A stretch of DNA of 64,000 bases from Aurantiochytrium sp. KH105. Lineage: Eukaryota; Sar; Bigyra; Thraustochytrida; Thraustochytriidae. Both the position numbers and the translations under genes were made by a program. Each line of letters begins with the position of its first letter. Position 1 is the first letter of the stretch. Shown here one piece after another: positions 1 to 64,000 of this stretch. The notes under the pieces were generated by a model, which worked only from the letters and a program-made list of their open reading frames with translations, did not search any database and was not told the origin of the DNA. Location of the stretch: the NCBI GenBank assembly GCA_003116975.1, contig BGKB01000227.1, positions 1 to 64,000 on the forward strand, written 5' to 3'.

Positions 1-120
1 TTTCTCTCGTGGACTCCGTGTTAATTAAGGTTAAGTCTTGGAGATTTGCTCTCGCAAATGTTTCCGTCGACAGAAATCACACGGGATCATACTTTTTGCT
101 TTTTTGCTTTTCTTTTGCTA
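1..120. other. 3' flank of the GCFC-family gene
   Basis: AT-richer sequence just beyond the stop codon of the minus-strand gene that ends at 121. Reading frames here are short and overlap each other. No feature is supported. Confidence 0.4.
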
Positions 121-2004
121 TTATACATTGTCAAGGTCACCCAGATGGCGACGAATCTGCGCGAGAGCTGCCCAGCCTTCGCTCGCATGCGTCTCAAGAA
201 ACCGCAGAGCACGATCTTCGAGTTCACCGGCGCTCGCGCGTACTGCCCGCAATGCTTCGTTTCGCGCGCGTAGCGGACTCCTATCTGAAGCCATCCATAC
301 CCGGGACGAGCGCAGCACGCCCACAATGAGCTCAAGCTGTCGCTCACAGGTCTGTCGTGCGTACCCTGTCGTGTCTTCAAAGACACTGGAGCTCAGTAAA
401 GGCACACCGAGAGAATCCATGCAATGCGTAAGCGTCGAGGCCGCTGCCTGTGCGAGAGCGTACACATGTCGCGAGACCCCACTCTTGTCCATTTCTTGCG
501 CAAGTGTTTGCGTTGCAAGTTCGCAAATGCGAAGGATATGCCTTGAGCTTGCCGTATCGCAAGCGTCCCATTCGTTTCGCATTCGCGTACATAGTGAGGG
601 CACAAGGTCGCGCGAAATGCTAGCGGCGACCACGCCCTCGATCGCGCTAAGCGCATCGACCCACGCGAAAGCAGGGCCCGCCTCGGCCCACGACGCGGGC
701 GGTACAGCTTTGGACATTGTGTGCGGGTCCCAACGCACAAGACAGGCATGAAGATAAGGTGCAACCAGCTCAGGAATTGCAAGCGAGACGGAGGCCTCGT
801 CAAAGTCAGCCTTGTTAGACTCGCGCCACTTGGCCACGTCTGCGACCCAGGCAAGGCTGTCAAAAGGCGCTGCGACATCCTCGAACACAAGGCCGAGCGC
901 CTTGAGTATTTGTGAGGCGCGCAATTCTCGAGCTTTGATAGCAACCAGATCACCCTCATCACTTATCAAGTTGGTCCCACCTGTCGCAGCCCATCGAGTA
1001 CTAGCATTGTTGACACGGTCACGCACGTCGCGCATGCGTCTTGCGCTGATATCGCGACCTAGCTCGTCGACCTCGCGCGGTCCTCTAGCGGATGAGTTAA
1101 GCAGGCGCTTGGGAAATCGAGGTCCACAGTTCTCGAGGTTCGTTGTCTCGCAAACAATCAGCATGTCGGCAACAGCTTGATGACGCGCGAACTTTCGCCC
1201 CCGTTTTCGATCCCTTCGGAGTTTGCCAAGACTCTGAAGCACTTGCTTCACCATGGGCGCCTTGTGTTTCAAGCACTCACGCAAACCTTCAACGAACTTG
1301 CGCCATTGCTGCCTTCGATCGTACTGTGCACAAGCCTGTTCTAGAGCCCCCCTGTGCTGCTCGAGCTCCTCCTGCATGCCAGCAAGCTCTTCGTCGCGCT
1401 TTGTCACGCGATATGTTGCCGTTTCGCTCTCGTCCCGCGCATCCTGCGCCAAGCGATGCACGCTTGCAAAAATATCACGACGGGCAAGCGTTGGTTTTTC
1501 TACGACGACAGGCTCGGCAGGCTGCTTCGCAATCGGGTCCATTGCCCCGCCACGCCGCATCAAGGCGTCCTCCCAGGCCTGATCATCCTCGCTGTATCCC
1601 ACGACTTTGGCGTCAATGTCTGGGTCGAGGCGAGGATCTGTTTTGTCAAAGCCATCTTTCATATCCACGTCGTCAATGTCAGCATCGTCGTGCGCCTTGA
1701 CTTTTTCGGGGCGGACGAATGTCTTGGCGCCGTCCGCATCCTGACGCCGCTCTTTCTTGCGACGACCCCGGCTCGCAAGGACAATCGTCTCGTCCTCCTC
1801 CTGGTCCTGGTCGCCTCTCTCGTGGCCCCCATCGCCGACCCCGCCTTCGTTGCTGCTGCTCGCCAGGGCAGCGGTGGCGGCTGCGGCGGGAGCGGCGGGA
1901 GCAGCAGCAGCAGAGTCCGCGCCTGCGCCTACGCCTGCAGCACTCAGATCCTGCGCCGCGAGGCTCGCGCCCTCTGCGCGCCTGCGCCGGCGCTTCTTGA
2001 ACAT
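121..2004 (-). CDS. GCFC/PAXBP1-like (ILP1-type) nuclear protein
   Basis: Predicted 627 aa. The chosen ATG gives MFKKRRRRR, matching the MFRKARR-type start of animal PAXBP1; upstream codons in frame are not ATG. After a low-complexity Ala/Ser-rich acidic N-terminus comes a coiled-coil-prone region (about 200-270) and the GCFC domain, with a recognisable LVAPYLHACLVRWDPH segment like the LxxPLLRLxLLxWxPL signature. Family members (PAXBP1, GCFC2, plant ILP1) are nuclear; ILP1 and GCFC2 partner with NTR1/TFIP11 in spliceosome disassembly. That role is inferred from the family. The protein is shorter than human PAXBP1 (about 900 aa), mostly in the N-terminal half. It lies tail-to-head with the FAR gene (175-bp gap), one of the few same-strand neighbours here. 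Confidence 0.75.
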   Translation of the reverse strand: MFKKRRRRRAEGASLAAQDLSAAGVGAGADSAAAAPAAPAAAATAALASSSNEGGVGDGGHERGDQDQEEDETIVLASRGRRKKERRQDADGAKTFVRPEKVKAHDDADIDDVDMKDGFDKTDPRLDPDIDAKVVGYSEDDQAWEDALMRRGGAMDPIAKQPAEPVVVEKPTLARRDIFASVHRLAQDARDESETATYRVTKRDEELAGMQEELEQHRGALEQACAQYDRRQQWRKFVEGLRECLKHKAPMVKQVLQSLGKLRRDRKRGRKFARHQAVADMLIVCETTNLENCGPRFPKRLLNSSARGPREVDELGRDISARRMRDVRDRVNNASTRWAATGGTNLISDEGDLVAIKARELRASQILKALGLVFEDVAAPFDSLAWVADVAKWRESNKADFDEASVSLAIPELVAPYLHACLVRWDPHTMSKAVPPASWAEAGPAFAWVDALSAIEGVVAASISRDLVPSLCTRMRNEWDACDTASSRHILRICELATQTLAQEMDKSGVSRHVYALAQAAASTLTHCMDSLGVPLLSSSVFEDTTGYARQTCERQLELIVGVLRSSRVWMASDRSPLRARNEALRAVRASAGELEDRALRFLETHASEGWAALAQIRRHLGDLDNV

Positions 2005-2179
2005 CGGGTGGGTCCAACTTGTTCGAGGTTTGTTGGTCGCTCGTCTCGCCCTCGATCGTTGAAGGGCCACCAGAGAACGAGAACTGTCGACAAGAGAATC
2101 AAGAATACAAGAATGACGCGGAGCGAAAAGAACTTTGAAAGCTTGATTGATTTATACAGGGTTGACTTGGCTTGGTGGT

Positions 2180-4600
2180 CTAGGCCTGGTCAAAGATATC
2201 TTGGTATGCGCGAAGTTGGGCGACATCTCCACTTGCGCGCAAAGTGGGTGCTTTGCCTTTGGGAGGCAGCTCGGGCTCCATGCGGTACAGTCCATTGCTG
2301 TAGCAGTGGCCCAAGGAAGGGGCGAGCCAATAGCTCCATGCGTACATCCGTCCCGTAGTCGAGTCGATGCTCGCCTCTTTGGTGACAATGGCGCGCTCGA
2401 TCATCTCCGAAGCCTGTTCCGGAGACAAGATCTCCATGTGATCAAAGTATGTGCGAGTCGTGCCCGGCAAAGCGATCATCTTGGTTCGCACCAAAGGCAT
2501 GTACACTGTGCTCACCTTGATATTCTCTGTGGCAGTCTCTGATGCAATGCACTTCATGGCTTCCGTCAAGGCGGCCTTGGAACCAACATAAGCCGAAAAC
2601 CGACCCGCACATCCTCGCTGGGCAATCGAACCAATGTTGATAATGTGGCCCTGCTTTTGCGCGCGCATTCCAGGAAGCAAATCGAGCGTCACGCGCATCG
2701 ATCCATAGTAATTCAGCTGCATCAGACGCTCAAAATCGTGAAAGCGGTCCCGCGTCTGATACTCTACCGAGCGGCGGATGGACCGCCCCGCATTATTCAC
2801 CAAAATGTCCACAGCCTTGTACTTGGCATTAACTTTGTCCAGCATCGCATATGTCGATTCGTCTTGAGCCAGGTCCGCAACAAAAACGTCGGCCGTACCT
2901 CCATTCGCCTCGATTTCGTCACGCACAGCCTCCAGCTTCTCGATCGACCGAGCCACAAGAAGCACGTGCGCTCCAGTTTTGCCGAGTCGCAGTGCCAGCA
3001 TCTTTCCGATACCGTCAGAGGCGCCAGTGATCATGACAGTTTTGCCGCGAACAGCAGTCTCCAAAGCCGTCGTCTTGCTGCGACCAGGGTCCATAAAGCG
3101 CACATAGTAGTCCCAAAGTCGCCACGCATAGCGGTCGAAGTGAGGGCAATGAATGTCCGTTCCTCCCAGCGCAGCGCGCGATTCGCAGTCGTCGTAGCTG
3201 GACTTGATCGCCATACAGGCCAGCGCCTGCTCCGGGATCTCAAAGAAGTTCTTGGCAACAACAGCTGGCATTTGCGCAAGAATGGGGATCTTCGCGATGC
3301 GATCCAGGAACTTTGTGTTGGCTAAGCTTTGCAAAAGCTTTGGTACAGAGGCAGAAAAGCCCGGCGCCCCAGCAGCTGCCGCCAAGGTATTCATGATCTC
3401 GATGGCTGACATGGGAGACGGATCAACCAGATGAAAGGTCTTGCTGCGATGGTTGGGCGCATCGCTGTGTGCAATGAATGCCATAGCACGTGCAACGTAG
3501 TCGACGGGGACAATGGGAACCTTGTTGCCTTCAAGAAAGGGGAGCACAGCCGACGAGGGTAACATCTTGCTGGCATTTTGAATGGGTTTGAAAAAGTGGT
3601 ACAGCCCGTCGATTTCGTCCGCTTCGCCCGAGAGGGAGCTCCCCACGATGATGCCAGGTCTGTAGACCCGAAGGTCGCCCTTGAAGCTGGCCCGCGCTAG
3701 CTTTTCGGCTTCGAAGGCGCGTTGTGCAGACGGATCCGAGAAAGTTTGTCCTTCGTCGAGAGCATCTTCGAACCAAACTCCCTCGTGATCACCAGCGACT
3801 GCAAGAGTGCTCATCAAGTGGAAGCGTGTATTCCACGCGCTGTGGAGCATGCTGGCGAAGTCGATCATATGCGCCGTGTCTGCGCACTCGGCGAGACTCG
3901 CGAGGTGGAAAAAGTGGTCCACGCTGATCGGTGTCGCATCCTTTTCTTCATCTTCTTGATTTTGTACATTGTTGCCCGTGAGCAAGTCTGCGATGCTCTG
4001 CTCAAGACCAAGCCCGACGCTGTTAAGACGAGCGTTGAGCGGAAGAAAACGGTCGCTGTTGGACTCGCCGCACCGCTGTCTGATCTTGTTGAGCAGGGTG
4101 ATGCGGGCCGAAGGCGATGTGAGCGCAAGGACGAGCGAGTTGGACTTGCGCGTGAGAAGCTCGGCAATGATGAAAGATCCAAGCAAAGAGCTCGCGCCTG
4201 TGACCAAGTAAATGACGCCACCGGCCTGCTTTGCTGCGCTGATACGCTGCGAGAGCTCTTGCGCCGAAATGCGAGTGTCGCCGTTCATCTCGCGATGGTT
4301 TTTTTGGCTTTTGGAATTGCCATCTAGGGGCGCGATGCTTTCGCGCGACTCACTTCCTGCTTCTCTGTGCCCCCCCTCCTTCATTTCGTCTTGATCGTAT
4401 CCGACTGGATCGAGCTGTTGCTGGAGCTTGAGCCCGCTGGCGTTGGCCAGTGTTTCATTGTCTCGCGTGTTCGGCTGGTCGATGAGCTTTGCGAACTGCG
4501 GTTGCATCGGTGTCTCTCTCGCGCGAGCGGGCCTTGTCGATCTGGCAAAAAGTCGCCGAGCGGCGCTGTCACACGAGGCGTTTCTCTTGAATGGCCACAT
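2180..4600 (-). CDS. two-domain bacterial-type fatty acyl-CoA reductase (FAR)
   Basis: Predicted 806 aa from the ATG giving MWPFKRNASC. Residues 129-500 are a male-sterility/FAR-like Rossmann domain and 518-770 a classical SDR domain. The order and many segments match Marinobacter FAR and mycobacterial FcrA/AcrA1: VYRPGIIVG, DGLYHFFKPIQ, VPIVPVDYVARA, VNNAGRSIRRS, DRFHDFERLMQLNYYGS. The SDR active site is complete (N630, S658, Y671, K675; cofactor loop TGASDGIG). In the first domain the cofactor loop reads TGASSLLG and the expected YxxxK aligns with AQRAF, so that site looks lost. Known enzymes (about 660 aa) reduce acyl-CoA via aldehyde to alcohol; loss of one site suggests an altered product (inference). 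The extra 125 N-terminal residues start Arg/Ala/Ser-rich and could be a mitochondrial presequence; an internal ATG at 4288 would remove them. Likely acquired from bacteria. Confidence 0.75.
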   Translation of the reverse strand: MWPFKRNASCDSAARRLFARSTRPARARETPMQPQFAKLIDQPNTRDNETLANASGLKLQQQLDPVGYDQDEMKEGGHREAGSESRESIAPLDGNSKSQKNHREMNGDTRISAQELSQRISAAKQAGGVIYLVTGASSLLGSFIIAELLTRKSNSLVLALTSPSARITLLNKIRQRCGESNSDRFLPLNARLNSVGLGLEQSIADLLTGNNVQNQEDEEKDATPISVDHFFHLASLAECADTAHMIDFASMLHSAWNTRFHLMSTLAVAGDHEGVWFEDALDEGQTFSDPSAQRAFEAEKLARASFKGDLRVYRPGIIVGSSLSGEADEIDGLYHFFKPIQNASKMLPSSAVLPFLEGNKVPIVPVDYVARAMAFIAHSDAPNHRSKTFHLVDPSPMSAIEIMNTLAAAAGAPGFSASVPKLLQSLANTKFLDRIAKIPILAQMPAVVAKNFFEIPEQALACMAIKSSYDDCESRAALGGTDIHCPHFDRYAWRLWDYYVRFMDPGRSKTTALETAVRGKTVMITGASDGIGKMLALRLGKTGAHVLLVARSIEKLEAVRDEIEANGGTADVFVADLAQDESTYAMLDKVNAKYKAVDILVNNAGRSIRRSVEYQTRDRFHDFERLMQLNYYGSMRVTLDLLPGMRAQKQGHIINIGSIAQRGCAGRFSAYVGSKAALTEAMKCIASETATENIKVSTVYMPLVRTKMIALPGTTRTYFDHMEILSPEQASEMIERAIVTKEASIDSTTGRMYAWSYWLAPSLGHCYSNGLYRMEPELPPKGKAPTLRASGDVAQLRAYQDIFDQA

Positions 4601-4621
4601 GGCGCTTGCTTGTTCTTGATG

Positions 4622-4701
4622 GATGATTCGGATTTGCGATGATTCGGATTTGCGATGATTCGGATTTGCGATGATTCGGGTTTGCGATGATTCGGGTTTG
4701 C
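4622..4701. repeat. 16-bp minisatellite, five copies
   Basis: Five tandem units of gatgattcggatttgc (the last two gatgattcgggtttgc), followed by a degraded sixth. It lies 22 bp upstream of the chosen FAR start, so it falls in the 5' UTR or promoter. Because 16 is not a multiple of 3, translating through it changes frame each unit, which argues against a start further upstream. Confidence 0.9.
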
Positions 4702-6217
4702 AATGATTCGCTTTTACTTCGTCGGGCCTTCGCGCCGCATTGGCATTCGCTCGCCAGAGTCGAAGAGGCCTGCTTTCTTGTCCCTCTTCGTCTGCCTCTC
4801 CAAGAGCCCGATCAAAGTCCCCAAATTGATTGAGGGGGCGCTGAATAATCTCTTCTTCTTTTTTTCCCAGTGTGAGTGTGCGCTCACAATGACTGGCACT
4901 TGCACCGACGCAAGGTATTCTCTCCATCTCTGCGTAAGAAGAGCCGATCAGGCTGAATGCAGAGACACGGCGAACTCTACTTGCTTAGATGGATGGCCCG
5001 AGACGGTGCTTTGTTCATACCGCTGCTGCTGCTGCAAGAAGCTCCTCGGACAACTTAGAGGCCTGCCTGTGTTGGTTGAGCGGGATTTTGCGTTGCGCAC
5101 CAAAATTCTGAGTGGACGGCTCTCTCCGAGTCTTTCTTTTCACCGGCCAGCCAGCGAGCGACCAACCCGTTACTCGAGTTTGAAGGCAACCGGCGCCAGA
5201 GTCAGGAGTTGTGCAGCGTGAAGCGCGCGCTGGCTGATCGTACGTCGCGCAGAAAGAAAATCGTACTGCCTTGACAGTCAGTCTGACCGACCTAGTCGTC
5301 ACGATCTTGAGGGCGAAGAGATTCTTCAGATTTTGAGAAGTCAATCACTGCCAGAGCCAGCCGTGATGACCGATAAGACAGGTGGCACTCATTTCTTCGA
5401 TACGTCACCGCAGAGTACGCACGTCGTTCAAAGTGACCAATGATACGATTTTCCGTGCCGAGTCATTTGTTTTTTTGTTTATGAAGCGCTTCGTCATCAG
5501 TCGTCGACGACGGATCGATCACCAACGCAGGCTTCTCACGCGAGAATTATTTGGCTGGCGCTGATGCTGGGTGAATTAACAGTGGTTAAAATGTGCACGG
5601 GTTGGCCAAGATCGGCGTTGATGTGGGGAAGAGGTTGCGCTCGGCTTGTCGGTCTGCCTCGAGCACTCCGCTTGAGCGAGTTGACAAAAAAAATAATAAG
5701 CCTTTAGAAGCAAGTCTCTCGAGTCCGATAAACCAACGAGTGTTTCGCAAACCGGTCATTCAAGCTAGCATCAGTTGCAACTGGAGCTTGAAGCGCAATG
5801 GTGAGGCATCGTGGACAAAATAGAATGATGAAGAAGCAGTCGCACCTATTCCAAAGAAAAAGAGACCTAGTGCCTGTCTCGCTGCCAGAGCAAGAGACCC
5901 TTCCCATCGATGATGTAGCTGATTAGCTCTTACATGGTAGTGATCACCCGCCCTTTCCGTACACGAAAGCAAGCTTGAGCTCAAGCCCGCGACTGTATCT
6001 GTGAACGCATCTCGCAGAAGTTTGATCCGAGATGTTTGCCGTCAACATTTGCTTAAAGACAGACGCTCCAAGCAATGAGGATAAGGCTAGACTGGGGTAT
6101 CCAGAAACAGCGCCCGCATGTGATTGCGGTGCAACCTATGTCTATACCAGTCTTCCCATTCTACCAATCTCCATTCTACTACTACCAATCTCTCTGTCTC
6201 CTTCGGATGGAAACGTC

Positions 6218-6277
6218 GCTCGCGCGCGAGTGGGCCTTGATGATCTGGCAAAAAGCCGCCGCCGCTGGCACACGAGA
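6218..6277 (-). other. diverged copy of the FAR leader-coding segment
   Basis: About 60 bp aligns with 4519-4579 inside the FAR gene, sharing gatctggcaaaaag, gggccttg and cacacgag in the same order. Read on the minus strand, both encode a similar peptide: RRLFARSTRPARARE in FAR, RRLFARSSRPTRARA here. It looks like a remnant of a duplicated 5' coding segment in the epsilon-COP upstream region. Similarity stops on both sides. Confidence 0.5.
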
Positions 6278-6517
6278 CAGAAGCGACTTGCGCGTGGAGA
6301 AGAGCGACTCGTCGCGCGTGGCTCGCTCGCGCACGGGCGCGTAACTGTAGCTAGGTCGACAGCGCCTCGCCCGAGCGGCGAAAGGGTCGCCCACCTTGCA
6401 AAGGCAAGGCAAGGCAGAGCCTTTTGCATTGATCAAAAGAGCCAAGGAGTCGACAACCGCCTCGCCGCCGACTCTGCAAGGTGGACCGAAGAGCGCAAGG
6501 CGCGTGGTATCGTGACG

Positions 6518-7405
6518 ATGGAGCTCGACGAGCTGTTCTCGGTGCGTAACCTCTTTTGGCTGGGCAGCTACGATGCCGCAATCGAGGAGGCACAGCAGCT
6601 CCAGGCCAAGACCGATCGCGAGAAGATTGACCGCGATGTCTACGTGTTCCGCTCGTACATTGCCAAGGGCGAGGGTGCCAAGGTGATCGACGCCGTAGGC
6701 GACCAGGGCTCCGCGTCGACGGATGTTCTTGCCGTGAAGCTCCTCGCATCATTTGTGACGCAGCCGAACAATCGCGAAGCGGTGCTTGGGACCTTTACCG
6801 AATGGCTCAACGACGAGACCTCCAAGGACAACCAGATGCTTCAAATCATGGCGTCTACCGCCTTTGCGGAGGCCGGCGACACCAAGGAGGCCCTTCGGGC
6901 GCTGCGCGCAACGGGCAACCTGGAAGTGCATGCGCTTCGCGTTCAGATTTTCATCGGCATGAACCGCGTGGACCTGGCCACCAAGGAGCTCAAGACCATG
7001 CAGGACTTGGATGATGATTCGGCGCTCACGCAGCTTTCGCTTGCCCGCGTGCACCTCGCCTCTGGCGGTGAAAAATATCAAGAGGCAGCGTACATTTTCC
7101 AGGAGCAGATTGACAAGACCATGTCCAGCACGCTTCTGCTCAACGGCCTTGCCGCGAGTCACATGCAGATGAAGAACTTTTCTGACGCTGAAAAGTACCT
7201 CGAGGAGGCTCGTCAAAAGGACCCCAAGGACGTTGATGTTCTCATTAATAGCATTTCATGCGCAGCGAACCTGCGCAAGCCTCTGCAGCCCCTCATTGGG
7301 GCTCTCAAGGAGGTCGCACCGGGCCATCCTCTTTTGGAGCAGCTTGGTTCCTGCAAGTCTGAGTTCGACCGCATGGCTGCATCCTTTGAGGTCCCTGCAT
7401 CATAA
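6518..7405 (+). CDS. COPE: coatomer epsilon subunit (epsilon-COP)
   Basis: Predicted 295 aa (human COPE is 308), starting MELDELFSVRNLFWLGSYD, the usual N-terminus of the family. The protein is all-helical TPR-like throughout: a YxxAIEEAQ first helix pair, the DRDVYVFRSYIA segment, and C-terminal TPRs including LLNGLAASHMQMKNFSDAEK and a KDPKDVDVLINSISCAANL motif typical of epsilon-COP. It is part of the COPI coat and stabilises alpha-COP in Golgi-to-ER retrograde transport. It ends 618 bp from the convergent RER1 gene, which is itself a COPI cargo/receptor, so this convergent pair serves the same pathway. Confidence 0.93.
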   Translation: MELDELFSVRNLFWLGSYDAAIEEAQQLQAKTDREKIDRDVYVFRSYIAKGEGAKVIDAVGDQGSASTDVLAVKLLASFVTQPNNREAVLGTFTEWLNDETSKDNQMLQIMASTAFAEAGDTKEALRALRATGNLEVHALRVQIFIGMNRVDLATKELKTMQDLDDDSALTQLSLARVHLASGGEKYQEAAYIFQEQIDKTMSSTLLLNGLAASHMQMKNFSDAEKYLEEARQKDPKDVDVLINSISCAANLRKPLQPLIGALKEVAPGHPLLEQLGSCKSEFDRMAASFEVPAS

Positions 7406-8023
7406 GCTCTGTGTGACCTTGTTATCTTTTCGCTATCATCTTTTCATCGAGCTACTTTTCATAATAGCCAATCAATTTAGCCTAGATCGAAGCTTCTTGA
7501 TTCGTTTTTCTGATCAAAGTGAAAGAGAGAGAGAGAGAGCACGACGAAGAATATGATATAAGGGTGTCAGAGTACAGCGCAACACATTACTTGGGCATCC
7601 GTCCAGAAAAAGCAAAAGGATAGTAATGCAGCTGGAGAGAAAGCTCTGGTTTGAAAGAAGAAAGCATTTAGCTTGCCTAGCTACTTCCCAAGGTGAGGAA
7701 GGCTACGAAATCATATTTTGGGGAGAGCCAAGTAAGATGGGAAAGAGAGAAAAAGAGAATGCGCAAAGAATTATAAAGGTTGGGTCTCAGACTGTCCGGC
7801 AAGCTGGACACGCTCCGCAAATCCTTGTCTCGGCTCGCGCTCGCTCCAGCAACTAACTTGAAGGCCAGCAAACGGGCGAGCGACCGGGCGGTTTGGTTGA
7901 TTGGTCGGATATTCGCCCAGCAAAATTATTCTCACTCTTGTTCAAGCTAAACTTGCCCCCAGTTCCACTTTCCTTCCCTGGCCTCTACCGATGCTGCACT
8001 TGGATCGTGTCGAGCTAGCTCCT
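7406..8023. other. convergent intergenic region, COPE / RER1
   Basis: AT-richer 3' flanks of two convergent genes with a short (GA)n run near 7523-7540. I see no gene or RNA here. Confidence 0.5.
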
Positions 8024-8608
8024 CTACAAAGCCACACCCTTGCTGGGCGCTGCGCCAGGCGCGTTGAGCGGGTCCTTTTTGCTGTACGTCTTTTTGCCCC
8101 AGGAAACGGGCACGTACTTGTGCTTGACCATATGCGCGATCTGCTTGCGCATCGTCATGACAAAGAGAAGGATAAAGTAAACGAGCAAGATGGGCCAAAA
8201 CACCGGAATGTCGAAGAAACTGAAAAAGGTCATGCCGATGGAAACGACCACGGCGACCGTGGCCTTGTGCCAGAACTTGAACTCGGGGACGCGCCGGTTA
8301 AACGGGCGATACTCCTCGGTGTCCCTGCCAGCCGTCGGCAGCACGGGGCCCTCCGTCTCCGGGTCAACTTGCGGCGACAAGAAGCCAATGAACATGTTGA
8401 GCAGGTAAATGCCCAAACCGTACGTGACGATGAACCAGCCGTTGAGCATGTACACGCGGATCAGGTAAAACAGCAGGAGGCCCGCGAACGCCGCCCATCG
8501 CGCCTTGAGGTGCACCGTCGACTTGTCGAGCAGGTGCTGGTATTGCCTGCCGACCTGTGCCCAGAACTTCTCCACGGCCGACGCCGGCCTCGGGTCTCCG
8601 CCCTCCAT
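8024..8608 (-). CDS. RER1: RER1, ER retention/retrieval receptor
   Basis: Predicted 194 aa, the normal length of the family (human 196), from the ATG giving MEGGDPRPAS. Four membrane segments are visible (about 37-55, 59-77, 117-135, 136-155). Signature pieces include RQYQHLLDKS, RWAAF, YGLGIYLLNMFIGFLSPQ, EEYRPFNRRVPEFKFW and a C-terminal KYVPVSWGKK. RER1 sits in the early Golgi and returns membrane proteins to the ER by recognising transmembrane segments, using COPI. A longer upstream frame is only translated GC-rich 5' flank. Confidence 0.95.
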   Translation of the reverse strand: MEGGDPRPASAVEKFWAQVGRQYQHLLDKSTVHLKARWAAFAGLLLFYLIRVYMLNGWFIVTYGLGIYLLNMFIGFLSPQVDPETEGPVLPTAGRDTEEYRPFNRRVPEFKFWHKATVAVVVSIGMTFFSFFDIPVFWPILLVYFILLFVMTMRKQIAHMVKHKYVPVSWGKKTYSKKDPLNAPGAAPSKGVAL

Positions 8609-9553
8609 GCTGCCTCGCGCGCGCGCGTCCGCTGCCCACCCCGCCTCCTCCCGCCGCCGCTCTCGCCGCCCGTCTGCGCGCAGCAGCAGCAGCAGCCGCC
8701 GCCGGAGACTCTGGCGCGGGCTTTGCCGAGGTCGCGCTTCCCGCTGCCCGGCCGAGCGAGTAACGCACGGCGCCACGTCGATCGGGGCAGGCGCGAGCTT
8801 GCTCCTTCCTCCCTGCCGCGCTGCCAGCGTGGCCGCGCCCCGCGCCGCCGGGCCTCGCGAGCGCCGCCTGCGTCCGCTGCCGCGCCTGCCGCCGAGCGCC
8901 GTCTCCACGCGCGCCGCGCTCGCTCTGCTCTGCTCTGCTCTGCTGTGCACGCCGCGGCCGCGCAGCGCCGCGAGGAGCGCGAGCCGAGCCGAGGCGGGGC
9001 GAGCCGAGGCAGGCACGGCAGAGCTTAGCAGGAGCGAGGAGGAGCAGGTTGCGCCGGAGCGGACCTACATCGCACTTGCGGCGCGCGCAGGCCCACTTGC
9101 GGCGGCGGCGGGGCAAGTGGGGAACGCAGGGGAGGAAAGTGGGGGGAGGGCGGCGGGTAACGAGTATCTGCGCCGGGGAGGAGGAGGGGGGCAAGCTAGC
9201 CAAAGCCAAGAGCGCAGAGCAAGCAAAGCATTGAAGCAAGCGGCCGCGAGGGAGCGAAGGCGCGAGAGCGCGCACGCGAGAGCGGGGAGGGAAGAGGAGA
9301 GGAGAGGAGAGGAGGGCAAGGCAAGGAGGAGGAGGCCGACCGCAAAGAATACCTGGTGGCGAATCGCCGGGAAAGACCTGCTCTGTCCTGGACGCGAACA
9401 CCACGACGACGACCACGACCCTGATTGACCACGGACTCGAGAACGACAAGCAAGCTTGCCAGCCGTCGGGGAAACAGAGCAGGCTGAAGAAGAAGAAGAA
9501 GCAGAAGAAAGCAACGCGGTAGTGCGAGTCGATCGAGGTCTTCTTTTGCAAAC
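8609..9553. other. divergent GC-rich intergenic region, RER1 / WW-GT7
   Basis: Very GC-rich shared promoter region. It holds a (CTCTG)n pentamer run near 8928-8946 and a (GAGGA)n run near 9296-9314. Many long frames cross it in all six frames with Arg/Ala/Ser-rich translations and no domain; they are composition artefacts. Confidence 0.5.
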
Positions 9554-10663
9554 ATGTCGGAGCTGGGAGCTGCCGACGAGACAAAGGACACCTCGAGAGA
9601 CGAAGGTGAGGAGGATCACAGAGCCTTGCCGCAGGGATGGGAACAGTGCATGTCCAAATCTCAAAACAGGATCTACTACTTTCAAAAGGCAACGGGAAAG
9701 TCGGTGTGGACGCGAAAAGAAGTCTTTGCCGCCGAACGCACGAGCGAAAGCGACCGGAAGAAACGGGATCGAGACGCAAGCAGCGACCACGTAAACGATA
9801 GCGATCTTAAGCGATCGAAACGACAAGGTGGAGCCGAGGACAGGGATGATCGACGGCGTGTTGCCATCATTGTCCCCTTTAGAGATTTGCATCAGGCACA
9901 GAAACGCAAGGAGCAGCTGGACAAATTCGTCCCACACATGCACCAGTTTCTCAGCGACAACAAAGAGATTGCATCTTTTCACATTTTCATTGTCGAGCAA
10001 TCTGATGACGGGCGCAAGTTCAATCGAGGCAAGCTGCTCAATATCGGCTTCAAGATCGCTGCAGACCCGAACCATGAAGACGGACCCTTTGACTCGTTCA
10101 TTTTTCATGATGTTGATTTGCTGCCGCAAGAAGCGCTCAAGCCCTGGTACGCCAAACAGCCCAATGTGCCGCTGCATATTGCCAAATGCTGGGGGAGATA
10201 CAACAACAATCCAAAATACTTTGGAGGTATTGTTGCGTTTAGCCGTCAAGACTACACCCGCATCGATGGTTTCCCAAATACCTTTTGGGGCTGGGGTGGT
10301 GAAGACGACGAGTTGCAAAAGCGCGTCGCTGCCGCGCGTCTGCGCATCGACGCGCCCCGTATGGGCCTTCCAAACGCTATTGTTGATCTCGAGGCCATGA
10401 ATCTTAAAACCAAGCTCGACACGCTGCGCAAGACGGACTGGAAGTGCAACGTCAAGTGGGAGGTGCAGGAAGAGTACAACAAAATGCGAGGTCGTGCAGC
10501 TGATGTTCCATGGTGGGGCTTGGCAAAATTAGACTTTAAAGAGGTTGCCAGGGAGAAGCTCGATACGCACGCCACCAAGGTCACCGTTGATGTTTTGTAC
10601 AATTACAATGCGGACGGTTCGGAACACTGGGCCAACCGCAAGTTGCACTGGAAGGACAAGTAA
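9554..10663 (+). CDS. WW domain fused to GT7 (beta-1,4-galactosyltransferase-like) domain
   Basis: Predicted 369 aa. Residues 25-57 form a WW domain (LPQGWE, IYYF, W52 of SVWTRKEV). Residues 101-330 match beta-1,4-galactosyltransferase: VAIIVPFRD, FNRGKLLNIGF, the metal-binding FIFHDVDLLP (DVD 186-188), KYFGGIVAFS, and the donor/acceptor loop FWGWGGEDDEL (245-254). GT7 enzymes such as B4GALT7 are type II Golgi proteins using UDP-sugars. This protein has no signal anchor or other membrane segment; instead it starts with an acidic tail and the WW domain, and a K/R-rich linker (63-102) resembles a nuclear localisation region. A cytosolic or nuclear glycosyltransferase is therefore implied (inference). 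The catalytic residues look intact. Confidence 0.88.
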   Translation: MSELGAADETKDTSRDEGEEDHRALPQGWEQCMSKSQNRIYYFQKATGKSVWTRKEVFAAERTSESDRKKRDRDASSDHVNDSDLKRSKRQGGAEDRDDRRRVAIIVPFRDLHQAQKRKEQLDKFVPHMHQFLSDNKEIASFHIFIVEQSDDGRKFNRGKLLNIGFKIAADPNHEDGPFDSFIFHDVDLLPQEALKPWYAKQPNVPLHIAKCWGRYNNNPKYFGGIVAFSRQDYTRIDGFPNTFWGWGGEDDELQKRVAAARLRIDAPRMGLPNAIVDLEAMNLKTKLDTLRKTDWKCNVKWEVQEEYNKMRGRAADVPWWGLAKLDFKEVAREKLDTHATKVTVDVLYNYNADGSEHWANRKLHWKDK

Positions 10664-11149
10664 TAAGATTTCTTCTCTTCTAGCTAGACAATTTCATTAG
10701 TTTATTGGTGTAGTACTACAGTGATGAATGGTAAAGAAGATGCACCTTTCCACTTTGCCTTCACGGAAGTCTTCGTTCCGAACAAGAGAATGAAAAGTTC
10801 ATTCGTATGAGCTCAACATTGCATTCAGGATTGTCTACTTGCAATTGTGTAGTAGAGCAATACCAGGTCACATGCACAGATCTCTTGTGTTTCTTCGATG
10901 CCGAGGTTGCAACAGAGTTGATCAACCTAAACGATTGCAATACCATGTGGGTTACAGATCACGGAGATGCCCGCAACGACGGAACACTAGAAGAACGTCT
11001 TCACATTGACCGCGAATACATTTCTCAAGTCTAGGCTTCATCTTTGAGCCTGAGCCGAATTATTGTTGTGGTCATGCGGCACTGTTACCACGTTCTGTGC
11101 TCTTGGCTCAATTCAATGATGACGACGTTTCATTCGCAGCGACAAAGTC
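10664..11149. other. convergent intergenic region, WW-GT7 / REEP
   Basis: AT-richer 3' flanks of convergent genes. A 75-codon plus-strand frame (10807-11034) has no recognisable features and was not accepted as a gene. Confidence 0.45.
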
Positions 11150-11959
11150 TCAGTTAAAGTTCGCAGAAAGGGAACGAAATGGTACGGCCTCATGACACTT
11201 GAGAAAAGGCGCCAGCACGTGAGAGTGCACGTATAGAGCACCACGCTTGCTGCGACTCTGCAGCCATAGTGAGAGTCCGATTTTGAGCGGATAGTAAAAG
11301 GGCGCGATACGAAGCAAGTATCCGCCAAAAACAAGTTCAATAATGTTGAGAAAGGACATACACACCCAGTACGTGACCCAGCGCACAATTTGCGCCTTGT
11401 CCTTGGTTGCAAGCGTGTTCATGGTCGCCTGCGCTGGATACGCAAAGCCGACTACTTCGCACCACTGTCGAGCACCCCAGCCAAGGGCGAGCGAGAGTCC
11501 GACAAAGAGACTTCCCCATGACACTAGATCGAGCTTTCGGACACCCGTTGCAGCCTCGAGCTGCTTGAGGCCCTCGTAGTTGTCCAGCTCGCGCGCGAGG
11601 CTCGTTCGCGCCTCTGTGAACCTTCTCTGCAAGGACTTGGGCGACTTTTGCAGCGAGGCCGCGCCGCTGCTCGACGCATAGAGCAGCGTCGACGCGAGTG
11701 TGGTATTACTCAGTCTCTGGCCGTGCTTGCCGCTCTCCCAAACGTCGTCGGCGCCGAGCGACCTCGAGAACAGCTCGCTGGCCTCGTGGCCGCCTTCGGA
11801 CCCGGTCTCGAACCCGGACCCGGACCCGGACCCGGCGTCGGACCCGGACCCGAAGGCGGACGCCGCGTCCACGGGGCTGTCCCTGCTGCTGCCCGAGCCT
11901 CCGCTGCGCCGCGCGTCCAGCATCGCGCGCAGGCCGTGCGCGGCCCCGGCCTCCGCCAT
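11150..11959 (-). CDS. TB2/DP1/HVA22 (REEP) family ER-shaping protein
   Basis: Predicted 269 aa from the ATG giving MAEAGAAHG; the in-frame codon four residues earlier is not ATG. A Gly/Ser/Asp-rich N-terminal region (to about 65) precedes the family domain: VVGFAYPAQATMNTLATKD, IVRWVTYWVCMSFLNIIEL, APFYYPLKIGLSLWLQSR and GALYVHSHVLAPFL. These are the standard HVA22/REEP hairpin signatures. Family members insert as membrane hairpins and curve ER tubules. It is divergent from the SPAG7-like gene across about 150 bp, so both probably share a bidirectional promoter. Confidence 0.88.
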   Translation of the reverse strand: MAEAGAAHGLRAMLDARRSGGSGSSRDSPVDAASAFGSGSDAGSGSGSGFETGSEGGHEASELFSRSLGADDVWESGKHGQRLSNTTLASTLLYASSSGAASLQKSPKSLQRRFTEARTSLARELDNYEGLKQLEAATGVRKLDLVSWGSLFVGLSLALGWGARQWCEVVGFAYPAQATMNTLATKDKAQIVRWVTYWVCMSFLNIIELVFGGYLLRIAPFYYPLKIGLSLWLQSRSKRGALYVHSHVLAPFLKCHEAVPFRSLSANFN

Positions 11960-12109
11960 GGCGCCGCTCAACGTTTCTCTTTTGTGTTGCTACGTCGCTT
12001 TGCTTTGCTATCGCGCCTCGATCGTCGCGCTTCTCTTCTTCCTCTCTGCGCGCCTTGCGAGGCTCGCCAGGCAGGCAGGCAGACCAAGAACTGCGCGCGC
12101 GAGGGCGCG

Positions 12110-12258
12110 ATGGGCGGGGACGGCGACGCCGTGCTGCCGGCGGGCTGGAAGGAGGCCTGGAGCAGGTCCAAGGGCAAGAAGTACTACTCCAACGCCAGGC
12201 GCAACCTCAGTCTCTGGTCGCTCGGCGAAGTCTTGCGCTACGAAGCCACGGCCCAGGC

Positions 12259-12289
<31 letters not shown>

Positions 12290-12912
12290 AAGGACCAGGC
12301 GCCATCGGCCAGCGGCGCGGAGGCGGCGCCAGGCGCTGCTGAAAACGTGCTGCGCGTGGCGGCATTCCCGGCAGACACCGCCAAAGATCTCGACGCGCTC
12401 GAGGCCTTTGTGCAGGAAACATGCAAGGCCTTTATGGCGAACGAAAAGCACACAGATCTCGTGTTCCCGCCCTGCGCTGAGGACAAGCGGTACATTATCA
12501 ACGAGGCAGCGGACGATTTCGGTCTCGTCCCGGAGTCGAGCAAAAAGGACATGGGCGCCTATATTGGCACCTTTATCACGCTCTTCAAACCAGGCCATTC
12601 CACGCGCGAGAAGCGCGACGCCAAGGTCATGGCCGACGCCGAAGCGCGCGTCGGCCAGGACGGCGATGCTACTTCTGCCAACCCCCGCAAGAGGGTTCGT
12701 GTAGACGAACCCCCTGCCGCAGCGCCCCAGGACGCTGTCACCAAACTTGGCACCGTCGCGCGCGATCGACGCACCATCGAGGAGATTCAAAAGGTGAGTT
12801 TCTACTTTGCGTGCATGACACTCGCTTTCCAGATCAAAAGCTTACGCGCAAATTTTCTTTTTCGTACATTGTGTTTTCATAATCATAGGATCTTGCGTCC
12901 GGAGCTCGGTGA
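12110..12912 (+). CDS. WW-R3H protein, SPAG7-like, with one intron
   Basis: Exons 12110..12793 and 12889..12912; the 95-bp intron has gtgagt at its 5' end and a pyrimidine-rich tract ending tcatag. The product is about 235 aa. It carries a WW domain (9-40: LPAGWK, KKYYS, W36), a glutamine run (52-60), an R3H-like domain (95-170, with RYIINEAADDFGLVPES), a basic patch PRKRVRV and the conserved C-terminal RRTIEEIQK found in SPAG7. The second exon adds only seven residues (DLASGAR). SPAG7-type proteins are nuclear and the R3H fold binds single-stranded nucleic acid; the leading WW domain is not part of animal SPAG7. Without splicing the frame would run on to 12955 with an unlikely tail. Confidence 0.7.
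12256..12288 (+). repeat. (CAG)n coding microsatellite
   Basis: About ten glutamine codons (residues 52-60 of the WW-R3H protein), immediately after the WW domain; likely length-variable. Confidence 0.9.
12794..12888 (+). other. spliceosomal intron in the WW-R3H gene
   Basis: Starts gtgagtttc and ends tcataatcatag, with a T-rich tract before the acceptor. Length 95 bp, phase 0. A nearer possible acceptor (ctttccag, ending at 12831) has a poorer tract. This is the only intron in the window I can support. Confidence 0.65.
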
Positions 12913-13233
12913 CGTGCGAAACCGGCCAGCCAGCATGCCAGCATGTGCCAGCTAGCCTGCTCGCCTTTTACACTGCGGAAGATAGTGCGTGTTCGACGCA
13001 AAGAAATGGAAGAAAAAGAGAACGAGACATGTACTCTCCAGCGCAAGCCAGCTCGCGAAAGCTGCAATATGACGTTGTAGAGATATTCTCCCCCTTCCTT
13101 TTCCTTCGCTGTCCTCTTTCTTTTCCATATGCCTCCGCATCCCCCTTTCTGACGCAATTTCCAATTCCATTTTCTTGGACACTCTTCCTTTCATTCGCAT
13201 GATCCTCGATGGCTAGCTAAGCTAGTTAGCTAG
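12913..13233. other. convergent intergenic region, SPAG7-like / Rieske
   Basis: Pyrimidine-rich 3' flank. A cluster of overlapping tagctagc palindromes lies at 13210-13236, directly after the Rieske stop codon. No gene seen. Confidence 0.45.
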
Positions 13234-14361
13234 CTAAAAGTCAGCATCATCTTTGAATGCAGACTCATCAAAAGCATCAAAGCCAACCTGGACTTCGCCA
13301 CCGACGACTCGGCACGGGTAGATCTCTTGACTGAACTCTTCCTTGTTGAGGCACTTGCCCGTCCGAAGATCAAATCGCCAGCCGTGCCAGGGACAGGCAA
13401 CACAAGGATTCGTTCCACGCCGTCCAACAATGCCCACGCGCGGCCCATACGGCGTGGAGCCAATGTCTTCAATATCACCCTGGAAAAGGGGGCCACCCTG
13501 ATGGCAGCACTTGTTCTTGATGGCAAAGAATTTGCCCTTGTACTTGAAGAGCGCCAGATCGTGGCCATTTACATTCACTTTCTTTCCCAGCGGCGGACCT
13601 TCTCGCTTCAACTTGACCTTTCGCGTTTGTCCCGTTACCGTATACTGCTCCTTGTACTGCGGAGGCTGCGTCGAGCTGTCCACAAGCTCGGATGCCTGGA
13701 TCCCGCTCCCAAAGTACATTACATGCTGCGTCTGGTCTTCATTGAGGTCCAGCGCGCTCACCTCGAAGATGGCCTTGCCGAATTCCGTCGTCGATCGCGA
13801 GCACGCCGTCAGTGAGTTGGGCGACGACGCGTACCCGTCGCTCTCTGACTTGTCCGCCTCGCGAGGTGGCGTGAAGGATGTGTCAATGCGCAGAGCTCCC
13901 GGCCGCGCTCGCTGGCTCGTCGCAGCCGCCTTCGCGCCGCTCGCTCCAAAGGTCGCGCCCTGCGTGGCCGACGGCCCGAAAGTCGACCTCGCCCCGCTCG
14001 AGGACCTCACCCCGTTGCTTTGGGTGATGATTCGCGCAGGCTCGTTCTTGGCGTGGCCCGGGGTGTCATCGCCGCCGTCCTGCGCGATGCCGCGCAGCAC
14101 CGCGAGCTTGTTCGCGTCGGGCTTCCGCGGCCGCACGACGCGCGAGGCGCCAGCCGCAGCCCGGCTCGCGGCCCCCTCTGGCGACGGTTCTTCGTACGCC
14201 GGGAAGGGCGCGAGGCCTGCCGGCTCGCCGTCGTCGTCGTCGTCCAGCCGCAGCGGCGCCAGCGACACCTCGCTCTGCTGCTCCGCGCGCGCGCGGTACT
14301 CCTTCACGAGCGGCGGCGTGTCGAGCCTGGAAAGCTTGGCGGCGCCATGCCGCTCCGCCAT
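13234..14361 (-). CDS. C-terminal Rieske [2Fe-2S] domain protein
   Basis: Predicted 375 aa from the ATG giving MAERHGAAKL. The first 250 residues are Ser/Ala/Gly-rich and probably disordered. The last 120 form a Rieske domain: GKFFAIKNKCCHQGGPL supplies the C-x-H ligand pair and CVACPWHGWRFDLRTG the C-x2-H pair, so all four cluster ligands are present. A hydrophilic insert (IEDIGSTPYGPRVG) separates them. The domain resembles small ferredoxin-like Rieske proteins (RFESD/nitrite-reductase small-subunit type); no oxygenase catalytic domain or transmembrane helix is visible, so it is not complex III Rieske. The electron partner is unknown. A longer upstream frame reads through a 14-bp minisatellite and is rejected. 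Confidence 0.82.
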   Translation of the reverse strand: MAERHGAAKLSRLDTPPLVKEYRARAEQQSEVSLAPLRLDDDDDGEPAGLAPFPAYEEPSPEGAASRAAAGASRVVRPRKPDANKLAVLRGIAQDGGDDTPGHAKNEPARIITQSNGVRSSSGARSTFGPSATQGATFGASGAKAAATSQRARPGALRIDTSFTPPREADKSESDGYASSPNSLTACSRSTTEFGKAIFEVSALDLNEDQTQHVMYFGSGIQASELVDSSTQPPQYKEQYTVTGQTRKVKLKREGPPLGKKVNVNGHDLALFKYKGKFFAIKNKCCHQGGPLFQGDIEDIGSTPYGPRVGIVGRRGTNPCVACPWHGWRFDLRTGKCLNKEEFSQEIYPCRVVGGEVQVGFDAFDESAFKDDADF

Positions 14362-15007
14362 GCCGCCTCGGCTCGCGCTTTGCGCGCGCTTCGCGCGGTG
14401 TCCGGCCGGGCGCCGGGCGCGGGGAGAGGCGTTCTCCGCGCCGGGACGGTCTGCGCCGCGGCGGCGGGCGCGACCTGGCCGCGCGAGGATAGTTTGACGA
14501 TCTGCATGCAGGCATGCATAGCAGCCTCTTCCTCGCCAAAGCGCCACAGCGCGAGTCGAGCAGACCTCGAACGGCCCGAGCACGGCCGGGCTGCAACTGC
14601 AGCGGCCTGGCGCCTCGCGGGGAGGGAGGAGCGCCGGCCCCGCCCGCCTTGCGCGCCGCGCGGCCAAGGGGGATCTGCAGCCGCTCCGGCCGCGACAGCG
14701 AGATAGCGACAGCGAGATAGCGACAGCGAGATAGCGACAGCGAGATAGCGACAGCGAGATAGCGACGGCGACGCTGGCTCTGGGCCGGGGTATAACAAGA
14801 GCACGTCGCGGGGCTTCGAGGTTGCCTGCGTCCAAGCTTTTGACGCAAGCTTACTAAGAGCAACAGAGCCGAGCAGCGGGCGCCGAGCAGCAAGCGCAAG
14901 GTTGATTCTGCCTTTGTCGTTGTCTTTGACGGCTCGGGTCTTGGGCGGACGGAAAAGGGGGGCCGCGAGCTCGCTGTCAATCGATCGATGCCAGCGGGGG
15001 CGGAAAC
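14362..15007. other. divergent intergenic region, Rieske / glycosyltransferase
   Basis: Shared 5' flank, GC-rich near the Rieske start, containing the 14-bp minisatellite at 14692-14767. No other feature supported. Confidence 0.5.
14692..14767. repeat. 14-bp minisatellite
   Basis: Five perfect tandem copies of gcgacagcgagata followed by a partial copy. It sits in the shared promoter of a divergent gene pair. Translated on the minus strand it gives a repeated VAISLSLSRCRYLA-like peptide, a by-product of the repeat. Confidence 0.95.
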
Positions 15008-16393
15008 ATGAACGCGTCTCTCGCTCGCAGGGCGCTCTTGGGCGCTCTATTGCTCGCATTTATGTCACTGATCTCGTCGATTCTGTATCTTCATGACGTA
15101 AGCCTGACGCAAGAAGCGAGCTTGACGAAGACAAAGATGAGAAAGAATCGGGCAAACGTTGGCTCAATGCGTGCATCCAAACCATATCCACGCGTGCATC
15201 TGATGTACAATGTCGGGTGCGGAGGCCACAGCTCGTACAGGTATCAGCTAATCCAGGCGCTCACTCTAGATTTCTCTTGGTCCAAACATGGTCAGCCCGG
15301 GCGCCTTACGCGCATCGTGTCCGGCTGTACAGACGACGACGAGCGCCGCGCGGCCATGATGCAGACGAGCATTCAAAGCCCAAGTGACCTCGCGCGCTTT
15401 GATGTCTGGTTCACAGAGAAGAACGATACCGTCAACGGCGTAAAGTATGTCATGTTCAACCGGCCCACTGCGCTCATCAAATTCTTTGCCACGCAGCCCA
15501 CTCCAGAGGACACAATCTATGGTGTCCTCGACCCAGACTTTGTCTTTCTGCACACTATCCCAGCCAGCACGCTTGCAAAGGTGGATCATCACGAGCCAGT
15601 CTCTGCCTTCTACTCACTCGGAAGCAAGTGGGTGTCTTGGGGCAAGGAGATTTGCGAGTCGCACGTTGCTGGCAACATTGGTGACTGCTCAACCTTTGGC
15701 CCAAGGCTCCGTCCCTTGTCGCAGACGATTTACGAAGGAGGAGCTCCGTATTTCATGTCAAAATCTGACTGGCAGGAACTTCTCCCCGTATGGATCAGCG
15801 TCATGCCCGCAACACACAAGTTCTATGCTGGCATTGAATCCGACATGTACGCTTACATGATCAGCCTCGTATTGCTGGGCATGAAACAAACGCTCGAGAC
15901 GAATCTCATGCGCACCTGCATGATTACCAAAAATGTTCGCATGGATGACGAGACCGTCTTTGTGCATTACTGCCAGCGTTACCATGTGCAGGAGACGCGC
16001 GGTGGGCCTTACAACGTAAACAATGCATCCGAATTCATGCGACCGGGACAGTACATCGAGGCAGTGTCCCGCCACACATACTCGTTCAGTAAGTATTGGA
16101 TGCAAGCGCGCGGGTCTCAGGATTGGATTCTTGAGTGCGAGAGTCCGCTTCTTGTAGAACCACCAAAGCTCTCAAACATATTCTTTGCGAATTTGCGAGA
16201 GCCTAGTCTGCAGCGCAAGGACTATGCAGTCTTGCGTGCGCTCGTTCCCGCCATCAACGATGCGCTGGCGGCCTTCAAGTCCAAGGTTTGCCCATCGCAA
16301 GGACGCAAAATCAACCTCGCACGCTCCATGATTCTTCACGAGTCGCACAAGCACACGAAACATCTTCTCAACTCGATCATCCCAGCTACCTGA
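15008..16393 (+). CDS. type II membrane HPAT/SERGT-like glycosyltransferase
   Basis: Predicted 461 aa. A signal anchor (residues 9-28) follows a short basic N-terminus, then a lumenal domain. Features shared with plant hydroxyproline O-arabinosyltransferases and peptidyl-serine galactosyltransferase: an early HLMYNVGCGGHSSYRYQ strand, GQPGRLTRIVSGC, YGVLDPDFVFL (a DxD-like acidic pair at 175-177), EGGAPYFMSKSDW, then an IESDMYAYMISLVLLG helix. These families (GT95/GT96) act in the Golgi on hydroxyproline- or serine-rich proteins. The exact sugar and acceptor cannot be read from the sequence. It is divergent from the Rieske gene and convergent with the FHA gene. Confidence 0.72.
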   Translation: MNASLARRALLGALLLAFMSLISSILYLHDVSLTQEASLTKTKMRKNRANVGSMRASKPYPRVHLMYNVGCGGHSSYRYQLIQALTLDFSWSKHGQPGRLTRIVSGCTDDDERRAAMMQTSIQSPSDLARFDVWFTEKNDTVNGVKYVMFNRPTALIKFFATQPTPEDTIYGVLDPDFVFLHTIPASTLAKVDHHEPVSAFYSLGSKWVSWGKEICESHVAGNIGDCSTFGPRLRPLSQTIYEGGAPYFMSKSDWQELLPVWISVMPATHKFYAGIESDMYAYMISLVLLGMKQTLETNLMRTCMITKNVRMDDETVFVHYCQRYHVQETRGGPYNVNNASEFMRPGQYIEAVSRHTYSFSKYWMQARGSQDWILECESPLLVEPPKLSNIFFANLREPSLQRKDYAVLRALVPAINDALAAFKSKVCPSQGRKINLARSMILHESHKHTKHLLNSIIPAT

Positions 16394-16972
16394 GTGAAAG
16401 AGAGAGCGTCTTGCCACGAGCATAGAAGTTCTCTTGCGGGCAGACGAAATGAAACCACGATCTGACTTACCATCTCCACCTTTTAGAAGTGGGAGAGTGC
16501 CTGAATTGATTTGTCGAATAAAACAACTTTACGTGACTTTTCCCTTTCTCTTTCGCTCCCCTATTTCCTTGGGATGAGTGTCAAACGCTCAGGATTAGAG
16601 ACCCCCCCCCTTTCACCTGTCGAAGAGCAAAACGCTTTACGGAGACACATTTGACGCCAAGAGACGCGGAATGCTGCGCGCGTTCGCGTTGAATCAATGC
16701 TGGTGGAGACGCCTGGGAACGCCAATGCGTACATTGAGATCCAGGTCGATGACAATAAAAAGGAATTGGATTTCCTGAGCAGACTGGAGAAGTCTTTGTC
16801 CGGGCCGATTGTTGAGACTTTTGCAAGGCCAAGGCTTTTGGAGATTCATGCATTGTCCTGGACTTGCAAAGTTTCCGTCGCAGATGAACAAGAAAAAGGA
16901 AAAAGATCATTCACTGTTGTTGTTGCACACGATGAGCGAAGTCTATGGCCCAAGGTTAACTTGAGCCTTTGC
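16394..16972. other. convergent intergenic region, glycosyltransferase / FHA protein
   Basis: AT-richer 3' flanks with a homopolymer C run near 16602. No gene seen. Confidence 0.45.
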
Positions 16973-19900
16973 CTAGAGCTCGGCAAAAGCCTCGCATGCT
17001 GCTGCGAGCTCCTCTGGCTCAAGGTCTTCAACATCACCATCGAGGAAACGGATGCGAAACATCTCGTATGGATCCTCATCAGTGGGTGGCAAGAAGCCCA
17101 CCACCACTGCTGGGCACAGCTCGCCACTGAGCTCGCGAGCGACCGGGCGCCAGAGCATCTCGTGGTTCTCCTTGATAAAGACCTCGCCATCATCAGACTT
17201 TTCGACGTGCTTACGCTCGTCCTCAATGATGGCTTCTTGCAGCTGCGCCGCAAGTTCTGCCTTGCGGCCCTTGGCCTCGAGACCGCGAGACGCAAGTTCG
17301 TCCTTGAGCTCTGCAACCTTGAGCATGGAGGGAATCAAAATTGTACGGCGAGGCGTATCGTCGTCCTCGGCGGTCTCGCCAGTCTCGGAGGCGCTGTCCG
17401 AGAAAAACTGGTCGCGAGCCTCAGCAGGCAGATTCTCGATGTGCAACGCGAGGCGCTCCACGAGCTCCGCCTTCTTGCCCTTGGTCTCGAGGTCGGCCTG
17501 CTTCAAGAACTCCCGAAGTTCGGTCACCTTGAAAGCTTCGCACTTTGCGACGAGAGCTTGGTCGAGCACTTTGCTGTCTTCACTGACGTCATCATCCTCT
17601 TCATCGTCGTCGTCCTCCTCCTCGTCGTCCTTGGCCGCAGCCTCATCCTCTGCCTTGGCGAGACGCAGAGACTTGCGGCGGGCAGGCACTGGAGCCGGGG
17701 CGGTCTCCTCTTCCTCTTCCTCTTCTTGATCGTCCTCGCTCTCTGACTCGTCAACCTTGACCTCTTCCGTCTTGGCCAAGCGCATCGACTTGCGACGAGC
17801 CGGCACAGGAGAAATCTCCTCATCAGCCTCTTCATCAGCTTCCTCTTCGGATTCCTCAACGGCGACGACTTCCTCGTCTCCTTGTTGGTCTTGGACAGTA
17901 ATCTTTTCCAGCTCTGCAGCGAGGCTTTCGGCCTGGTCCTGAGCCATGGACTCCTCGTTGGCGCGTTCGTTCGTCTCCGTGACGTCCTCAACAGATTCTT
18001 GATCCTGATCGAGTGAAACGGTGTTCTCGTTTTCCGGAGATGGCAGAGGCGACGCGGTTTCCATGATTTCTTCCGCGTCTTCCGCTTCATCGTGCTCGCT
18101 CGCCGTCAGCGAGGCATTGCCCTCTTCCTCGTCTTCAATAGTTACCGCGGCCTCGAGCTGGTTCGAAAGCTGTGCCACGACATCATCGACGTCGGCCAAA
18201 GCTTCGTCCTTTTCTTGCGTGTCGTCTTTGACGTCAGCTCCGTTCTCCTCCACACTTTCACTGTCGACAATCACCACTTCACCCTCGTCTTCTTCCTCGG
18301 CCTCATCTTCACTCGCGGCGCTCATTTCGTCTTGTTCCTGAGCAACATGGTTCAACGAGACGGTCGAGGCGCCATCCGAGACTTCATCATCGTCGCGCTC
18401 GTAATCCGAGTACGTCCAGTGAGCAACGGCGCCAGAGACTGTAGACTTGGGCGTATCGCCAGGCGTGTTGAAGACCTTGTGCTTGCCCTGAAAGACAACC
18501 GGCTTTTTCGGTGTCTCGCAGGCCGACGCCTCGCCATCTTCGAGGTCTTCTTCATCGTCTTCGTCGGCATAGTCACCATCGTACTCTTCGTTATCCGTTT
18601 CGTTGTACGCAGAGACGAGATCGTCCTGCAAGGTTGCCGATCGAAGGCGCTGCGTAAGCTCATCGATGGACCAGCCCTCGTAGCGAGAAACTTCGTATCC
18701 ACGAGCGACAAGCTGCGCATTGATGGCCGCCCGCTCGTCGTCCGCAGCGTCGCCACCCGTCTCAAGCAGCTCCTCCCCATCGGCCTCCACATTGTCGGCG
18801 GCAGCGTAGGTCTCATGCTCCGATTGCTCGTGCTCAGTTCCGGATTCGGAAGCTTCGCTATCCGAGTCGGCATCGGCGGCGGCCCGAATGGCGTCCGCAA
18901 CGGCATCGCCAGGAGTCCTCTTGAGGAAGCGGGCAGCGGAGGCCGGCAAACCGGCAAAGCGCTCTTCGGACTCGATTTGCTTGCGCAGAGGCGTGGCCAA
19001 GACCTTTTTCAGCTCTTGCTTCTCGGCGCGAGGCATTTGCGCACGGATCTCCTCGCGCACAGGGGTGGCGAGAGCACTTTTCTTTTTGGCAAAGACATCG
19101 GCCTGCGCCTTGGTGTTACGCTGACGAATTTCTTCACGCACAGGCGTGGCAAGCGCGCTCTTCTTCTTGGCAAAGACATCGGTCTCGGTCTTGTTGCCGC
19201 GATGACGGATCTCCTCACGCACAGGGGTGGCGAGAGCACTCTTTTTCTTGGCAAAGATGTCGCCTTGGGTCTTGTTACCGCGCTGGCGAATTTCCTCGCG
19301 AACAGGCGTGGCAAGGGCGCTCTTCTTCTTGGCAAAGGTGTCACCTTGGGTCTTGTTGCCGCGCTGGCGAATTTCCTCGCGCACCGGGGTCGCAAGAGCG
19401 CTCTTCTTCTTGGCAAAGATGTCACCTTGGGTCTTGTTGCCGCGCTGGCGAATTTCCTCGCGCACAGGCGTGGCAAGGGCGCTCTTCTTCGTAGCGTTCT
19501 TCTTGTTGTCAGCAAAGACAGAAGGAGCGGGTCCCTCCTCTTCGCTGCTGACGGCACTGTTGCCCGTCTCGGAGGCCGCGGCAGTGCGGTTCTCCTGGTC
19601 CTCGCCAGCTCTGCTCTTGTTGGATTTGTCTGCGTCGGTTTGGCTGTCCTTCGCTGGTGTCTGCTCTCCTCTGTGCTGCTGAATGCCCTTGCGGAGCGGT
19701 GTGGGCAGTGCACGCGGCTTGCTGGCGGACTTGTCGTTCTTCTTTTTGGCGCTCTGGCCGCCCTTTTGGGGGCGCGGGGTCGCCTTCAGGACACCAAAAA
19801 TGTCGTCCACGACCCGGCTGGCCTCCAAGGCCTTTTCGCGCGCCACTTCATCACTGCTGCTGTCGGCCCGGTTCAGAACGCTGTTGCTCTTCTCCTTGAG

Positions 19901-20392
19901 CGCCGAGCGGTTTTCCGAAGGTACGGGAGGGGGGGCGGCCTTGGGCGTCTTGGGCGTCTTGGACTTGTTCTTGGCGCCATTGCCGCGCTGCTTTGGCTTA
20001 ACGCTGACGACGTCCTTGCTAGAGCGCAGAAATGCGTCAGAGCCAACCCACTCGAACCTGCGGTCCGCAATGGTCACCACGTCGCCAGAGGCGAGCACGA
20101 CCTCGTCATCGACGCCAACGTTGTTGACCATTGTCATGTTGCGCTTGGCGAGGTTTCGCATCGACACGTTGCCATTCTCGTCGATGCAGATTAGGGCGTG
20201 CTTACGCGATACGTACGGCAGGTTGATGCGGATGTCGCAGTCCTCGGTGCGTCCAATGAGAGCCCTTCCGTAGAACGGAAGGCGGTCGCCCTGCTCGCCC
20301 ATCTTGTCGATGACGACGATTTCGCCGTACACGAGCTCGCCCGTCGTGGCGTCTTCCTCGCGCATTGTCCTCGTCGGCGTCGCGGTCGCCAT
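16973..20392 (-). CDS. FHA domain, 26-residue TPVR repeats, SAP motifs; Ki-67-like architecture
   Basis: Predicted 1139 aa, start MATATPTRTM; upstream in-frame codons only translate a (CTT)n run. FHA domain at about 24-116 (GRALIGRTEDCDIR, VSRKHA, N90-N91). Lys/Ser/Pro-rich linker to about 300. Then six near-identical 26-residue repeats plus a diverged seventh, each with ALATPVREEIR, a CDK-type TPxR site. A long acidic region follows, with two RRKSxRLAK motifs. Two clear SAP motifs near the C-terminus (TELREFLKQADLETKGKKAE and VAELKDELASRGLEAKGRKA) and a possible earlier one; the end (about 1070-1135) looks Tudor-like. FHA binds phosphothreonine and SAP binds DNA, so a chromatin-associated, cell-cycle phosphorylated role is likely. 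The layout recalls Ki-67, but orthology is not established. Confidence 0.72.
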   Translation of the reverse strand: MATATPTRTMREEDATTGELVYGEIVVIDKMGEQGDRLPFYGRALIGRTEDCDIRINLPYVSRKHALICIDENGNVSMRNLAKRNMTMVNNVGVDDEVVLASGDVVTIADRRFEWVGSDAFLRSSKDVVSVKPKQRGNGAKNKSKTPKTPKAAPPPVPSENRSALKEKSNSVLNRADSSSDEVAREKALEASRVVDDIFGVLKATPRPQKGGQSAKKKNDKSASKPRALPTPLRKGIQQHRGEQTPAKDSQTDADKSNKSRAGEDQENRTAAASETGNSAVSSEEEGPAPSVFADNKKNATKKSALATPVREEIRQRGNKTQGDIFAKKKSALATPVREEIRQRGNKTQGDTFAKKKSALATPVREEIRQRGNKTQGDIFAKKKSALATPVREEIRHRGNKTETDVFAKKKSALATPVREEIRQRNTKAQADVFAKKKSALATPVREEIRAQMPRAEKQELKKVLATPLRKQIESEERFAGLPASAARFLKRTPGDAVADAIRAAADADSDSEASESGTEHEQSEHETYAAADNVEADGEELLETGGDAADDERAAINAQLVARGYEVSRYEGWSIDELTQRLRSATLQDDLVSAYNETDNEEYDGDYADEDDEEDLEDGEASACETPKKPVVFQGKHKVFNTPGDTPKSTVSGAVAHWTYSDYERDDDEVSDGASTVSLNHVAQEQDEMSAASEDEAEEEDEGEVVIVDSESVEENGADVKDDTQEKDEALADVDDVVAQLSNQLEAAVTIEDEEEGNASLTASEHDEAEDAEEIMETASPLPSPENENTVSLDQDQESVEDVTETNERANEESMAQDQAESLAAELEKITVQDQQGDEEVVAVEESEEEADEEADEEISPVPARRKSMRLAKTEEVKVDESESEDDQEEEEEEETAPAPVPARRKSLRLAKAEDEAAAKDDEEEDDDDEEDDDVSEDSKVLDQALVAKCEAFKVTELREFLKQADLETKGKKAELVERLALHIENLPAEARDQFFSDSASETGETAEDDDTPRRTILIPSMLKVAELKDELASRGLEAKGRKAELAAQLQEAIIEDERKHVEKSDDGEVFIKENHEMLWRPVARELSGELCPAVVVGFLPPTDEDPYEMFRIRFLDGDVEDLEPEELAAACEAFAEL
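18961..19493 (-). repeat. 78-bp coding minisatellite (26-aa TPVR repeats)
   Basis: In-frame 78-bp tandem units in the FHA gene. Five or six units are nearly identical at DNA and protein level; the promoter-distal ones are more diverged. The high DNA identity suggests recent expansion or homogenisation. Confidence 0.9.
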
Positions 20393-20409
20393 TTCGCTTT
20401 TCCTTTTTC

Positions 20410-20410
<1 letters not shown>

Positions 20411-20440
<30 letters not shown>
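20411..20440. repeat. (CTT)n microsatellite
   Basis: About ten ttc/ctt units about 20 bp upstream of the FHA-gene start on the minus strand; purine-rich (GAA)n in the sense of that gene. Confidence 0.9.
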
Positions 20441-20897
20441 CGGCCTTGTCCTTGCTCCAGAACTGGGACTCTGGAACTCGGGATATGCGCTTGGCGTCAA
20501 CGAAGCAGGCTCAGTATCCGTCGAGGTGGTCCACGTCGAAAATTCCTCGAGCTCTCTTGTGCTCCTTGTCGCCTTCCTCGCGGCCTTGGCCACGGAAAAA
20601 CCAGTCGTGCGGCGCTCGCCGGGCTTGGGTGGTTTGCTCGCTCGCTTTCCCGCCTCCTTGCGCCAAGGCTCGCGCGCCTCTCGCATTTGCAAAACCGATT
20701 CCGCGCGCCCACCTTAACGCGCGGGTTTAGCACCTTAAGTGACCTTTAAGGCGGGCCTGACGCCGCGGTCCCTTTTAGCGCCCCTTAAATAACCGCCGGC
20801 CTATTTTGAGCGCGGACGCGTCGCCGCGATCAACAGGTCAAGTACTGCGATTAAAGCCGGGGACATTATAGGCCGGGAAGAAGTTTAAGGCGGCGGA

Positions 20898-21221
20898 ATA
20901 TGTAACCTAACCGGGACCTAACCGGGGCGTCCAACCACCACCTAACCACCACCGCTCTCGGAGGCCGCAGATGATCGCCCGATTTTAATCGATCGATTGA
21001 ATGTGATAAACCGATCGATCGATCGATCGCGATGGACCGCTGCGATCGCCTCACCCGGAAGTCGCCGCGCGGGGCAGAGGCTGACGCGAGCAACGCCATC
21101 CCACGCCGTGCTGGGTCACAGCCTCGGCGAGCGAGCCCGGCTTGGCTTGAAGTAGCTTGTCTTGGCCGGGCTGGGCTGGATTCCAGCGAGGTGACGGTTA
21201 GGTGGTGGTTAGGTGGTTAGA
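20898..21221. promoter_or_regulatory. inverted CCTAACC motif arms upstream of RRM1
   Basis: The left arm (to about 20955) has several cctaacc and accacc words; the right arm (from about 21187) holds ggttaggtggtggttaggtgg, the reverse complement. The shared core is about 16 bp (accacctaaccaccac), arms about 240 bp apart, ending 220 bp before the RRM1 ATG. The regulatory role is inference from position. Confidence 0.35.
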
Positions 21222-21443
21222 TTGGCGGTCGTTAGGCTCGGCGGCGAAGGCCAAAGCGCAGCAAAACCAAACGCGGCGCGAGCAAACCCGAAACGAGAGC
21301 AAGCGCGCGGCGGCTTGCGAGAGAGCAGAGCAGAGCAGAGCAGAACAAAGAGCCTCGAACAGCCGGCCACGTCGCGGCGTTCGAGCGCTCAAGCGAGCGC
21401 AGCAAGGACAGACACCAAGACCCAAGACCCAAGACGAGACAAG

Positions 21444-23894
21444 ATGCCCGCCGAGGTCGAGACCAAGGTGGCCACCCCCACCCTCGAGGCCAAGGGTGAG
21501 GCTGCCAAGAAGGATGAGGAAGGCATGATGTTCGTGGTGAAGCGCAACGGCGAGAGGGAAGAGGTCAAGTTCGACAAGATTACCTCGCGCATCCGCAAGC
21601 TGTGCTACGGCCTCGACAAGCAGTACTGCGACCCTGTCCAGGTGGCGCAAAAGGTGGTTCAGGGCGTCTACTCGGGCGTCACCACCAAGGAACTCGATGT
21701 GCTCGCCGCCGAGACGGCAGCGTACGCCTCAACGCGCCACCCCGACTTTAGCATCCTCGCGGCCCGCATCGCCGTGAGCAACCTGCACAAGAGCACGTGC
21801 GACTCGTTCTCCGAAACAGCCTCCCTGCTTCGTAACCACATTCACCCCCGCAACGGCGAGAAGGCCCCTCTCATCGCCGAAGACGTGTACCAGATCATCA
21901 TGGCCAACAAGGAGCGTCTCGACGCCGCCGTCAAGTACGAGCGCGACTTCGAGTACGACTACTTTGGCTTCAAGACGCTCGAGCGCTCATACCTGCTCAA
22001 GGTCAACGACAAGATCGCCGAGCGCCCCCAGCAGATGCTCATGCGTGTCTCTGTGGGTATCCACAAGGAAGACATTGACCGTGCCATTGAGACCTACAAC
22101 ATGATGTCGCAAAAGTTCTTTACGCACGCCACGCCCACGCTCTTCAACGCCGGTACCCCGCGCCCGCAGATGTCGAGCTGCTTCCTCGTGCACATGAAGG
22201 ACGACTCGATTGAGGGCATCTTCCAGACGCTCGAGACGTGCGCGCGCATCTCCAAGTACGCCGGCGGCATTGGTGTCAACATTCACAACATTCGCGCCTC
22301 GGGAAGCTACGTGGCCGGCACCAACGGCAAGTCCAACGGCATCGTGCCCATGCTGCGCGTCTTCAACGACACGGCCCGCTACGTGGACCAGGGCGGCGGC
22401 AAGCGCAAGGGATCCTTTGCCATGTACCTTGAGCCCTGGCACGCCGACGTTGAGGACTTTATTGAGCTCCGCAAGAACCACGGTAAGGAGGAGAACCGCG
22501 CGCGCGACCTCTTTTACGCGCTCTGGGTCCCTGACCTTTTCATGGAGCGCGTCGAGGCCAACAGCACCTGGACGCTCTTTTGCCCCAACGAGGCCAAGGG
22601 ACTCTCGGACGTCTATGGCGATGAGTTCAAGGAGCTCTACGAGCGCTACGAGAAGGAGGGTCGCGGTCGCAAGACGATGCGCGCCCAGGACCTCTGGTAC
22701 CAGATTCTCAGCTGCCAGATCGAGACGGGTGTGCCCTTTATGCTTTTCAAGGACGCATGCAACCGCAAGTCGAACCAGAAGAACCTTGGCATCATCAAGT
22801 CCTCGAACCTCTGCACGGAGATTATTGAGTACACTGCCCCGGACGAGGTCGCTGTTTGCAACCTGGCCTCTATCAACCTTCGCAAGTTTGTCAACATCGA
22901 AGAGGGCACCTACGACTTTCAGGGCCTCTATGATGTCACCAAGGTCGTGACGAAGAATCTGAACCGCGTCATTGACGGCAACTTTTACCCCGTCGAGGAG
23001 GCCGAGCGCAGCAACATGCGCCACCGCCCTGTCGGCATTGGTGTACAGGGCCTCGCCAACGCTCTCATGGAGCTTCGCTACCCGTTTGAGAGCCCGGAGG
23101 CGCGCAAATTGAACCGTGACATCTTCGAGACCATTTACTTTGGCGCCTGCACCGCCTCGTGCGAGCTGGCCAAGGAGGAGGGCCACTACAAGACCTTTCC
23201 GGGCTCGCCCATGAGCGAGGGCAAGTTCCAGTTTGATCTTTGGAACGAGAAGCCGAACCCGGAGCTTGGCTGGGACTGGGAGACTCTTCGCCAGGATGTT
23301 ATGCAGCACGGCGTGCGCAACTCGCTCCTCGTCGCGCCCATGCCCACGGCCTCAACTTCGCAGATTCTCGGAAACTGCGAGGCCTTTGAGCCCTTTACCA
23401 GCAACATGTACTCGCGCCGCGTTCTCGCCGGCGAGTTCAACGTCGTTAACGCGCACCTGGTCAAGGACCTCATCTCGCGCGGCCTCTGGACGCCTGAAAT
23501 CCGCAACCACATCATGGCTGATCGCGGTTCGGTGCAGAACATCTCCGTAATCCCGGATGACCTCAAGGCACTTTACAAGACGGTGTGGGAGATCAAGCAG
23601 CGTTGCCTCATTGACCTTGCGGCCGACCGCGGTGCCTTTATTGACCAGTCGCAGTCGCTCAACATTTACATGGCCGAGGCCAACGTTGGCAAGCTCACTT
23701 CGTGCCACTTTTACTCGTGGAAGCGCGGCCTCAAGACGGGTCTCTACTACCTGCGTACGCGCCCCAAGGCGGATGCCATTCAGTTCACCATTGACCAGGA
23801 TGCCCTTGCGCTGTCGCGCGCGGGTAGTTCTGCTCAGAACCAGGACGCCGCTGCTCAGGAGGAGGAAGAGGAGTGCCTCATGTGCGGCAGCTAA
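21444..23894 (+). CDS. RRM1: ribonucleoside-diphosphate reductase large subunit (class I)
   Basis: Predicted 816 aa. It has an N-terminal ATP-cone (about 28-118: [17 protein letters not shown]), then the ten-stranded barrel. Catalytic parts are intact: redox pair C246 (PQMSSCF) and C472 (VAVCNLAS), the radical site NLCTE (N455, C457, E459), the GLYYLRTRP tyrosine pair near the end, and the C-terminal shuttle CLMC. The enzyme makes deoxyribonucleotides in the cytosol together with a small subunit not in this window. Length is typical (human 792). The presence of the ATP-cone indicates dATP overall-activity control. S-phase expression is expected; E2F-like words occur upstream. Confidence 0.97.
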
Positions 23895-24453
23895 GCGAAA
23901 CGAATGATCGGTCTGCATGCTGTAGGCGACGTCGTCTGCAGCAAAACGAACCCGACCAAACGATATGACTGAATGGCATGGCAAGATGCTCTCTCTACTT
24001 TCTCTCCCACGAACGACTCTTCTTCACAATCTGTCTTCGCTTCATTTCCCCATTTCTGATCGATCCCCCCGTGTCCGAATAAATACATGCTCCAAGCAAA
24101 ACAAAAGATCACTGCTGCGTCTTGCTGAGGAATTGCACAATTGCACAAAACAAAATCAATCTTTTTCAATTCAACGTAGTATTCCACTGCTCTCTCGCTC
24201 GCTGTCTGACAAACAAAAGTTTTGTGTCCTCTCGTCTTGTCATGTCAACCGTCAGCCTTTTGGATATCATTCAAACGGATGGCAACCAGGCTCAAGAAAA
24301 GTCTGACGTAGTAAAAAGTCTATTGATTATTGTCAATCTTTTGCATGTTCTATCATCAGAGACAGGAGATCCAAGAGGGGAGAAGAGGGGGTGGAGGGGA
24401 TTCCTTCCATCCACACTCGTGTTCACTTGATGGTCAATGCCTTCTTCTTCGAT
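23895..24453. other. convergent intergenic region, RRM1 / myosin-like gene
   Basis: AT-rich 3' flanks of two convergent genes; no additional gene supported. Confidence 0.45.
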
Positions 24454-27400
24454 TCAAATGACTGATGCTCCATTCACTTCGGCCCCGACTTCGCTTTCTT
24501 CCTCGAGATCATCGTCGAAAAAGTCGCCATCGTATCCGTCTTGGTCGTCCAGTTGGTCTTCCTCAAGGTCATCTTCCTCCTCGTCGCTTGTTTCGTCACC
24601 ATATTCATAATCTCCGACATCCTCGTACTCGTCAGCGCTGGAGTCATTGACAATAATGAACTCCTCGGAGCTCTCGCTTGCAGTATCGTCGACCTCGTAC
24701 TCGTCCTCGCTCGACTCGTTGACGCGCTCCTCGTCAGAACTAAGGGCCGCATCACTGATGGTGTCTTCATGAAGCAATAGCGTCGGGTCATTCATGATGA
24801 GACGAAGCTCGAGGGCAACCTCGGCGAAACGACGGTTCATCTCGGCCATGTCCTCGGCGGTCACCGTGTAGTGGTTGACATTATCGAGCATGGCGAGCGC
24901 CTGGGCCACTTCAGGAAAGTCATTTGCGGTCATACCAATACGCAGGCACTCTTGCATAAGCGTGTAGACAGACAAACCATCCTCTTTGGCAAGAGCCTCG
25001 GTAAGGCTCGCCAGTAACTCGTCTTCCTTTTCCACGCGCAAAAGACGTTGGCGCGCAAGATTCACAATGTTATCTCGAAGCTTCCATTTTCTAGCGAGCG
25101 CGATGCCATTTTCCATGAGCTCACTCGAAGGTTCGTCCATGCCCTTGACAAGAGTGCGTTTGATGTGCAGATGCATACGGCGAATGAACTCAAAGCGCGC
25201 CAAAACACGTCGAGCCCAGGACGATAAAATAAGTGCAGCATCGTCCTTGGAAAGAGAGACGAGAGTCTCGAGGGAATAGTGGGACTGAGCGTTGACGAAT
25301 ACTGCGCCGGTGGCTGGGCTTGTCGCGTACGACCCACGGATGACGCCGTTCAACTTGAAGAGCTGGCACATCATGTCCGTAATCGGTCCTGAAGATTTTG
25401 GAATGGGGCCCATGATGTCAGGCCGGACGCAAGGAGCATAGCGAAGAAGGAACTCTTGAAATGGAATGCCCTTGCCGCGCAAACCGGCGTAGACGTTGCG
25501 CGTGATCAGCCTGATAATGCCCATGCGTTGCGTTTGGGATGAGACATAGCGGACATCGAAGTCCCTACCTGCTTTGCAGGCTGCGTTTGTGCCCACACAG
25601 GCAATATGATAGACTTCCGTGCGCTCGAGGATGCCAATCGCTCGACTCACCTCGCGCTGGAGTGTCTGCGCGGATTCGACGTGGCCCTGGTGTCGATCTT
25701 CAATTCCTTCATTGGACTTTGCCGATGCAGATCTCATCTCGAACTCCTCGGCCTGATCAATGTCCTCGGCGGGCCCGCTGTGAATGCTAAGCGCTTCGCG
25801 CAAGACGTCAATCTCTGAGCACTCGCGAAGCAGGTCGTAGACGTCGCTCGGGATCCGATTGGACCTGATGCGCTCAAGAAAACCCTCGATGGAATAGGAG
25901 ACGACGCCTTTGTAATGTCGGATTTGGAAATCCAGCGGGTGCGCATCCACGAGATAGCGCTTGTGGCTCGGTCGAAGGCGCGCGATTTTGTTTCCAAGAC
26001 CGCGGTCGCTGCTGCCGGGAGCGATAACTTCTTCCTCGATGAGCTGAATGATTCCCAGCGAGGAGACGCCCGTCCTTCGCGAGGCGTATGAGCCATTTGC
26101 GCGCGATGAATACGAGCCATTGGCTCGCGATGTAAAAGAGCTCTCCGCAGACCTCTTCCTTCGGCTCACGGAGCTGCGATTGGGGAAACCGCGCCGAACA
26201 GAGGTGCGCTTGGTCGACGCACGACGAGTGGAGTAGCGCTTGATGGAAGTCCGCTGAGCGGCGTTCCGGCCGACGGAAAGGCGGCCCCGAATCGAAAGCC
26301 TGTGCATGAGATCCTGGGCACGGCTCCCGCCCGAGGGATAGGCCAGAAAGTTGGCGCGACTTGTCGGCGAGTCGGAGCTCATGAGGAGCTCAAGGCAACC
26401 TGTGTTGTACGCCGGAGGGACCTCGACCTCGAGACCTTCAAGCTTGAGACCATCTGCCGTTGCCTGAGCCACTTGCTTGGAGAAGTAGGCGTGAAAGGCC
26501 TCGAGACGATAGTTCTTTAGAAGTTCCTCGAGCGAGGTCTGGTCAGCTTGCATGGTGCCGTTCTCCAGTACACCAATGACACCAACGTTACCAAGTCCTT
26601 TGTTGCTTTTCGAGACCTTGTGTGTCGTGGAGAATGCCATGGCAGCGGCTTGCTGGCCCTGGCTTGCGTCGCGTTGCTCGATGGCGATTTTTTCTGCATC
26701 GAGGTCCTTGTCGGCCACGGCAACCTCGTTGTTGAGGAGCGCCAACAGATAAGCAAAGAGCTGATGATAGACGACGCGGGCGATTCCATCGCGCACAGCG
26801 TACTTGTCCTTGAGAGGCCGTGCTTTGCGAAAGGTTTCGCCCTTGATGACCAAGGTCTTCTCGTTGAGGGCGCGGTGCATCTCGCGCAGAGAGACACCGA
26901 GAATAGTCGAGGGGTCATCACTGAAGCTGCTCTTCACGCTGTCCCCGTCGCCAATGTCATCTCTCACATCTGCCGAGAACTTGAGGCTTCGAATTTCGAG
27001 GATGCCTCGGAGGCAAGCCTCCACACCGTCTTGCGCGGCATCAGACATGCCGAGCGTGGCCATAGCCTCCCTGATGGGTTCTCGCGTCGTTTCATCATCG
27101 AGCATGCCGAACGCAGGAAAGGACTCGGCTCCGCGGTCTGTGATGGAGCCGGAACTGAAGCCAAATGCATTGTAAACGGCGCCAAGGAGGTTGGCGTCGG
27201 TATCGCTGGTTTCGTCGGCCTTTGTGCGGGTCCGTCTGCGGCCCCAGCCCCCAAAGAAGCGTCCGCGCGAAGTTTTGGCCTTTGTAAAGAGGATTTTAAT
27301 ATCTGTCCAGCGGATAAACTCCTCGCCACCAAAGGCATGGAGGATCCTATCGGCAGCCTGGAGTTTTCGCCACCACATGGCATCCTTCGGCTGGGCAAGC

Positions 27401-28185
27401 TGAATCACACGGAGCAGAATGAATTTGGCGACATCACGCTTTCCTGCCTCGAGGAGACCGTGCACGACGATAGTCTGCGACCTTAGACCTTTGGAGGTCC
27501 AGAGATGTCTGTACGCGCGGTCGACGAGAGAGGTGAAGGACTCGGCGCAGAGTTCAGAGAGTTCGCCCAAGCCACTGCCAAACGAGCTCGTCTCGTCTGA
27601 AGCATCTTCAGTCGCCGCGCTATCCTCGTCGTCGTCGTCTTCGTCGGGAAGATCAGAGAGAGTTGCCAGTGAGAGAACGTCTGTCTCGTATTTGAAGTTG
27701 AGAAAAACGAGCACGTTGGGCCCGAGGGACATGAAGTGAAAGCCGCGATCGTAGCGAAGACGCAAGTTGTGAAAAAGCGCGGGCGTGGACAGGTCTCTAA
27801 AGTCCACGGACATGTGTCCGAGACATTGCAGACTCTCCTTGCCCATGCGGACGACCTTGGCGATGGCAGAGGCGCTGAGGGTGACATACCTTGTCCTTCC
27901 ATTGCGGCGCGTTTTCACACGCCCCGCCTCGTCGTCGCTGGTGAACGTCTCGCGGACCTTGGCGGGCGTCCACAGGAGCGTCTTGTCCGGGATCCACACG
28001 AGCGTCCCTTTCGTGAACACCTCGTAGGTATGGTCCTCCCTGCGTCTGTCCACGTACTCGCGCGACAGCCTCCACCATCGCGGCGTCTTCTCCGGGGCCG
28101 CCTCCGCCGCGACCGCCTCCTTCTCCTTCTCCGCCGCCGCCGCCGCCGCCTCCTCCTCCGCGGCGCCTCCCGTGCCGGTCGCCAT
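24454..28185 (-). CDS. degenerate myosin motor-like protein (pseudo-motor)
   Basis: Predicted 1243 aa from the ATG giving MATGTGGAAE (an ATG at 28317 is an alternative). The order of segments follows a myosin head: an SH3-like GTLVWIPDKTLLWTPAKV, then LSTPALFHNLRLRYDRG and VLVFLNFKYE, AYRHLW...SQTIVVHG, an ADRILHAFG helix, a DGIARVVYHQLFAYLLALLN stretch, LEELLKNYRLEAFHAYFSKQV, IRHYKGVVSYSIEGFLERIR, and a converter-like GIIRLITRNVYAGLRGKG with FQEFLLRY. The nucleotide site is ruined: the P-loop GESGAGKT reads GLLEAGKR (243-250), the switch I NNNSSRF is absent, and switch II DIFGFE is replaced (GVLENG). An Arg/Ser-rich insert interrupts the actin-binding region. The tail is short and strongly acidic, with no coiled coil. 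No ATPase is expected; a scaffold or actin-related role is possible. The reading frame is intact, so it is maintained as a protein. Confidence 0.7.
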   Translation of the reverse strand: MATGTGGAAEEEAAAAAAEKEKEAVAAEAAPEKTPRWWRLSREYVDRRREDHTYEVFTKGTLVWIPDKTLLWTPAKVRETFTSDDEAGRVKTRRNGRTRYVTLSASAIAKVVRMGKESLQCLGHMSVDFRDLSTPALFHNLRLRYDRGFHFMSLGPNVLVFLNFKYETDVLSLATLSDLPDEDDDDEDSAATEDASDETSSFGSGLGELSELCAESFTSLVDRAYRHLWTSKGLRSQTIVVHGLLEAGKRDVAKFILLRVIQLAQPKDAMWWRKLQAADRILHAFGGEEFIRWTDIKILFTKAKTSRGRFFGGWGRRRTRTKADETSDTDANLLGAVYNAFGFSSGSITDRGAESFPAFGMLDDETTREPIREAMATLGMSDAAQDGVEACLRGILEIRSLKFSADVRDDIGDGDSVKSSFSDDPSTILGVSLREMHRALNEKTLVIKGETFRKARPLKDKYAVRDGIARVVYHQLFAYLLALLNNEVAVADKDLDAEKIAIEQRDASQGQQAAAMAFSTTHKVSKSNKGLGNVGVIGVLENGTMQADQTSLEELLKNYRLEAFHAYFSKQVAQATADGLKLEGLEVEVPPAYNTGCLELLMSSDSPTSRANFLAYPSGGSRAQDLMHRLSIRGRLSVGRNAAQRTSIKRYSTRRASTKRTSVRRGFPNRSSVSRRKRSAESSFTSRANGSYSSRANGSYASRRTGVSSLGIIQLIEEEVIAPGSSDRGLGNKIARLRPSHKRYLVDAHPLDFQIRHYKGVVSYSIEGFLERIRSNRIPSDVYDLLRECSEIDVLREALSIHSGPAEDIDQAEEFEMRSASAKSNEGIEDRHQGHVESAQTLQREVSRAIGILERTEVYHIACVGTNAACKAGRDFDVRYVSSQTQRMGIIRLITRNVYAGLRGKGIPFQEFLLRYAPCVRPDIMGPIPKSSGPITDMMCQLFKLNGVIRGSYATSPATGAVFVNAQSHYSLETLVSLSKDDAALILSSWARRVLARFEFIRRMHLHIKRTLVKGMDEPSSELMENGIALARKWKLRDNIVNLARQRLLRVEKEDELLASLTEALAKEDGLSVYTLMQECLRIGMTANDFPEVAQALAMLDNVNHYTVTAEDMAEMNRRFAEVALELRLIMNDPTLLLHEDTISDAALSSDEERVNESSEDEYEVDDTASESSEEFIIVNDSSADEYEDVGDYEYGDETSDEEEDDLEEDQLDDQDGYDGDFFDDDLEEESEVGAEVNGASVI

Positions 28186-28672
28186 CTCTGCGACGCTGCG
28201 CCCGCCGCCGTTCGCGCTTTGCCTCCTCCTGCCGCGGCTCGCTCCTCGCGCTGCACGCGCTGCCGAGCGCGTGAACGTGCCGCATAAATCACAGTCAACC
28301 ACTGCCAGCCTCGACATGTACTAGATAGGGCTTCTACAAGGCCCCGTCCTTTTCACGATACTGGACACGTGCGGCTAGGCCCGCTAGCGCAAACGCCTAG
28401 GACGCCGCGGTGTGCGAGGGAGGGAGGGAGCGAGCGAGCGAGCGTTTCCATCTAGTACGAGGCCCATACCTATCGCGGCCGGCATGAGTGCCAGGACTCG
28501 CCTCACCTCGCCTCGCCTCGCCTCGCCTCGCCTGGCCTCGACTGCGCGGAGAGGACGACGGAGACGGAGACTGGCCTCGCGCGCGGCACGGCTGCGGAGC
28601 GCGTCTGCGCCGGGGCCGCGGAGGCCAGGCCGGCGGCCGGGTGCAGCAGGGTGCGTGTGCACGTGCAGGGCG
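28186..28672. other. 5' flank of the myosin-like gene
   Basis: GC-rich, with a (CCTCG)n pentamer run at 28497-28540. No gene supported; long frames here are compositional. Confidence 0.45.
28497..28540. repeat. (CCTCG)n pentanucleotide microsatellite
   Basis: About eight CCTCG units with one or two changes, about 310 bp upstream of the myosin-like gene start. Confidence 0.9.
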
Positions 28673-29527
28673 GGGCACTCGTTCTGGCCGGGGAGCAGAG
28701 CAGAGCAGAGCGGGCAAAAAAGAGGGTGTGCGCATGAACCGACTCGAAGAGGCGCGCACAACCCGAGCCGCGCGTCGTTCCACCACTGGCCGCAGTGGGA
28801 GCCAGGCTGCAGAGGACGAGGGCGGGGATGCGAGACCCTAACAAAGAAGAATTCTGGACGCGTGTGTTCGGGTGTGGCGGTATTGTGAATAGGGCTCGTG
28901 CACGCATATGTCGACACTCCGGTCCGGCGGATGGGAGAAATCGGCGAAGATGAGAGCCCTTGGTCATCATTCTTTCGCTAGAGCGATGCCCTAGACTTCG
29001 GGTAAAAATCTGCTCGCAATGTTGGGTCAATAAGATCAAATCATTCATGGTTGGAGAACGAAAGGTTGCTAGAAAGGAGGTCCGCCGTTGTGGAATGGCG
29101 CTCATCAGAATTGCCGAAGACTTGGCGGGTTTGATCCGAAAGACGCTGTCCTTTTGCGCAAGAATGACGCACGGGAGCTTGCCGAGGATGATGGTAATTG
29201 CGACGAAGATGCTCATGTAGGCGCGCAGAGACGGTAAAAGTTGCGGAAGGAGTGAAACGAGGATGACGACGAGGCACAGAGCAAGACCAGAGAAAAGCAG
29301 CCATCGCGTGCGATTGTGAAGCACGTAGACCCTGTCAAATTGCACTGTATGCGATGCGGGCTCCGTAATACTCTGCAAAACGGACGAGGAAGAGAATTGC
29401 GAGAGCGCTCTCGCAGGCGATATGGTTGAAGATGAGAAAGGTGTGTGTGTGTTGTCTCTGTCCAGCATTGCGATTTTGCTCTGGGAGGAAAGTTATGACG
29501 AGCCGCAGAGCAGAATAATGTGCGATG
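28673..29527 (-). pseudogene. truncated paralogue of the EGF-like membrane protein gene
   Basis: This stretch is a diverged copy of 32130-33282, in the same orientation, including the 3' flank and an AGCAG-type microsatellite. Relative to the other copy it lacks about 260 bp (matching 32856-33113) and about 140 bp (matching roughly 32485-32626), and homology ends before the EGF-coding part. It carries an extra 110 bp or so near 28745-28850. Still readable pieces encode a hydrophobic RWLLFSGLALCLVVILVSL segment and SLRAYMSIFVAITIILG. It is a broken host-gene duplicate, not a viral or transposon relic. Confidence 0.75.
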
Positions 29528-29694
29528 TAACAAAATTTTGTCACTAACTGTAAATATATTTTCCATGGTAGTGGATAGACTAGCGTTTTGCTTAGCTGAC
29601 TTTAACATACTTGAAAATTTTCAAAGAGTTTGACCGAGCGCTCTCAGGAGCGCATCTCGCTCTCACGAGCGCATTTCGCTCTCACCTTTCTCCC

Positions 29695-31440
29695 ATGGAA
29701 GAAGCCCTGGGTCAGACGCAGACAGACAGCGAACGGACGGCACCGACCCGACAAGATGGACACAGGCGAGCAGTGCGTGAGCGAGCGCGACGCGGGCGCA
29801 GGCGGGGGCAAGGCGCGAGCAAGGTCACGCAGGGGCACCTGACACTGCGGAAGCTTACCCGCGAGCTGTGGATGACCGTCTTCTCCTTCACGACTCCGTA
29901 CACCACCTACATCCTCGGTCAGACCTGTCATGACCTGGCCAAAATCGTCGCCACGGTCAAGGCGACCGAAATCTGGCCGGGGCTGCGGCGCCACGGCGTG
30001 CTCAACAGGAAGGAGGAAGAGCTGAGCGTGGCTTACATTACCACGAGCGCCCAAGAGCTGCTTTACGGCCTGAATAATGGCTTGGGCACCCCCAGCGACT
30101 TCTTCGCGCCTCGGCACCGTGTGGGCCCGATTGCGGCCGAGTACGCATTGCGTGAGACGTGCTGCGTGTGCTTTAAAGAATGCGTCGCGAAGAAGTGGAG
30201 CACTGAGAACACCAGTGACTTCTCGTGGCACCCGAATGGCGTGCAGAAGTGCGGTCTCTACGGTCACCACAAGTGCGTGAACAGCAATCTACCGCGAGAT
30301 GACTGGGACCAGAAGCTCTTTTCTGCCGGGATGCGGAGGCTCGTGCCGATCGACTGCAGACTCGACCAGCGGCCAGGGGAATACATGCAAATGCGCGCAA
30401 TTGACGCTCAGTTCTTCGCAGGCGAGTCCCTCGATCTCACTGAGCCGGATAACAATGACGGATGCGTCTTAAGCAGAAAGATTCTAAGGCAGTGCGAGTT
30501 TCGGGTGAATGTTTGTACCGTGGGCACCGAAGTAAGCATGATACCTGGGCAGCACGACGTTTCCACTGCCGCCGTCATTCACTGTGCTGCGCACTGGGAC
30601 CAGCCTCGCGAAGAGCTGTCGATCCATACCGACGATTTCTTCACGAGATCGGATGATGTGAACGCGCAACTATATTCGCTCGTTATGGACGGCCTCAGGG
30701 GTGACCTGGCGCGTGTGATCCCCGTTTTCGCGATCCGCTCGTGCCTGCTGCATTGCAGCACGCTGATGAGCTCCCACATGCCCAATGTCTTACGCCACTG
30801 TTCCGCTTGGACAAAACTGCATGCCTTCGAGCACGACGGTTCCTTGCATAATGGATCTTCCGTTGAAATTTTCACCTGGGCGTTCTTCACACGCGAGCGC
30901 CTGCAGGTGGACGTGAAATTCAGGAAAGCCCATGGGTCTTCCAGAGCGGAATTCAAACTTCGCCAACTCGCCGAGGAGCGTTACAACCTCGTCGACGCCG
31001 TTTTAAAGCGCTTGAAAAAGACCCAATGGCACCTCTGCACCGCCACAGCCTGCGAGTTTTTGCGCTTCGTGCTGCTCGCGTGCTTCCGATTTCCTTACAG
31101 CAAGCAACAGATCACGATGGCGATGAAAATGCTGGACCGCTTTATGGGGCCCATGCCCGTTCTGCTGACGAGCGAGAAGGCCAAGCTCATTACGGGTCGC
31201 GCCGAGGTCGCTTCCCTCGAAGGCGCGACGCGCGCCGCGTATGACGCCGAAGTTCTGCGGCCGCGCTGGGTGGCCTTTCGGAATGCGTGCGGCAATGTCG
31301 ACTGCAAATTTCCGCCTGGTACGATCACGTCGATCGAAACGGCGCTGTCTCTGGCAGAGACAGCGATTGAAATGCCAGAGCACTGGGCCTCCGCGAACGA
31401 GCAACGCGGCGCGCGAAAGAAACGCAAGGTCAAGGCGTGA
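29695..31440 (+). CDS. F-box-like protein with Cys/His cluster, function unknown
   Basis: Predicted 581 aa from the first true ATG in frame (MEEALGQTQ); the frame is open to 29611 but begins with TTG. A basic stretch (RRAVRERARRGRRRG) leads to an F-box-like helix set at about 45-95 (LTLRKLTRELWMTVFSF, TCHDLAKIVATVKATEIWPGL). A Cys/His-rich stretch follows (CCVCFKEC, then KCGLYGHHKCV), possibly zinc-binding. The rest is unassigned; the C-terminus ends in RKKRKVKA, a nuclear localisation type signal. If it is an F-box protein it would bring substrates to an SCF ubiquitin ligase; that is inference. It lies between two copies of a duplicated segment. Confidence 0.55.
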   Translation: MEEALGQTQTDSERTAPTRQDGHRRAVRERARRGRRRGQGASKVTQGHLTLRKLTRELWMTVFSFTTPYTTYILGQTCHDLAKIVATVKATEIWPGLRRHGVLNRKEEELSVAYITTSAQELLYGLNNGLGTPSDFFAPRHRVGPIAAEYALRETCCVCFKECVAKKWSTENTSDFSWHPNGVQKCGLYGHHKCVNSNLPRDDWDQKLFSAGMRRLVPIDCRLDQRPGEYMQMRAIDAQFFAGESLDLTEPDNNDGCVLSRKILRQCEFRVNVCTVGTEVSMIPGQHDVSTAAVIHCAAHWDQPREELSIHTDDFFTRSDDVNAQLYSLVMDGLRGDLARVIPVFAIRSCLLHCSTLMSSHMPNVLRHCSAWTKLHAFEHDGSLHNGSSVEIFTWAFFTRERLQVDVKFRKAHGSSRAEFKLRQLAEERYNLVDAVLKRLKKTQWHLCTATACEFLRFVLLACFRFPYSKQQITMAMKMLDRFMGPMPVLLTSEKAKLITGRAEVASLEGATRAAYDAEVLRPRWVAFRNACGNVDCKFPPGTITSIETALSLAETAIEMPEHWASANEQRGARKKRKVKA

Positions 31441-32404
31441 GTACCGATGGGCGGTGCAAAAATTCACCTATTCGAGCATATAAGTATCGAACAATTCTAT
31501 GCTGCAAATCAAGACGGTCTTCTTTTCTTGGCGTGTACAAGGTCTGGATGCTTCGGCAAAGCTTCCCATGTGAAGAGCGACTCCATTCGGGGCGAGACAA
31601 GTTTCATTTTTCTATAAAAAGCACACACATACATTTTTTATAGGTCGCGGAGTTTTTAGCCCCGTAGGGTATCGGGTAATTTCAATGCGTGTCATGGTAA
31701 GCTCACCGGAGCGGAGGCCCACGAGAGGGAGCAGAGCGAGGAAGGTCACTTGTTCGGATCTTTATTGATGTTTTGGGCGTAATGCATTGGTGTGGTGAGT
31801 GTCTTTTCTTGTGGGGAGGTCCGCCGCGCCCAATTTCTACGATCATGATGCGTACCACCCTCGTAGACGTCGCCCTGGCCGGCACGGCTGCGGGCATTAA
31901 AGAAGAGATTAAAAAAAATCAAGTCTTCAAGTGGGACGCCGAGACAAATTGCAGAAACTGTACGGGCCCGATCTCTTCGTTCAACACGAACAGCGTGTCT
32001 CCGTGAGCAGAAGCTCGTCGTCGCCATGGGGCCACGTGACAATGGCTTCTTCAGCTTCTGCCTCGCCATCAACGCCGACGGCAACCTCTTTGTCTCCGTG
32101 CATTTCTCTGCGGGTAGCACACGAGTGACGCACTCGTTCTGGCCCGAGCAGAGCAGACTAGAGCAGAGCAGAGCAGAGCAGAGCAAAAGAGGCTGTGCGC
32201 ATGAACCGTCTCGAGGGCGGGACGCATGCGCTCGGGTGTGGCGGTATTGTGAACAGGGCTCGTGCACGCATACGTCGACCCTCCGGTCCGGCGGATGGAA
32301 GAAACCGGCGAAAATGAGAGCCCTTGGTCATCATTCTTTCGCTAGAGCGATGCCCTAGACTTCGGGTAAAAATCTGCTCGCAATGTTGGGTCAATAAGAT
32401 CAAA
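31441..32404. other. 3' flanks between the F-box gene and the EGF-like membrane gene
   Basis: From about 32130 the sequence is the duplicated segment shared with 28673-28990, including an (AGCAG)n run at 32147-32190. Between 31441 and 32130 I see only a 54-codon plus-strand frame near 31845 with no recognisable features. Confidence 0.45.
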
Positions 32405-33282
32405 TCATTCATGGTTGGAGTACAAAAGGTTGCTGGAAAGGAGGTCCGCCGTTGTGGAATGGCGCTCATCAGAATTTCCAAAGTCACCGCTCCGAAGCAC
32501 CCGAACGTAATCTTCAACAGCGCGAATGTTCTCGCGAGCCATCTCGGAAAAGTCGAGATTCTTGTTGATGCGTTGATGTTTAATGTACTGCAGGTCAAGT
32601 CGAAGATGTGCCGACTTGGCGGCTTTGAGCCGAAAGACGCTGTCCTTTTGCGCAAGAATGACGCGCGGGAGCTTGCCGAGGATGATGGTGATTGCGACGA
32701 AGATGCTCATATAGGCGCGCAGAGACGGTAAAAGTAGCGGAAGGAGTGAAACGAGAATGACGACGAGGCACAGAGCAAGACCGGAGAGAAGCAGCCATCG
32801 CGTGCGATTGTGAAGCATGTAGACCCTGTCAAATTGCACTGTATGCGATGCGGGCTTGGCGGTACCAACGATTTCATTCAAATCGAGCAGAATAGGCATG
32901 ATGAGAATGTAAAGAGCGAGAATGCCCAGCGCGCCAAGCAAACAGAGCAGAGACATGGCCACGACTTTGAGCACGTAGATGTCTTGCAGAGAGGAGAACG
33001 CGAGAATGTTGCAAATGATGAAGGGGAGAGGCGTCGCCCGTGTGAGAATGGAGCGATTGATGCATGGTTTGCGTCGCGGCGCGATGCGATGAAGTCTGCT
33101 TCGCTTCATGCGGTCGTAATACTCTGCAAAACGAACGAGGAAGAGAATTGCGAGAGCGCTTTCGCAGGCGATATGATTGAAGATGAGAAAGGTGGGCGTG
33201 GTGTCGAGGCCCAGCATTGCGAGTTCGCTCTGGGAGGAAAGTTGCGACGAGCCGCAGAGCAGAAAAATGTGCGATGCAATAT
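32130..33282 (-). repeat. segmental duplication, full-length copy
   Basis: Homologous to 28673-29527 in direct orientation. The best conserved block is 32233-32480 versus about 28865-29115, including a long almost exact stretch around ctagacttcgggtaaaaatc. This copy covers the 3' flank and most of the membrane-protein gene. Confidence 0.85.
32147..32190. repeat. (AGCAG)n pentanucleotide microsatellite
   Basis: About seven gagcag-type pentamers with one change. The same element occurs at 28692-28716 in the truncated copy, so it predates the duplication. Confidence 0.85.
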
Positions 33283-33589
33283 TGACGATGGACTTTGAGC
33301 ACGATGTCTTGGCCCTTGGTCTTCGTCGTGTATGCCTGGAGGGATGTCCACACACGCGTGCTGAAGACTCCCGCGCATAGGTGCCTGCATGGAGGACGCC
33401 GACGAGAAAGACCACGAACCAGACGTTCCACTCGAGAGCTGCCCACGCAAAACAGTATTCTGTTTGCCCGTGGGAGCTAGTGAACCCAGTCTCATTCGTC
33501 CATCCGTACAGACACTCGCATGTGACGGGCTCGCCGGTGCACTCACCATGTGCGCCGCAAGGCAGGTCGTTCACTGCGCATTCCGCCAT
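32405..33589 (-). CDS. EGF-like multi-pass membrane protein, function unknown
   Basis: Predicted 394 aa. The N-terminus (DLPCGAHGECTGEPVTCECLY) is an EGF-like module with six cysteines. Six or seven hydrophobic segments follow, beginning with WNVWFVVFLVGVLHAG and ending with AYMSIFVAITIILGK. The segment after the first helix (about 70-95) is unusually Arg/Cys-rich, while another frame over 33290-33390 reads more naturally (TRVWTSLQAYTTKTKGQD), so two compensating shifts or a sequencing error are possible. No signal peptide precedes the EGF module, so the true start may lie upstream. A truncated paralogue lies at 28673-29527. The overall plan (EGF outside, about seven helices) recalls adhesion-type receptors, but no family can be named. 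Confidence 0.5.
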   Translation of the reverse strand: MAECAVNDLPCGAHGECTGEPVTCECLYGWTNETGFTSSHGQTEYCFAWAALEWNVWFVVFLVGVLHAGTYARESSARVCGHPSRHTRRRPRAKTSCSKSIVNIASHIFLLCGSSQLSSQSELAMLGLDTTPTFLIFNHIACESALAILFLVRFAEYYDRMKRSRLHRIAPRRKPCINRSILTRATPLPFIICNILAFSSLQDIYVLKVVAMSLLCLLGALGILALYILIMPILLDLNEIVGTAKPASHTVQFDRVYMLHNRTRWLLLSGLALCLVVILVSLLPLLLPSLRAYMSIFVAITIILGKLPRVILAQKDSVFRLKAAKSAHLRLDLQYIKHQRINKNLDFSEMARENIRAVEDYVRVLRSGDFGNSDERHSTTADLLSSNLLYSNHE

Positions 33590-34717
33590 GACGCAGCGTC
33601 TTCATCTCCGACCGAATTTGTCTCTCTCTCTTCTTCCTTGTTAGGCAAGCAGGCACTCCTGATGACTCGGTACAGCGTTTAAGAGCAGGTATGCAGCTCA
33701 CGGTAGTAGGCCTATCTATACCACGGATAAAATATTAGGAAGAAAGCGATGTCGTGGTGAATGACGTTTCATTTCTTGCAAATTCATCACTGCACTACGA
33801 TGTATGTATTTCAGTACACTGCAGTTGTAATAGAAAAATCTGGGCCTCAGCGAATGGCTGGTCGCTTAGGGATAAGCAGTGCCACCAACTGCGAGTGCGA
33901 AATCAGGATCAAAATTGAGCGCCCGTCTCTCCCTCCCCCGTTCCCTCGCTTCCCTTCGCCTTCAAGCTCCCCTCACCTCCGGCGCCTCGCCTCGCCCGAC
34001 TCGTCTATCCGTTGAGCCTCCTTTTTGCGTTGCGCAGTTTTGCGCTCTCGCATCTTCTCCGCCTCTCCCGCGCCGCAGCCGCGCGAAGGAAGCCGTTCGC
34101 GCGGCCTCGCTCAAGTCGGCGCAGCTCCGAGGTGAGTCAGTCGAGGCGAGGTGTTGAGAGAGCGCGCGCGGGAGAGCGAGAGCGCGGGAGCGCGCGAAGG
34201 AAGGCGCAGCCGCAGGTGGTTCTAGCGGGCGTGAGGTCGGGCAGTCTTCGAGGCGACCTCATTGCACCTCCGTCTTGTGGCAAAAGCGCATTCTCTAATC
34301 GACTAACATGAGCGTACCAGACCCGGTGTGCATGGCGGACAGTTATGAAACGTCGATGAAAGAGTGGTAAAAAGAAAAAAGCGCGGCAGGCCTTTGAAAA
34401 AAGCGGGGAGAGAAAGAGGGAGGAAAAGCAGGAAGGAAGGAAGGAAGGAAGGAATTCAAAAAAGCGAGGCCGCGCAAAGAAGGAATCGCGCGACCGCGAC
34501 CGCGACGGCGACGGCGACCGCGAGGCCAGCAGCCAGCAAGCGGCACCCGGCGCCCCCGCCCCGCTTCCCCTCCCGCCCCGCCCGCGCCCGCGTCGCCCCG
34601 CGCGCGGATCCGCGGCATCGAGCGCGTCGGGCCGGCGCCCGATCGGCGGCTGGCTCCCGCCTCCAGGACCCGCCGGCCGCTCGAGCCGGAACCGCGTGTC
34701 CGCGCGCCTGCCGCGAG

Positions 34718-34800
34718 CCTGCCTGCGTGCGTGCGTGCCTGCGCGTCTTTCTGTCTGCGTGCGTGCCTGCGTGCGTGCCTGCGTGCCTGCGTGCGTGCGG
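34718..34800. repeat. TGCGTGCC/TGCGTGCG tandem repeat
   Basis: Imperfect 4- and 8-bp units (tgcgtgcc, tgcgtgcg) about 700 bp upstream of the NCKX start. Frames reading it give Arg/Ala/Cys repeats only. Confidence 0.85.
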
Positions 34801-35211
34801 CACAGCTCGGAGCCCGAGCGAGGTCGCCGCGGCGCAGGAGGCCGACGAGCATCCGAGCTCGCTCTCGCTCGCGCCTTCAACTCCGCCTCCGCTCCAAGAG
34901 CCGGAGCCGCGCCGTCGCCAGAGGCCCGGGTCGGTCTCCGTCGCGCTCGAGCTACTTTCCTCGCGCCGCACGGCCAGGCAGCCAGCCCGGCACTCTCCCC
35001 GTCGCCGCTCTCCCGCCGGCTCTGCGCGAACCTCGCGGGGCGCTGCGCTTCTCGTCGGCGTGACGGCCGCGCTCGTCGCGGCGCAGGGCCTCCGGGTCCG
35101 GACGTTGGACCTCGCGCGCTCGGCGAGAGGCTGCTCGCGCGTGGCTGGTCCGAACGAAAGAAGGCGGCTCGGCTGCTTGCTTTCGTCCGTCGAGATCGCA
35201 TCGCGCAACAC

Positions 35212-35278
35212 CGCATCGCATCGCATCGCATCGCATCGCATCGCATCGCATCGCATCGCATCGATCGATCGATCGATC
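35212..35278. repeat. (GCATC)n followed by (GATC)n
   Basis: About ten GCATC pentamers run directly into four or five GATC tetramers, 200 bp upstream of the NCKX start codon. Confidence 0.95.
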
Positions 35279-35477
35279 AGTCGAGGGAGACACGCCTGCA
35301 TACCTGCGTGCCTGCCTCCAAAACGCAATCGCAGGTGTCGTCAACGCAGCTGCGGGCACGATTGACGGCAGTGAGGCGGAGCAAAAAGGGACGCAAGGGA
35401 GTTCTTGAAGAAGGAGGAGGAGAAGAAACAGCAGCAGTAGCACGAGCAGCAGGAGCAGCCGCACTCGCACTCGCTCG

Positions 35478-38027
35478 ATGGCAGAGATGGAACGCGGTCC
35501 TTGCGTCGCCATGCAGAGCGCGACGGCGGCGAGCGCGAGGGAAGCGCGGAGAGCGCGCATCCGCGGAAAGGTGCGCGCGAGACTCGGGGTCTTGGGCGCA
35601 GGTCTTGCCGCGTTTGCGGTGCTCGGGCAGCTGGGGTGGCTGCCCGTGGCGGATCGACAAGATGCGCGCGAAGAAGCGTGGATGAACAACAGAAGACAGC
35701 TCTCCGGCGGGTCCGGCGGTACGAGCGAGGCTTTCTGCGTAGAAGACCCCGGCATGGCCGCTTTCTGCATTGAGAACGGGACAAACCTGTGCACGCCCGA
35801 TGAATATCTCGGGCGCGTGTGCTGCCGCAGCGACGAAGAATGCCGGACCGACGACGGAGCCGTCTGCCCCTCGTCGCATCTCTGCTCCGCAGAACTCGTC
35901 CCTGGCGGCCATGGCTACGGCGCTTGCATGGATTCCTGGGAAGTGAACGGGGGCGCATGGGCCTACATTGCCATCATGCTCTTTCTCTTTCTCGGTCTCG
36001 CCATTGTTTGCGACGATTACCTCGTATCGGCGCTCGAGCGTATCAGCGAGGCCCTCAACCTGTCAGAGGATGTGGCAGGCGCCACCTTTTTGGCGGCCGG
36101 TAGCAGCGCCCCGGAGCTCTTTGTGTCTCTGGCGGACAACGTCATTTCGAACCCGCCAAAGAGCGTTGGCGTCGGCACAGTCGTCGGCTCGGCTATTTTC
36201 AACATTCTCGTCATTATCGGCCTCTCCGCCATGCTAGCAGGCTCAACACTCCACCTGGACTGGCGCCCATTGGCGCGAGATGTAACCTTTTACGTTGTGA
36301 GCATTGTCGCGCTCTTGGGCGTCATTATTGACGAAGAGGCGCATTGGTGGGAAGGTCTTATTCTGCTCTTTCTATACAGTCTCTACATTGGCTTTATGAC
36401 GGTCAACGCGCGCGCTTTTGCCTGGATGGACCGCGCCTTTGGCTCAAAGGCGCCAGACGCCACCGTTCTGGACGGAGACAAAACAACCGCCCCCAAGGCG
36501 GGCAATGCCGACCTTGAAACTGGCCCCGACATCGACGATGCTGACGCGCCTACAGGCGAGCTCGCACTTATGGATGTCGACCTCTCCAACGCCAACGCAA
36601 CGGTCGACGAGACGTCCGCCTCACAGCCCGCCTCGACGCCGACCGCGACAACGCCGAAAACCGCAGATGGCATCGTTCGCGCCGCCGAGACCGTTCTTGG
36701 CAACGACAAGACTGTGACCAAGGCCCCTGCCGTGCGCCATACCGTCGAGACCTCGCGTCCGACGGCCGCAGTCGAAGCTGCTGCCGAGGCAGCTCGAATG
36801 GAGAGGCGAAACAGCGAGACTCAAGTCCATGTGCGCGCCTCGCTCGGCAGTGTGCACGCCGATGGCGCCGCAGGTGCCGGCGCGGGCGACGGCAGCGCTC
36901 GTTTCGTCGCCGGATCCGCCTCAGCAAACCCGCTGCTCATGAGTCGGAATCGTGGCTTCAACCATAGTATGCGTTTCAGTCGTGAAGGCTCCATGCGCGG
37001 AGGCGTCACGCCGCACGGCGGGCACCACGATCGCGCTGGCTCGTCCCGTAAGAGCCTCAAGGATGTGGCGCAAGCTGTCATTCGGGCCAACCTGGAGAGC
37101 AAGTCGTGGGCAGACGCCTCACAGCAGGCTGTCGAACAACAACGGGGCAAGACTTCCGAAGGCGGGACCTCGTCTGCGGCGCCCTTGGTCGAGGGCGGTC
37201 AACCCTCGGTCAATGTAGTTCCTGACCATGCCGGTCTCGGCGACGTAGATCTCTCCAAAAAGAACGTCAACACGGGCGACGAGGGCGAGCAAGACGACGA
37301 AGAAGAGGAACAAGAGTCGTACTGGGATCCCCTCATGTGGCCCACTGTTGAGCGCGATGCCGAAACCGACCTGGATGACTACCCCAAAGACGGCTGTACG
37401 CGGAGGCATTGCGGTGGATGGAAGCACATGTGGGCAGCGCGCTTGTACTACGTGCTTTCCTTCCCGTTCAATCTCGTCTTTCGCTTGACAATCCCGGATA
37501 GCAACTTTGACGTCTTTTGCGAGGATAAGCCCGGTAAGCCGGAGAACCGGCGCCTTGGCTATTGGCTCTCGTTTGCCATCTCCATCGTCTGGATCGCGGT
37601 GCTCTCGCATTTTATCGTTTGGTCTGCGAGCAAGTTCGGATGCATTGTGGGCATTAGTTCGCCCGTCATGGGTTTGACCTTTATTGCTGCAGGCACAAGC
37701 GTGCCAGACGCCATTTCTTCCATTATTGTCGCGCGCCAGGGTCAGGGAGACATGGCCGTCGCGAACTCAATCGGAAGCAACATTTTCGATATCCTCATCG
37801 GGCTCGGGCTGCCGTGGCTTCTCGCGGGAGCCATCTACGGCCGGCCTTCGTCAGTGGACACGGGAGATATCGCGATTGGCATGTCCTTCCTCTTCGCAGT
37901 CATTGTGGTGCTCATCATTGTTTTGCGAATCGCGCGTTGGCGCCTCAGCAAGATCGTCGGGTCCATTCTCTTGTTCTTGTACATCCTCTATGTCATCTTT
38001 GAACTCGCCATTCATCCGCTAATTTAA
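35478..38027 (+). CDS. K+-dependent Na+/Ca2+ exchanger (NCKX/SLC24 type)
   Basis: Predicted 849 aa. A hydrophobic segment (about 34-57) serves as signal or first helix. Next is a cysteine-rich extracellular stretch (87-150, nine Cys), not usual in animal NCKX. The exchanger core has two alpha repeats: residues 200-250 (GATFLAAGSSAPELFVSL, GVGTVVGSAIFNILVI) and 732-777 (GLTFIAAGTSVPDAISS, ANSIGSNIFDILIGLG), with the ion-binding acidic and polar residues present. The aspartate in the second repeat (SNIFD) is the one linked to K+ dependence in the family. A 300-residue cytosolic loop of low complexity (Ala/Thr/Ser, then acidic) separates the halves. It should export Ca2+ across the plasma or an internal membrane. 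Convergent with the ankyrin-like gene. Confidence 0.92.
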   Translation: MAEMERGPCVAMQSATAASAREARRARIRGKVRARLGVLGAGLAAFAVLGQLGWLPVADRQDAREEAWMNNRRQLSGGSGGTSEAFCVEDPGMAAFCIENGTNLCTPDEYLGRVCCRSDEECRTDDGAVCPSSHLCSAELVPGGHGYGACMDSWEVNGGAWAYIAIMLFLFLGLAIVCDDYLVSALERISEALNLSEDVAGATFLAAGSSAPELFVSLADNVISNPPKSVGVGTVVGSAIFNILVIIGLSAMLAGSTLHLDWRPLARDVTFYVVSIVALLGVIIDEEAHWWEGLILLFLYSLYIGFMTVNARAFAWMDRAFGSKAPDATVLDGDKTTAPKAGNADLETGPDIDDADAPTGELALMDVDLSNANATVDETSASQPASTPTATTPKTADGIVRAAETVLGNDKTVTKAPAVRHTVETSRPTAAVEAAAEAARMERRNSETQVHVRASLGSVHADGAAGAGAGDGSARFVAGSASANPLLMSRNRGFNHSMRFSREGSMRGGVTPHGGHHDRAGSSRKSLKDVAQAVIRANLESKSWADASQQAVEQQRGKTSEGGTSSAAPLVEGGQPSVNVVPDHAGLGDVDLSKKNVNTGDEGEQDDEEEEQESYWDPLMWPTVERDAETDLDDYPKDGCTRRHCGGWKHMWAARLYYVLSFPFNLVFRLTIPDSNFDVFCEDKPGKPENRRLGYWLSFAISIVWIAVLSHFIVWSASKFGCIVGISSPVMGLTFIAAGTSVPDAISSIIVARQGQGDMAVANSIGSNIFDILIGLGLPWLLAGAIYGRPSSVDTGDIAIGMSFLFAVIVVLIIVLRIARWRLSKIVGSILLFLYILYVIFELAIHPLI

Positions 38028-38662
38028 AGCTTTGAGCGGCGTGTGATTCCTTCAGATCATAAAACAAACGTAGTTTTAAAGCCAGAATAGTTCCGGATAG
38101 TTTGAGTACTTTTAGTTTTTTTTATGCGAGTTATTTCACTTTTGCTGGGTGGGGCCCCATGTTTGCAAGAAATATCCTTTCTTCGGCAATCCTGCTGAAC
38201 AATTTTCGGCACCAAGTTGAAGTCGCAGAGATGGAGGCGTGCAGAAGTGGGTGCAGATGAGCTTGAGCGGAAATTGCAGGCTCTGAGTACGCCACGAGGC
38301 TTGAAAATGGCCTGGAGATGCCCCGAGCGGCCATCGTAGTCATCAAGTTTTGGTAGTTCTGGTAAATAAAGCGGCCGCCATTTCAGGGGGCAGCATGCTA
38401 CTCTGTGCGTTGACGACGGTGTCGTGCAGCGATGCGGGCGCCTTTTCTTGTACATGAAAGTCAGGTATACAACTTTCTAAAATCCTTTGCTCACTTGGGA
38501 ACTTGTCGAGCCCGGCGAAAAAATCTTGTTGAGCAAGATGTTCGATCGCTCGCTGGCTGATGGAGTCGTTGATTGCAAACAGGAATCTGTCATGTTTTCC
38601 GAAGATGATTCGTTCCACAAAAGCTTTTCCTTTGTTTTATTGAAAACAGAAACACATTTTTT
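38028..38662. other. convergent intergenic region, NCKX / ankyrin-like gene
   Basis: AT-richer. Minus-strand frames (for example 38343-38618, 91 codons) look less biased than usual shadows but have no recognisable domain; not accepted as genes. Confidence 0.4.
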
Positions 38663-39763
38663 TTAGGTAGTAGTGTACATGGGAACACTTGCATCAAGAA
38701 AGTTGAGACTTCGACTGAAAACCTCGCGCGGAAGTCCCGTAGATGCTTCAAGAGCTCGTTGCGGATCGCTACAAAGAGCTCGAAGGAACTCCCATCGAAG
38801 GGACAACTGGCGTTGCTCCAGCGACGCATCTGCGTTTGCAATGTCTACAAGACGCTGTGCTCCGGGCATCTGCGACAGCCGCTCCTGACTATTGTTAATA
38901 TCAAGCTCGGAAAGCGTGGCGCCTTTAAATACGAGCATGGCGGCACACCGAAGCCTCCGCGCGTGTATGGACAAATCGTTCGCGGTCTGCGTCTCATCAC
39001 CTCTATCCTCATCATCCTCGCTTTGTTCTGCAATGCTCGCATTCTCACGCAGACCCAGACTTTCTGCGAAAACCTCATTGAGAAAGCCTTGCGAAAGCTT
39101 GCCTCGTGTATGTTGCAGCAAAGTACTCAACATGGATGTTCGTCCCCAATGCACTGCCTCGTGAAAGGCCGTACGCCCTCGCGTATCTTGCACCACCGAG
39201 CTTGCTCCGCTCTTGAGCAAGAGAAGAAAGAGTTGGCCTCGATTCTTTTTCACTGCAATCTGTACCACGCTTCGTCGAGCTGGATCCATAAGACGTTGCC
39301 GTCTCCCTGCATCCCGTCCAAGCATCGTTGTGGGTTGCTGGTGATCGTGCATAGCGACATCACTGGTTGTCATGAGACGGCGAGCGCGCACCGTTCGTCT
39401 TGTATGCCGAGTCTCCCGCGTCTGCAAATCAATTTCGCTCCCACCGCTGCTGCTGCTGCTGCTACTGCTGCTGCTGCTGCTGCTGACTGATGTGGCGTGG
39501 CTACGCGGCAAGGCGCGAGAGCTTGCGCGAGAGCTTGTGCCCTCGTTCAACTGGAGTTCGTCGTCATGGGTCTCGGATTGGTCCCCGTCTACGCCCGTTC
39601 TCTCTTCTTCACCATCACTCATTGGGGTAAATGAGCTGCCGCCCAGGTCGTGGTCCAGACTGTCCCCTTGTCCAGGGCTTGCAAGACTTGATGTCTCGCT
39701 TGACCTACGTTTGCGGCAGCTCGAGGACGAGCCAGCCTTTGACGTGTCACTACTCCTACGCAT
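38663..39763 (-). CDS. Ser-rich protein with short ankyrin-like segment
   Basis: Predicted 366 aa. The N-terminal half is Ser/Arg/Asp-rich, including a run of about 15 serines encoded by (TGC)n on the plus strand (39442-39487). Residues about 165-220 contain two ankyrin-like repeats (SVVQIAVKKNRGQLFLLLLK and GRTAFHEAVHWGRTSMLSTL). The C-terminal part has ALCSDPQRALEASTGLPREVF and is unassigned. Ankyrin repeats mediate protein binding; a specific role cannot be given. The C-terminal region could hold further weak repeats. Confidence 0.6.
   Translation of the reverse strand: MRRSSDTSKAGSSSSCRKRRSSETSSLASPGQGDSLDHDLGGSSFTPMSDGEEERTGVDGDQSETHDDELQLNEGTSSRASSRALPRSHATSVSSSSSSSSSSSSSGGSEIDLQTRETRHTRRTVRARRLMTTSDVAMHDHQQPTTMLGRDAGRRQRLMDPARRSVVQIAVKKNRGQLFLLLLKSGASSVVQDTRGRTAFHEAVHWGRTSMLSTLLQHTRGKLSQGFLNEVFAESLGLRENASIAEQSEDDEDRGDETQTANDLSIHARRLRCAAMLVFKGATLSELDINNSQERLSQMPGAQRLVDIANADASLEQRQLSLRWEFLRALCSDPQRALEASTGLPREVFSRSLNFLDASVPMYTTT
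39442..39487. repeat. (TGC)n coding microsatellite
   Basis: About 15 trinucleotide units with one interruption, coding for the serine run in the minus-strand ankyrin-like protein; likely variable in length between strains. Confidence 0.9.
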
Positions 39764-40533
39764 CCTCGATACGATCAGCTACGCTCTTGCAATTCCCTTC
39801 GCACAAACGAACCAAAAGAGGAAAGGTTGTCGCACTTCTCGTTAGAAAAGACAAAAGAGGCGGAAAGACTCGGAGGGATATCGTTCTGGCGCTTGATGGT
39901 CAACGAGTCCACTTGCCAAAGAAGCCTTGGCGCTGGCCACGTCTAATCCGCACAACTTGCCCAGGGTAGGCAAAGCCGCAAGTAAAAGCTCACAAGCCTT
40001 CGCACGGCACTTGGACTGAGCACACGGACGCGCCTGAACGCGCGCGCGCGCGCGCGTTCCGTCTAAATCACGTTCTGATCCTGGCCCCTCGGACTCTCGG
40101 ACTCTCGGACTCGCACGCCGCGGCAAGGATCCTTCACAAGAAAGGTATCCGTTGAACCCGCGGATTGCCAAGTGCAATGGCCGCAGTGCGAAATGCCAAC
40201 AGTGCGAAATGTCAGTGGCATACTGAAGAATGCCAAGGGTCAACAAGAGAAGACAAGTAGAGGATAGATGGGGAGTAGTCGCAAGCGAAGCGTCTTGCTC
40301 AAGCCACGGAAATATCAGGTTGAAGAAGCGGACTTGACAGAGGATTTGAGTATTTCGGCCTGGAAAGCCGAACGCCGACAAGGCGACGAATTTCGGCAGT
40401 CACGTTGCGTTGCGTTGCGTTGACGAAAAGACGAGGACAAACCTGTGAGACGCAGCAAAGCTTTGCTTGCTCGCACACTTGATTTGCTTCGCTGCTTGCG
40501 TCACGCGCAATCGTTGAGGAGCGAGAGGCAAGA
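39764..40533. other. divergent intergenic region, ankyrin-like gene / MORN gene
   Basis: Contains a (CG)n run near 40039-40057, three ggactctc units near 40090-40113, a direct repeat of the word cagtgcgaaatg near 40180-40210, and (GCGTT)n near 40404-40422. No gene supported. Confidence 0.45.
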
Positions 40534-41838
40534 ATGGCGGACGCTGGCGAAGAAGAAGCAGCGCCCGGGTACACGGTGCACTACCTGGACGGTCACAAGG
40601 AAAAGACGACCTGGGTAGAACGTGCGGGTCTTGCTGTCGTGACGTACGCAAATGGAGACCGATTCGAGGGTAGATTTAGCAGCCATCGCGAGCGGGAGGG
40701 CCATGGTCGGTACACGTGGGCAATCACCGATGAAGAGGGCGCCCCGACGGGTGAGACGGCGACCTATGACGGCGAGTACCGCCAAGGTCGGCGCCATGGC
40801 GTGGGTATGATGCGCTATCCGGATGGAAGCACCTACGAAGGACTTTGGAGCGCCGACTTGCGTCACGGTCGAGGTACACTTACATACGCAAACGGTGACA
40901 CATACACGGGTGAATTTCGCCAAGGCAAGCCGCACGGTCACGGTGCTTACCAGTTTGCCTCGCCAAAGTCATACCTATTGGGCCAATGGGTCGAGGGTGA
41001 GTTTATCCGTGGGCGCTGGGCCAAGACGGATGGAAGCGCGTACTATGGTCAGTTCCAGGACGGCCAGCCCATTCACGGTGGCCTCTTTTACAACCCAAAC
41101 GGGCTCAAGCAAGAAGCCCGCTATGAGGAGGCCAAGGGCGGCGAGGAAGACGATGACGCTGGTGCAGACGAAAATGTGCCGCTTTCACGCGCCTTGGTAG
41201 CTGGGCGAATCGAGGAGGCGCGCGCCGGTCCAGGCCATTACACGTCGATCGTGACCGATCCTCTCGACAGTGAAGACTTTGTCGTGTGTGCGCGCAAGCT
41301 CGTGCCTGAAGACAGTGGCGAGACAAGCCCGGAAGCAGACTCGGAAACGGTGCAAGGTGAGTGCTCCGCACTGCAAGAGCTCTTCGAAAGCGTTGATGTG
41401 AACCACGATGGTAAAATTGCAGTGGATGAGCTGCTCTTGGCGCTCAGCGCTTCGGAATCCTTTCAGCAGCTCGCAGAAGCGGCACCGATCATGTGTGAGG
41501 CGACGTTGCATGAGTCCGTCAAGAACATTGACAAGGATGGAGACGGTCAGCTCTCTCTGCAGGAATTTACCGACTACTTTTACGCAATGAAGCTCTTTGC
41601 TCTCGTTGACGCGGACGGTTCAAAGCAGGTGCGCCACGGCGAGCTCCAGGCTTCTTTGCGCGCGCACCCGGACCTCTTTCCATCTGCTCTTTTGGCCAGC
41701 ACCTCGTCGAGGCCAACTTCCCGCATTGCCATTTCCGGATTTTTGTCCGCAGCTGACAATGACGACGATCGACTTTTGTCCTTTGACGAATTTCTCTACT
41801 TGCTCTTTGTGTCGCCGCAGCAAACGGCTGCCGTGTAA
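40534..41838 (+). CDS. MORN-repeat and EF-hand protein
   Basis: Predicted 434 aa. The first 180 residues hold five or six MORN repeats (TYANGDRFEGRF, YDGEYRQGRRHGVGMMRYPDG, YTGEFRQGKPHGHGAYQF). The C-terminal half has four EF-hand loops: DVNHDGKIAVDE and DKDGDGQLSLQE are canonical, DADGSKQVRHGE and DNDDDRLLSFDE are near-canonical. MORN modules support membrane/phosphoinositide or axonemal attachment, as in radial-spoke proteins; EF-hands give Ca2+ control. The combination suggests a calcium-responsive ciliary or cortical scaffold (inference). The end lies 250 bp from the convergent gene. Confidence 0.85.
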   Translation: MADAGEEEAAPGYTVHYLDGHKEKTTWVERAGLAVVTYANGDRFEGRFSSHREREGHGRYTWAITDEEGAPTGETATYDGEYRQGRRHGVGMMRYPDGSTYEGLWSADLRHGRGTLTYANGDTYTGEFRQGKPHGHGAYQFASPKSYLLGQWVEGEFIRGRWAKTDGSAYYGQFQDGQPIHGGLFYNPNGLKQEARYEEAKGGEEDDDAGADENVPLSRALVAGRIEEARAGPGHYTSIVTDPLDSEDFVVCARKLVPEDSGETSPEADSETVQGECSALQELFESVDVNHDGKIAVDELLLALSASESFQQLAEAAPIMCEATLHESVKNIDKDGDGQLSLQEFTDYFYAMKLFALVDADGSKQVRHGELQASLRAHPDLFPSALLASTSSRPTSRIAISGFLSAADNDDDRLLSFDEFLYLLFVSPQQTAAV

Positions 41839-42088
41839 AAGCCGGAGTCGCGGAGAAAAGGAGGGGGAACTGGAAATAGGTGAGAAGTGTTTACGTTCCA
41901 TGTGCACGTCTCTGCCAAAGCCAGTGCCTCGAGTCATCAATCTTTGGTCTTCGGAGGGGAGTAGCTTGTAGTAAATGCAAAAAAAAAATCTTCGCAGACT
42001 GTGTGACTGTGACCGTCCGTGAAAATGACAATGAGAAAAAAAATTGGATTTTTTCGCTCGCTCAAAAGCGGGCTAGATTACGTTCATA

Positions 42089-43795
42089 CTACCACACGCG
42101 GCCCAGCTCTATTTTTGCGCGCTTGTTCTGCATAATGATGCGAGGGGCATCCTGAAAAGGCGAATATCTCCGGCTCAGCGGCTGATGCTTTGCAGCCTCC
42201 GTTTCAGGCCATGGTAAGCCGATGCTCTCGATTGCTGCGCGCGAATAAGGACCGACAGTGTCACGTTGAATCAAATCAAGACGAAGGTTTCTGTAAAGCA
42301 AAGTCTGTAGTTCACTCTCGAGCCACGGGCATTTGGCATCTTGAACCGGGTTCAAAGCTGCCGCACAAGTCCTTGCGCCGTGCTGAGCGCCTTCATCCCA
42401 GGTAATTTCCAGCGCCTCGTTGGCGTTCTCACCAAAAACAACTGGGAGTACCGCCCAGGAGCACTCGTGCATGCGAAAGACGCTGGCCTCCGTCTCGCGA
42501 ACAACCTCGGCAAAGAGCTTTGCTGCTGACATTGGTTTAGTGACGTCAAAGTAGACAGCCTCCGCGAGCCCACGAAGGACTGCCGAGGCCTTGGCACGTC
42601 CCACTGCAAATTCATGCGGGTTGATGCCATTGTCTTCCGCAAAGAGACACGCGTTGGTAACGAAATCGTGGTGTCCCATGTGCGGCGGAATCACGAGCGG
42701 CGCAAAGACGAGCGAGCGTTCGTCGATGTGCATAATGACGTCAAAGAAGGACGCGCGTGCTGCCTCGAGGGCTTCAATTTCGATCATTGCTCGACGCATA
42801 CGGCGAGCCCGCGCCAGTTCCGTCTTGTCCCAGCCTCGAAAGAGCACTCCTTTTTCCAAATTGCGCGCATTCTGAGATTTACGCTTGCCACGCGGCGGCG
42901 CCGTCATGGGCGCAGTGACCGTAGTTGGGGCGATGGGGTCGCTTTCGTTGTAGCGAAGAATACAGCGTACGGGGAACCTTGCTCCTGATTCCGTAGCGGC
43001 CAAGGCGGTAATCTCTTTTCGATTTAACTCCCCACCATTGACCTTGGCGCGGCGCATTGCGTTGACCTCAATAGCATCCTCTGGAGGCACACGAAAGACG
43101 CGCCTGGTCCAAGCGCGTAGCTCTTCACTGTTCCAGCTCGTGACAGAGTACGGGCTTGGGTACCGAGGCTTGTCTTCCTCGGGCAGAGGGCCAAAGGCGT
43201 CGAGGAAAAAGAGGACCTCCACGTTCCAATTATTGTCGAGCTGGGGCTGCACGACGTGCCGAAGCTTGGATTCAATTTCCAGCATGCTGGATTCGCCCGT
43301 GATGAGAATGGCCAATTTCTTTCGTTCGTCGCGTTCAGGTTCACTTTGCGCTGCTGATGCTTTGCCGTTCTTTTCCTCTGCAAGATGGCGCGCGACCGAA
43401 TGCAAGACAGCGTCGCGGCTCGCGGCGATGGCTTGCTCGATGCGCACGTAGTCGACGTTTACAGTCTGAATGGGCTCGATTGCGGATGACTCGGCCGCAA
43501 GTGAACGGCGTGTTGCCGGCTCGATTTCCACGGGGTCATCGTAGTCTTCGTTGATTCCGCTGTATGCGGAGGCTGCCATGTCTGCAGCGCGGAGCAAGTG
43601 TCGGGATTCATGTTGCCGTTGCAATGCCCCCTCAACGTGGAGAGCGAGGTTGTTGGCGGTGATGATCCATCCCACGCCAAGCGCGGCGGCCGCGAGCAAA
43701 AGAATCCTCGTGGACCTTGAGAACCCTCCTGCCGATGAGGGCGGGTCTTTCCCGGCCATTGGCGGCGAAGGAATGCGCTTGGTCTGCGGCATCAT
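42089..43795 (-). CDS. type II membrane protein, putative Golgi glycosyltransferase-like
   Basis: Predicted 568 aa, start MMPQTKRIPSPPM. A single membrane anchor (ILLLAAAALGVGWIITANN) follows a basic, proline-rich cytosolic tail, then a stem. The lumenal domain begins with KLAILITGESSML and has FFDVIMHIDERSLVFAPL, resembling nucleotide-sugar enzymes in which a DxD-like acidic patch follows a Rossmann-like strand (here HIDE), plus FVTNACLFAEDNGINPHEFAVGRA. This fits an uncharacterised plant/stramenopile glycosyltransferase-like family, but I cannot name donor or acceptor. Upstream in-frame codons to 44071 translate GC-rich 5' flank without features. Confidence 0.55.
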   Translation of the reverse strand: MMPQTKRIPSPPMAGKDPPSSAGGFSRSTRILLLAAAALGVGWIITANNLALHVEGALQRQHESRHLLRAADMAASAYSGINEDYDDPVEIEPATRRSLAAESSAIEPIQTVNVDYVRIEQAIAASRDAVLHSVARHLAEEKNGKASAAQSEPERDERKKLAILITGESSMLEIESKLRHVVQPQLDNNWNVEVLFFLDAFGPLPEEDKPRYPSPYSVTSWNSEELRAWTRRVFRVPPEDAIEVNAMRRAKVNGGELNRKEITALAATESGARFPVRCILRYNESDPIAPTTVTAPMTAPPRGKRKSQNARNLEKGVLFRGWDKTELARARRMRRAMIEIEALEAARASFFDVIMHIDERSLVFAPLVIPPHMGHHDFVTNACLFAEDNGINPHEFAVGRAKASAVLRGLAEAVYFDVTKPMSAAKLFAEVVRETEASVFRMHECSWAVLPVVFGENANEALEITWDEGAQHGARTCAAALNPVQDAKCPWLESELQTLLYRNLRLDLIQRDTVGPYSRAAIESIGLPWPETEAAKHQPLSRRYSPFQDAPRIIMQNKRAKIELGRVW

Positions 43796-44138
43796 TCGTC
43801 TTTTGCGCCTCCCTCCAGACGTCGGACCACAAGGTCTCGGCGGCGGAAAGAGTTTTGCTTCTGGCGCCGCTTGCCGTGTCTTGCGAGCAGTAGCCGTAGC
43901 AGGTGGTCGAGCGCGCGTCCCAACCTTTCGGAATGCGAGGCATCCAGCAGCATAACTGCCGGGCTCGGCGCACCTTACGGGTCCGAGCTGTGTCCCTCGC
44001 GTCGCGTGCCACTGGGGCGCAGTGCAGTCAGTCGATTCACTGTGCCATCGTAACGTAACGATCAAATTCAATAGGCCTAGATGACTGTCTGCAGTTGGAC
44101 ACGCACCGGCAGCGTACTGCCAGCTCTAGCAGCCACCA

Positions 44139-44174
44139 GTGCAGCTAGCTAGCTAGCTAGATCGCTAGCTAGCG
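44139..44174. repeat. (TAGC)n palindromic repeat
   Basis: Five overlapping ctag/agct units, a short break, then two more units; self-complementary. Similar clusters lie at 13210-13236 and 56114-56158. Confidence 0.9.
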
Positions 44175-45330
44175 GCCCTCGCCGGGGCATGGCAGCGTCA
44201 ACGAAAGCGACAACGAAAGCGATGGCGGCAGAAAATGGCCCTCCATCGTCCCACCCAGTGGGCAGTTTCCATCGTATACTTGGATCGACCGAGGCCGACG
44301 CTTCGAGTCAAACGCGCCGCAGCCATCCCACTAGGCCTAGACCTACGACCTCGTCTAGGCTCGGCTACTAGCCAGGTGGTGTGTCAAGCCAATCACGCTG
44401 GAGTGCCTGGTGCTGCTGCTGGTGCTGCAGCTGGCTGCTGTCGTCCATCCTCCTCGTCACCAACGACGACATTTTTTTTAACCACCCAGAGTGTGTATTG
44501 TAGAGGCTGACACTGAGAACGAGAACGCTGTCTCAGCTGCTGCTGACAGCCATCACGGTCACTGACACGGTGAAGTTGGCTAACACTGCTGCTCGTGCGA
44601 AGCTTCCATGATCTCAGCCCTTGGCTACTCGGCCCGATCGACGTGCGTGGTCGCTCGCTCACACGCACAGAGCAACCAACCAACCAGCTGCAACTGCAAC
44701 AAACAACCAGTTGGCAGCAGCCCATCGTCACACTGCGACTCGCACGCTGGAACTGCGACTGCGACAGCGCCTGCGCCTCCCACGCTGCTTCAGCACAAGA
44801 TGTCGTCCTCGGCAGTTCGGCGAGGCTGCCGCCACTGCCTGCGGCGAGTGCGAGCGCGAGCGCGACACGAGCGCGAGAGGACCCGCCGCCGCCGCGCCTA
44901 AACGTCTCGGGTCGCGCGTCGCAGTCGCGGCCTCTGTCGCCGCCATGGCCGGCGCGCTCGCTCGCTCGCTCGCAGCGACGCGCTTTTCTCGGCGCGTGCA
45001 TGGTCCTGCGTGACCCCGGGTCGCCCCCGCCTCGCCAGCCACTAATCCGCCGCTAGCCCTCTCCTAGCCCGCCGTGGCTCAGCCGCGATTCTCCGCAGGG
45101 CCGCTGACGCGCGGCTGCTGCTCCTCCTCCTGCTTCGGCCCGCCGCGCCGCGAACGCTGCGCCTGCGCCTGCGCCTGCGTCTGCGCTGGCCGCCTCGGTA
45201 CCGTCAGCCGCCCGCTGCCGCTTCCGGGCCGGGCTCGGTCTTGCCGATTCGGCGCGGCGCGGCGGTCGAGGCCGATCGGACCATCCATCGATCGACATCG
45301 AACCATCCATCCATCCATCGATCGACGGAG

Positions 45331-45390
45331 CGCAGCGCAGCAGCAGAGCGCAGCAGAGCGCAGCAGAGCGCAGCAGAGCGCAGCAGCTGC
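45331..45390. repeat. 10-bp agcgcagcag minisatellite
   Basis: About five tandem units within the 5' flank of the ABHD gene, ending 80 bp before its ATG; preceded by (ATCC)n near 45303-45320. Confidence 0.85.
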
Positions 45391-45469
45391 AGAGCGCAGG
45401 AGCAGCGCAGCAGAGCGCGGCAGGCAAAGCCGGAACTGCGCGGCGGCCGCGCGGGCTGCGCAGGGCGGG

Positions 45470-47029
45470 ATGGCGCTGGCGATGCCGGCGGCGATGCTGG
45501 GCAGGGCGGCGGCGGCGGCATGGGCGCTGCCGCGCGGGCTCGCGAGCGCGGAGACGCTGCATGTGATGCTCGCCGTCGTCGTGCTCGCGGTGTGCGTGGA
45601 CGCGGCGCTGCGCAGGAGGACGAGCAAGGCATGGCGCGACGCGCGCGGCGCCGGCGGGGCCGCGGAGGGCGCCGCGCTCTTCGCGGAGGAGGAGGGCCTC
45701 GGCCGCGGCGCGGGTGACGCGCCGGCGGCGTCTTCTGCGGCGGGAAGGAGCAGGGCGCACTCGCGCAACGCGTTTTCGCCTCGGTCGTATCTCGGCCGCC
45801 TCGGGAAGCTGCTGGGCGACGACGAGATCTCGCACAGGAGGGTCGGCCTCGCCGTGGCGACCAGCGCCGCCGGCCTCGCCGCAGCCCGGGCTGCCTCGCG
45901 CAAGTTCGAGCATGTACCGTACGCGGACGAGATGACGGCCGCGGGGAACCGCGTGTCCTACTACCGATCCGCGAACAACCAACGCGTCGCGGACGCCTTG
46001 CGGTCGCTCGAGGCCTACGCGACGCCTACCTTTTACAATAAGCACCTCATGACCGGCGCGCCGATCCTTCGCATCGACGACGACGACCTCCTCTTCCAGC
46101 GCCACGTGCTCTCAGCGCGCCTCGACGGCCATCTCGTCGAGGTCGCGGCCGACACGCTCGCCTCGCCGCGCGCCTCGCTCGACTCGCCCTCCTTCATCGT
46201 GGTACCTGGCTTCGGCGGGTCATCGGAAAAGAACTTGTACCGCATCCTGGCCAAGTCCATCGCCGAGAGATTCAATGCGCACGTCCACATTCTTCACGAG
46301 CGCGGAGAGGGCGGCGTCCCGCTTCGTTCGCACAAGCTGCACAAGATGGACACGCGGATGCTCGAGGCGCTCATCGAAAAGGTGCGCGCCGATCGCGGAA
46401 TGCAGGTCCCACTTTTCGGTCTTGGGCTCAGCCAGGGCGGATCGCTTCTCCTCAAGTACATTCAAGGCTTTGCCGCGCCCGGCTCGCCTCCCTGTCCCTT
46501 TGCTGCCGTCATGACCGTCGGATGCACCTTTCAGTACCAAGTGGGTCTGCAGCTGATGGAGGTTAACGGTCTCGTTGGCCGCTGCTATTCTTACATTCTC
46601 GCCAAAATGCACATTGACATTTTGCGTCGTAACAAAGAGGTGCTCGATAACCTTGACAATGTAGACATCGGTGAGATCGCTACCTGCAGCAACCTCAGCG
46701 ACCTCGATCGCAAACTCGCAAACCCCGTTTATGGCCACCACAGCGTCGTTGCCTATCACGATAGCTTCAACCTCGTCGAGCAGGCACACAACATCAACAT
46801 CCCGGTTCTTTGCCTCCACTCCGAGGATGATCCTCTCTTTTCGGATGACACCCACCGCATCCAGCGCGCCGCCGCGCGCTGCAGCGATCGCATCGTGTTT
46901 TTTAGCGTTCCGCGAGGCGGCCACCTGAGTTTTTGTGAGCGTGGCACGCGGTCGACCTATGTCACCCGTGTTGCGGATCGTTTCTTCAAGACGCTCCTGC
47001 AGCAACAACGGCCTGTCGACGGCCAATAG
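45470..47029 (+). CDS. alpha/beta-hydrolase, ABHD1/ABHD3 (YheT-like) family
   Basis: Predicted 519 aa. N-terminal hydrophobic segment (about 29-46) suggests membrane anchoring; a second weak one lies near 125-140. The hydrolase fold shows VVPGFGGSSEKN (oxyanion loop), the nucleophile elbow GLGLSQGGSLLLKY with S321, the acid in LHSEDDPLF (D453 or D454) and histidine in RGGHLSF (H485). ABHD1/3 and YheT-like enzymes act on lipid esters; ABHD3 cleaves medium-chain phosphatidylcholines. The substrate here is unknown. Its last 26 codons are inside a 244-bp tandem duplication, so a second copy of its C-terminal coding end lies downstream. Confidence 0.85.
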   Translation: MALAMPAAMLGRAAAAAWALPRGLASAETLHVMLAVVVLAVCVDAALRRRTSKAWRDARGAGGAAEGAALFAEEEGLGRGAGDAPAASSAAGRSRAHSRNAFSPRSYLGRLGKLLGDDEISHRRVGLAVATSAAGLAAARAASRKFEHVPYADEMTAAGNRVSYYRSANNQRVADALRSLEAYATPTFYNKHLMTGAPILRIDDDDLLFQRHVLSARLDGHLVEVAADTLASPRASLDSPSFIVVPGFGGSSEKNLYRILAKSIAERFNAHVHILHERGEGGVPLRSHKLHKMDTRMLEALIEKVRADRGMQVPLFGLGLSQGGSLLLKYIQGFAAPGSPPCPFAAVMTVGCTFQYQVGLQLMEVNGLVGRCYSYILAKMHIDILRRNKEVLDNLDNVDIGEIATCSNLSDLDRKLANPVYGHHSVVAYHDSFNLVEQAHNINIPVLCLHSEDDPLFSDDTHRIQRAAARCSDRIVFFSVPRGGHLSFCERGTRSTYVTRVADRFFKTLLQQQRPVDGQ

Positions 47030-47439
47030 GCGAGTGGAGAGAGTTGATCCCGCCCTGCCTGCCGCAGTTTTGCGAAATGAATGACTATCTAATCCCTTGC
47101 CCCCCATCAATTACATATGACTCTTACATGCAAACTATCGCTGATTCATTCTACTTGCTGATGAGCAGAGACTCACTTCTTGCCGCTCTTTTCTTTCGAC
47201 CTATGTCACCCGTGTTGCGGATCGTTTCTTCAAGACGCTCCTGCAGCAACAACGGCCTGTCGACGGCCAATAGGTGAGTGGAGAGAGTTGGTCCCGCCCT
47301 GCCTGCCGTAGTTTTGCGAAATGAATGACCATCTAATCCCTTGCCCCCCATCAATTACATATGACTCTTACATGCAAATTATCGCTGATTCATTCTACTT
47401 GCTGATGAGCAGAGACTCACTTCTTGCCGCTCTTTTGTT
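46952..47439. repeat. 244-bp tandem duplication between ABHD and photolyase genes
   Basis: Copy one is 46952-47195, copy two 47196-47439. Each contains the final 26 codons of the hydrolase, the intergenic sequence and the final few codons of the photolyase. The copies differ at about five positions, all transitions. Hydrolase uses the copy-one end; photolyase uses the copy-two end. The 387-bp convergent gap 47030-47416 holds nothing else. Confidence 0.93.
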
Positions 47440-49061
47440 TCTTGTTCGAGGATGAACCCTTTTTGCTCTTGTTCTTGCTATCCTTGTCCTTGCTATCTTT
47501 GTCGTCCTCGTCGCCTTTATCTTGCGAAGCCTTGCGTTTGCCCGACTTGGCCTCGCCGGGACCCGGATAATTTTTCGCAAGCTTATCGACGTCGAACTTG
47601 GTTCGCGACGACTTGTACGTCATGCAGCGGATCTTGCCGAAAATCTCGCGCTCACGCCACCCCTGGTCGTGAATCCCCATGATGCTCCAAGCCACGCCGA
47701 CAATCGAGTTAGGATCGCCGCCGTCAAGATTGTAAATGTCATTGAGCCGAAAGCCGTAGTCAAGTGCCTCTTCCGGCGTCTCTGTCCAAGTGAGAAGCTG
47801 CTTTGCCCAGTACATGCGCAGCCACCCGTGCATCTTGCCCTCGTCGCGTGCCATCACCTGTGCCGCATTCCAAAGTTCATCATTCGTGCGCGCCTCAGCG
47901 AGCTCCTCGAACGAGTAAATGTGCGGTCGTTTGTCCTTGGCGTGCTCTTTGAGCGTTTCACGCGCCCAGTCATAGGCCGCGTCAAGGGAATCGTACTCGG
48001 GAACATAGTGGCAGTAGTTGTCCGTGAGCTCGCGGCGAACGAGCGCCTCCTCTTCAAAGCCATCAATCTCCTTGGAAGGGATCTTTCCGTTCTTTTTCGC
48101 ATACGCGCGCGCCTCCATGAGGACACGCTGCGGAGCAATGAATCCGTAGTTCATGTACGGTGACATGTCGGAGAGTACCCTTTCGTTCGGGTCGTTGCGG
48201 CACTCACTGTATTTGCCGAGTCGCTTGGCGTCAAGGAAGCGATCCAAAATCTTCTTTGCGCCCGAGGGGCCGGGCGGAAAGCGGTCGTCGACGGGCTTGA
48301 CGCTCGTATCGAGCTTGTGGTCCGACTTGAGTTCTTCGAGCATTTTATCAAAGTCTGTCTTCTTGAGCTTACCGTCAGTGTTCGACGAGGGCATCTTGGA
48401 CAGCTCTGGAAAAGCGTCAAAGAAGTCATCCTTCTTTCGGTTGATCTTGGGGCGAATCGTGCGTGCGGCGTACTCGCGCTTGTCCGATGCCTCCCAGCAC
48501 GGCACGACATTGTGCGCGTCGACGAGGCACACGGGGATATCAACGGACTTGGTAACCTCGGCATCCCAGTTTCGCTTGGGTCGCATCGGGAAGAAATCCA
48601 TGACAAGCGCGCGCGCTTTGAGATCCTTGCACGTGGAAANTAACCTCGGCATCCCAGTTTCGCTTGGGTCGCATCGGGAAGAAATCCATGACAAGCGCGC
48701 GCGCTTTGAGATCCTTGCACGTGGAAACGAGATCCTTGGCCGGGTTCTCGCTCAGCGAAACATACATGGGAATGTTCTTGGCGTGCAGCGCCTTTTGCGT
48801 CTCCGCGAGGCCTTTCAGGCCGAACGAGTAGTGCCGCAAGTTCCAGTGCATGTACTTTGTGGGGACAAGCATCACTACTGCCAGTGAGGCGTTCTTGGCG
48901 AGCGCCAGACTTTGCGCCTTGAGAAGCGCCCAGTTGTCCTCCGCCCGTTTCTCCCGGTGCATCCAGTACACCACCGGGCCGCCGTCATTCTTGCCCTCGG
49001 CGACTGCGTCCTCGTCCTTCTTGAGCCACTGGCACCGCTCCGGCTGCACCTCCACCTTCAT
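47417..49061 (-). CDS. PHR2: class II CPD photolyase
   Basis: About 519 aa once an apparent assembly duplication (48553-48727) is discounted; start MKVEVQPERC. Class II signatures are clear: VVYWMHREKRAEDNWAL at the N-terminus, FPPGPSGAKKILDRFL, SPYMNYGFIAPQRVLMEA, VRRELTDNYCHY, the FAD-binding NDELWNAAQ and GKMHGWLRMYWAKQLL, LNDIYNLDGGDPNSIVGVAWS and GIHDQGWREREIFGKIRCM. It repairs UV cyclobutane pyrimidine dimers using light. A Lys/Ser/Asp-rich tail (KRKAS, KKQKSGKK) may act as a nuclear signal. As printed, the frame shifts at the single N at 48640. Confidence 0.93.
48553..48727. repeat. exact 87-bp duplication around one N (assembly artefact)
   Basis: 48553-48639 and 48641-48727 are identical, separated by the only N in the window (48640). 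The unit including N is 88 bp, which shifts the photolyase frame. The pattern fits two contigs joined with a one-base gap without collapsing their overlap; one copy restores the family alignment. Confidence 0.9.
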
Positions 49062-49792
49062 CGTCCCAAGGCTCTTGTGCACTACTCCTCTACGCTCGTC
49101 TCCGCCGTCCTCGCTCGTCGTCGCTCGCCGCGTGCAAGCTCGGCGCGGCGCGATGGGTTTCTGTTTCTCTTGCGGTCACAACGTTTCTGCCGGAGGCGAA
49201 GAAGAAGAAGAAGGAGAAGGAGAAGGGGCTCGTTGAAGCTCTCGCGTAGAGCCGCTCAAAACCTCGCCTCGATTGACCACAAGGCCGGCAAGCAGCTAGA
49301 GCAGATCTGCGCTTGCTCGCAGAAGCTCAACAGCCTCTATGCCTCCGTGCACGACCGTGCCGCACGCGCGCATGCCCGCATGCACGCATGCACGCACGCT
49401 CGCATACGAGAGCCGCGAGGCAATAAAGAGAAAGCCACCCGCCAGGCCGCTGCCCATGCTGGCGAAGAAAAAGTCGCAGAGGGGGCCATCGAGATCAGGG
49501 ACCGCGCACGACACGGAGTACACACTTTAGGTGTGCACCACCTGACGGGCGCGGGCGCGGCGAACTGGCTGACATCACACGATGACTTGGCTGATGCGTG
49601 AGTGAGAGAAGAAGAAAGAAAGAAAGACCTTGTCCATTTTTGTGGGAAGAGGAGAGGGAATGAATGAGGGAGACGCCTCGCAGAGATCTCGGCGCGCGCT
49701 CCTGGCGTGCAGATTGCAATCATCGCACTGGACCCGAGGCGTAGGAGTGACCCGCGAGCTGGTCCTTGTGAGCACAAGCAAGCAGCAGCATC
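49062..49792. other. divergent intergenic region, photolyase / NIPA-like gene
   Basis: Contains a (GAA/GGA)n run near 49198-49226 and an ATGC-type repeat near 49370-49395. A plus-strand frame over 49237-49600 (SRRAAQNLASIDHKAGKQLE) looks protein-like but lacks an ATG in frame; undecided. Confidence 0.4.
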
Positions 49793-51169
49793 ATGGGAAA
49801 CACGCTCACGTGTGACGCAAACAATACCTTGGGAATACTGAGCACCGAGAATGGGTGGAACTGCGCAGGAATAACAACCACGACCGAAACGTCGCTCTGT
49901 AATTTTTCAGCATCATATGCGCTCTCGAATGGGAGCATACTTGAGCTCGATACATGCTTCCAGTTCCGCGAACTGCAGCCGCCAGGCTTCGCGGTCTTAC
50001 TCGCCACGGAAGATGAGCTCGACGCATTTTGGTGCGCGACTGGACATCGACTCGATCAAGACAACGTATCGGGTATCTATGAAATTGGAACTTGTGACTG
50101 CGTCGAGCCAGAGGCAAACAGCAACACGACAACATCCAGCAACGACCAAGAGGAAAAAGATAATGGCCGGCTGCTGGGCATCATGTTCAGCATTCTATCC
50201 TCGTTTTGCACAACCTTCGGCACGATTCTGCAAAAATATGCTCACATCGTCAACGATCGCAAAGAAAAAAAGGCACCCGAGATTGGCGGATTACTCATTT
50301 CACCGTGGTGGCTCTTTGCGCTCTTTATCATGGTTTTGCTGCCATTGCCGTTTGACTTCGTCGCCTTTTCTCTGGCACCTCAATCTCTCCTCGTGCCTTT
50401 TGCAGGTATGACCATCTTGCTCAATGCAATTTTTGCGCCAATTCTTCTCCGCGAAAAGATTTCCAACATCGAAATTCTTGCGACCTCAATCATTTTACTT
50501 GGTCTCGTCATCGCGACGGCAAGTGGCCCCAAGTCCGATGTGAGCCTTAATGCCTGCGAGTTGCTCGATCGCTACGATGACGCCGACTTTCTCGCGCTCG
50601 TGGGAGTGCTCTTGTTCGCCTCGCTCGTGGCAGTAAGCCTTATCCATACGAAATCCAGGGCCGTGTGGATAGTACGGGTGCGCCCTGTTCTCTACGCCTT
50701 TTGCGCCGGTGCCTTTGGTGGCATCGGAAATGTCTTCTTCAAGGCGACAGGGGAGCTCGCCGAGGCCGGCATTTCTGAGGATGGACGCTCGCAGGGTGCC
50801 TGGGGCACCGTGCACCCATATTACCACATTGTTCTCATCATTGTCTTTGCCTTTCTACAAATAAGCCACATCAACCAAGGTCTCCGTCGCTACAATGCTG
50901 TGCTCTTTCTACCCCTCTACAACACTGCCTACATTTTGCTCAGCGGCACAGTCGGCGCTGTTGTCTACCATGAGTTCGCGGACTTCACCGAAATGCAGCA
51001 GATGCTCTTTCCCGTCGGAATTATGCACACGCTGGCTGGCATCGGTCTCATGACCTTGAAGACACCTGGAGTCCCGACGAATGGCACCGTGACGCCCCTC
51101 ACTGCTGGGAACACTTTGGGTGCTCCCAGCAAGCCTACGCTGGAAAATAAAGAGGTTGCGACTTCATAG
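49793..51169 (+). CDS. NIPA-like magnesium transporter (DMT fold) with extra N-terminal domain
   Basis: Predicted 458 aa. Residues 1-125 are hydrophilic with eight cysteines and several NxS/T sites, an apparent lumenal domain that ordinary NIPA proteins lack. From about 128 comes the transporter: SSFCTTFGTILQKYAH, then LAPQSLLVPFAGMTILLNAI with APILLREKISNIE (the NIPA signature), FASLVAVSLIH, and VLFLPLYNTAYILLSGTVG near the end; nine or so helices. NIPA proteins move Mg2+ at plasma or endosomal membranes in animals and plants. There is no obvious signal peptide; orientation is inferred. Its stop is 53 bp from the convergent hypothetical gene. Confidence 0.85.
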   Translation: MGNTLTCDANNTLGILSTENGWNCAGITTTTETSLCNFSASYALSNGSILELDTCFQFRELQPPGFAVLLATEDELDAFWCATGHRLDQDNVSGIYEIGTCDCVEPEANSNTTTSSNDQEEKDNGRLLGIMFSILSSFCTTFGTILQKYAHIVNDRKEKKAPEIGGLLISPWWLFALFIMVLLPLPFDFVAFSLAPQSLLVPFAGMTILLNAIFAPILLREKISNIEILATSIILLGLVIATASGPKSDVSLNACELLDRYDDADFLALVGVLLFASLVAVSLIHTKSRAVWIVRVRPVLYAFCAGAFGGIGNVFFKATGELAEAGISEDGRSQGAWGTVHPYYHIVLIIVFAFLQISHINQGLRRYNAVLFLPLYNTAYILLSGTVGAVVYHEFADFTEMQQMLFPVGIMHTLAGIGLMTLKTPGVPTNGTVTPLTAGNTLGAPSKPTLENKEVATS

Positions 51170-51222
51170 CAAATACTGTATCTCTTTTACGATTTCATTA
51201 CATTTTAGAAATTCATTGCTCT

Positions 51223-52095
51223 TTACAGTGAATACCTCAATAGAGCAGTTGCGAATATCGCCGAGGCGACTGCCTTGGGTGACTTGTACCATGGACTCTG
51301 CGTCGTTTCGTCTTTTGCACTGCTAAAAATTGATGTCTGCATCGCTGAGGTCCAAGGCCACGAAGATGAGGAAGAGGACATGCCACGTTCGTGCTTTTGA
51401 GTTTCCTGCACACGTGCTTGAAAATCAAGCTGTGCCTGCGAGAAAGGCCGCAGATAACTAGAAAACTCAAAGTACATGTGCAGCCTTTGCTCCGCGTCCT
51501 CTAATGCATAGAATTGGCGCGACATGTTCGAAATTTGCTCCTCGTTAAGCTCTGAGTTCGCCAGAAGAATCTCCCATGCCTCGTCAATGTCCTCTGCCGA
51601 GTTGCTATCATCACCATCGTCGAGATGTGTTTTTTGATTTCCATGAACATTTTTCTTTTCGGAATCTTTCGAGGCTGAACAAGGCAAAGAGTTGCCCGTA
51701 GCTTCGAGCTCTGACTCAAGGTCTGAAATTAAAGCAAGCTGCTCCCGAAGGCTCGCGCTCGCCATCTGCTTTTGCATTGCTTTTGCGGCTCTGTCACTCA
51801 TACCCAAAGCACGAACCAACTCAGCCGCATATGTGTGCAGGTCAGCGTCCTCTTGCGTTTCCAAAGAACGCGACTTTTGTGAATCGCTCTGCGACATGGA
51901 TGTTGCCTTTCTGGGCGTCAAACCAAAGTCGGGAACTCCACCTGGACTTCCGTGACGTCTTCGTCTTCGCATTGACGTCTGAAACTCGCCCATGCTTTGA
52001 ATGGGGGAAAGCTGATCGTTTGCGCCGACTTGCATTCCCTCTGGACGCATCATCGCACCGCCGCGTTCGTCTCGTCGCTGTTCCTGCGTCCCCAT
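51223..52095 (-). CDS. hypothetical protein, acidic with C-terminal hydrophobic stretch
   Basis: Predicted 290 aa, not recognised. The N-terminus is basic and Arg-rich (RRRRRHGS). Residues 85-135 form amphipathic helices (AAELVRALGMSDRAAKAMQ, REQLALISDLESELEA). A mid-section with DIDEAWEILLANSELNEEQ and QFYALEDAEQRLHMYFEF is helical and acidic. The last 16 residues (AVASAIFATALLRYSL) are mildly hydrophobic and could form a tail anchor. Frame and codon use look genuine. Confidence 0.55.
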   Translation of the reverse strand: MGTQEQRRDERGGAMMRPEGMQVGANDQLSPIQSMGEFQTSMRRRRRHGSPGGVPDFGLTPRKATSMSQSDSQKSRSLETQEDADLHTYAAELVRALGMSDRAAKAMQKQMASASLREQLALISDLESELEATGNSLPCSASKDSEKKNVHGNQKTHLDDGDDSNSAEDIDEAWEILLANSELNEEQISNMSRQFYALEDAEQRLHMYFEFSSYLRPFSQAQLDFQARVQETQKHERGMSSSSSSWPWTSAMQTSIFSSAKDETTQSPWYKSPKAVASAIFATALLRYSL

Positions 52096-52671
52096 GCTCG
52101 TACGTCTTGTTTGCCGTCACGTTCGATTTCCATGTGCGATGTGTCAACTCGTTGCCTATGCAAGAAGGTGTCTGTCAATGCCTGTGCGCAGCGACCCGTT
52201 AGTCCGGCCTATCACTGGAATAGGCCTGTTTTTGTTTTTTATTCCTGGAATGAAACCCAAGGAAGAGGGGTCGGGACGTGCAGGCTTGACTACGGCGCAA
52301 GAGACTTTTCTTCGAGCCTCCTCTGCTTTATTTTCAATATGTTTGCAAAAGAATATGGCACTCTGTGATCTTGACTGAAACCCCAAGTGCCGCCTTACAT
52401 GTTAATGGAGAAAACTCTGATCTGAATCGCAAAATGAAATTTGCACGTGGACTGATCACAAGACTACGACCTTGGCCCTTGAAAACAGTGAGCTCCAAGA
52501 TTAAAAAGAGATATCAGAATAGGTATACGTATACAGTTACAATAAGGAGGAGGAGGAGGAGTAGAAGAAGAGGAGGAAGATTGGCCTTGTGGTCTCTTCC
52601 TCCATTCATTCATTCATTCATTCATTCATTCATTCACTCACTCACTCGTCTGCCAATTCACGATGCTATGC
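52096..52671. other. intergenic region, hypothetical / PH protein
   Basis: AT-richer, with (GGA)n near 52544-52575 and (ATTC)n at 52602-52649. No gene supported. Confidence 0.5.
52602..52649. repeat. (ATTC)n tetranucleotide microsatellite
   Basis: About eight ATTC units followed by ACTC units, 25 bp beyond the 3' end of the PH-domain gene (minus strand). Confidence 0.95.
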
Positions 52672-55437
52672 TCAGACTTCAACACAGCCAAAGGCAATGT
52701 CGCCGCGCATGCCCTCGACAGAACCCCTCGAGACGATGCCCAGGACATGCGCGCGGATGGTCGAGATCCACCAGTCACAATCCACGCTTGTGTCGGCGAG
52801 AAGACAGCATTCACCGGTTTCGCGAGATGAGATGCAAATCGCGCGCTGAATGTCGGGAAATACTTTTGCAGCCTTGTGCTCGAGCGTGGGCTTCCAGGCA
52901 CGAACTGAGTCCTCCAGCAAGATGACTCGCAAAGACTTGTGCTTGCGCGGGTGCGTGTACAAATGAATTCCATCCGTACGCAGCACAGCAAAGTAGCGCT
53001 TCAGGTGCAACGAGCTCTTTGTAGCAGCCTGGCCCAGGCCCTCCATAACCGTGAGAAAGCCAGCAGCAAAGCGTTTGGGACGCATCGAGACGTTGCCACA
53101 ATTTTGGCGAATGGCCTCTGCCCAGCGCGACATTTCTACATGCGAATCTGCAGAAAAAAGTACTGCAGGTCGGCGCGGGTGCCAGATGTGGAATTCGTGC
53201 ACAATGCAAGAGTTCTGCGCAATAGCTGCCGCGCGCGCGGCTTGCGCGTCTGTGGTGTGTTTTGCATGATGTTTCTGTCGTGGCGAGCCTGATACCACGC
53301 CGGTGGAACCCGTGAGGTGGGGACGGCGCACCACGCGAACCTCTGTGCCGTCAAGCGGAACCTTGCCGCATGGTTTTCGATCCCACTCGTTGCGAAACAA
53401 GAGGAGCACGGGGCCACGAAGCTGGACAACTCGCGCCTTCCAGCTGCGAGAGGCGCTAATGACGATGTTGCGGCGACGAAATTGCTTGACAAGAAGCTGG
53501 CCTGCGTGCTGGTCAAGGGGCGGCCTGGACACAATGAGCTCGCGTCCAGACCCGTGCGCGTCTTTGTTGAGCTCAACAATGCCGACATCGATGGGCTTGT
53601 TCGGTCCGCAGCTCGCATCAACGGTCGTGTATGCCCCCTTTCGTCGCCGACGCTTGACCTTGACAACATCAGAAGGAGATGTGACCGGGTCCGTGCCGCT
53701 GCTGATGCTAAAGACACCGGGACTCTTGCACGAGTCCAGAAGCGATCCAGTGCTTGGCTCTGCACTTGAGGTTCCGTTTGCGTCACCAAGATTGACGTCG
53801 ACAGTCAGCCCGACGCCCGTGCTTGCCTGTGTTTGTGCTTGTGCTTGTGTCCGTGCTCGTGCTTGTGCAAGCGCATGTTCTTGCTCGCGCCTGCTTTGGA
53901 CTTCGCGAAGCTCTTCAATGGTCGTCTCGAGATCCTCGCCACGAATGATGGCAAGAACGTTGGCCTGGCGCAGCTCCTCCTTCATGCGCTCGAGCTCGTC
54001 GCGAAGGATTGCGGCCTCGAGAGACGAGATGCCCTCACAGTCTCCATCGCCAACGCCTGTTTCCATTTCTTCATGAATGGCAGCATTGTGCATCTCTGAC
54101 CGAGCCTCAATTATCTGCTGAAACTCGGAGAGATCCTGTTCCAAGCTCGTGACTTTGCGCGCGCTTTGTTGCGTTTCCAAGGCATTTTGCTGGAGGGCTT
54201 TCTCGAGAGTGCGAATCTTTTGTTTGCTACGAGCGTTTTCCGCGCGCGCGGCGCTCAGCGTGGCCCGCAGACGCGAGACGTTGCCTCGCTGCCGATGCGT
54301 GGGTGTCTTAAAGCTTTCCTCGCTGTCGTCAAAAGGCACCTCGCTTTCCGAAAAGGTCCCATCGGAGTCATAGTCTTGTTCATATTCTGAGTCAGAGTTG
54401 GCTTCGGCTTCGGCTTCAGCTTCAACGTTGTTGTCTTCTTTTCGCCCGTGAGGACGTCGGCTGCCAGCGCTGCTGCTGCTGATGCTCCCGATGCGAACAA
54501 TTTGTCCAGTGCTCTCAGAATTTTGCCGAGCCGTCTTGCGAAAGTTGCCAGTGCCAGGAGACAAGGAGAGGACGGCGATTTCGCCGAGCGAGGCTCCCAG
54601 ATTCTTGCGTACCGTGGTGGGGGGCGAGGGCGAGGGCACGACGGGGGAAACGAGTTCTGCACGGCTCCTTTCGAGCTCGAGGGCTTCTGCTCGCAGTTTG
54701 GCGGCGTCGCGCTCGTCCATGAGTTCGCGAATTTGCGCCTCGAGCTTGGCGAAACTGGCGCCGTCACGAAGAGCCTCGCGATTGACAGTTTCGAGTTTCT
54801 GTGCGAGTCCCGTGGCGCGTTCCTCAAGCGCCTTGCATTCACCGCGATACTCTTCAAGCGTCTCTTGAGAAGTGTGAGCCTCTTTGCGGGCTGCCTCGAG
54901 TTCCGCATGGAGCGCGGTGAGTTGTCCACGTTGTGCTTCGAGGCTTTCATCAAGCGCTCGATTCTCTTCGCGCGTGGCCTGCTCTTGCTTGAGCAGCTCC
55001 TGGCCGATTTCTGCGGCGAGTTTGGCTTCGTGCTGCGCGGTCTCCAGTTCGCGCTTTAGACGGGCTACTTCGGCAACGAGTCGCAGCTCACTGGAACTGT
55101 CGGTTCTTTCTCTGGCATAAGCGCTGTTGCTTGCAAAGACTGCGTTCTCCTTGTCCTCGAAGCCGCGTGGACGGTTCCTCGACGTCTTGGGGCCGGCATT
55201 GGTGGCGCCGCCGCGTCCCGCAGGGTCGCCGTGATTGGTCTTGGACTCGGTCATGATGCCGGCCTCGGCCACTTGCTCGCCGCGTCCGCTCGCCTCTTCC
55301 TTCTCGTCGTCGCCGTCGTCGCGTCGCGCCGCGGAGAAGGCCTCGGGCTCCCTCGCGCCGCGCCCGTTCTCGCCCTCGTCGTCGCCGGCGCTGGCCGGCG
55401 ACGCGAGCCCGAAGCTCGCGGACAGCGCGTGGAACAT
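52672..55437 (-). CDS. KEN-box, coiled-coil protein with two C-terminal PH domains
   Basis: Predicted 921 aa. A KEN box (FEDKENAVF, 96-98) follows a low-complexity N-terminus. A long coiled coil spans about 115-260 and another about 380-540 (LKRELETAQHEAKLAAE, KQKIRTLEKALQQNALE). Two PH-like domains end the protein: about 640-765 (SRSWKARVVQLRGPVLLLFR, FSADSHVEMSRWAEAIRQN) and about 789-905 (LHLKRYFAVLRTDGIHLYTH, DCDWWISTIRAHVLGI). PH domains bind phosphoinositides or proteins; KEN boxes are APC/C degrons, which would make the protein cell-cycle regulated (inference). Family unknown. Confidence 0.7.
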   Translation of the reverse strand: MFHALSASFGLASPASAGDDEGENGRGAREPEAFSAARRDDGDDEKEEASGRGEQVAEAGIMTESKTNHGDPAGRGGATNAGPKTSRNRPRGFEDKENAVFASNSAYARERTDSSSELRLVAEVARLKRELETAQHEAKLAAEIGQELLKQEQATREENRALDESLEAQRGQLTALHAELEAARKEAHTSQETLEEYRGECKALEERATGLAQKLETVNREALRDGASFAKLEAQIRELMDERDAAKLRAEALELERSRAELVSPVVPSPSPPTTVRKNLGASLGEIAVLSLSPGTGNFRKTARQNSESTGQIVRIGSISSSSAGSRRPHGRKEDNNVEAEAEAEANSDSEYEQDYDSDGTFSESEVPFDDSEESFKTPTHRQRGNVSRLRATLSAARAENARSKQKIRTLEKALQQNALETQQSARKVTSLEQDLSEFQQIIEARSEMHNAAIHEEMETGVGDGDCEGISSLEAAILRDELERMKEELRQANVLAIIRGEDLETTIEELREVQSRREQEHALAQARARTQAQAQTQASTGVGLTVDVNLGDANGTSSAEPSTGSLLDSCKSPGVFSISSGTDPVTSPSDVVKVKRRRRKGAYTTVDASCGPNKPIDVGIVELNKDAHGSGRELIVSRPPLDQHAGQLLVKQFRRRNIVISASRSWKARVVQLRGPVLLLFRNEWDRKPCGKVPLDGTEVRVVRRPHLTGSTGVVSGSPRQKHHAKHTTDAQAARAAAIAQNSCIVHEFHIWHPRRPAVLFSADSHVEMSRWAEAIRQNCGNVSMRPKRFAAGFLTVMEGLGQAATKSSLHLKRYFAVLRTDGIHLYTHPRKHKSLRVILLEDSVRAWKPTLEHKAAKVFPDIQRAICISSRETGECCLLADTSVDCDWWISTIRAHVLGIVSRGSVEGMRGDIAFGCVEV

Positions 55438-57147
55438 GGCCGGCCCGCCGGGCCCGGGTTCGCTTTTTCGCAAAGCGACGCCGCTGCGTCCAAGCCGCCG
55501 CGCGCGCAGGGCGGCGCCTCCGGGGCCCGGCTTCGCTCTTCCGCGCGCGGGCAGGCTAGCGCAGCGCAGCGCAGGTCGGTGCAGCGCAGCGCGGCCAGGG
55601 CGCCGCGCGTCTCCGTTCTGCGGCGGCGGGGTCCGTCAGTTGCAGCTTTGCTTTGCTTATCTGCCTCGCTGGGGATCGCGCTCGGCGTCTGGGGATGGAG
55701 GGATGGATGGACGGATAGAGGAGAGGATGCCGCACGAGGACGGGTCGGATGGCGACGCGCGCCCCGCCTGGCCTGTCTGGGCGCAGCCGCAGAAGCCGCG
55801 CGCGCGCGCGAGCTTGGCTTGGCCGCGCGAGCGGGCGGGCGGGCGGGCGAGCGGACGAGACGGACGAGCTCCACCGCGACGTTTCAAACCCGCGGAACCT
55901 GGGCTTGCTTGCTTGCTTGCTTGCGGGTTTGGCTTCTTCTTCGCCCGGCCTCGCTCGGCTCGGGACTAGGCCTTCGACTCGGCTTCGCTCGCGACCCCGT
56001 CCGCCCGCCGGGCCTCCTCGTCGATGTCGTCGCCGCCGCGATGGTCCTGCTGATGCTGTTCTGCCGGCTGGTCCTGGAATTCCCGCTCTGCGACCCTGGA
56101 ATCCCCAGCGCGCAGGGACTGCGAGCTAGCTAGCTAGCTAGCACTATAGCTAGCTAGCTACAGCTACGTCTGCCTCGCCTCGCCTCGCCTCGCCTCGCCC
56201 GGCTCCCGCGACTCGAGGCCGCCGCCGAGAGCAGACCGGCGCCCGCGCCGCGCGGGAAACGGCGGGCCCGCTTCGCTGCTGCCGGGACCGTAACTTCTTC
56301 TACGCGCGGCGGAGAAAGAGCAGCCGGAGCTCGGCCTCGAGCGCGGGCGCCGAGCTCGAAACGGCACGGGCGATGCGATGGTTATCTGGCTGGCGACATA
56401 TCGCTATACATACTACTACCCTCTCCTACATGCCTGTGCGTATTATACAGCTCGATGTGAAAGACAGGCTGATGAGACGAGGCGACTTGCACGACGGGGC
56501 GATGCGCTGCATGCGCGCCTCTTTACGACCACCGTTAGCGGCACGGCAGGCTCAGCAGCTGCAGCTGCCCGGTGAAGGTTGTTGTCAAATGGTTGTCAAT
56601 CGATCAGTCCCGCGTCGACGTTCACGACAGCCATTTCCTATCAGAGGAGCTCTGCGACAGCGTTGGAAGCGGGGCGCGAGATCTTCTTCGACTGGGGCTT
56701 ACTTGCAGTTGCGCTTGCTTGCTCGTATACTCAACTGCCAGGGGATGACACATCGAACGAACTTTGTCTTTTGGCGGTCGTTGATTGGTGGGTGGGGAGG
56801 GGAATCGATGCAACCACCGCCATGCCAAATTCCAGATTCTCAAATCAATTTGACCTCGAACGCCTCCCGAACTCAATCTTTCGATCCACCATAGTCCTCG
56901 ACAGCGAACTCTCTTCCCGTACGCTATCGTCGTCGTGCCGCAGCTGCAGCTGCTGGCGTTGGTGCTGGTACTGGTGCTGGTGCTGCTCGCCGCTGAGGTC
57001 GGCCGCGAGTCAGCGACCTCGAAACCGCCAACGTCTTCAACCGTCGTACGGTTTCAGGATCGCGATGCTCGAAACGCAAGTCAAAACAAATCAGGCTCGC
57101 TGAAGCGGGGTTGACGCGCAGCAGCAAGGCTTGGGGCGCGAGGAAAG
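55438..57147. other. divergent intergenic region, PH protein / SFT2
   Basis: GC-rich at the left, with (GCTT)n near 55907-55923, tagc palindromes (56114-56158) and a (CCTCG)n run (56172-56200); AT-richer from 56380. No gene supported; long frames are compositional. Confidence 0.5.
56114..56158. repeat. (TAGC)n palindromic repeat
   Basis: Two blocks of ctag/agct units separated by actata; the blocks are self-complementary. Followed at 56172-56200 by CCTCG pentamers. Confidence 0.9.
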
Positions 57148-57783
57148 ATGTTGCCCAGCACGCAGTCCGAGGGCGTGCCGCCGCCGGCGGCGCCTGCTCC
57201 CGCTGCACAAGGAGCAGGTGGCAGCATTCGCGCGAATTTAAGCAACAGCTTTAACTCGAGAGTCGGCCAGATGAGAGACGCCACCGCAGGTGTACGCAGC
57301 GTCGTGGGCTTGCAGACGCAGCAGGAGAGAAACGAGTCCTGCTTCCCCGATCTCAGCTACCAGACGCGCCTTTATGGCGTGCTTATTTGCTTCCTCGTGG
57401 GCATGGCTTTTTCTTTCCTCTCCACACTGCTTTTGATCTCGGCCAACTACACTGGTTTCGCGATTGTGTACACGGCAGGCAACCTGCTCGCCATCTTCAG
57501 TTCTGTCTTCATGATGGGCCCGCGTCGCCAGTGCTCCCTCATGTGGCGCGAGTCGCGCGCCATCGCGTCGGGCGTCTACCTTCTGGCCATGATTGCCACC
57601 TTGCTGGTCGCCTTTCTGGCCAAGCATCCAGCTGTGCCGTGTGTCGTCCTCATCATTATCCAGTTCCTCGCAGCAGCGTGGTATACGATCAGCTTCATTC
57701 CGTTCGCACGTCAAGCCATCAAGTCGGCCCTTGGCATCTCAAGCGGCAACGGGGCCGCCGCGACCGCAGGCATTGGCGTCTAA
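57148..57783 (+). CDS. SFT2 family vesicle transport protein
   Basis: Predicted 211 aa. Low-complexity N-terminus (to about 60), then the family core: CFPDLSYQTRLYGVLICF, LVGMAFSFLSTLLL, AIVYTAGNLLAIFSSVFMMGP, RQCSLMWRESRAIASGVYLL, ending in four membrane helices. SFT2/GOT1 proteins act in fusion of endosome-derived vesicles with the late Golgi. Stop lies 99 bp from the convergent GAS8 gene. Confidence 0.93.
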   Translation: MLPSTQSEGVPPPAAPAPAAQGAGGSIRANLSNSFNSRVGQMRDATAGVRSVVGLQTQQERNESCFPDLSYQTRLYGVLICFLVGMAFSFLSTLLLISANYTGFAIVYTAGNLLAIFSSVFMMGPRRQCSLMWRESRAIASGVYLLAMIATLLVAFLAKHPAVPCVVLIIIQFLAAAWYTISFIPFARQAIKSALGISSGNGAAATAGIGV

Positions 57784-57882
57784 ACTGAACACCTTTCGCT
57801 GCGAGAGACGTCACAAACGCAGAGCAGACAACAACATACAAAGAAAGAAGAAAAAAAAAACTGATAACATACCAGGTAGTTT

Positions 57883-59295
57883 TTATGCCAAGAGACCTGC
57901 AGGTACTGTACTGGTTTGCGTGGAGAGGAGCTTGGCGAGCGTTGCGTCCTCTTCGGGAATACCAAATTCGCGCAGCTTTTCCGTGAGCGTGCGCACCGTG
58001 TCGTTGTGGGTCTTTTGCACGAGCGCTAGATAATTCTCCATGCTTTCAATGGAAGAATCCCGTTCATCAATGACGCGATCGAGCTCCTGTGTCACCCGCT
58101 GCAGCGTGACCGGGTCCACGTTGGCGCAGAGAGCTCGGATTTGCTGTAATCTTTCCTCTTGCGTGTGGCGCATCTGGCCCAGACGCTGCTCCAGTAAGAC
58201 GTTTTTAAACTCTGCCTTGCGCTGCACGTCGCTAATGGTCTCTTCGAAGGTATCATAAATCTTGTCGCGCTCGAACTCGGTAGAGCGGAACCGTGTCTCG
58301 AGATCCTTGTGCTGCGCGCTCTGTTGCGTCAAGTCCTGCTTGAGGCGCTTGAGACGCGCAGTGGCGTATTTAAGACTGGTCTTGTCCTTTTCAAAGTCCT
58401 TGAGCTTGTGTCGCAGCTCGGCTACCTCTTTGACGGCGACGGCGAGTGGTTCGCTCAGCCGCTTGTTCTCTTGCGCAATCTCATACATGAGCTTCTGATT
58501 GGCGGTGGCCTTTTTCCGCATTTCGGAGACTTCTTCCTTGAGCGATCGAATTAGCTTCAGGTTGTCGTGCGTAATGTCGTTGTAGTATGTCTTGATTTGA
58601 TGGAATGCCTTGTCGTGGTTCTTCATGAGATCGTTAATGTGCGAGTTCTTGCGTTCCTCAATCTCGTGAATCTCGACCTTGCGTCGCAACTCGAGCTCTT
58701 GCCTGAGATCCTCCAGGTTGTCCTCGTACTTTTTTCGCAGCGTCTCGAGGTTCTCCTCAAAGGTCTCGTCCAGCTTGCTGAGGTTCTTTTTGTGGGTATC
58801 TTGCATTTGGCGCACGGTCTCGCCATTTTCGAGCTGCACTTCAAGAAGTTCCACTTTGAGCGACTTTTTCCCATCTTTGAGGCCGTCGACGCGCCCTTCG
58901 TGACCGAGTCGCTCCTCTTCCTCCTGAGCATCGCCCTCCGCGGCGCTCTGCTTCATGTTGTTCTTGTGCTCATACTCGAGGTGTTTGACTTTTTGCGCGT
59001 ACACGCGCACCTCAACGCGGTGATTTTCCTCGAGTTGCTCCATTTCCTTTTCTTTCGTCATGATGTCGAGCTCGCATTGCTGCACCTCTTTGCGCGAAAT
59101 GTCGTAAAACGTTTGGATGGTGTCGCGTTCAACTTGGACATAGTTTCTGTCTGCACGAGCCTTTTCCAACTGCTTGTCCAGCTCCTCGATCGCCTTGCGC
59201 AGGTCCTCCTCGGGCATCTCATCGAACTCCGAAGGCTCCTCTGGGGGTGCCTCGTCCTTGCCGCCCTTCTTGCCCTTCTTCGCTTTCTTGCCCAT
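57883..59295 (-). CDS. GAS8: GAS8/DRC4, nexin-dynein regulatory complex subunit 4
   Basis: Predicted 470 aa, normal length. Lys-rich start (MGKKAKKGKKGGK), then continuous coiled coil. GAS8 landmarks: RADRNYVQVERDTIQTFYDI, AQKVKHLEYEHKNN, LKKYEDNLEDLRQELELRRK-like segment, NSHINDLMKNHDKAFHQIKTYYNDITHDNLKLI (split pattern NDLMKNHDKAF, YYNDITHDNL), and the C-terminal KLREFGIPEEDA. DRC4 links outer doublet microtubules and regulates dynein, so the organism builds motile 9+2 cilia. Convergent with SFT2. Confidence 0.95.
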   Translation of the reverse strand: MGKKAKKGKKGGKDEAPPEEPSEFDEMPEEDLRKAIEELDKQLEKARADRNYVQVERDTIQTFYDISRKEVQQCELDIMTKEKEMEQLEENHRVEVRVYAQKVKHLEYEHKNNMKQSAAEGDAQEEEERLGHEGRVDGLKDGKKSLKVELLEVQLENGETVRQMQDTHKKNLSKLDETFEENLETLRKKYEDNLEDLRQELELRRKVEIHEIEERKNSHINDLMKNHDKAFHQIKTYYNDITHDNLKLIRSLKEEVSEMRKKATANQKLMYEIAQENKRLSEPLAVAVKEVAELRHKLKDFEKDKTSLKYATARLKRLKQDLTQQSAQHKDLETRFRSTEFERDKIYDTFEETISDVQRKAEFKNVLLEQRLGQMRHTQEERLQQIRALCANVDPVTLQRVTQELDRVIDERDSSIESMENYLALVQKTHNDTVRTLTEKLREFGIPEEDATLAKLLSTQTSTVPAGLLA

Positions 59296-59996
59296 GGTGC
59301 TTCAACCGAACTGCGAGTGTCCAGGCAGGTCTGTGCGCACCAGCTCGTTGCAGAAACAATGTCTGCGGCCTCGCCGCCTCGCCGTCCGGCGCCGCCGGCA
59401 CCGCCTGTGCCTGCCGCTCGCTACACTTGCTTGCTGTGTTGCCTGCTCGACCTGCCTGACTTACATTGGCGCAAGACACGCCGCCTCAAATTGCTCGCTC
59501 GAAAAGCCGTTTATCCGTTGAGAAAAAAAAATCGAAGTTTGAAGTTCAAGTTGCCAAGTCAGCGACTTGCTGTTTTAGGCCTACAAACTTTATGATATCC
59601 CGATCACTCTATCGATCGAACATACCATAGTACAGGCCGGTAAAGAGGAAGTAATGACTGTTAGCTGTGTCGGTGGCACGACCAGCAGTTCGTTTTTGCC
59701 TTCACAGAGATTGATGGCGGAACAGAAGGATTGGGGCTCTTTGTCTCAGGAACAGTTTGCACGTGAAAATCTTGGCATACATTTGCGAAACACGAGAAAA
59801 GTCAGAGAACTAGTAAAAATGATTCTATTCACATCAGATCCTTGCGCGAGGAGAATTCTTGCACTATTCGGGTCCCCACGAACATCGAAATCAGCGAGGC
59901 GACAACTGCCTTTCTACAATCTCACTCTGCGCTGCACGCCTTCGAGCATGCTCCAAAGACCAACTTTTGATTTCGTCTCTCGTACGACCAGCAAGA
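59296..59996. other. intergenic region, GAS8 / DGAT2-like
   Basis: 5' flank of GAS8 and 3' flank of the acyltransferase gene. AT-richer; a short plus-strand frame (59654-60010) is unconvincing. No gene supported. Confidence 0.45.
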
Positions 59997-62573
59997 TCAA
60001 TTGTCGATGAAAGAAAGCTCATGAGAACCATGGCCATTTTCTTCTTTGTAGCGCTCAAAAAGTGCCTCAAGCGTGGCAAAGTAGCGATCTTGGAACTCGG
60101 TAATTTCCTCTGGCGTGGGATTGGCTGTCTGGCGAACAGGATGCACCGGCGCGTCTAATGCAACAGTGACGGGGACGCGACAGGGAATGGGCAGACCAAA
60201 CTTTCCAAGCATAAAAATTGGGAACGGAAAGCCCAGCAAATTCTTGAAAAAAGCCTGCGTGCGCGGCATGTAGACATTGTCGAAAATCTGTGGCTCGCCA
60301 AAGCTGAACATGGGCACAATCCCAAGGCCTTGCTGAATGGCGATCTTGAAGATCCCGCGGCGACGCTTTCGCACGATGGCAATCCGGTTGTCCCAGGAAC
60401 GCGACTCGAACATTTCTGTTTGGCCGCCGCAAACGATCTGCACGTTGCGACCCATTCGGATGAGATTATGCACAGTGGCTCGGGACACGTCGCAGCAACC
60501 CATCCACTGGATGACGTCGCGCATCACTGGCACTACATGTGTGATTGTGGCAGTGAGAGGATTTGTGTCGAGGTGGGGAAAGATCTTGCGCCACACGTGT
60601 GTAATCTGCAAAATGCCATGCGTCACGGGCAAGATGCCGTGCGGATGGAAGAGAAGCAGCACCTGCTGATTCTTGGGGTCTTTGGCATTTACATCGCCAA
60701 GAACTGGCGCGAGGCGCTGCATTTCCTCGGTGAGCTGGAGACGCAATCCAAAGAACTTTTCTGCGAGGCGAGGAAGCACGTCAATCTCCTTGAAAATTGA
60801 CCACTCGCGACACGCATTGTACTCGGGACGCTTGGTAAAGGTCGTGGAAATGTAGACGAGGTTTGCCGAGCAAATGACGACCAACATGGCATAGTGCGGA
60901 GACTCGCGAAAAACCGCAATCACACCACCATAGGCTGCGACAGCTGCGAGCGAAAGCAAGAGGCTTTGGCGCCAGCCATCGACTCCCCAGGTATTGAGCG
61001 CCGAGTAGAAGAACGTCCAAAAGGAGATGGCGCAGAGCAGAATCCACCATACTTTGAAGGTGTGCCCAAGTTCTGCCGAGTTTGCAGAGAGCTCGGGAAG
61101 AAGTCCATAGGTGGCCTCGGCCAGCCATGGCTGCGAAGACTCGGGCATGACGTACGGCGCGCAAAAGAGAATCATGTAGAGCACAAAACTGAGAAACTGC
61201 AAGTTGCAAAAGAGCATCATCATGGGCCAAACCATGAAATGTTCGCGAAGCGTAAAGGCTTCCAGAGGACGGTAGTTGCGAGGCGTGACTGTCGGACGCA
61301 TGGGACCACTGTGTTCGAATCGAGGAAGCGAGCTCACGATGGCGTAGTGCGAGATCACTGTAGCGAGTGCGCCCACATACATGGTCCCTTTCATGCCATG
61401 CGTGCCAAGGTAAACGGACGAGAGCACAAATGCGCCTTGTGCGATGATAGCGACGCCGAAAAAGGACCATCCAAAGATTTGCAAAAGAATGAACTCTTTG
61501 CCGCCGCGGAAGAACTGCGCAAACGACCAGCCGCGATTAATGTGACGCAAGCGACCGCCGATGCCATGTGTAAGGGATATGGCCACGATGCAGCAAACGA
61601 GCGAAAGGATACCAAAGATGGGTTTGTGCTTGCTGTCCGGGCTGTGCTCGGAGAGAACACCTAGCACAATGCCAATGACAACGAGAAAAGTGTTCATTTG
61701 CACAAATTCCTTGACGACGCTCGATGTGCTGTAGTCTTTATCCAAGGGAACCTGCTGCTCGTCCGCCGCAGCGTCATGGTCGATGATTGACTTGGCAACA
61801 GACCGACGTCGCATCGTCGTGCGTGCAGACCTATCCGTCGCAGACGTGGATCCAGAGCCGGAACTATACTCGCTGTCCGTCGAGGGTCTGCGCTGCGACA
61901 TATATGCCTGGCGCGCCTCTTCCTCGACCTCATCGGTTGGGTCGTCGGCATTAATGACGCCGCTGTTTTGTCGCCAAATGCGGCGTGCTTTGCGAGCCGT
62001 CTGCGATGGGTCGCTGTACGTTAGCAGCGAGGATACCATGAAGACCTGCGAGAGAAGGCCGACGACGCCAGCGCTCGCGAGCATACCATTATTGTGTTCG
62101 GCGAAAGCCACGGCTGCCATTACTATAACCGCGGTGATGCCGTAGAATGTCCATGAGATGGCCTGCAGCACGACGAAGCGCACGCCGCCGCGAAAAGGTT
62201 GCCAGATCTTGTAGTCATCGTGCAAAAAGTGCCCGATCCAGTGCGTCGCGGGAATGGCTAAAAACACGCCCGCGCCGCCGACGGCTGCGAGGAAGCCGAA
62301 GCCCACCTTTTGACCCGAGGTGTACTGGCGCTCGGCAACGATGAACATCAGCAGCGCAGTCACGGACGAGAGAACAGCGATTTTGATGTACGGGCTCCAG
62401 ACCGCAAAGCTCGACGGCTTCTCCGCGGTCTTGTCGGTCTCCTCGGAGGAAGAGCCCTTGGCCAGGAGCAACTTGGCGTACGCTGCCTCGAGCGCATCGT
62501 GTCGTTTCTGCAAGGCCTCGTGCTCGAGCCGCAGGTTGGCAAAGTCTGCAGCCTCGTTCTTGGCGACCTCCAT
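59997..62573 (-). CDS. DGAT2-family acyltransferase fused to long polytopic N-terminal region
   Basis: Predicted 858 aa from the ATG giving MEVAKNEAAD (the codon opening the frame at 62612 is TTG). Residues 10-40 are coiled-coil-like. Residues 60-590 hold 12 or more hydrophobic helices in two related halves: WQPFRGGVRFVVLQAISWTF (first) and FAQFFRGGKEFILLQIFGWS (second), each preceded by four-helix blocks. The C-terminal 270 residues are a DGAT2/MGAT domain with HPHG at 643-646 (LLLFHPHGILPVTHG), PVMRDVIQWMG, GGQTEMF (the GGxxE motif) and RRGIFKIAIQQGLGIVPMFSFGE. Such enzymes esterify diacylglycerol, monoacylglycerol or fatty alcohol with acyl-CoA at the ER. The usual DGAT2 has only two helices before the domain and about 350 aa, so this fusion is unusual. 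Confidence 0.85.
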   Translation of the reverse strand: MEVAKNEAADFANLRLEHEALQKRHDALEAAYAKLLLAKGSSSEETDKTAEKPSSFAVWSPYIKIAVLSSVTALLMFIVAERQYTSGQKVGFGFLAAVGGAGVFLAIPATHWIGHFLHDDYKIWQPFRGGVRFVVLQAISWTFYGITAVIVMAAVAFAEHNNGMLASAGVVGLLSQVFMVSSLLTYSDPSQTARKARRIWRQNSGVINADDPTDEVEEEARQAYMSQRRPSTDSEYSSGSGSTSATDRSARTTMRRRSVAKSIIDHDAAADEQQVPLDKDYSTSSVVKEFVQMNTFLVVIGIVLGVLSEHSPDSKHKPIFGILSLVCCIVAISLTHGIGGRLRHINRGWSFAQFFRGGKEFILLQIFGWSFFGVAIIAQGAFVLSSVYLGTHGMKGTMYVGALATVISHYAIVSSLPRFEHSGPMRPTVTPRNYRPLEAFTLREHFMVWPMMMLFCNLQFLSFVLYMILFCAPYVMPESSQPWLAEATYGLLPELSANSAELGHTFKVWWILLCAISFWTFFYSALNTWGVDGWRQSLLLSLAAVAAYGGVIAVFRESPHYAMLVVICSANLVYISTTFTKRPEYNACREWSIFKEIDVLPRLAEKFFGLRLQLTEEMQRLAPVLGDVNAKDPKNQQVLLLFHPHGILPVTHGILQITHVWRKIFPHLDTNPLTATITHVVPVMRDVIQWMGCCDVSRATVHNLIRMGRNVQIVCGGQTEMFESRSWDNRIAIVRKRRRGIFKIAIQQGLGIVPMFSFGEPQIFDNVYMPRTQAFFKNLLGFPFPIFMLGKFGLPIPCRVPVTVALDAPVHPVRQTANPTPEEITEFQDRYFATLEALFERYKEENGHGSHELSFIDN

Positions 62574-62855
62574 GGTGGCCCTCTCTCGGCGCCAAGAGTC
62601 GGACGACGACAACGATTCGCGATTTGGGCACTCGGGTGCTTTCTCGAGCGCTTGCTTGTCTTGGGCGGTCTTGGGCTCGATTCGATCTCCCAGTCAGTCA
62701 GCCACCTAGTAGCCAGAGAGTAGTGGAGAGAACAAGAGCGAGAGACCGCTGACTGTGACCTACAGCTAGCAGCCGTGACCGTCGCGAGGCCGGCGAACGA
62801 AAGCAACTCGTTTCCCTGCGCGCCCCGTGCCCCGCGCCGTGCACCGCAACGGCGT

Positions 62856-62920
62856 CGAGTCGGGTCGAGTCGAGTCGAGTCGAGTCGAGTCGAGTCGAGT
62901 CGAGTCGAGTCGAGTCGAGT
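62856..62920. repeat. (GAGTC)n pentanucleotide microsatellite
   Basis: About 12 units with one early change, about 280 bp upstream of the DGAT2-like gene start. Confidence 0.95.
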
Positions 62921-63880
62921 TGAGACGAGAACGGAGACTCCGGCAAGGCTTTTGAGCCTGTGCCTTGGTTGGTTACTTTTCCCTTGGTCGCGTCGCCTCG
63001 GCACGCCTCCGCGGCGCTGGGTCAGCTCGCCCCGCCAGGTCACCAGCTCAGCGCAGCACAGCACAACGCAGCGCAGCGCAGCGCGGCGCAGCCGTCCTCG
63101 TCGCGTGGCTGAGCAGCGCGGCGCCGGCGGCAGCGCAGTTGGGGTTCCGGCCGCCGCGCGGAGGCCGAGTCCAGGCGCCGCGCCGACTTCGTCCGATCTC
63201 GCGCGCGGCGTTGGCGCGCTTTCGTACCACGCACGACACCGATGAGGAAGGAAGCAGGCGAGCTCGCCGCCGGCCGGCTCGCCGGCTCGGGCGGGGCGGC
63301 GGCGGCCGAGCCGCGGCTCGCGGCGGCCGCGCGGGAGGCCGGGAGAGGGATAGAGCGCGCGAGCAGGTGCGAGAGATCCTGGTTTGCTTTGGTTGGAAAT
63401 GTGAGTCGAGTGGTTTGAACGTGGGGTTGGTCGATGATTTGAATTTGAATTTGAATTTTCGATTTGACTGTGAATCGATCCGAGGATACTTTTGAATGGA
63501 CCGTCGATTTGAATCGATCGATCCGTCGATTTGAATTGGCCGCCGGCAGTTCGAAATCGACGCCGAAAAACCTCGACCAAGCCTTGCGATGCGCGGCGAT
63601 GCTTCGGAGCGCGACGGAATGCGCAGCGCGGCGCGGCGCAGCGAGGCGAGGTCAGGTCAGGCAGGCCTCCGGAATTCTTTTTACAGGAAGAAAGCCCCGG
63701 AGGCGATTGACGAGCTCGAGGAAGACCGCCTGCGCCTGTCTCATTACGCTCCTCCTGCCGCTGACAGTGAAGCAGCCAAAAGGTCCCCGAGACCGCGCCC
63801 GGGTCTCCGGGTCTAAGGCGGGCGGCAGCGGCAGAACGCTCGCATCTGCAGCGGCCCGCGGGATGCTCCGCGGCGTGCCG

Positions 63881-63881
63881 G

Positions 63882-63929
<48 letters not shown>
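63881..63929. repeat. (TGC)n microsatellite
   Basis: Sixteen perfect trinucleotide units in non-coding GC-rich sequence near the window end; minus frames read it as polyglutamine or polyserine. Confidence 0.97.
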
Positions 63930-63930
<1 letters not shown>

Positions 63931-64000
63931 CGCCGTGCATCGCCGTGCGTCGCCGCGCGTCGCCACGCGTCGCCACGCGCGCGTTGCTGCCTCCCTTCCG

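Follow-up and report, generated by a model that had tools for sequence, protein, structure and literature searches.

A gene in the stretch of Aurantiochytrium sp. KH105 DNA analysed here (the window; 64,000 nucleotides of contig BGKB01000227.1) very probably encodes the ortholog of DGAT2C/AlASATb, an ER acyl-CoA:sterol acyltransferase of the DGAT2 type, to which we liken it by published description and not by sequence identity. Ahead of its catalytic domain lie twelve putative helices, and helices TM1-4 and TM5-8 are homologous copies of one four-helix unit. The earlier note had put the architecture forward as undescribed. That claim fails: a multi-pass N-terminus joined to a DGAT2 domain is already published, with DGAT2C/AlASATb as a known family carrying the same fusion (PMC8714446, PMC8821962, PMC10686087). 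The features of the gene are as follows.

59997..62573, minus strand: coding sequence, very probable ortholog of DGAT2C/AlASATb (acyl-CoA:sterol acyltransferase), from the open frame, DAGAT match, length, HPHG position and helix count
62460..62570, minus strand: predicted N-terminal helix spanning residues 2-38, which looks coiled-coil-like on inspection (single-sequence AF2 model; pLDDT 51-67 over this block, whole model poor)
61983..62414, minus strand: repeat 1, residues 54-197, TM1-TM4 (self-alignment, hydropathy)
61731..61982, minus strand: polar stretch of residues 198-281 linking the repeats; contains RRPS at 228-231 and RRRS at 255-258 (sequence, motif scan)
61269..61730, minus strand: repeat 2, residues 282-435, TM5-TM8 (self-alignment, hydropathy; four long helices in the model at a modest pLDDT of 60.9)
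60834..61217, minus strand: TM9-TM12, residues 453-580 (hydropathy; by published deletions in the ortholog, activity and ER location depend on the region with TM9-10, PMC10686087)
60747..60755, minus strand: FFG, residues 607-609, presumed to stand where other DGAT2s have YFP (compare FFG in Schizochytrium ScDGAT2B)
60033..60677, minus strand: DGAT2/DAGAT catalytic domain, residues 633-847 (PF03982, E 2.5e-34)
60636..60647, minus strand: HPHG, residues 643-646, with His 645 as the presumed catalytic histidine (motif; H644 is essential in mh0186 DGAT2C)

The frame encodes 858 amino acids and runs from an ATG at 62573 to a stop at 59997-59999 with no internal stops, which confirms the coordinates and strand first assigned to it. 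An in-frame TTG would lengthen it to 62612; we prefer the ATG as the simpler start. The C-terminal part belongs to the DGAT2 family, its DAGAT match scoring 119 bits against a curated Pfam cut-off of 22. No MBOAT domain was matched in Pfam up to E 1, which sets the protein outside the DGAT1/MBOAT family. HPHG is accompanied by PVMR (682-685), GGQTE (716-720) and FGE (758-760). To say that all DGAT2 motifs are present, as had been done, is nonetheless a slight overstatement: the RGFA block is partly retained (RRGIFKIA), and FFG stands at the presumed place of YFP, which the protein lacks. DGAT2 members do not all keep the YFP motif, and it is likewise missing from the four published Aurantiochytrium ASATs (PMC8821962).

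Length, transmembrane layout and motif position all agree with thraustochytrid DGAT2C. The DGAT2C of Aurantiochytrium sp. SD116 (GenBank MF926506.1; 13 TM by TMHMM) has 857 residues, compared with 858 here (PMC8714446). For A. limacinum mh0186 DGAT2C, a legend counts 12 putative transmembrane regions at the N-terminus and the text '10 more than DGAT2D', matching the 12 hydropathy peaks of the window protein; the HPHG histidines of mh0186 DGAT2C, H642 and H644, correspond to 643 and 645 here, one residue later (PMC10686087). AlASATb is Aurli1_43553 of A. limacinum SR21, T66ASATb is T66003952.1, and the b forms of T66 and SR21 are 68% identical. AlASATa/b and T66ASATa/b are described as DGAT2-like proteins with multi-TM N-termini that are rare among DGAT2s (PMC8821962). 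Schizochytrium HX-308 ScDGAT2B, probably a protein of the same kind, has 857 residues, 11 TM and, like the window protein, FFG at the YFP site. The mutagenesis fragments reported at that FFG measure 1855 and 790 bp (PMC10894473); here FFG starts at coding nucleotide 1819, 759 nucleotides before the end including the stop, and primer tails would explain why the published fragments are longer.

Two published details match less closely. All four SD116 DGAT2s are said to keep 'YF' (PMC8714446); in the window protein the presumed site reads FFG and the sole YF lies at 831-832, a comparison by motif name and not by site. Tagged DGAT2C is given as 98.8 kDa for the A. limacinum construct and 99.9 kDa for the yeast construct (PMC10686087), against 96.1 kDa calculated here, or 97.1 kDa with one FLAG; tags and linkers or sequence differences could account for the gap. 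The passages of PMC10523756 on DGAT2C concern expression timing only. The neighbours in the window are eukaryotic genes, including GAS and Got1, which we count in favour of orthology to DGAT2C. We infer this orthology and, likewise, the correspondence of window helices 1-12 to published TM1-12.

The acceptor range of the ortholog is disputed between laboratories: the acceptor is a sterol in PMC10686087 and PMC8821962, whereas PMC8714446 describes PUFA-dependent triacylglycerol synthesis in yeast. It is conceivable, though unlikely, that the window protein acts as a PUFA-specific diacylglycerol acyltransferase (a TAG synthase), instead of or besides a sterol acyltransferase. In the yeast H1246 mutant, SD116 DGAT2C restored TAG with PUFA feeding and not without it; overexpressed in SD116 itself, it raised PUFA content by 17.9% (PMC8714446). 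Against this, knockout of DGAT2C in mh0186 drastically reduced PUFA sterol esters without lowering TG; expression in yeast did not increase TG; and yeast microsomes containing the enzyme formed ergosterol esters from acyl-CoA, making DHA-ergosterol ester from DHA-CoA and not from free DHA or DHA-PC (PMC10686087). Published knockout and overexpression of AlASATb in SR21 altered sterol esters with no significant change in the triacylglycerol class; overexpression of AlASATa in SR21 lowered two TG species. We retain sterol acyltransfer as the preferred function. The C-terminal DGAT2 domain would pass acyl chains, mostly DHA and in strain SR21 palmitate too, from acyl-CoA to sterols by way of the second HPHG histidine, the residue (H644) reported as essential in mh0186 DGAT2C, an enzyme located in the ER (PMC10686087).

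The paralog AlASATa/T66ASATa acylates sterols more weakly and differs in its multi-pass N-terminus; we consider it improbable that the gene is instead its ortholog. AlASATa is DGAT2-like too and has several N-terminal TM domains (PMC8821962); it and T66ASATa, which join a DGAT2-like domain to a multi-pass N-terminus as the window protein does, are 28% and 25% identical to their b forms. However, ScDGAT2A, which its length suggests is the ASATa counterpart, has 936 residues and HFS at the YFP site, and it is the 857-residue, FFG-bearing ScDGAT2B (PMC10894473) that the 858-residue window protein resembles. The position of HPHG also agrees with that of mh0186 DGAT2C, a protein that AlASATb is said to resemble very closely.

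We then turn to the membrane region of this probable DGAT2C/AlASATb ortholog. Twelve hydropathy peaks, called by the Kyte-Doolittle scale with a 19-residue window and a cut-off of 1.2, occupy residues 62-580 ahead of the DGAT2 domain, in line with the twelve or more helices expected there; two further weak peaks fall within the acyltransferase domain. Self-alignment pairs repeat 1 with repeat 2 at a score of 126, with 42 of 141 aligned positions identical. Among 1000 composition shuffles the mean score was 30.7 (sd 5.3, maximum 59), and among 1000 local shuffles, in which blocks of 10 preserve the hydropathy profile, it was 36.3 (sd 7.6, maximum 72), none reaching 126. As a control, 165-residue segments slid along three other membrane proteins in the window scored at most 38 against either repeat. 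Pairwise BLASTP of repeat 1 against repeat 2 gave E 4.6e-13 with composition correction and masking off. Both repeats share the signature FRGG-x2-F-x2-LQ, followed further on by W, F and G.

The duplication does not extend to the remaining helices. TM9-12 scored 37 against repeat 1, a value that 137 of 1000 local shuffles attained, and 29 against repeat 2, which 638 of 1000 attained. Aligning the repeat profile to residues 441-640 with hhalign gave a probability of 1.5 (E 0.033). A third, diverged repeat in TM9-12 is unsupported by these scores. The 'two related halves' of the earlier note therefore hold for helices 1-8 (residues 54-197 versus 282-435) but not for the whole 580 residues, TM9-12 being without detectable relation to the repeats. 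A word search for 'repeat' and 'duplicat' in the DGAT2C, ASAT and ScDGAT2B main texts returned no mention of the TM1-4/TM5-8 duplication, the sole biological mention being gene duplication of the whole enzyme, and a literature search for a DGAT2 with an internal transmembrane duplication found no match. Between the repeats, RRPS and RRRS in the polar linker are possible basophilic kinase sites and could regulate the enzyme.

Twelve helices with an internal duplication are the anatomy of many transporters, and the window protein has both. Even so, we think it very improbable that the N-terminal module delivers substrate to the acyltransferase as a channel, flippase or transporter. No transporter family, nor any wider family for the repeat, scored above its cut-off in Pfam, NCBIfam or PHROGs, and a PDB sequence search with the full protein gave no match at E 1. 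At E 10, the repeat profile had a single PDB match, the transporter EmrE (E 1.1), and residues 426-857 had another, Tim9 (E 1); we take both as chance. The ortholog without TM1-8 also keeps its activity and ER location (PMC10686087).

Models of the membrane part are of low confidence. AF2 run on the single full-length sequence gave a poor model (mean pLDDT 40.1), and a model of the repeat from a two-row alignment shows four long helices at pLDDT 60.9 and pTM 0.45. Foldseek of this weak repeat model against the PDB returned 269 matches at E 10 and none at E 0.001, so we claim no fold for the repeat. Profile matches discarded as weak were Herpes_BDLF2 (E 0.072 and 0.027, with some 13-14 bits where the cut-off is 27), YbhQ (0.041), Yip1 (0.068), SLATT_4 (0.24), DUF4231 (2.7 and 0.87), DUF202 (8.1) and phrog_30433 (0.039). 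PRK14013 was likewise discarded: its E value was 0.064 with the whole protein as query and 0.0016 with repeat 1, which scored 18 bits where the cut-off is 386. Searches of prokaryote and virus collections, which say little about eukaryotes, gave no relative: six peptide patterns from the protein had no match in viral contigs, their eight matches in genome contigs included none coding for a relative, and tblastn in phage records found no match.

That two adjacent genes were read as one frame, with the membrane part and the acyltransferase as separate proteins, is extremely improbable: third-position GC does drift, with 0.83 over the opening 78 codons and 0.49 over the final 78, but the 858 codons are stop-free, the five blocks spanning residues 313-702 (0.64, 0.64, 0.69, 0.64 and 0.67) show no step at the membrane/DGAT2 junction and so no sign of two genes, and mh0186 DGAT2C was detected in yeast as a single tagged protein whose size, 99.9 kDa, was as expected (PMC10686087). 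The proposal of a single protein, in which a multi-pass and partly duplicated membrane region precedes the DGAT2-type domain, is supported.

Published deletions of the ortholog can be laid over this repeat map. Deletions of mh0186 DGAT2C from TM1-2 up to TM1-8 kept activity and ER location; deletion of TM1-10 lost both. In Aurantiochytrium, removing TM1-8 raised the protein level and sterol esters, with total sterol up about threefold, and removing TM1-6 raised neither protein nor sterol esters; in yeast, ergosterol ester was unchanged without TM1-8. The authors count degradation among the possible causes of the TM1-8 effect and suggest that helices 9-12 aid sterol recognition (PMC10686087). 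Taken with the repeat map, these deletions indicate that the removable part corresponds approximately to the two repeats, leaving TM9-12 and the DGAT2 domain. By mass arithmetic, assuming no tag or one FLAG, the published TM1-8 cut falls at about residue 396-406 of the window protein, inside or just before TM8 (398-416), and its match to the repeat boundary is not exact. That the removable TM1-8 approximates a duplicated four-helix module, within this uncertainty of the cut point, is possibly new, and if so a small novelty.

Helices 1-8, the two repeats, would be dispensable for catalysis, and their removal would raise the enzyme level. The region with helices 9-10 would be needed for ER placement and activity, and helices 9-12 may help sterol recognition, as the published authors suggest. 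Since the level rises without TM1-8 and not without TM1-6, repeat 1 by itself does not set the limit; the duplicated module appears to limit enzyme abundance, probably through its second copy. Of the roles first proposed for the module, regulation fits the ortholog deletions, and no evidence was found for a flippase-like channel; the deletions also fit a need for the TM9-10 region in ER placement and activity. HMG-CoA reductase and squalene monooxygenase are controlled through degradation that depends on sterol, which offers a parallel for a more speculative reading. On this analogy, the TM1-4/TM5-8 module might be a lipid-sensing membrane degron in cis to the sterol acyltransferase, reading membrane sterol or acyl supply and setting the half-life of the enzyme. 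We raise this because removal of TM1-8, but not of TM1-6, increases protein and sterol esters in Aurantiochytrium while leaving yeast ergosterol esters unaffected, and rate it as a long shot.

Several other features of the window deserve record. Upstream of the acyltransferase gene, 62854-62929 holds a tandem array of the five bases GTCGA (15.2 copies, 92% matches), about 280 bases from the start codon, and 63882-63929 holds 16 perfect TGC triplets, CAG on the gene's strand, which would read as poly-Gln, poly-Ser or poly-Ala in minus-strand frames. On the 3' side, the neighbouring frame at 57883-59295 (minus strand) matches the GAS family (growth-arrest specific microtubule binding) at E 9.2e-60; GAS-family proteins point to flagella. 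A 915-residue frame at 2180-4927 (minus strand) combines two reductases in one chain, NAD_binding_4 of the fatty acyl reductase type (242-482) and a short-chain dehydrogenase (629-818). Finally, a 1287-residue frame at 24454-28317 (minus strand) matches the myosin head in two stretches at E 1e-31, the best covering 437-641 of the 679 profile positions.

Beyond its near relatives, the protein can be set against two better known kinds of acyltransferase. TM1-8 appears to be two copies of one module and as such offers a natural unit for probing how the level of the enzyme is controlled. A conventional DGAT2, such as thraustochytrid DGAT2D, shares the DAGAT domain and HPHG; according to the published descriptions available, DGAT2D is predicted to have 2 or 3 TM and shows no counterpart of the multi-helix N-terminus seen in the window protein. 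ACAT/SOAT enzymes of the DGAT1/MBOAT family resemble it in having many helices and in the reaction published for the ortholog, acyl-CoA plus sterol, but the catalytic domain in the window is of the DGAT2 type. Thraustochytrids, as already published, esterify sterols by a DGAT2-type enzyme and not by the usual ACAT-type enzyme, a difference relevant to sterol and provitamin D production.
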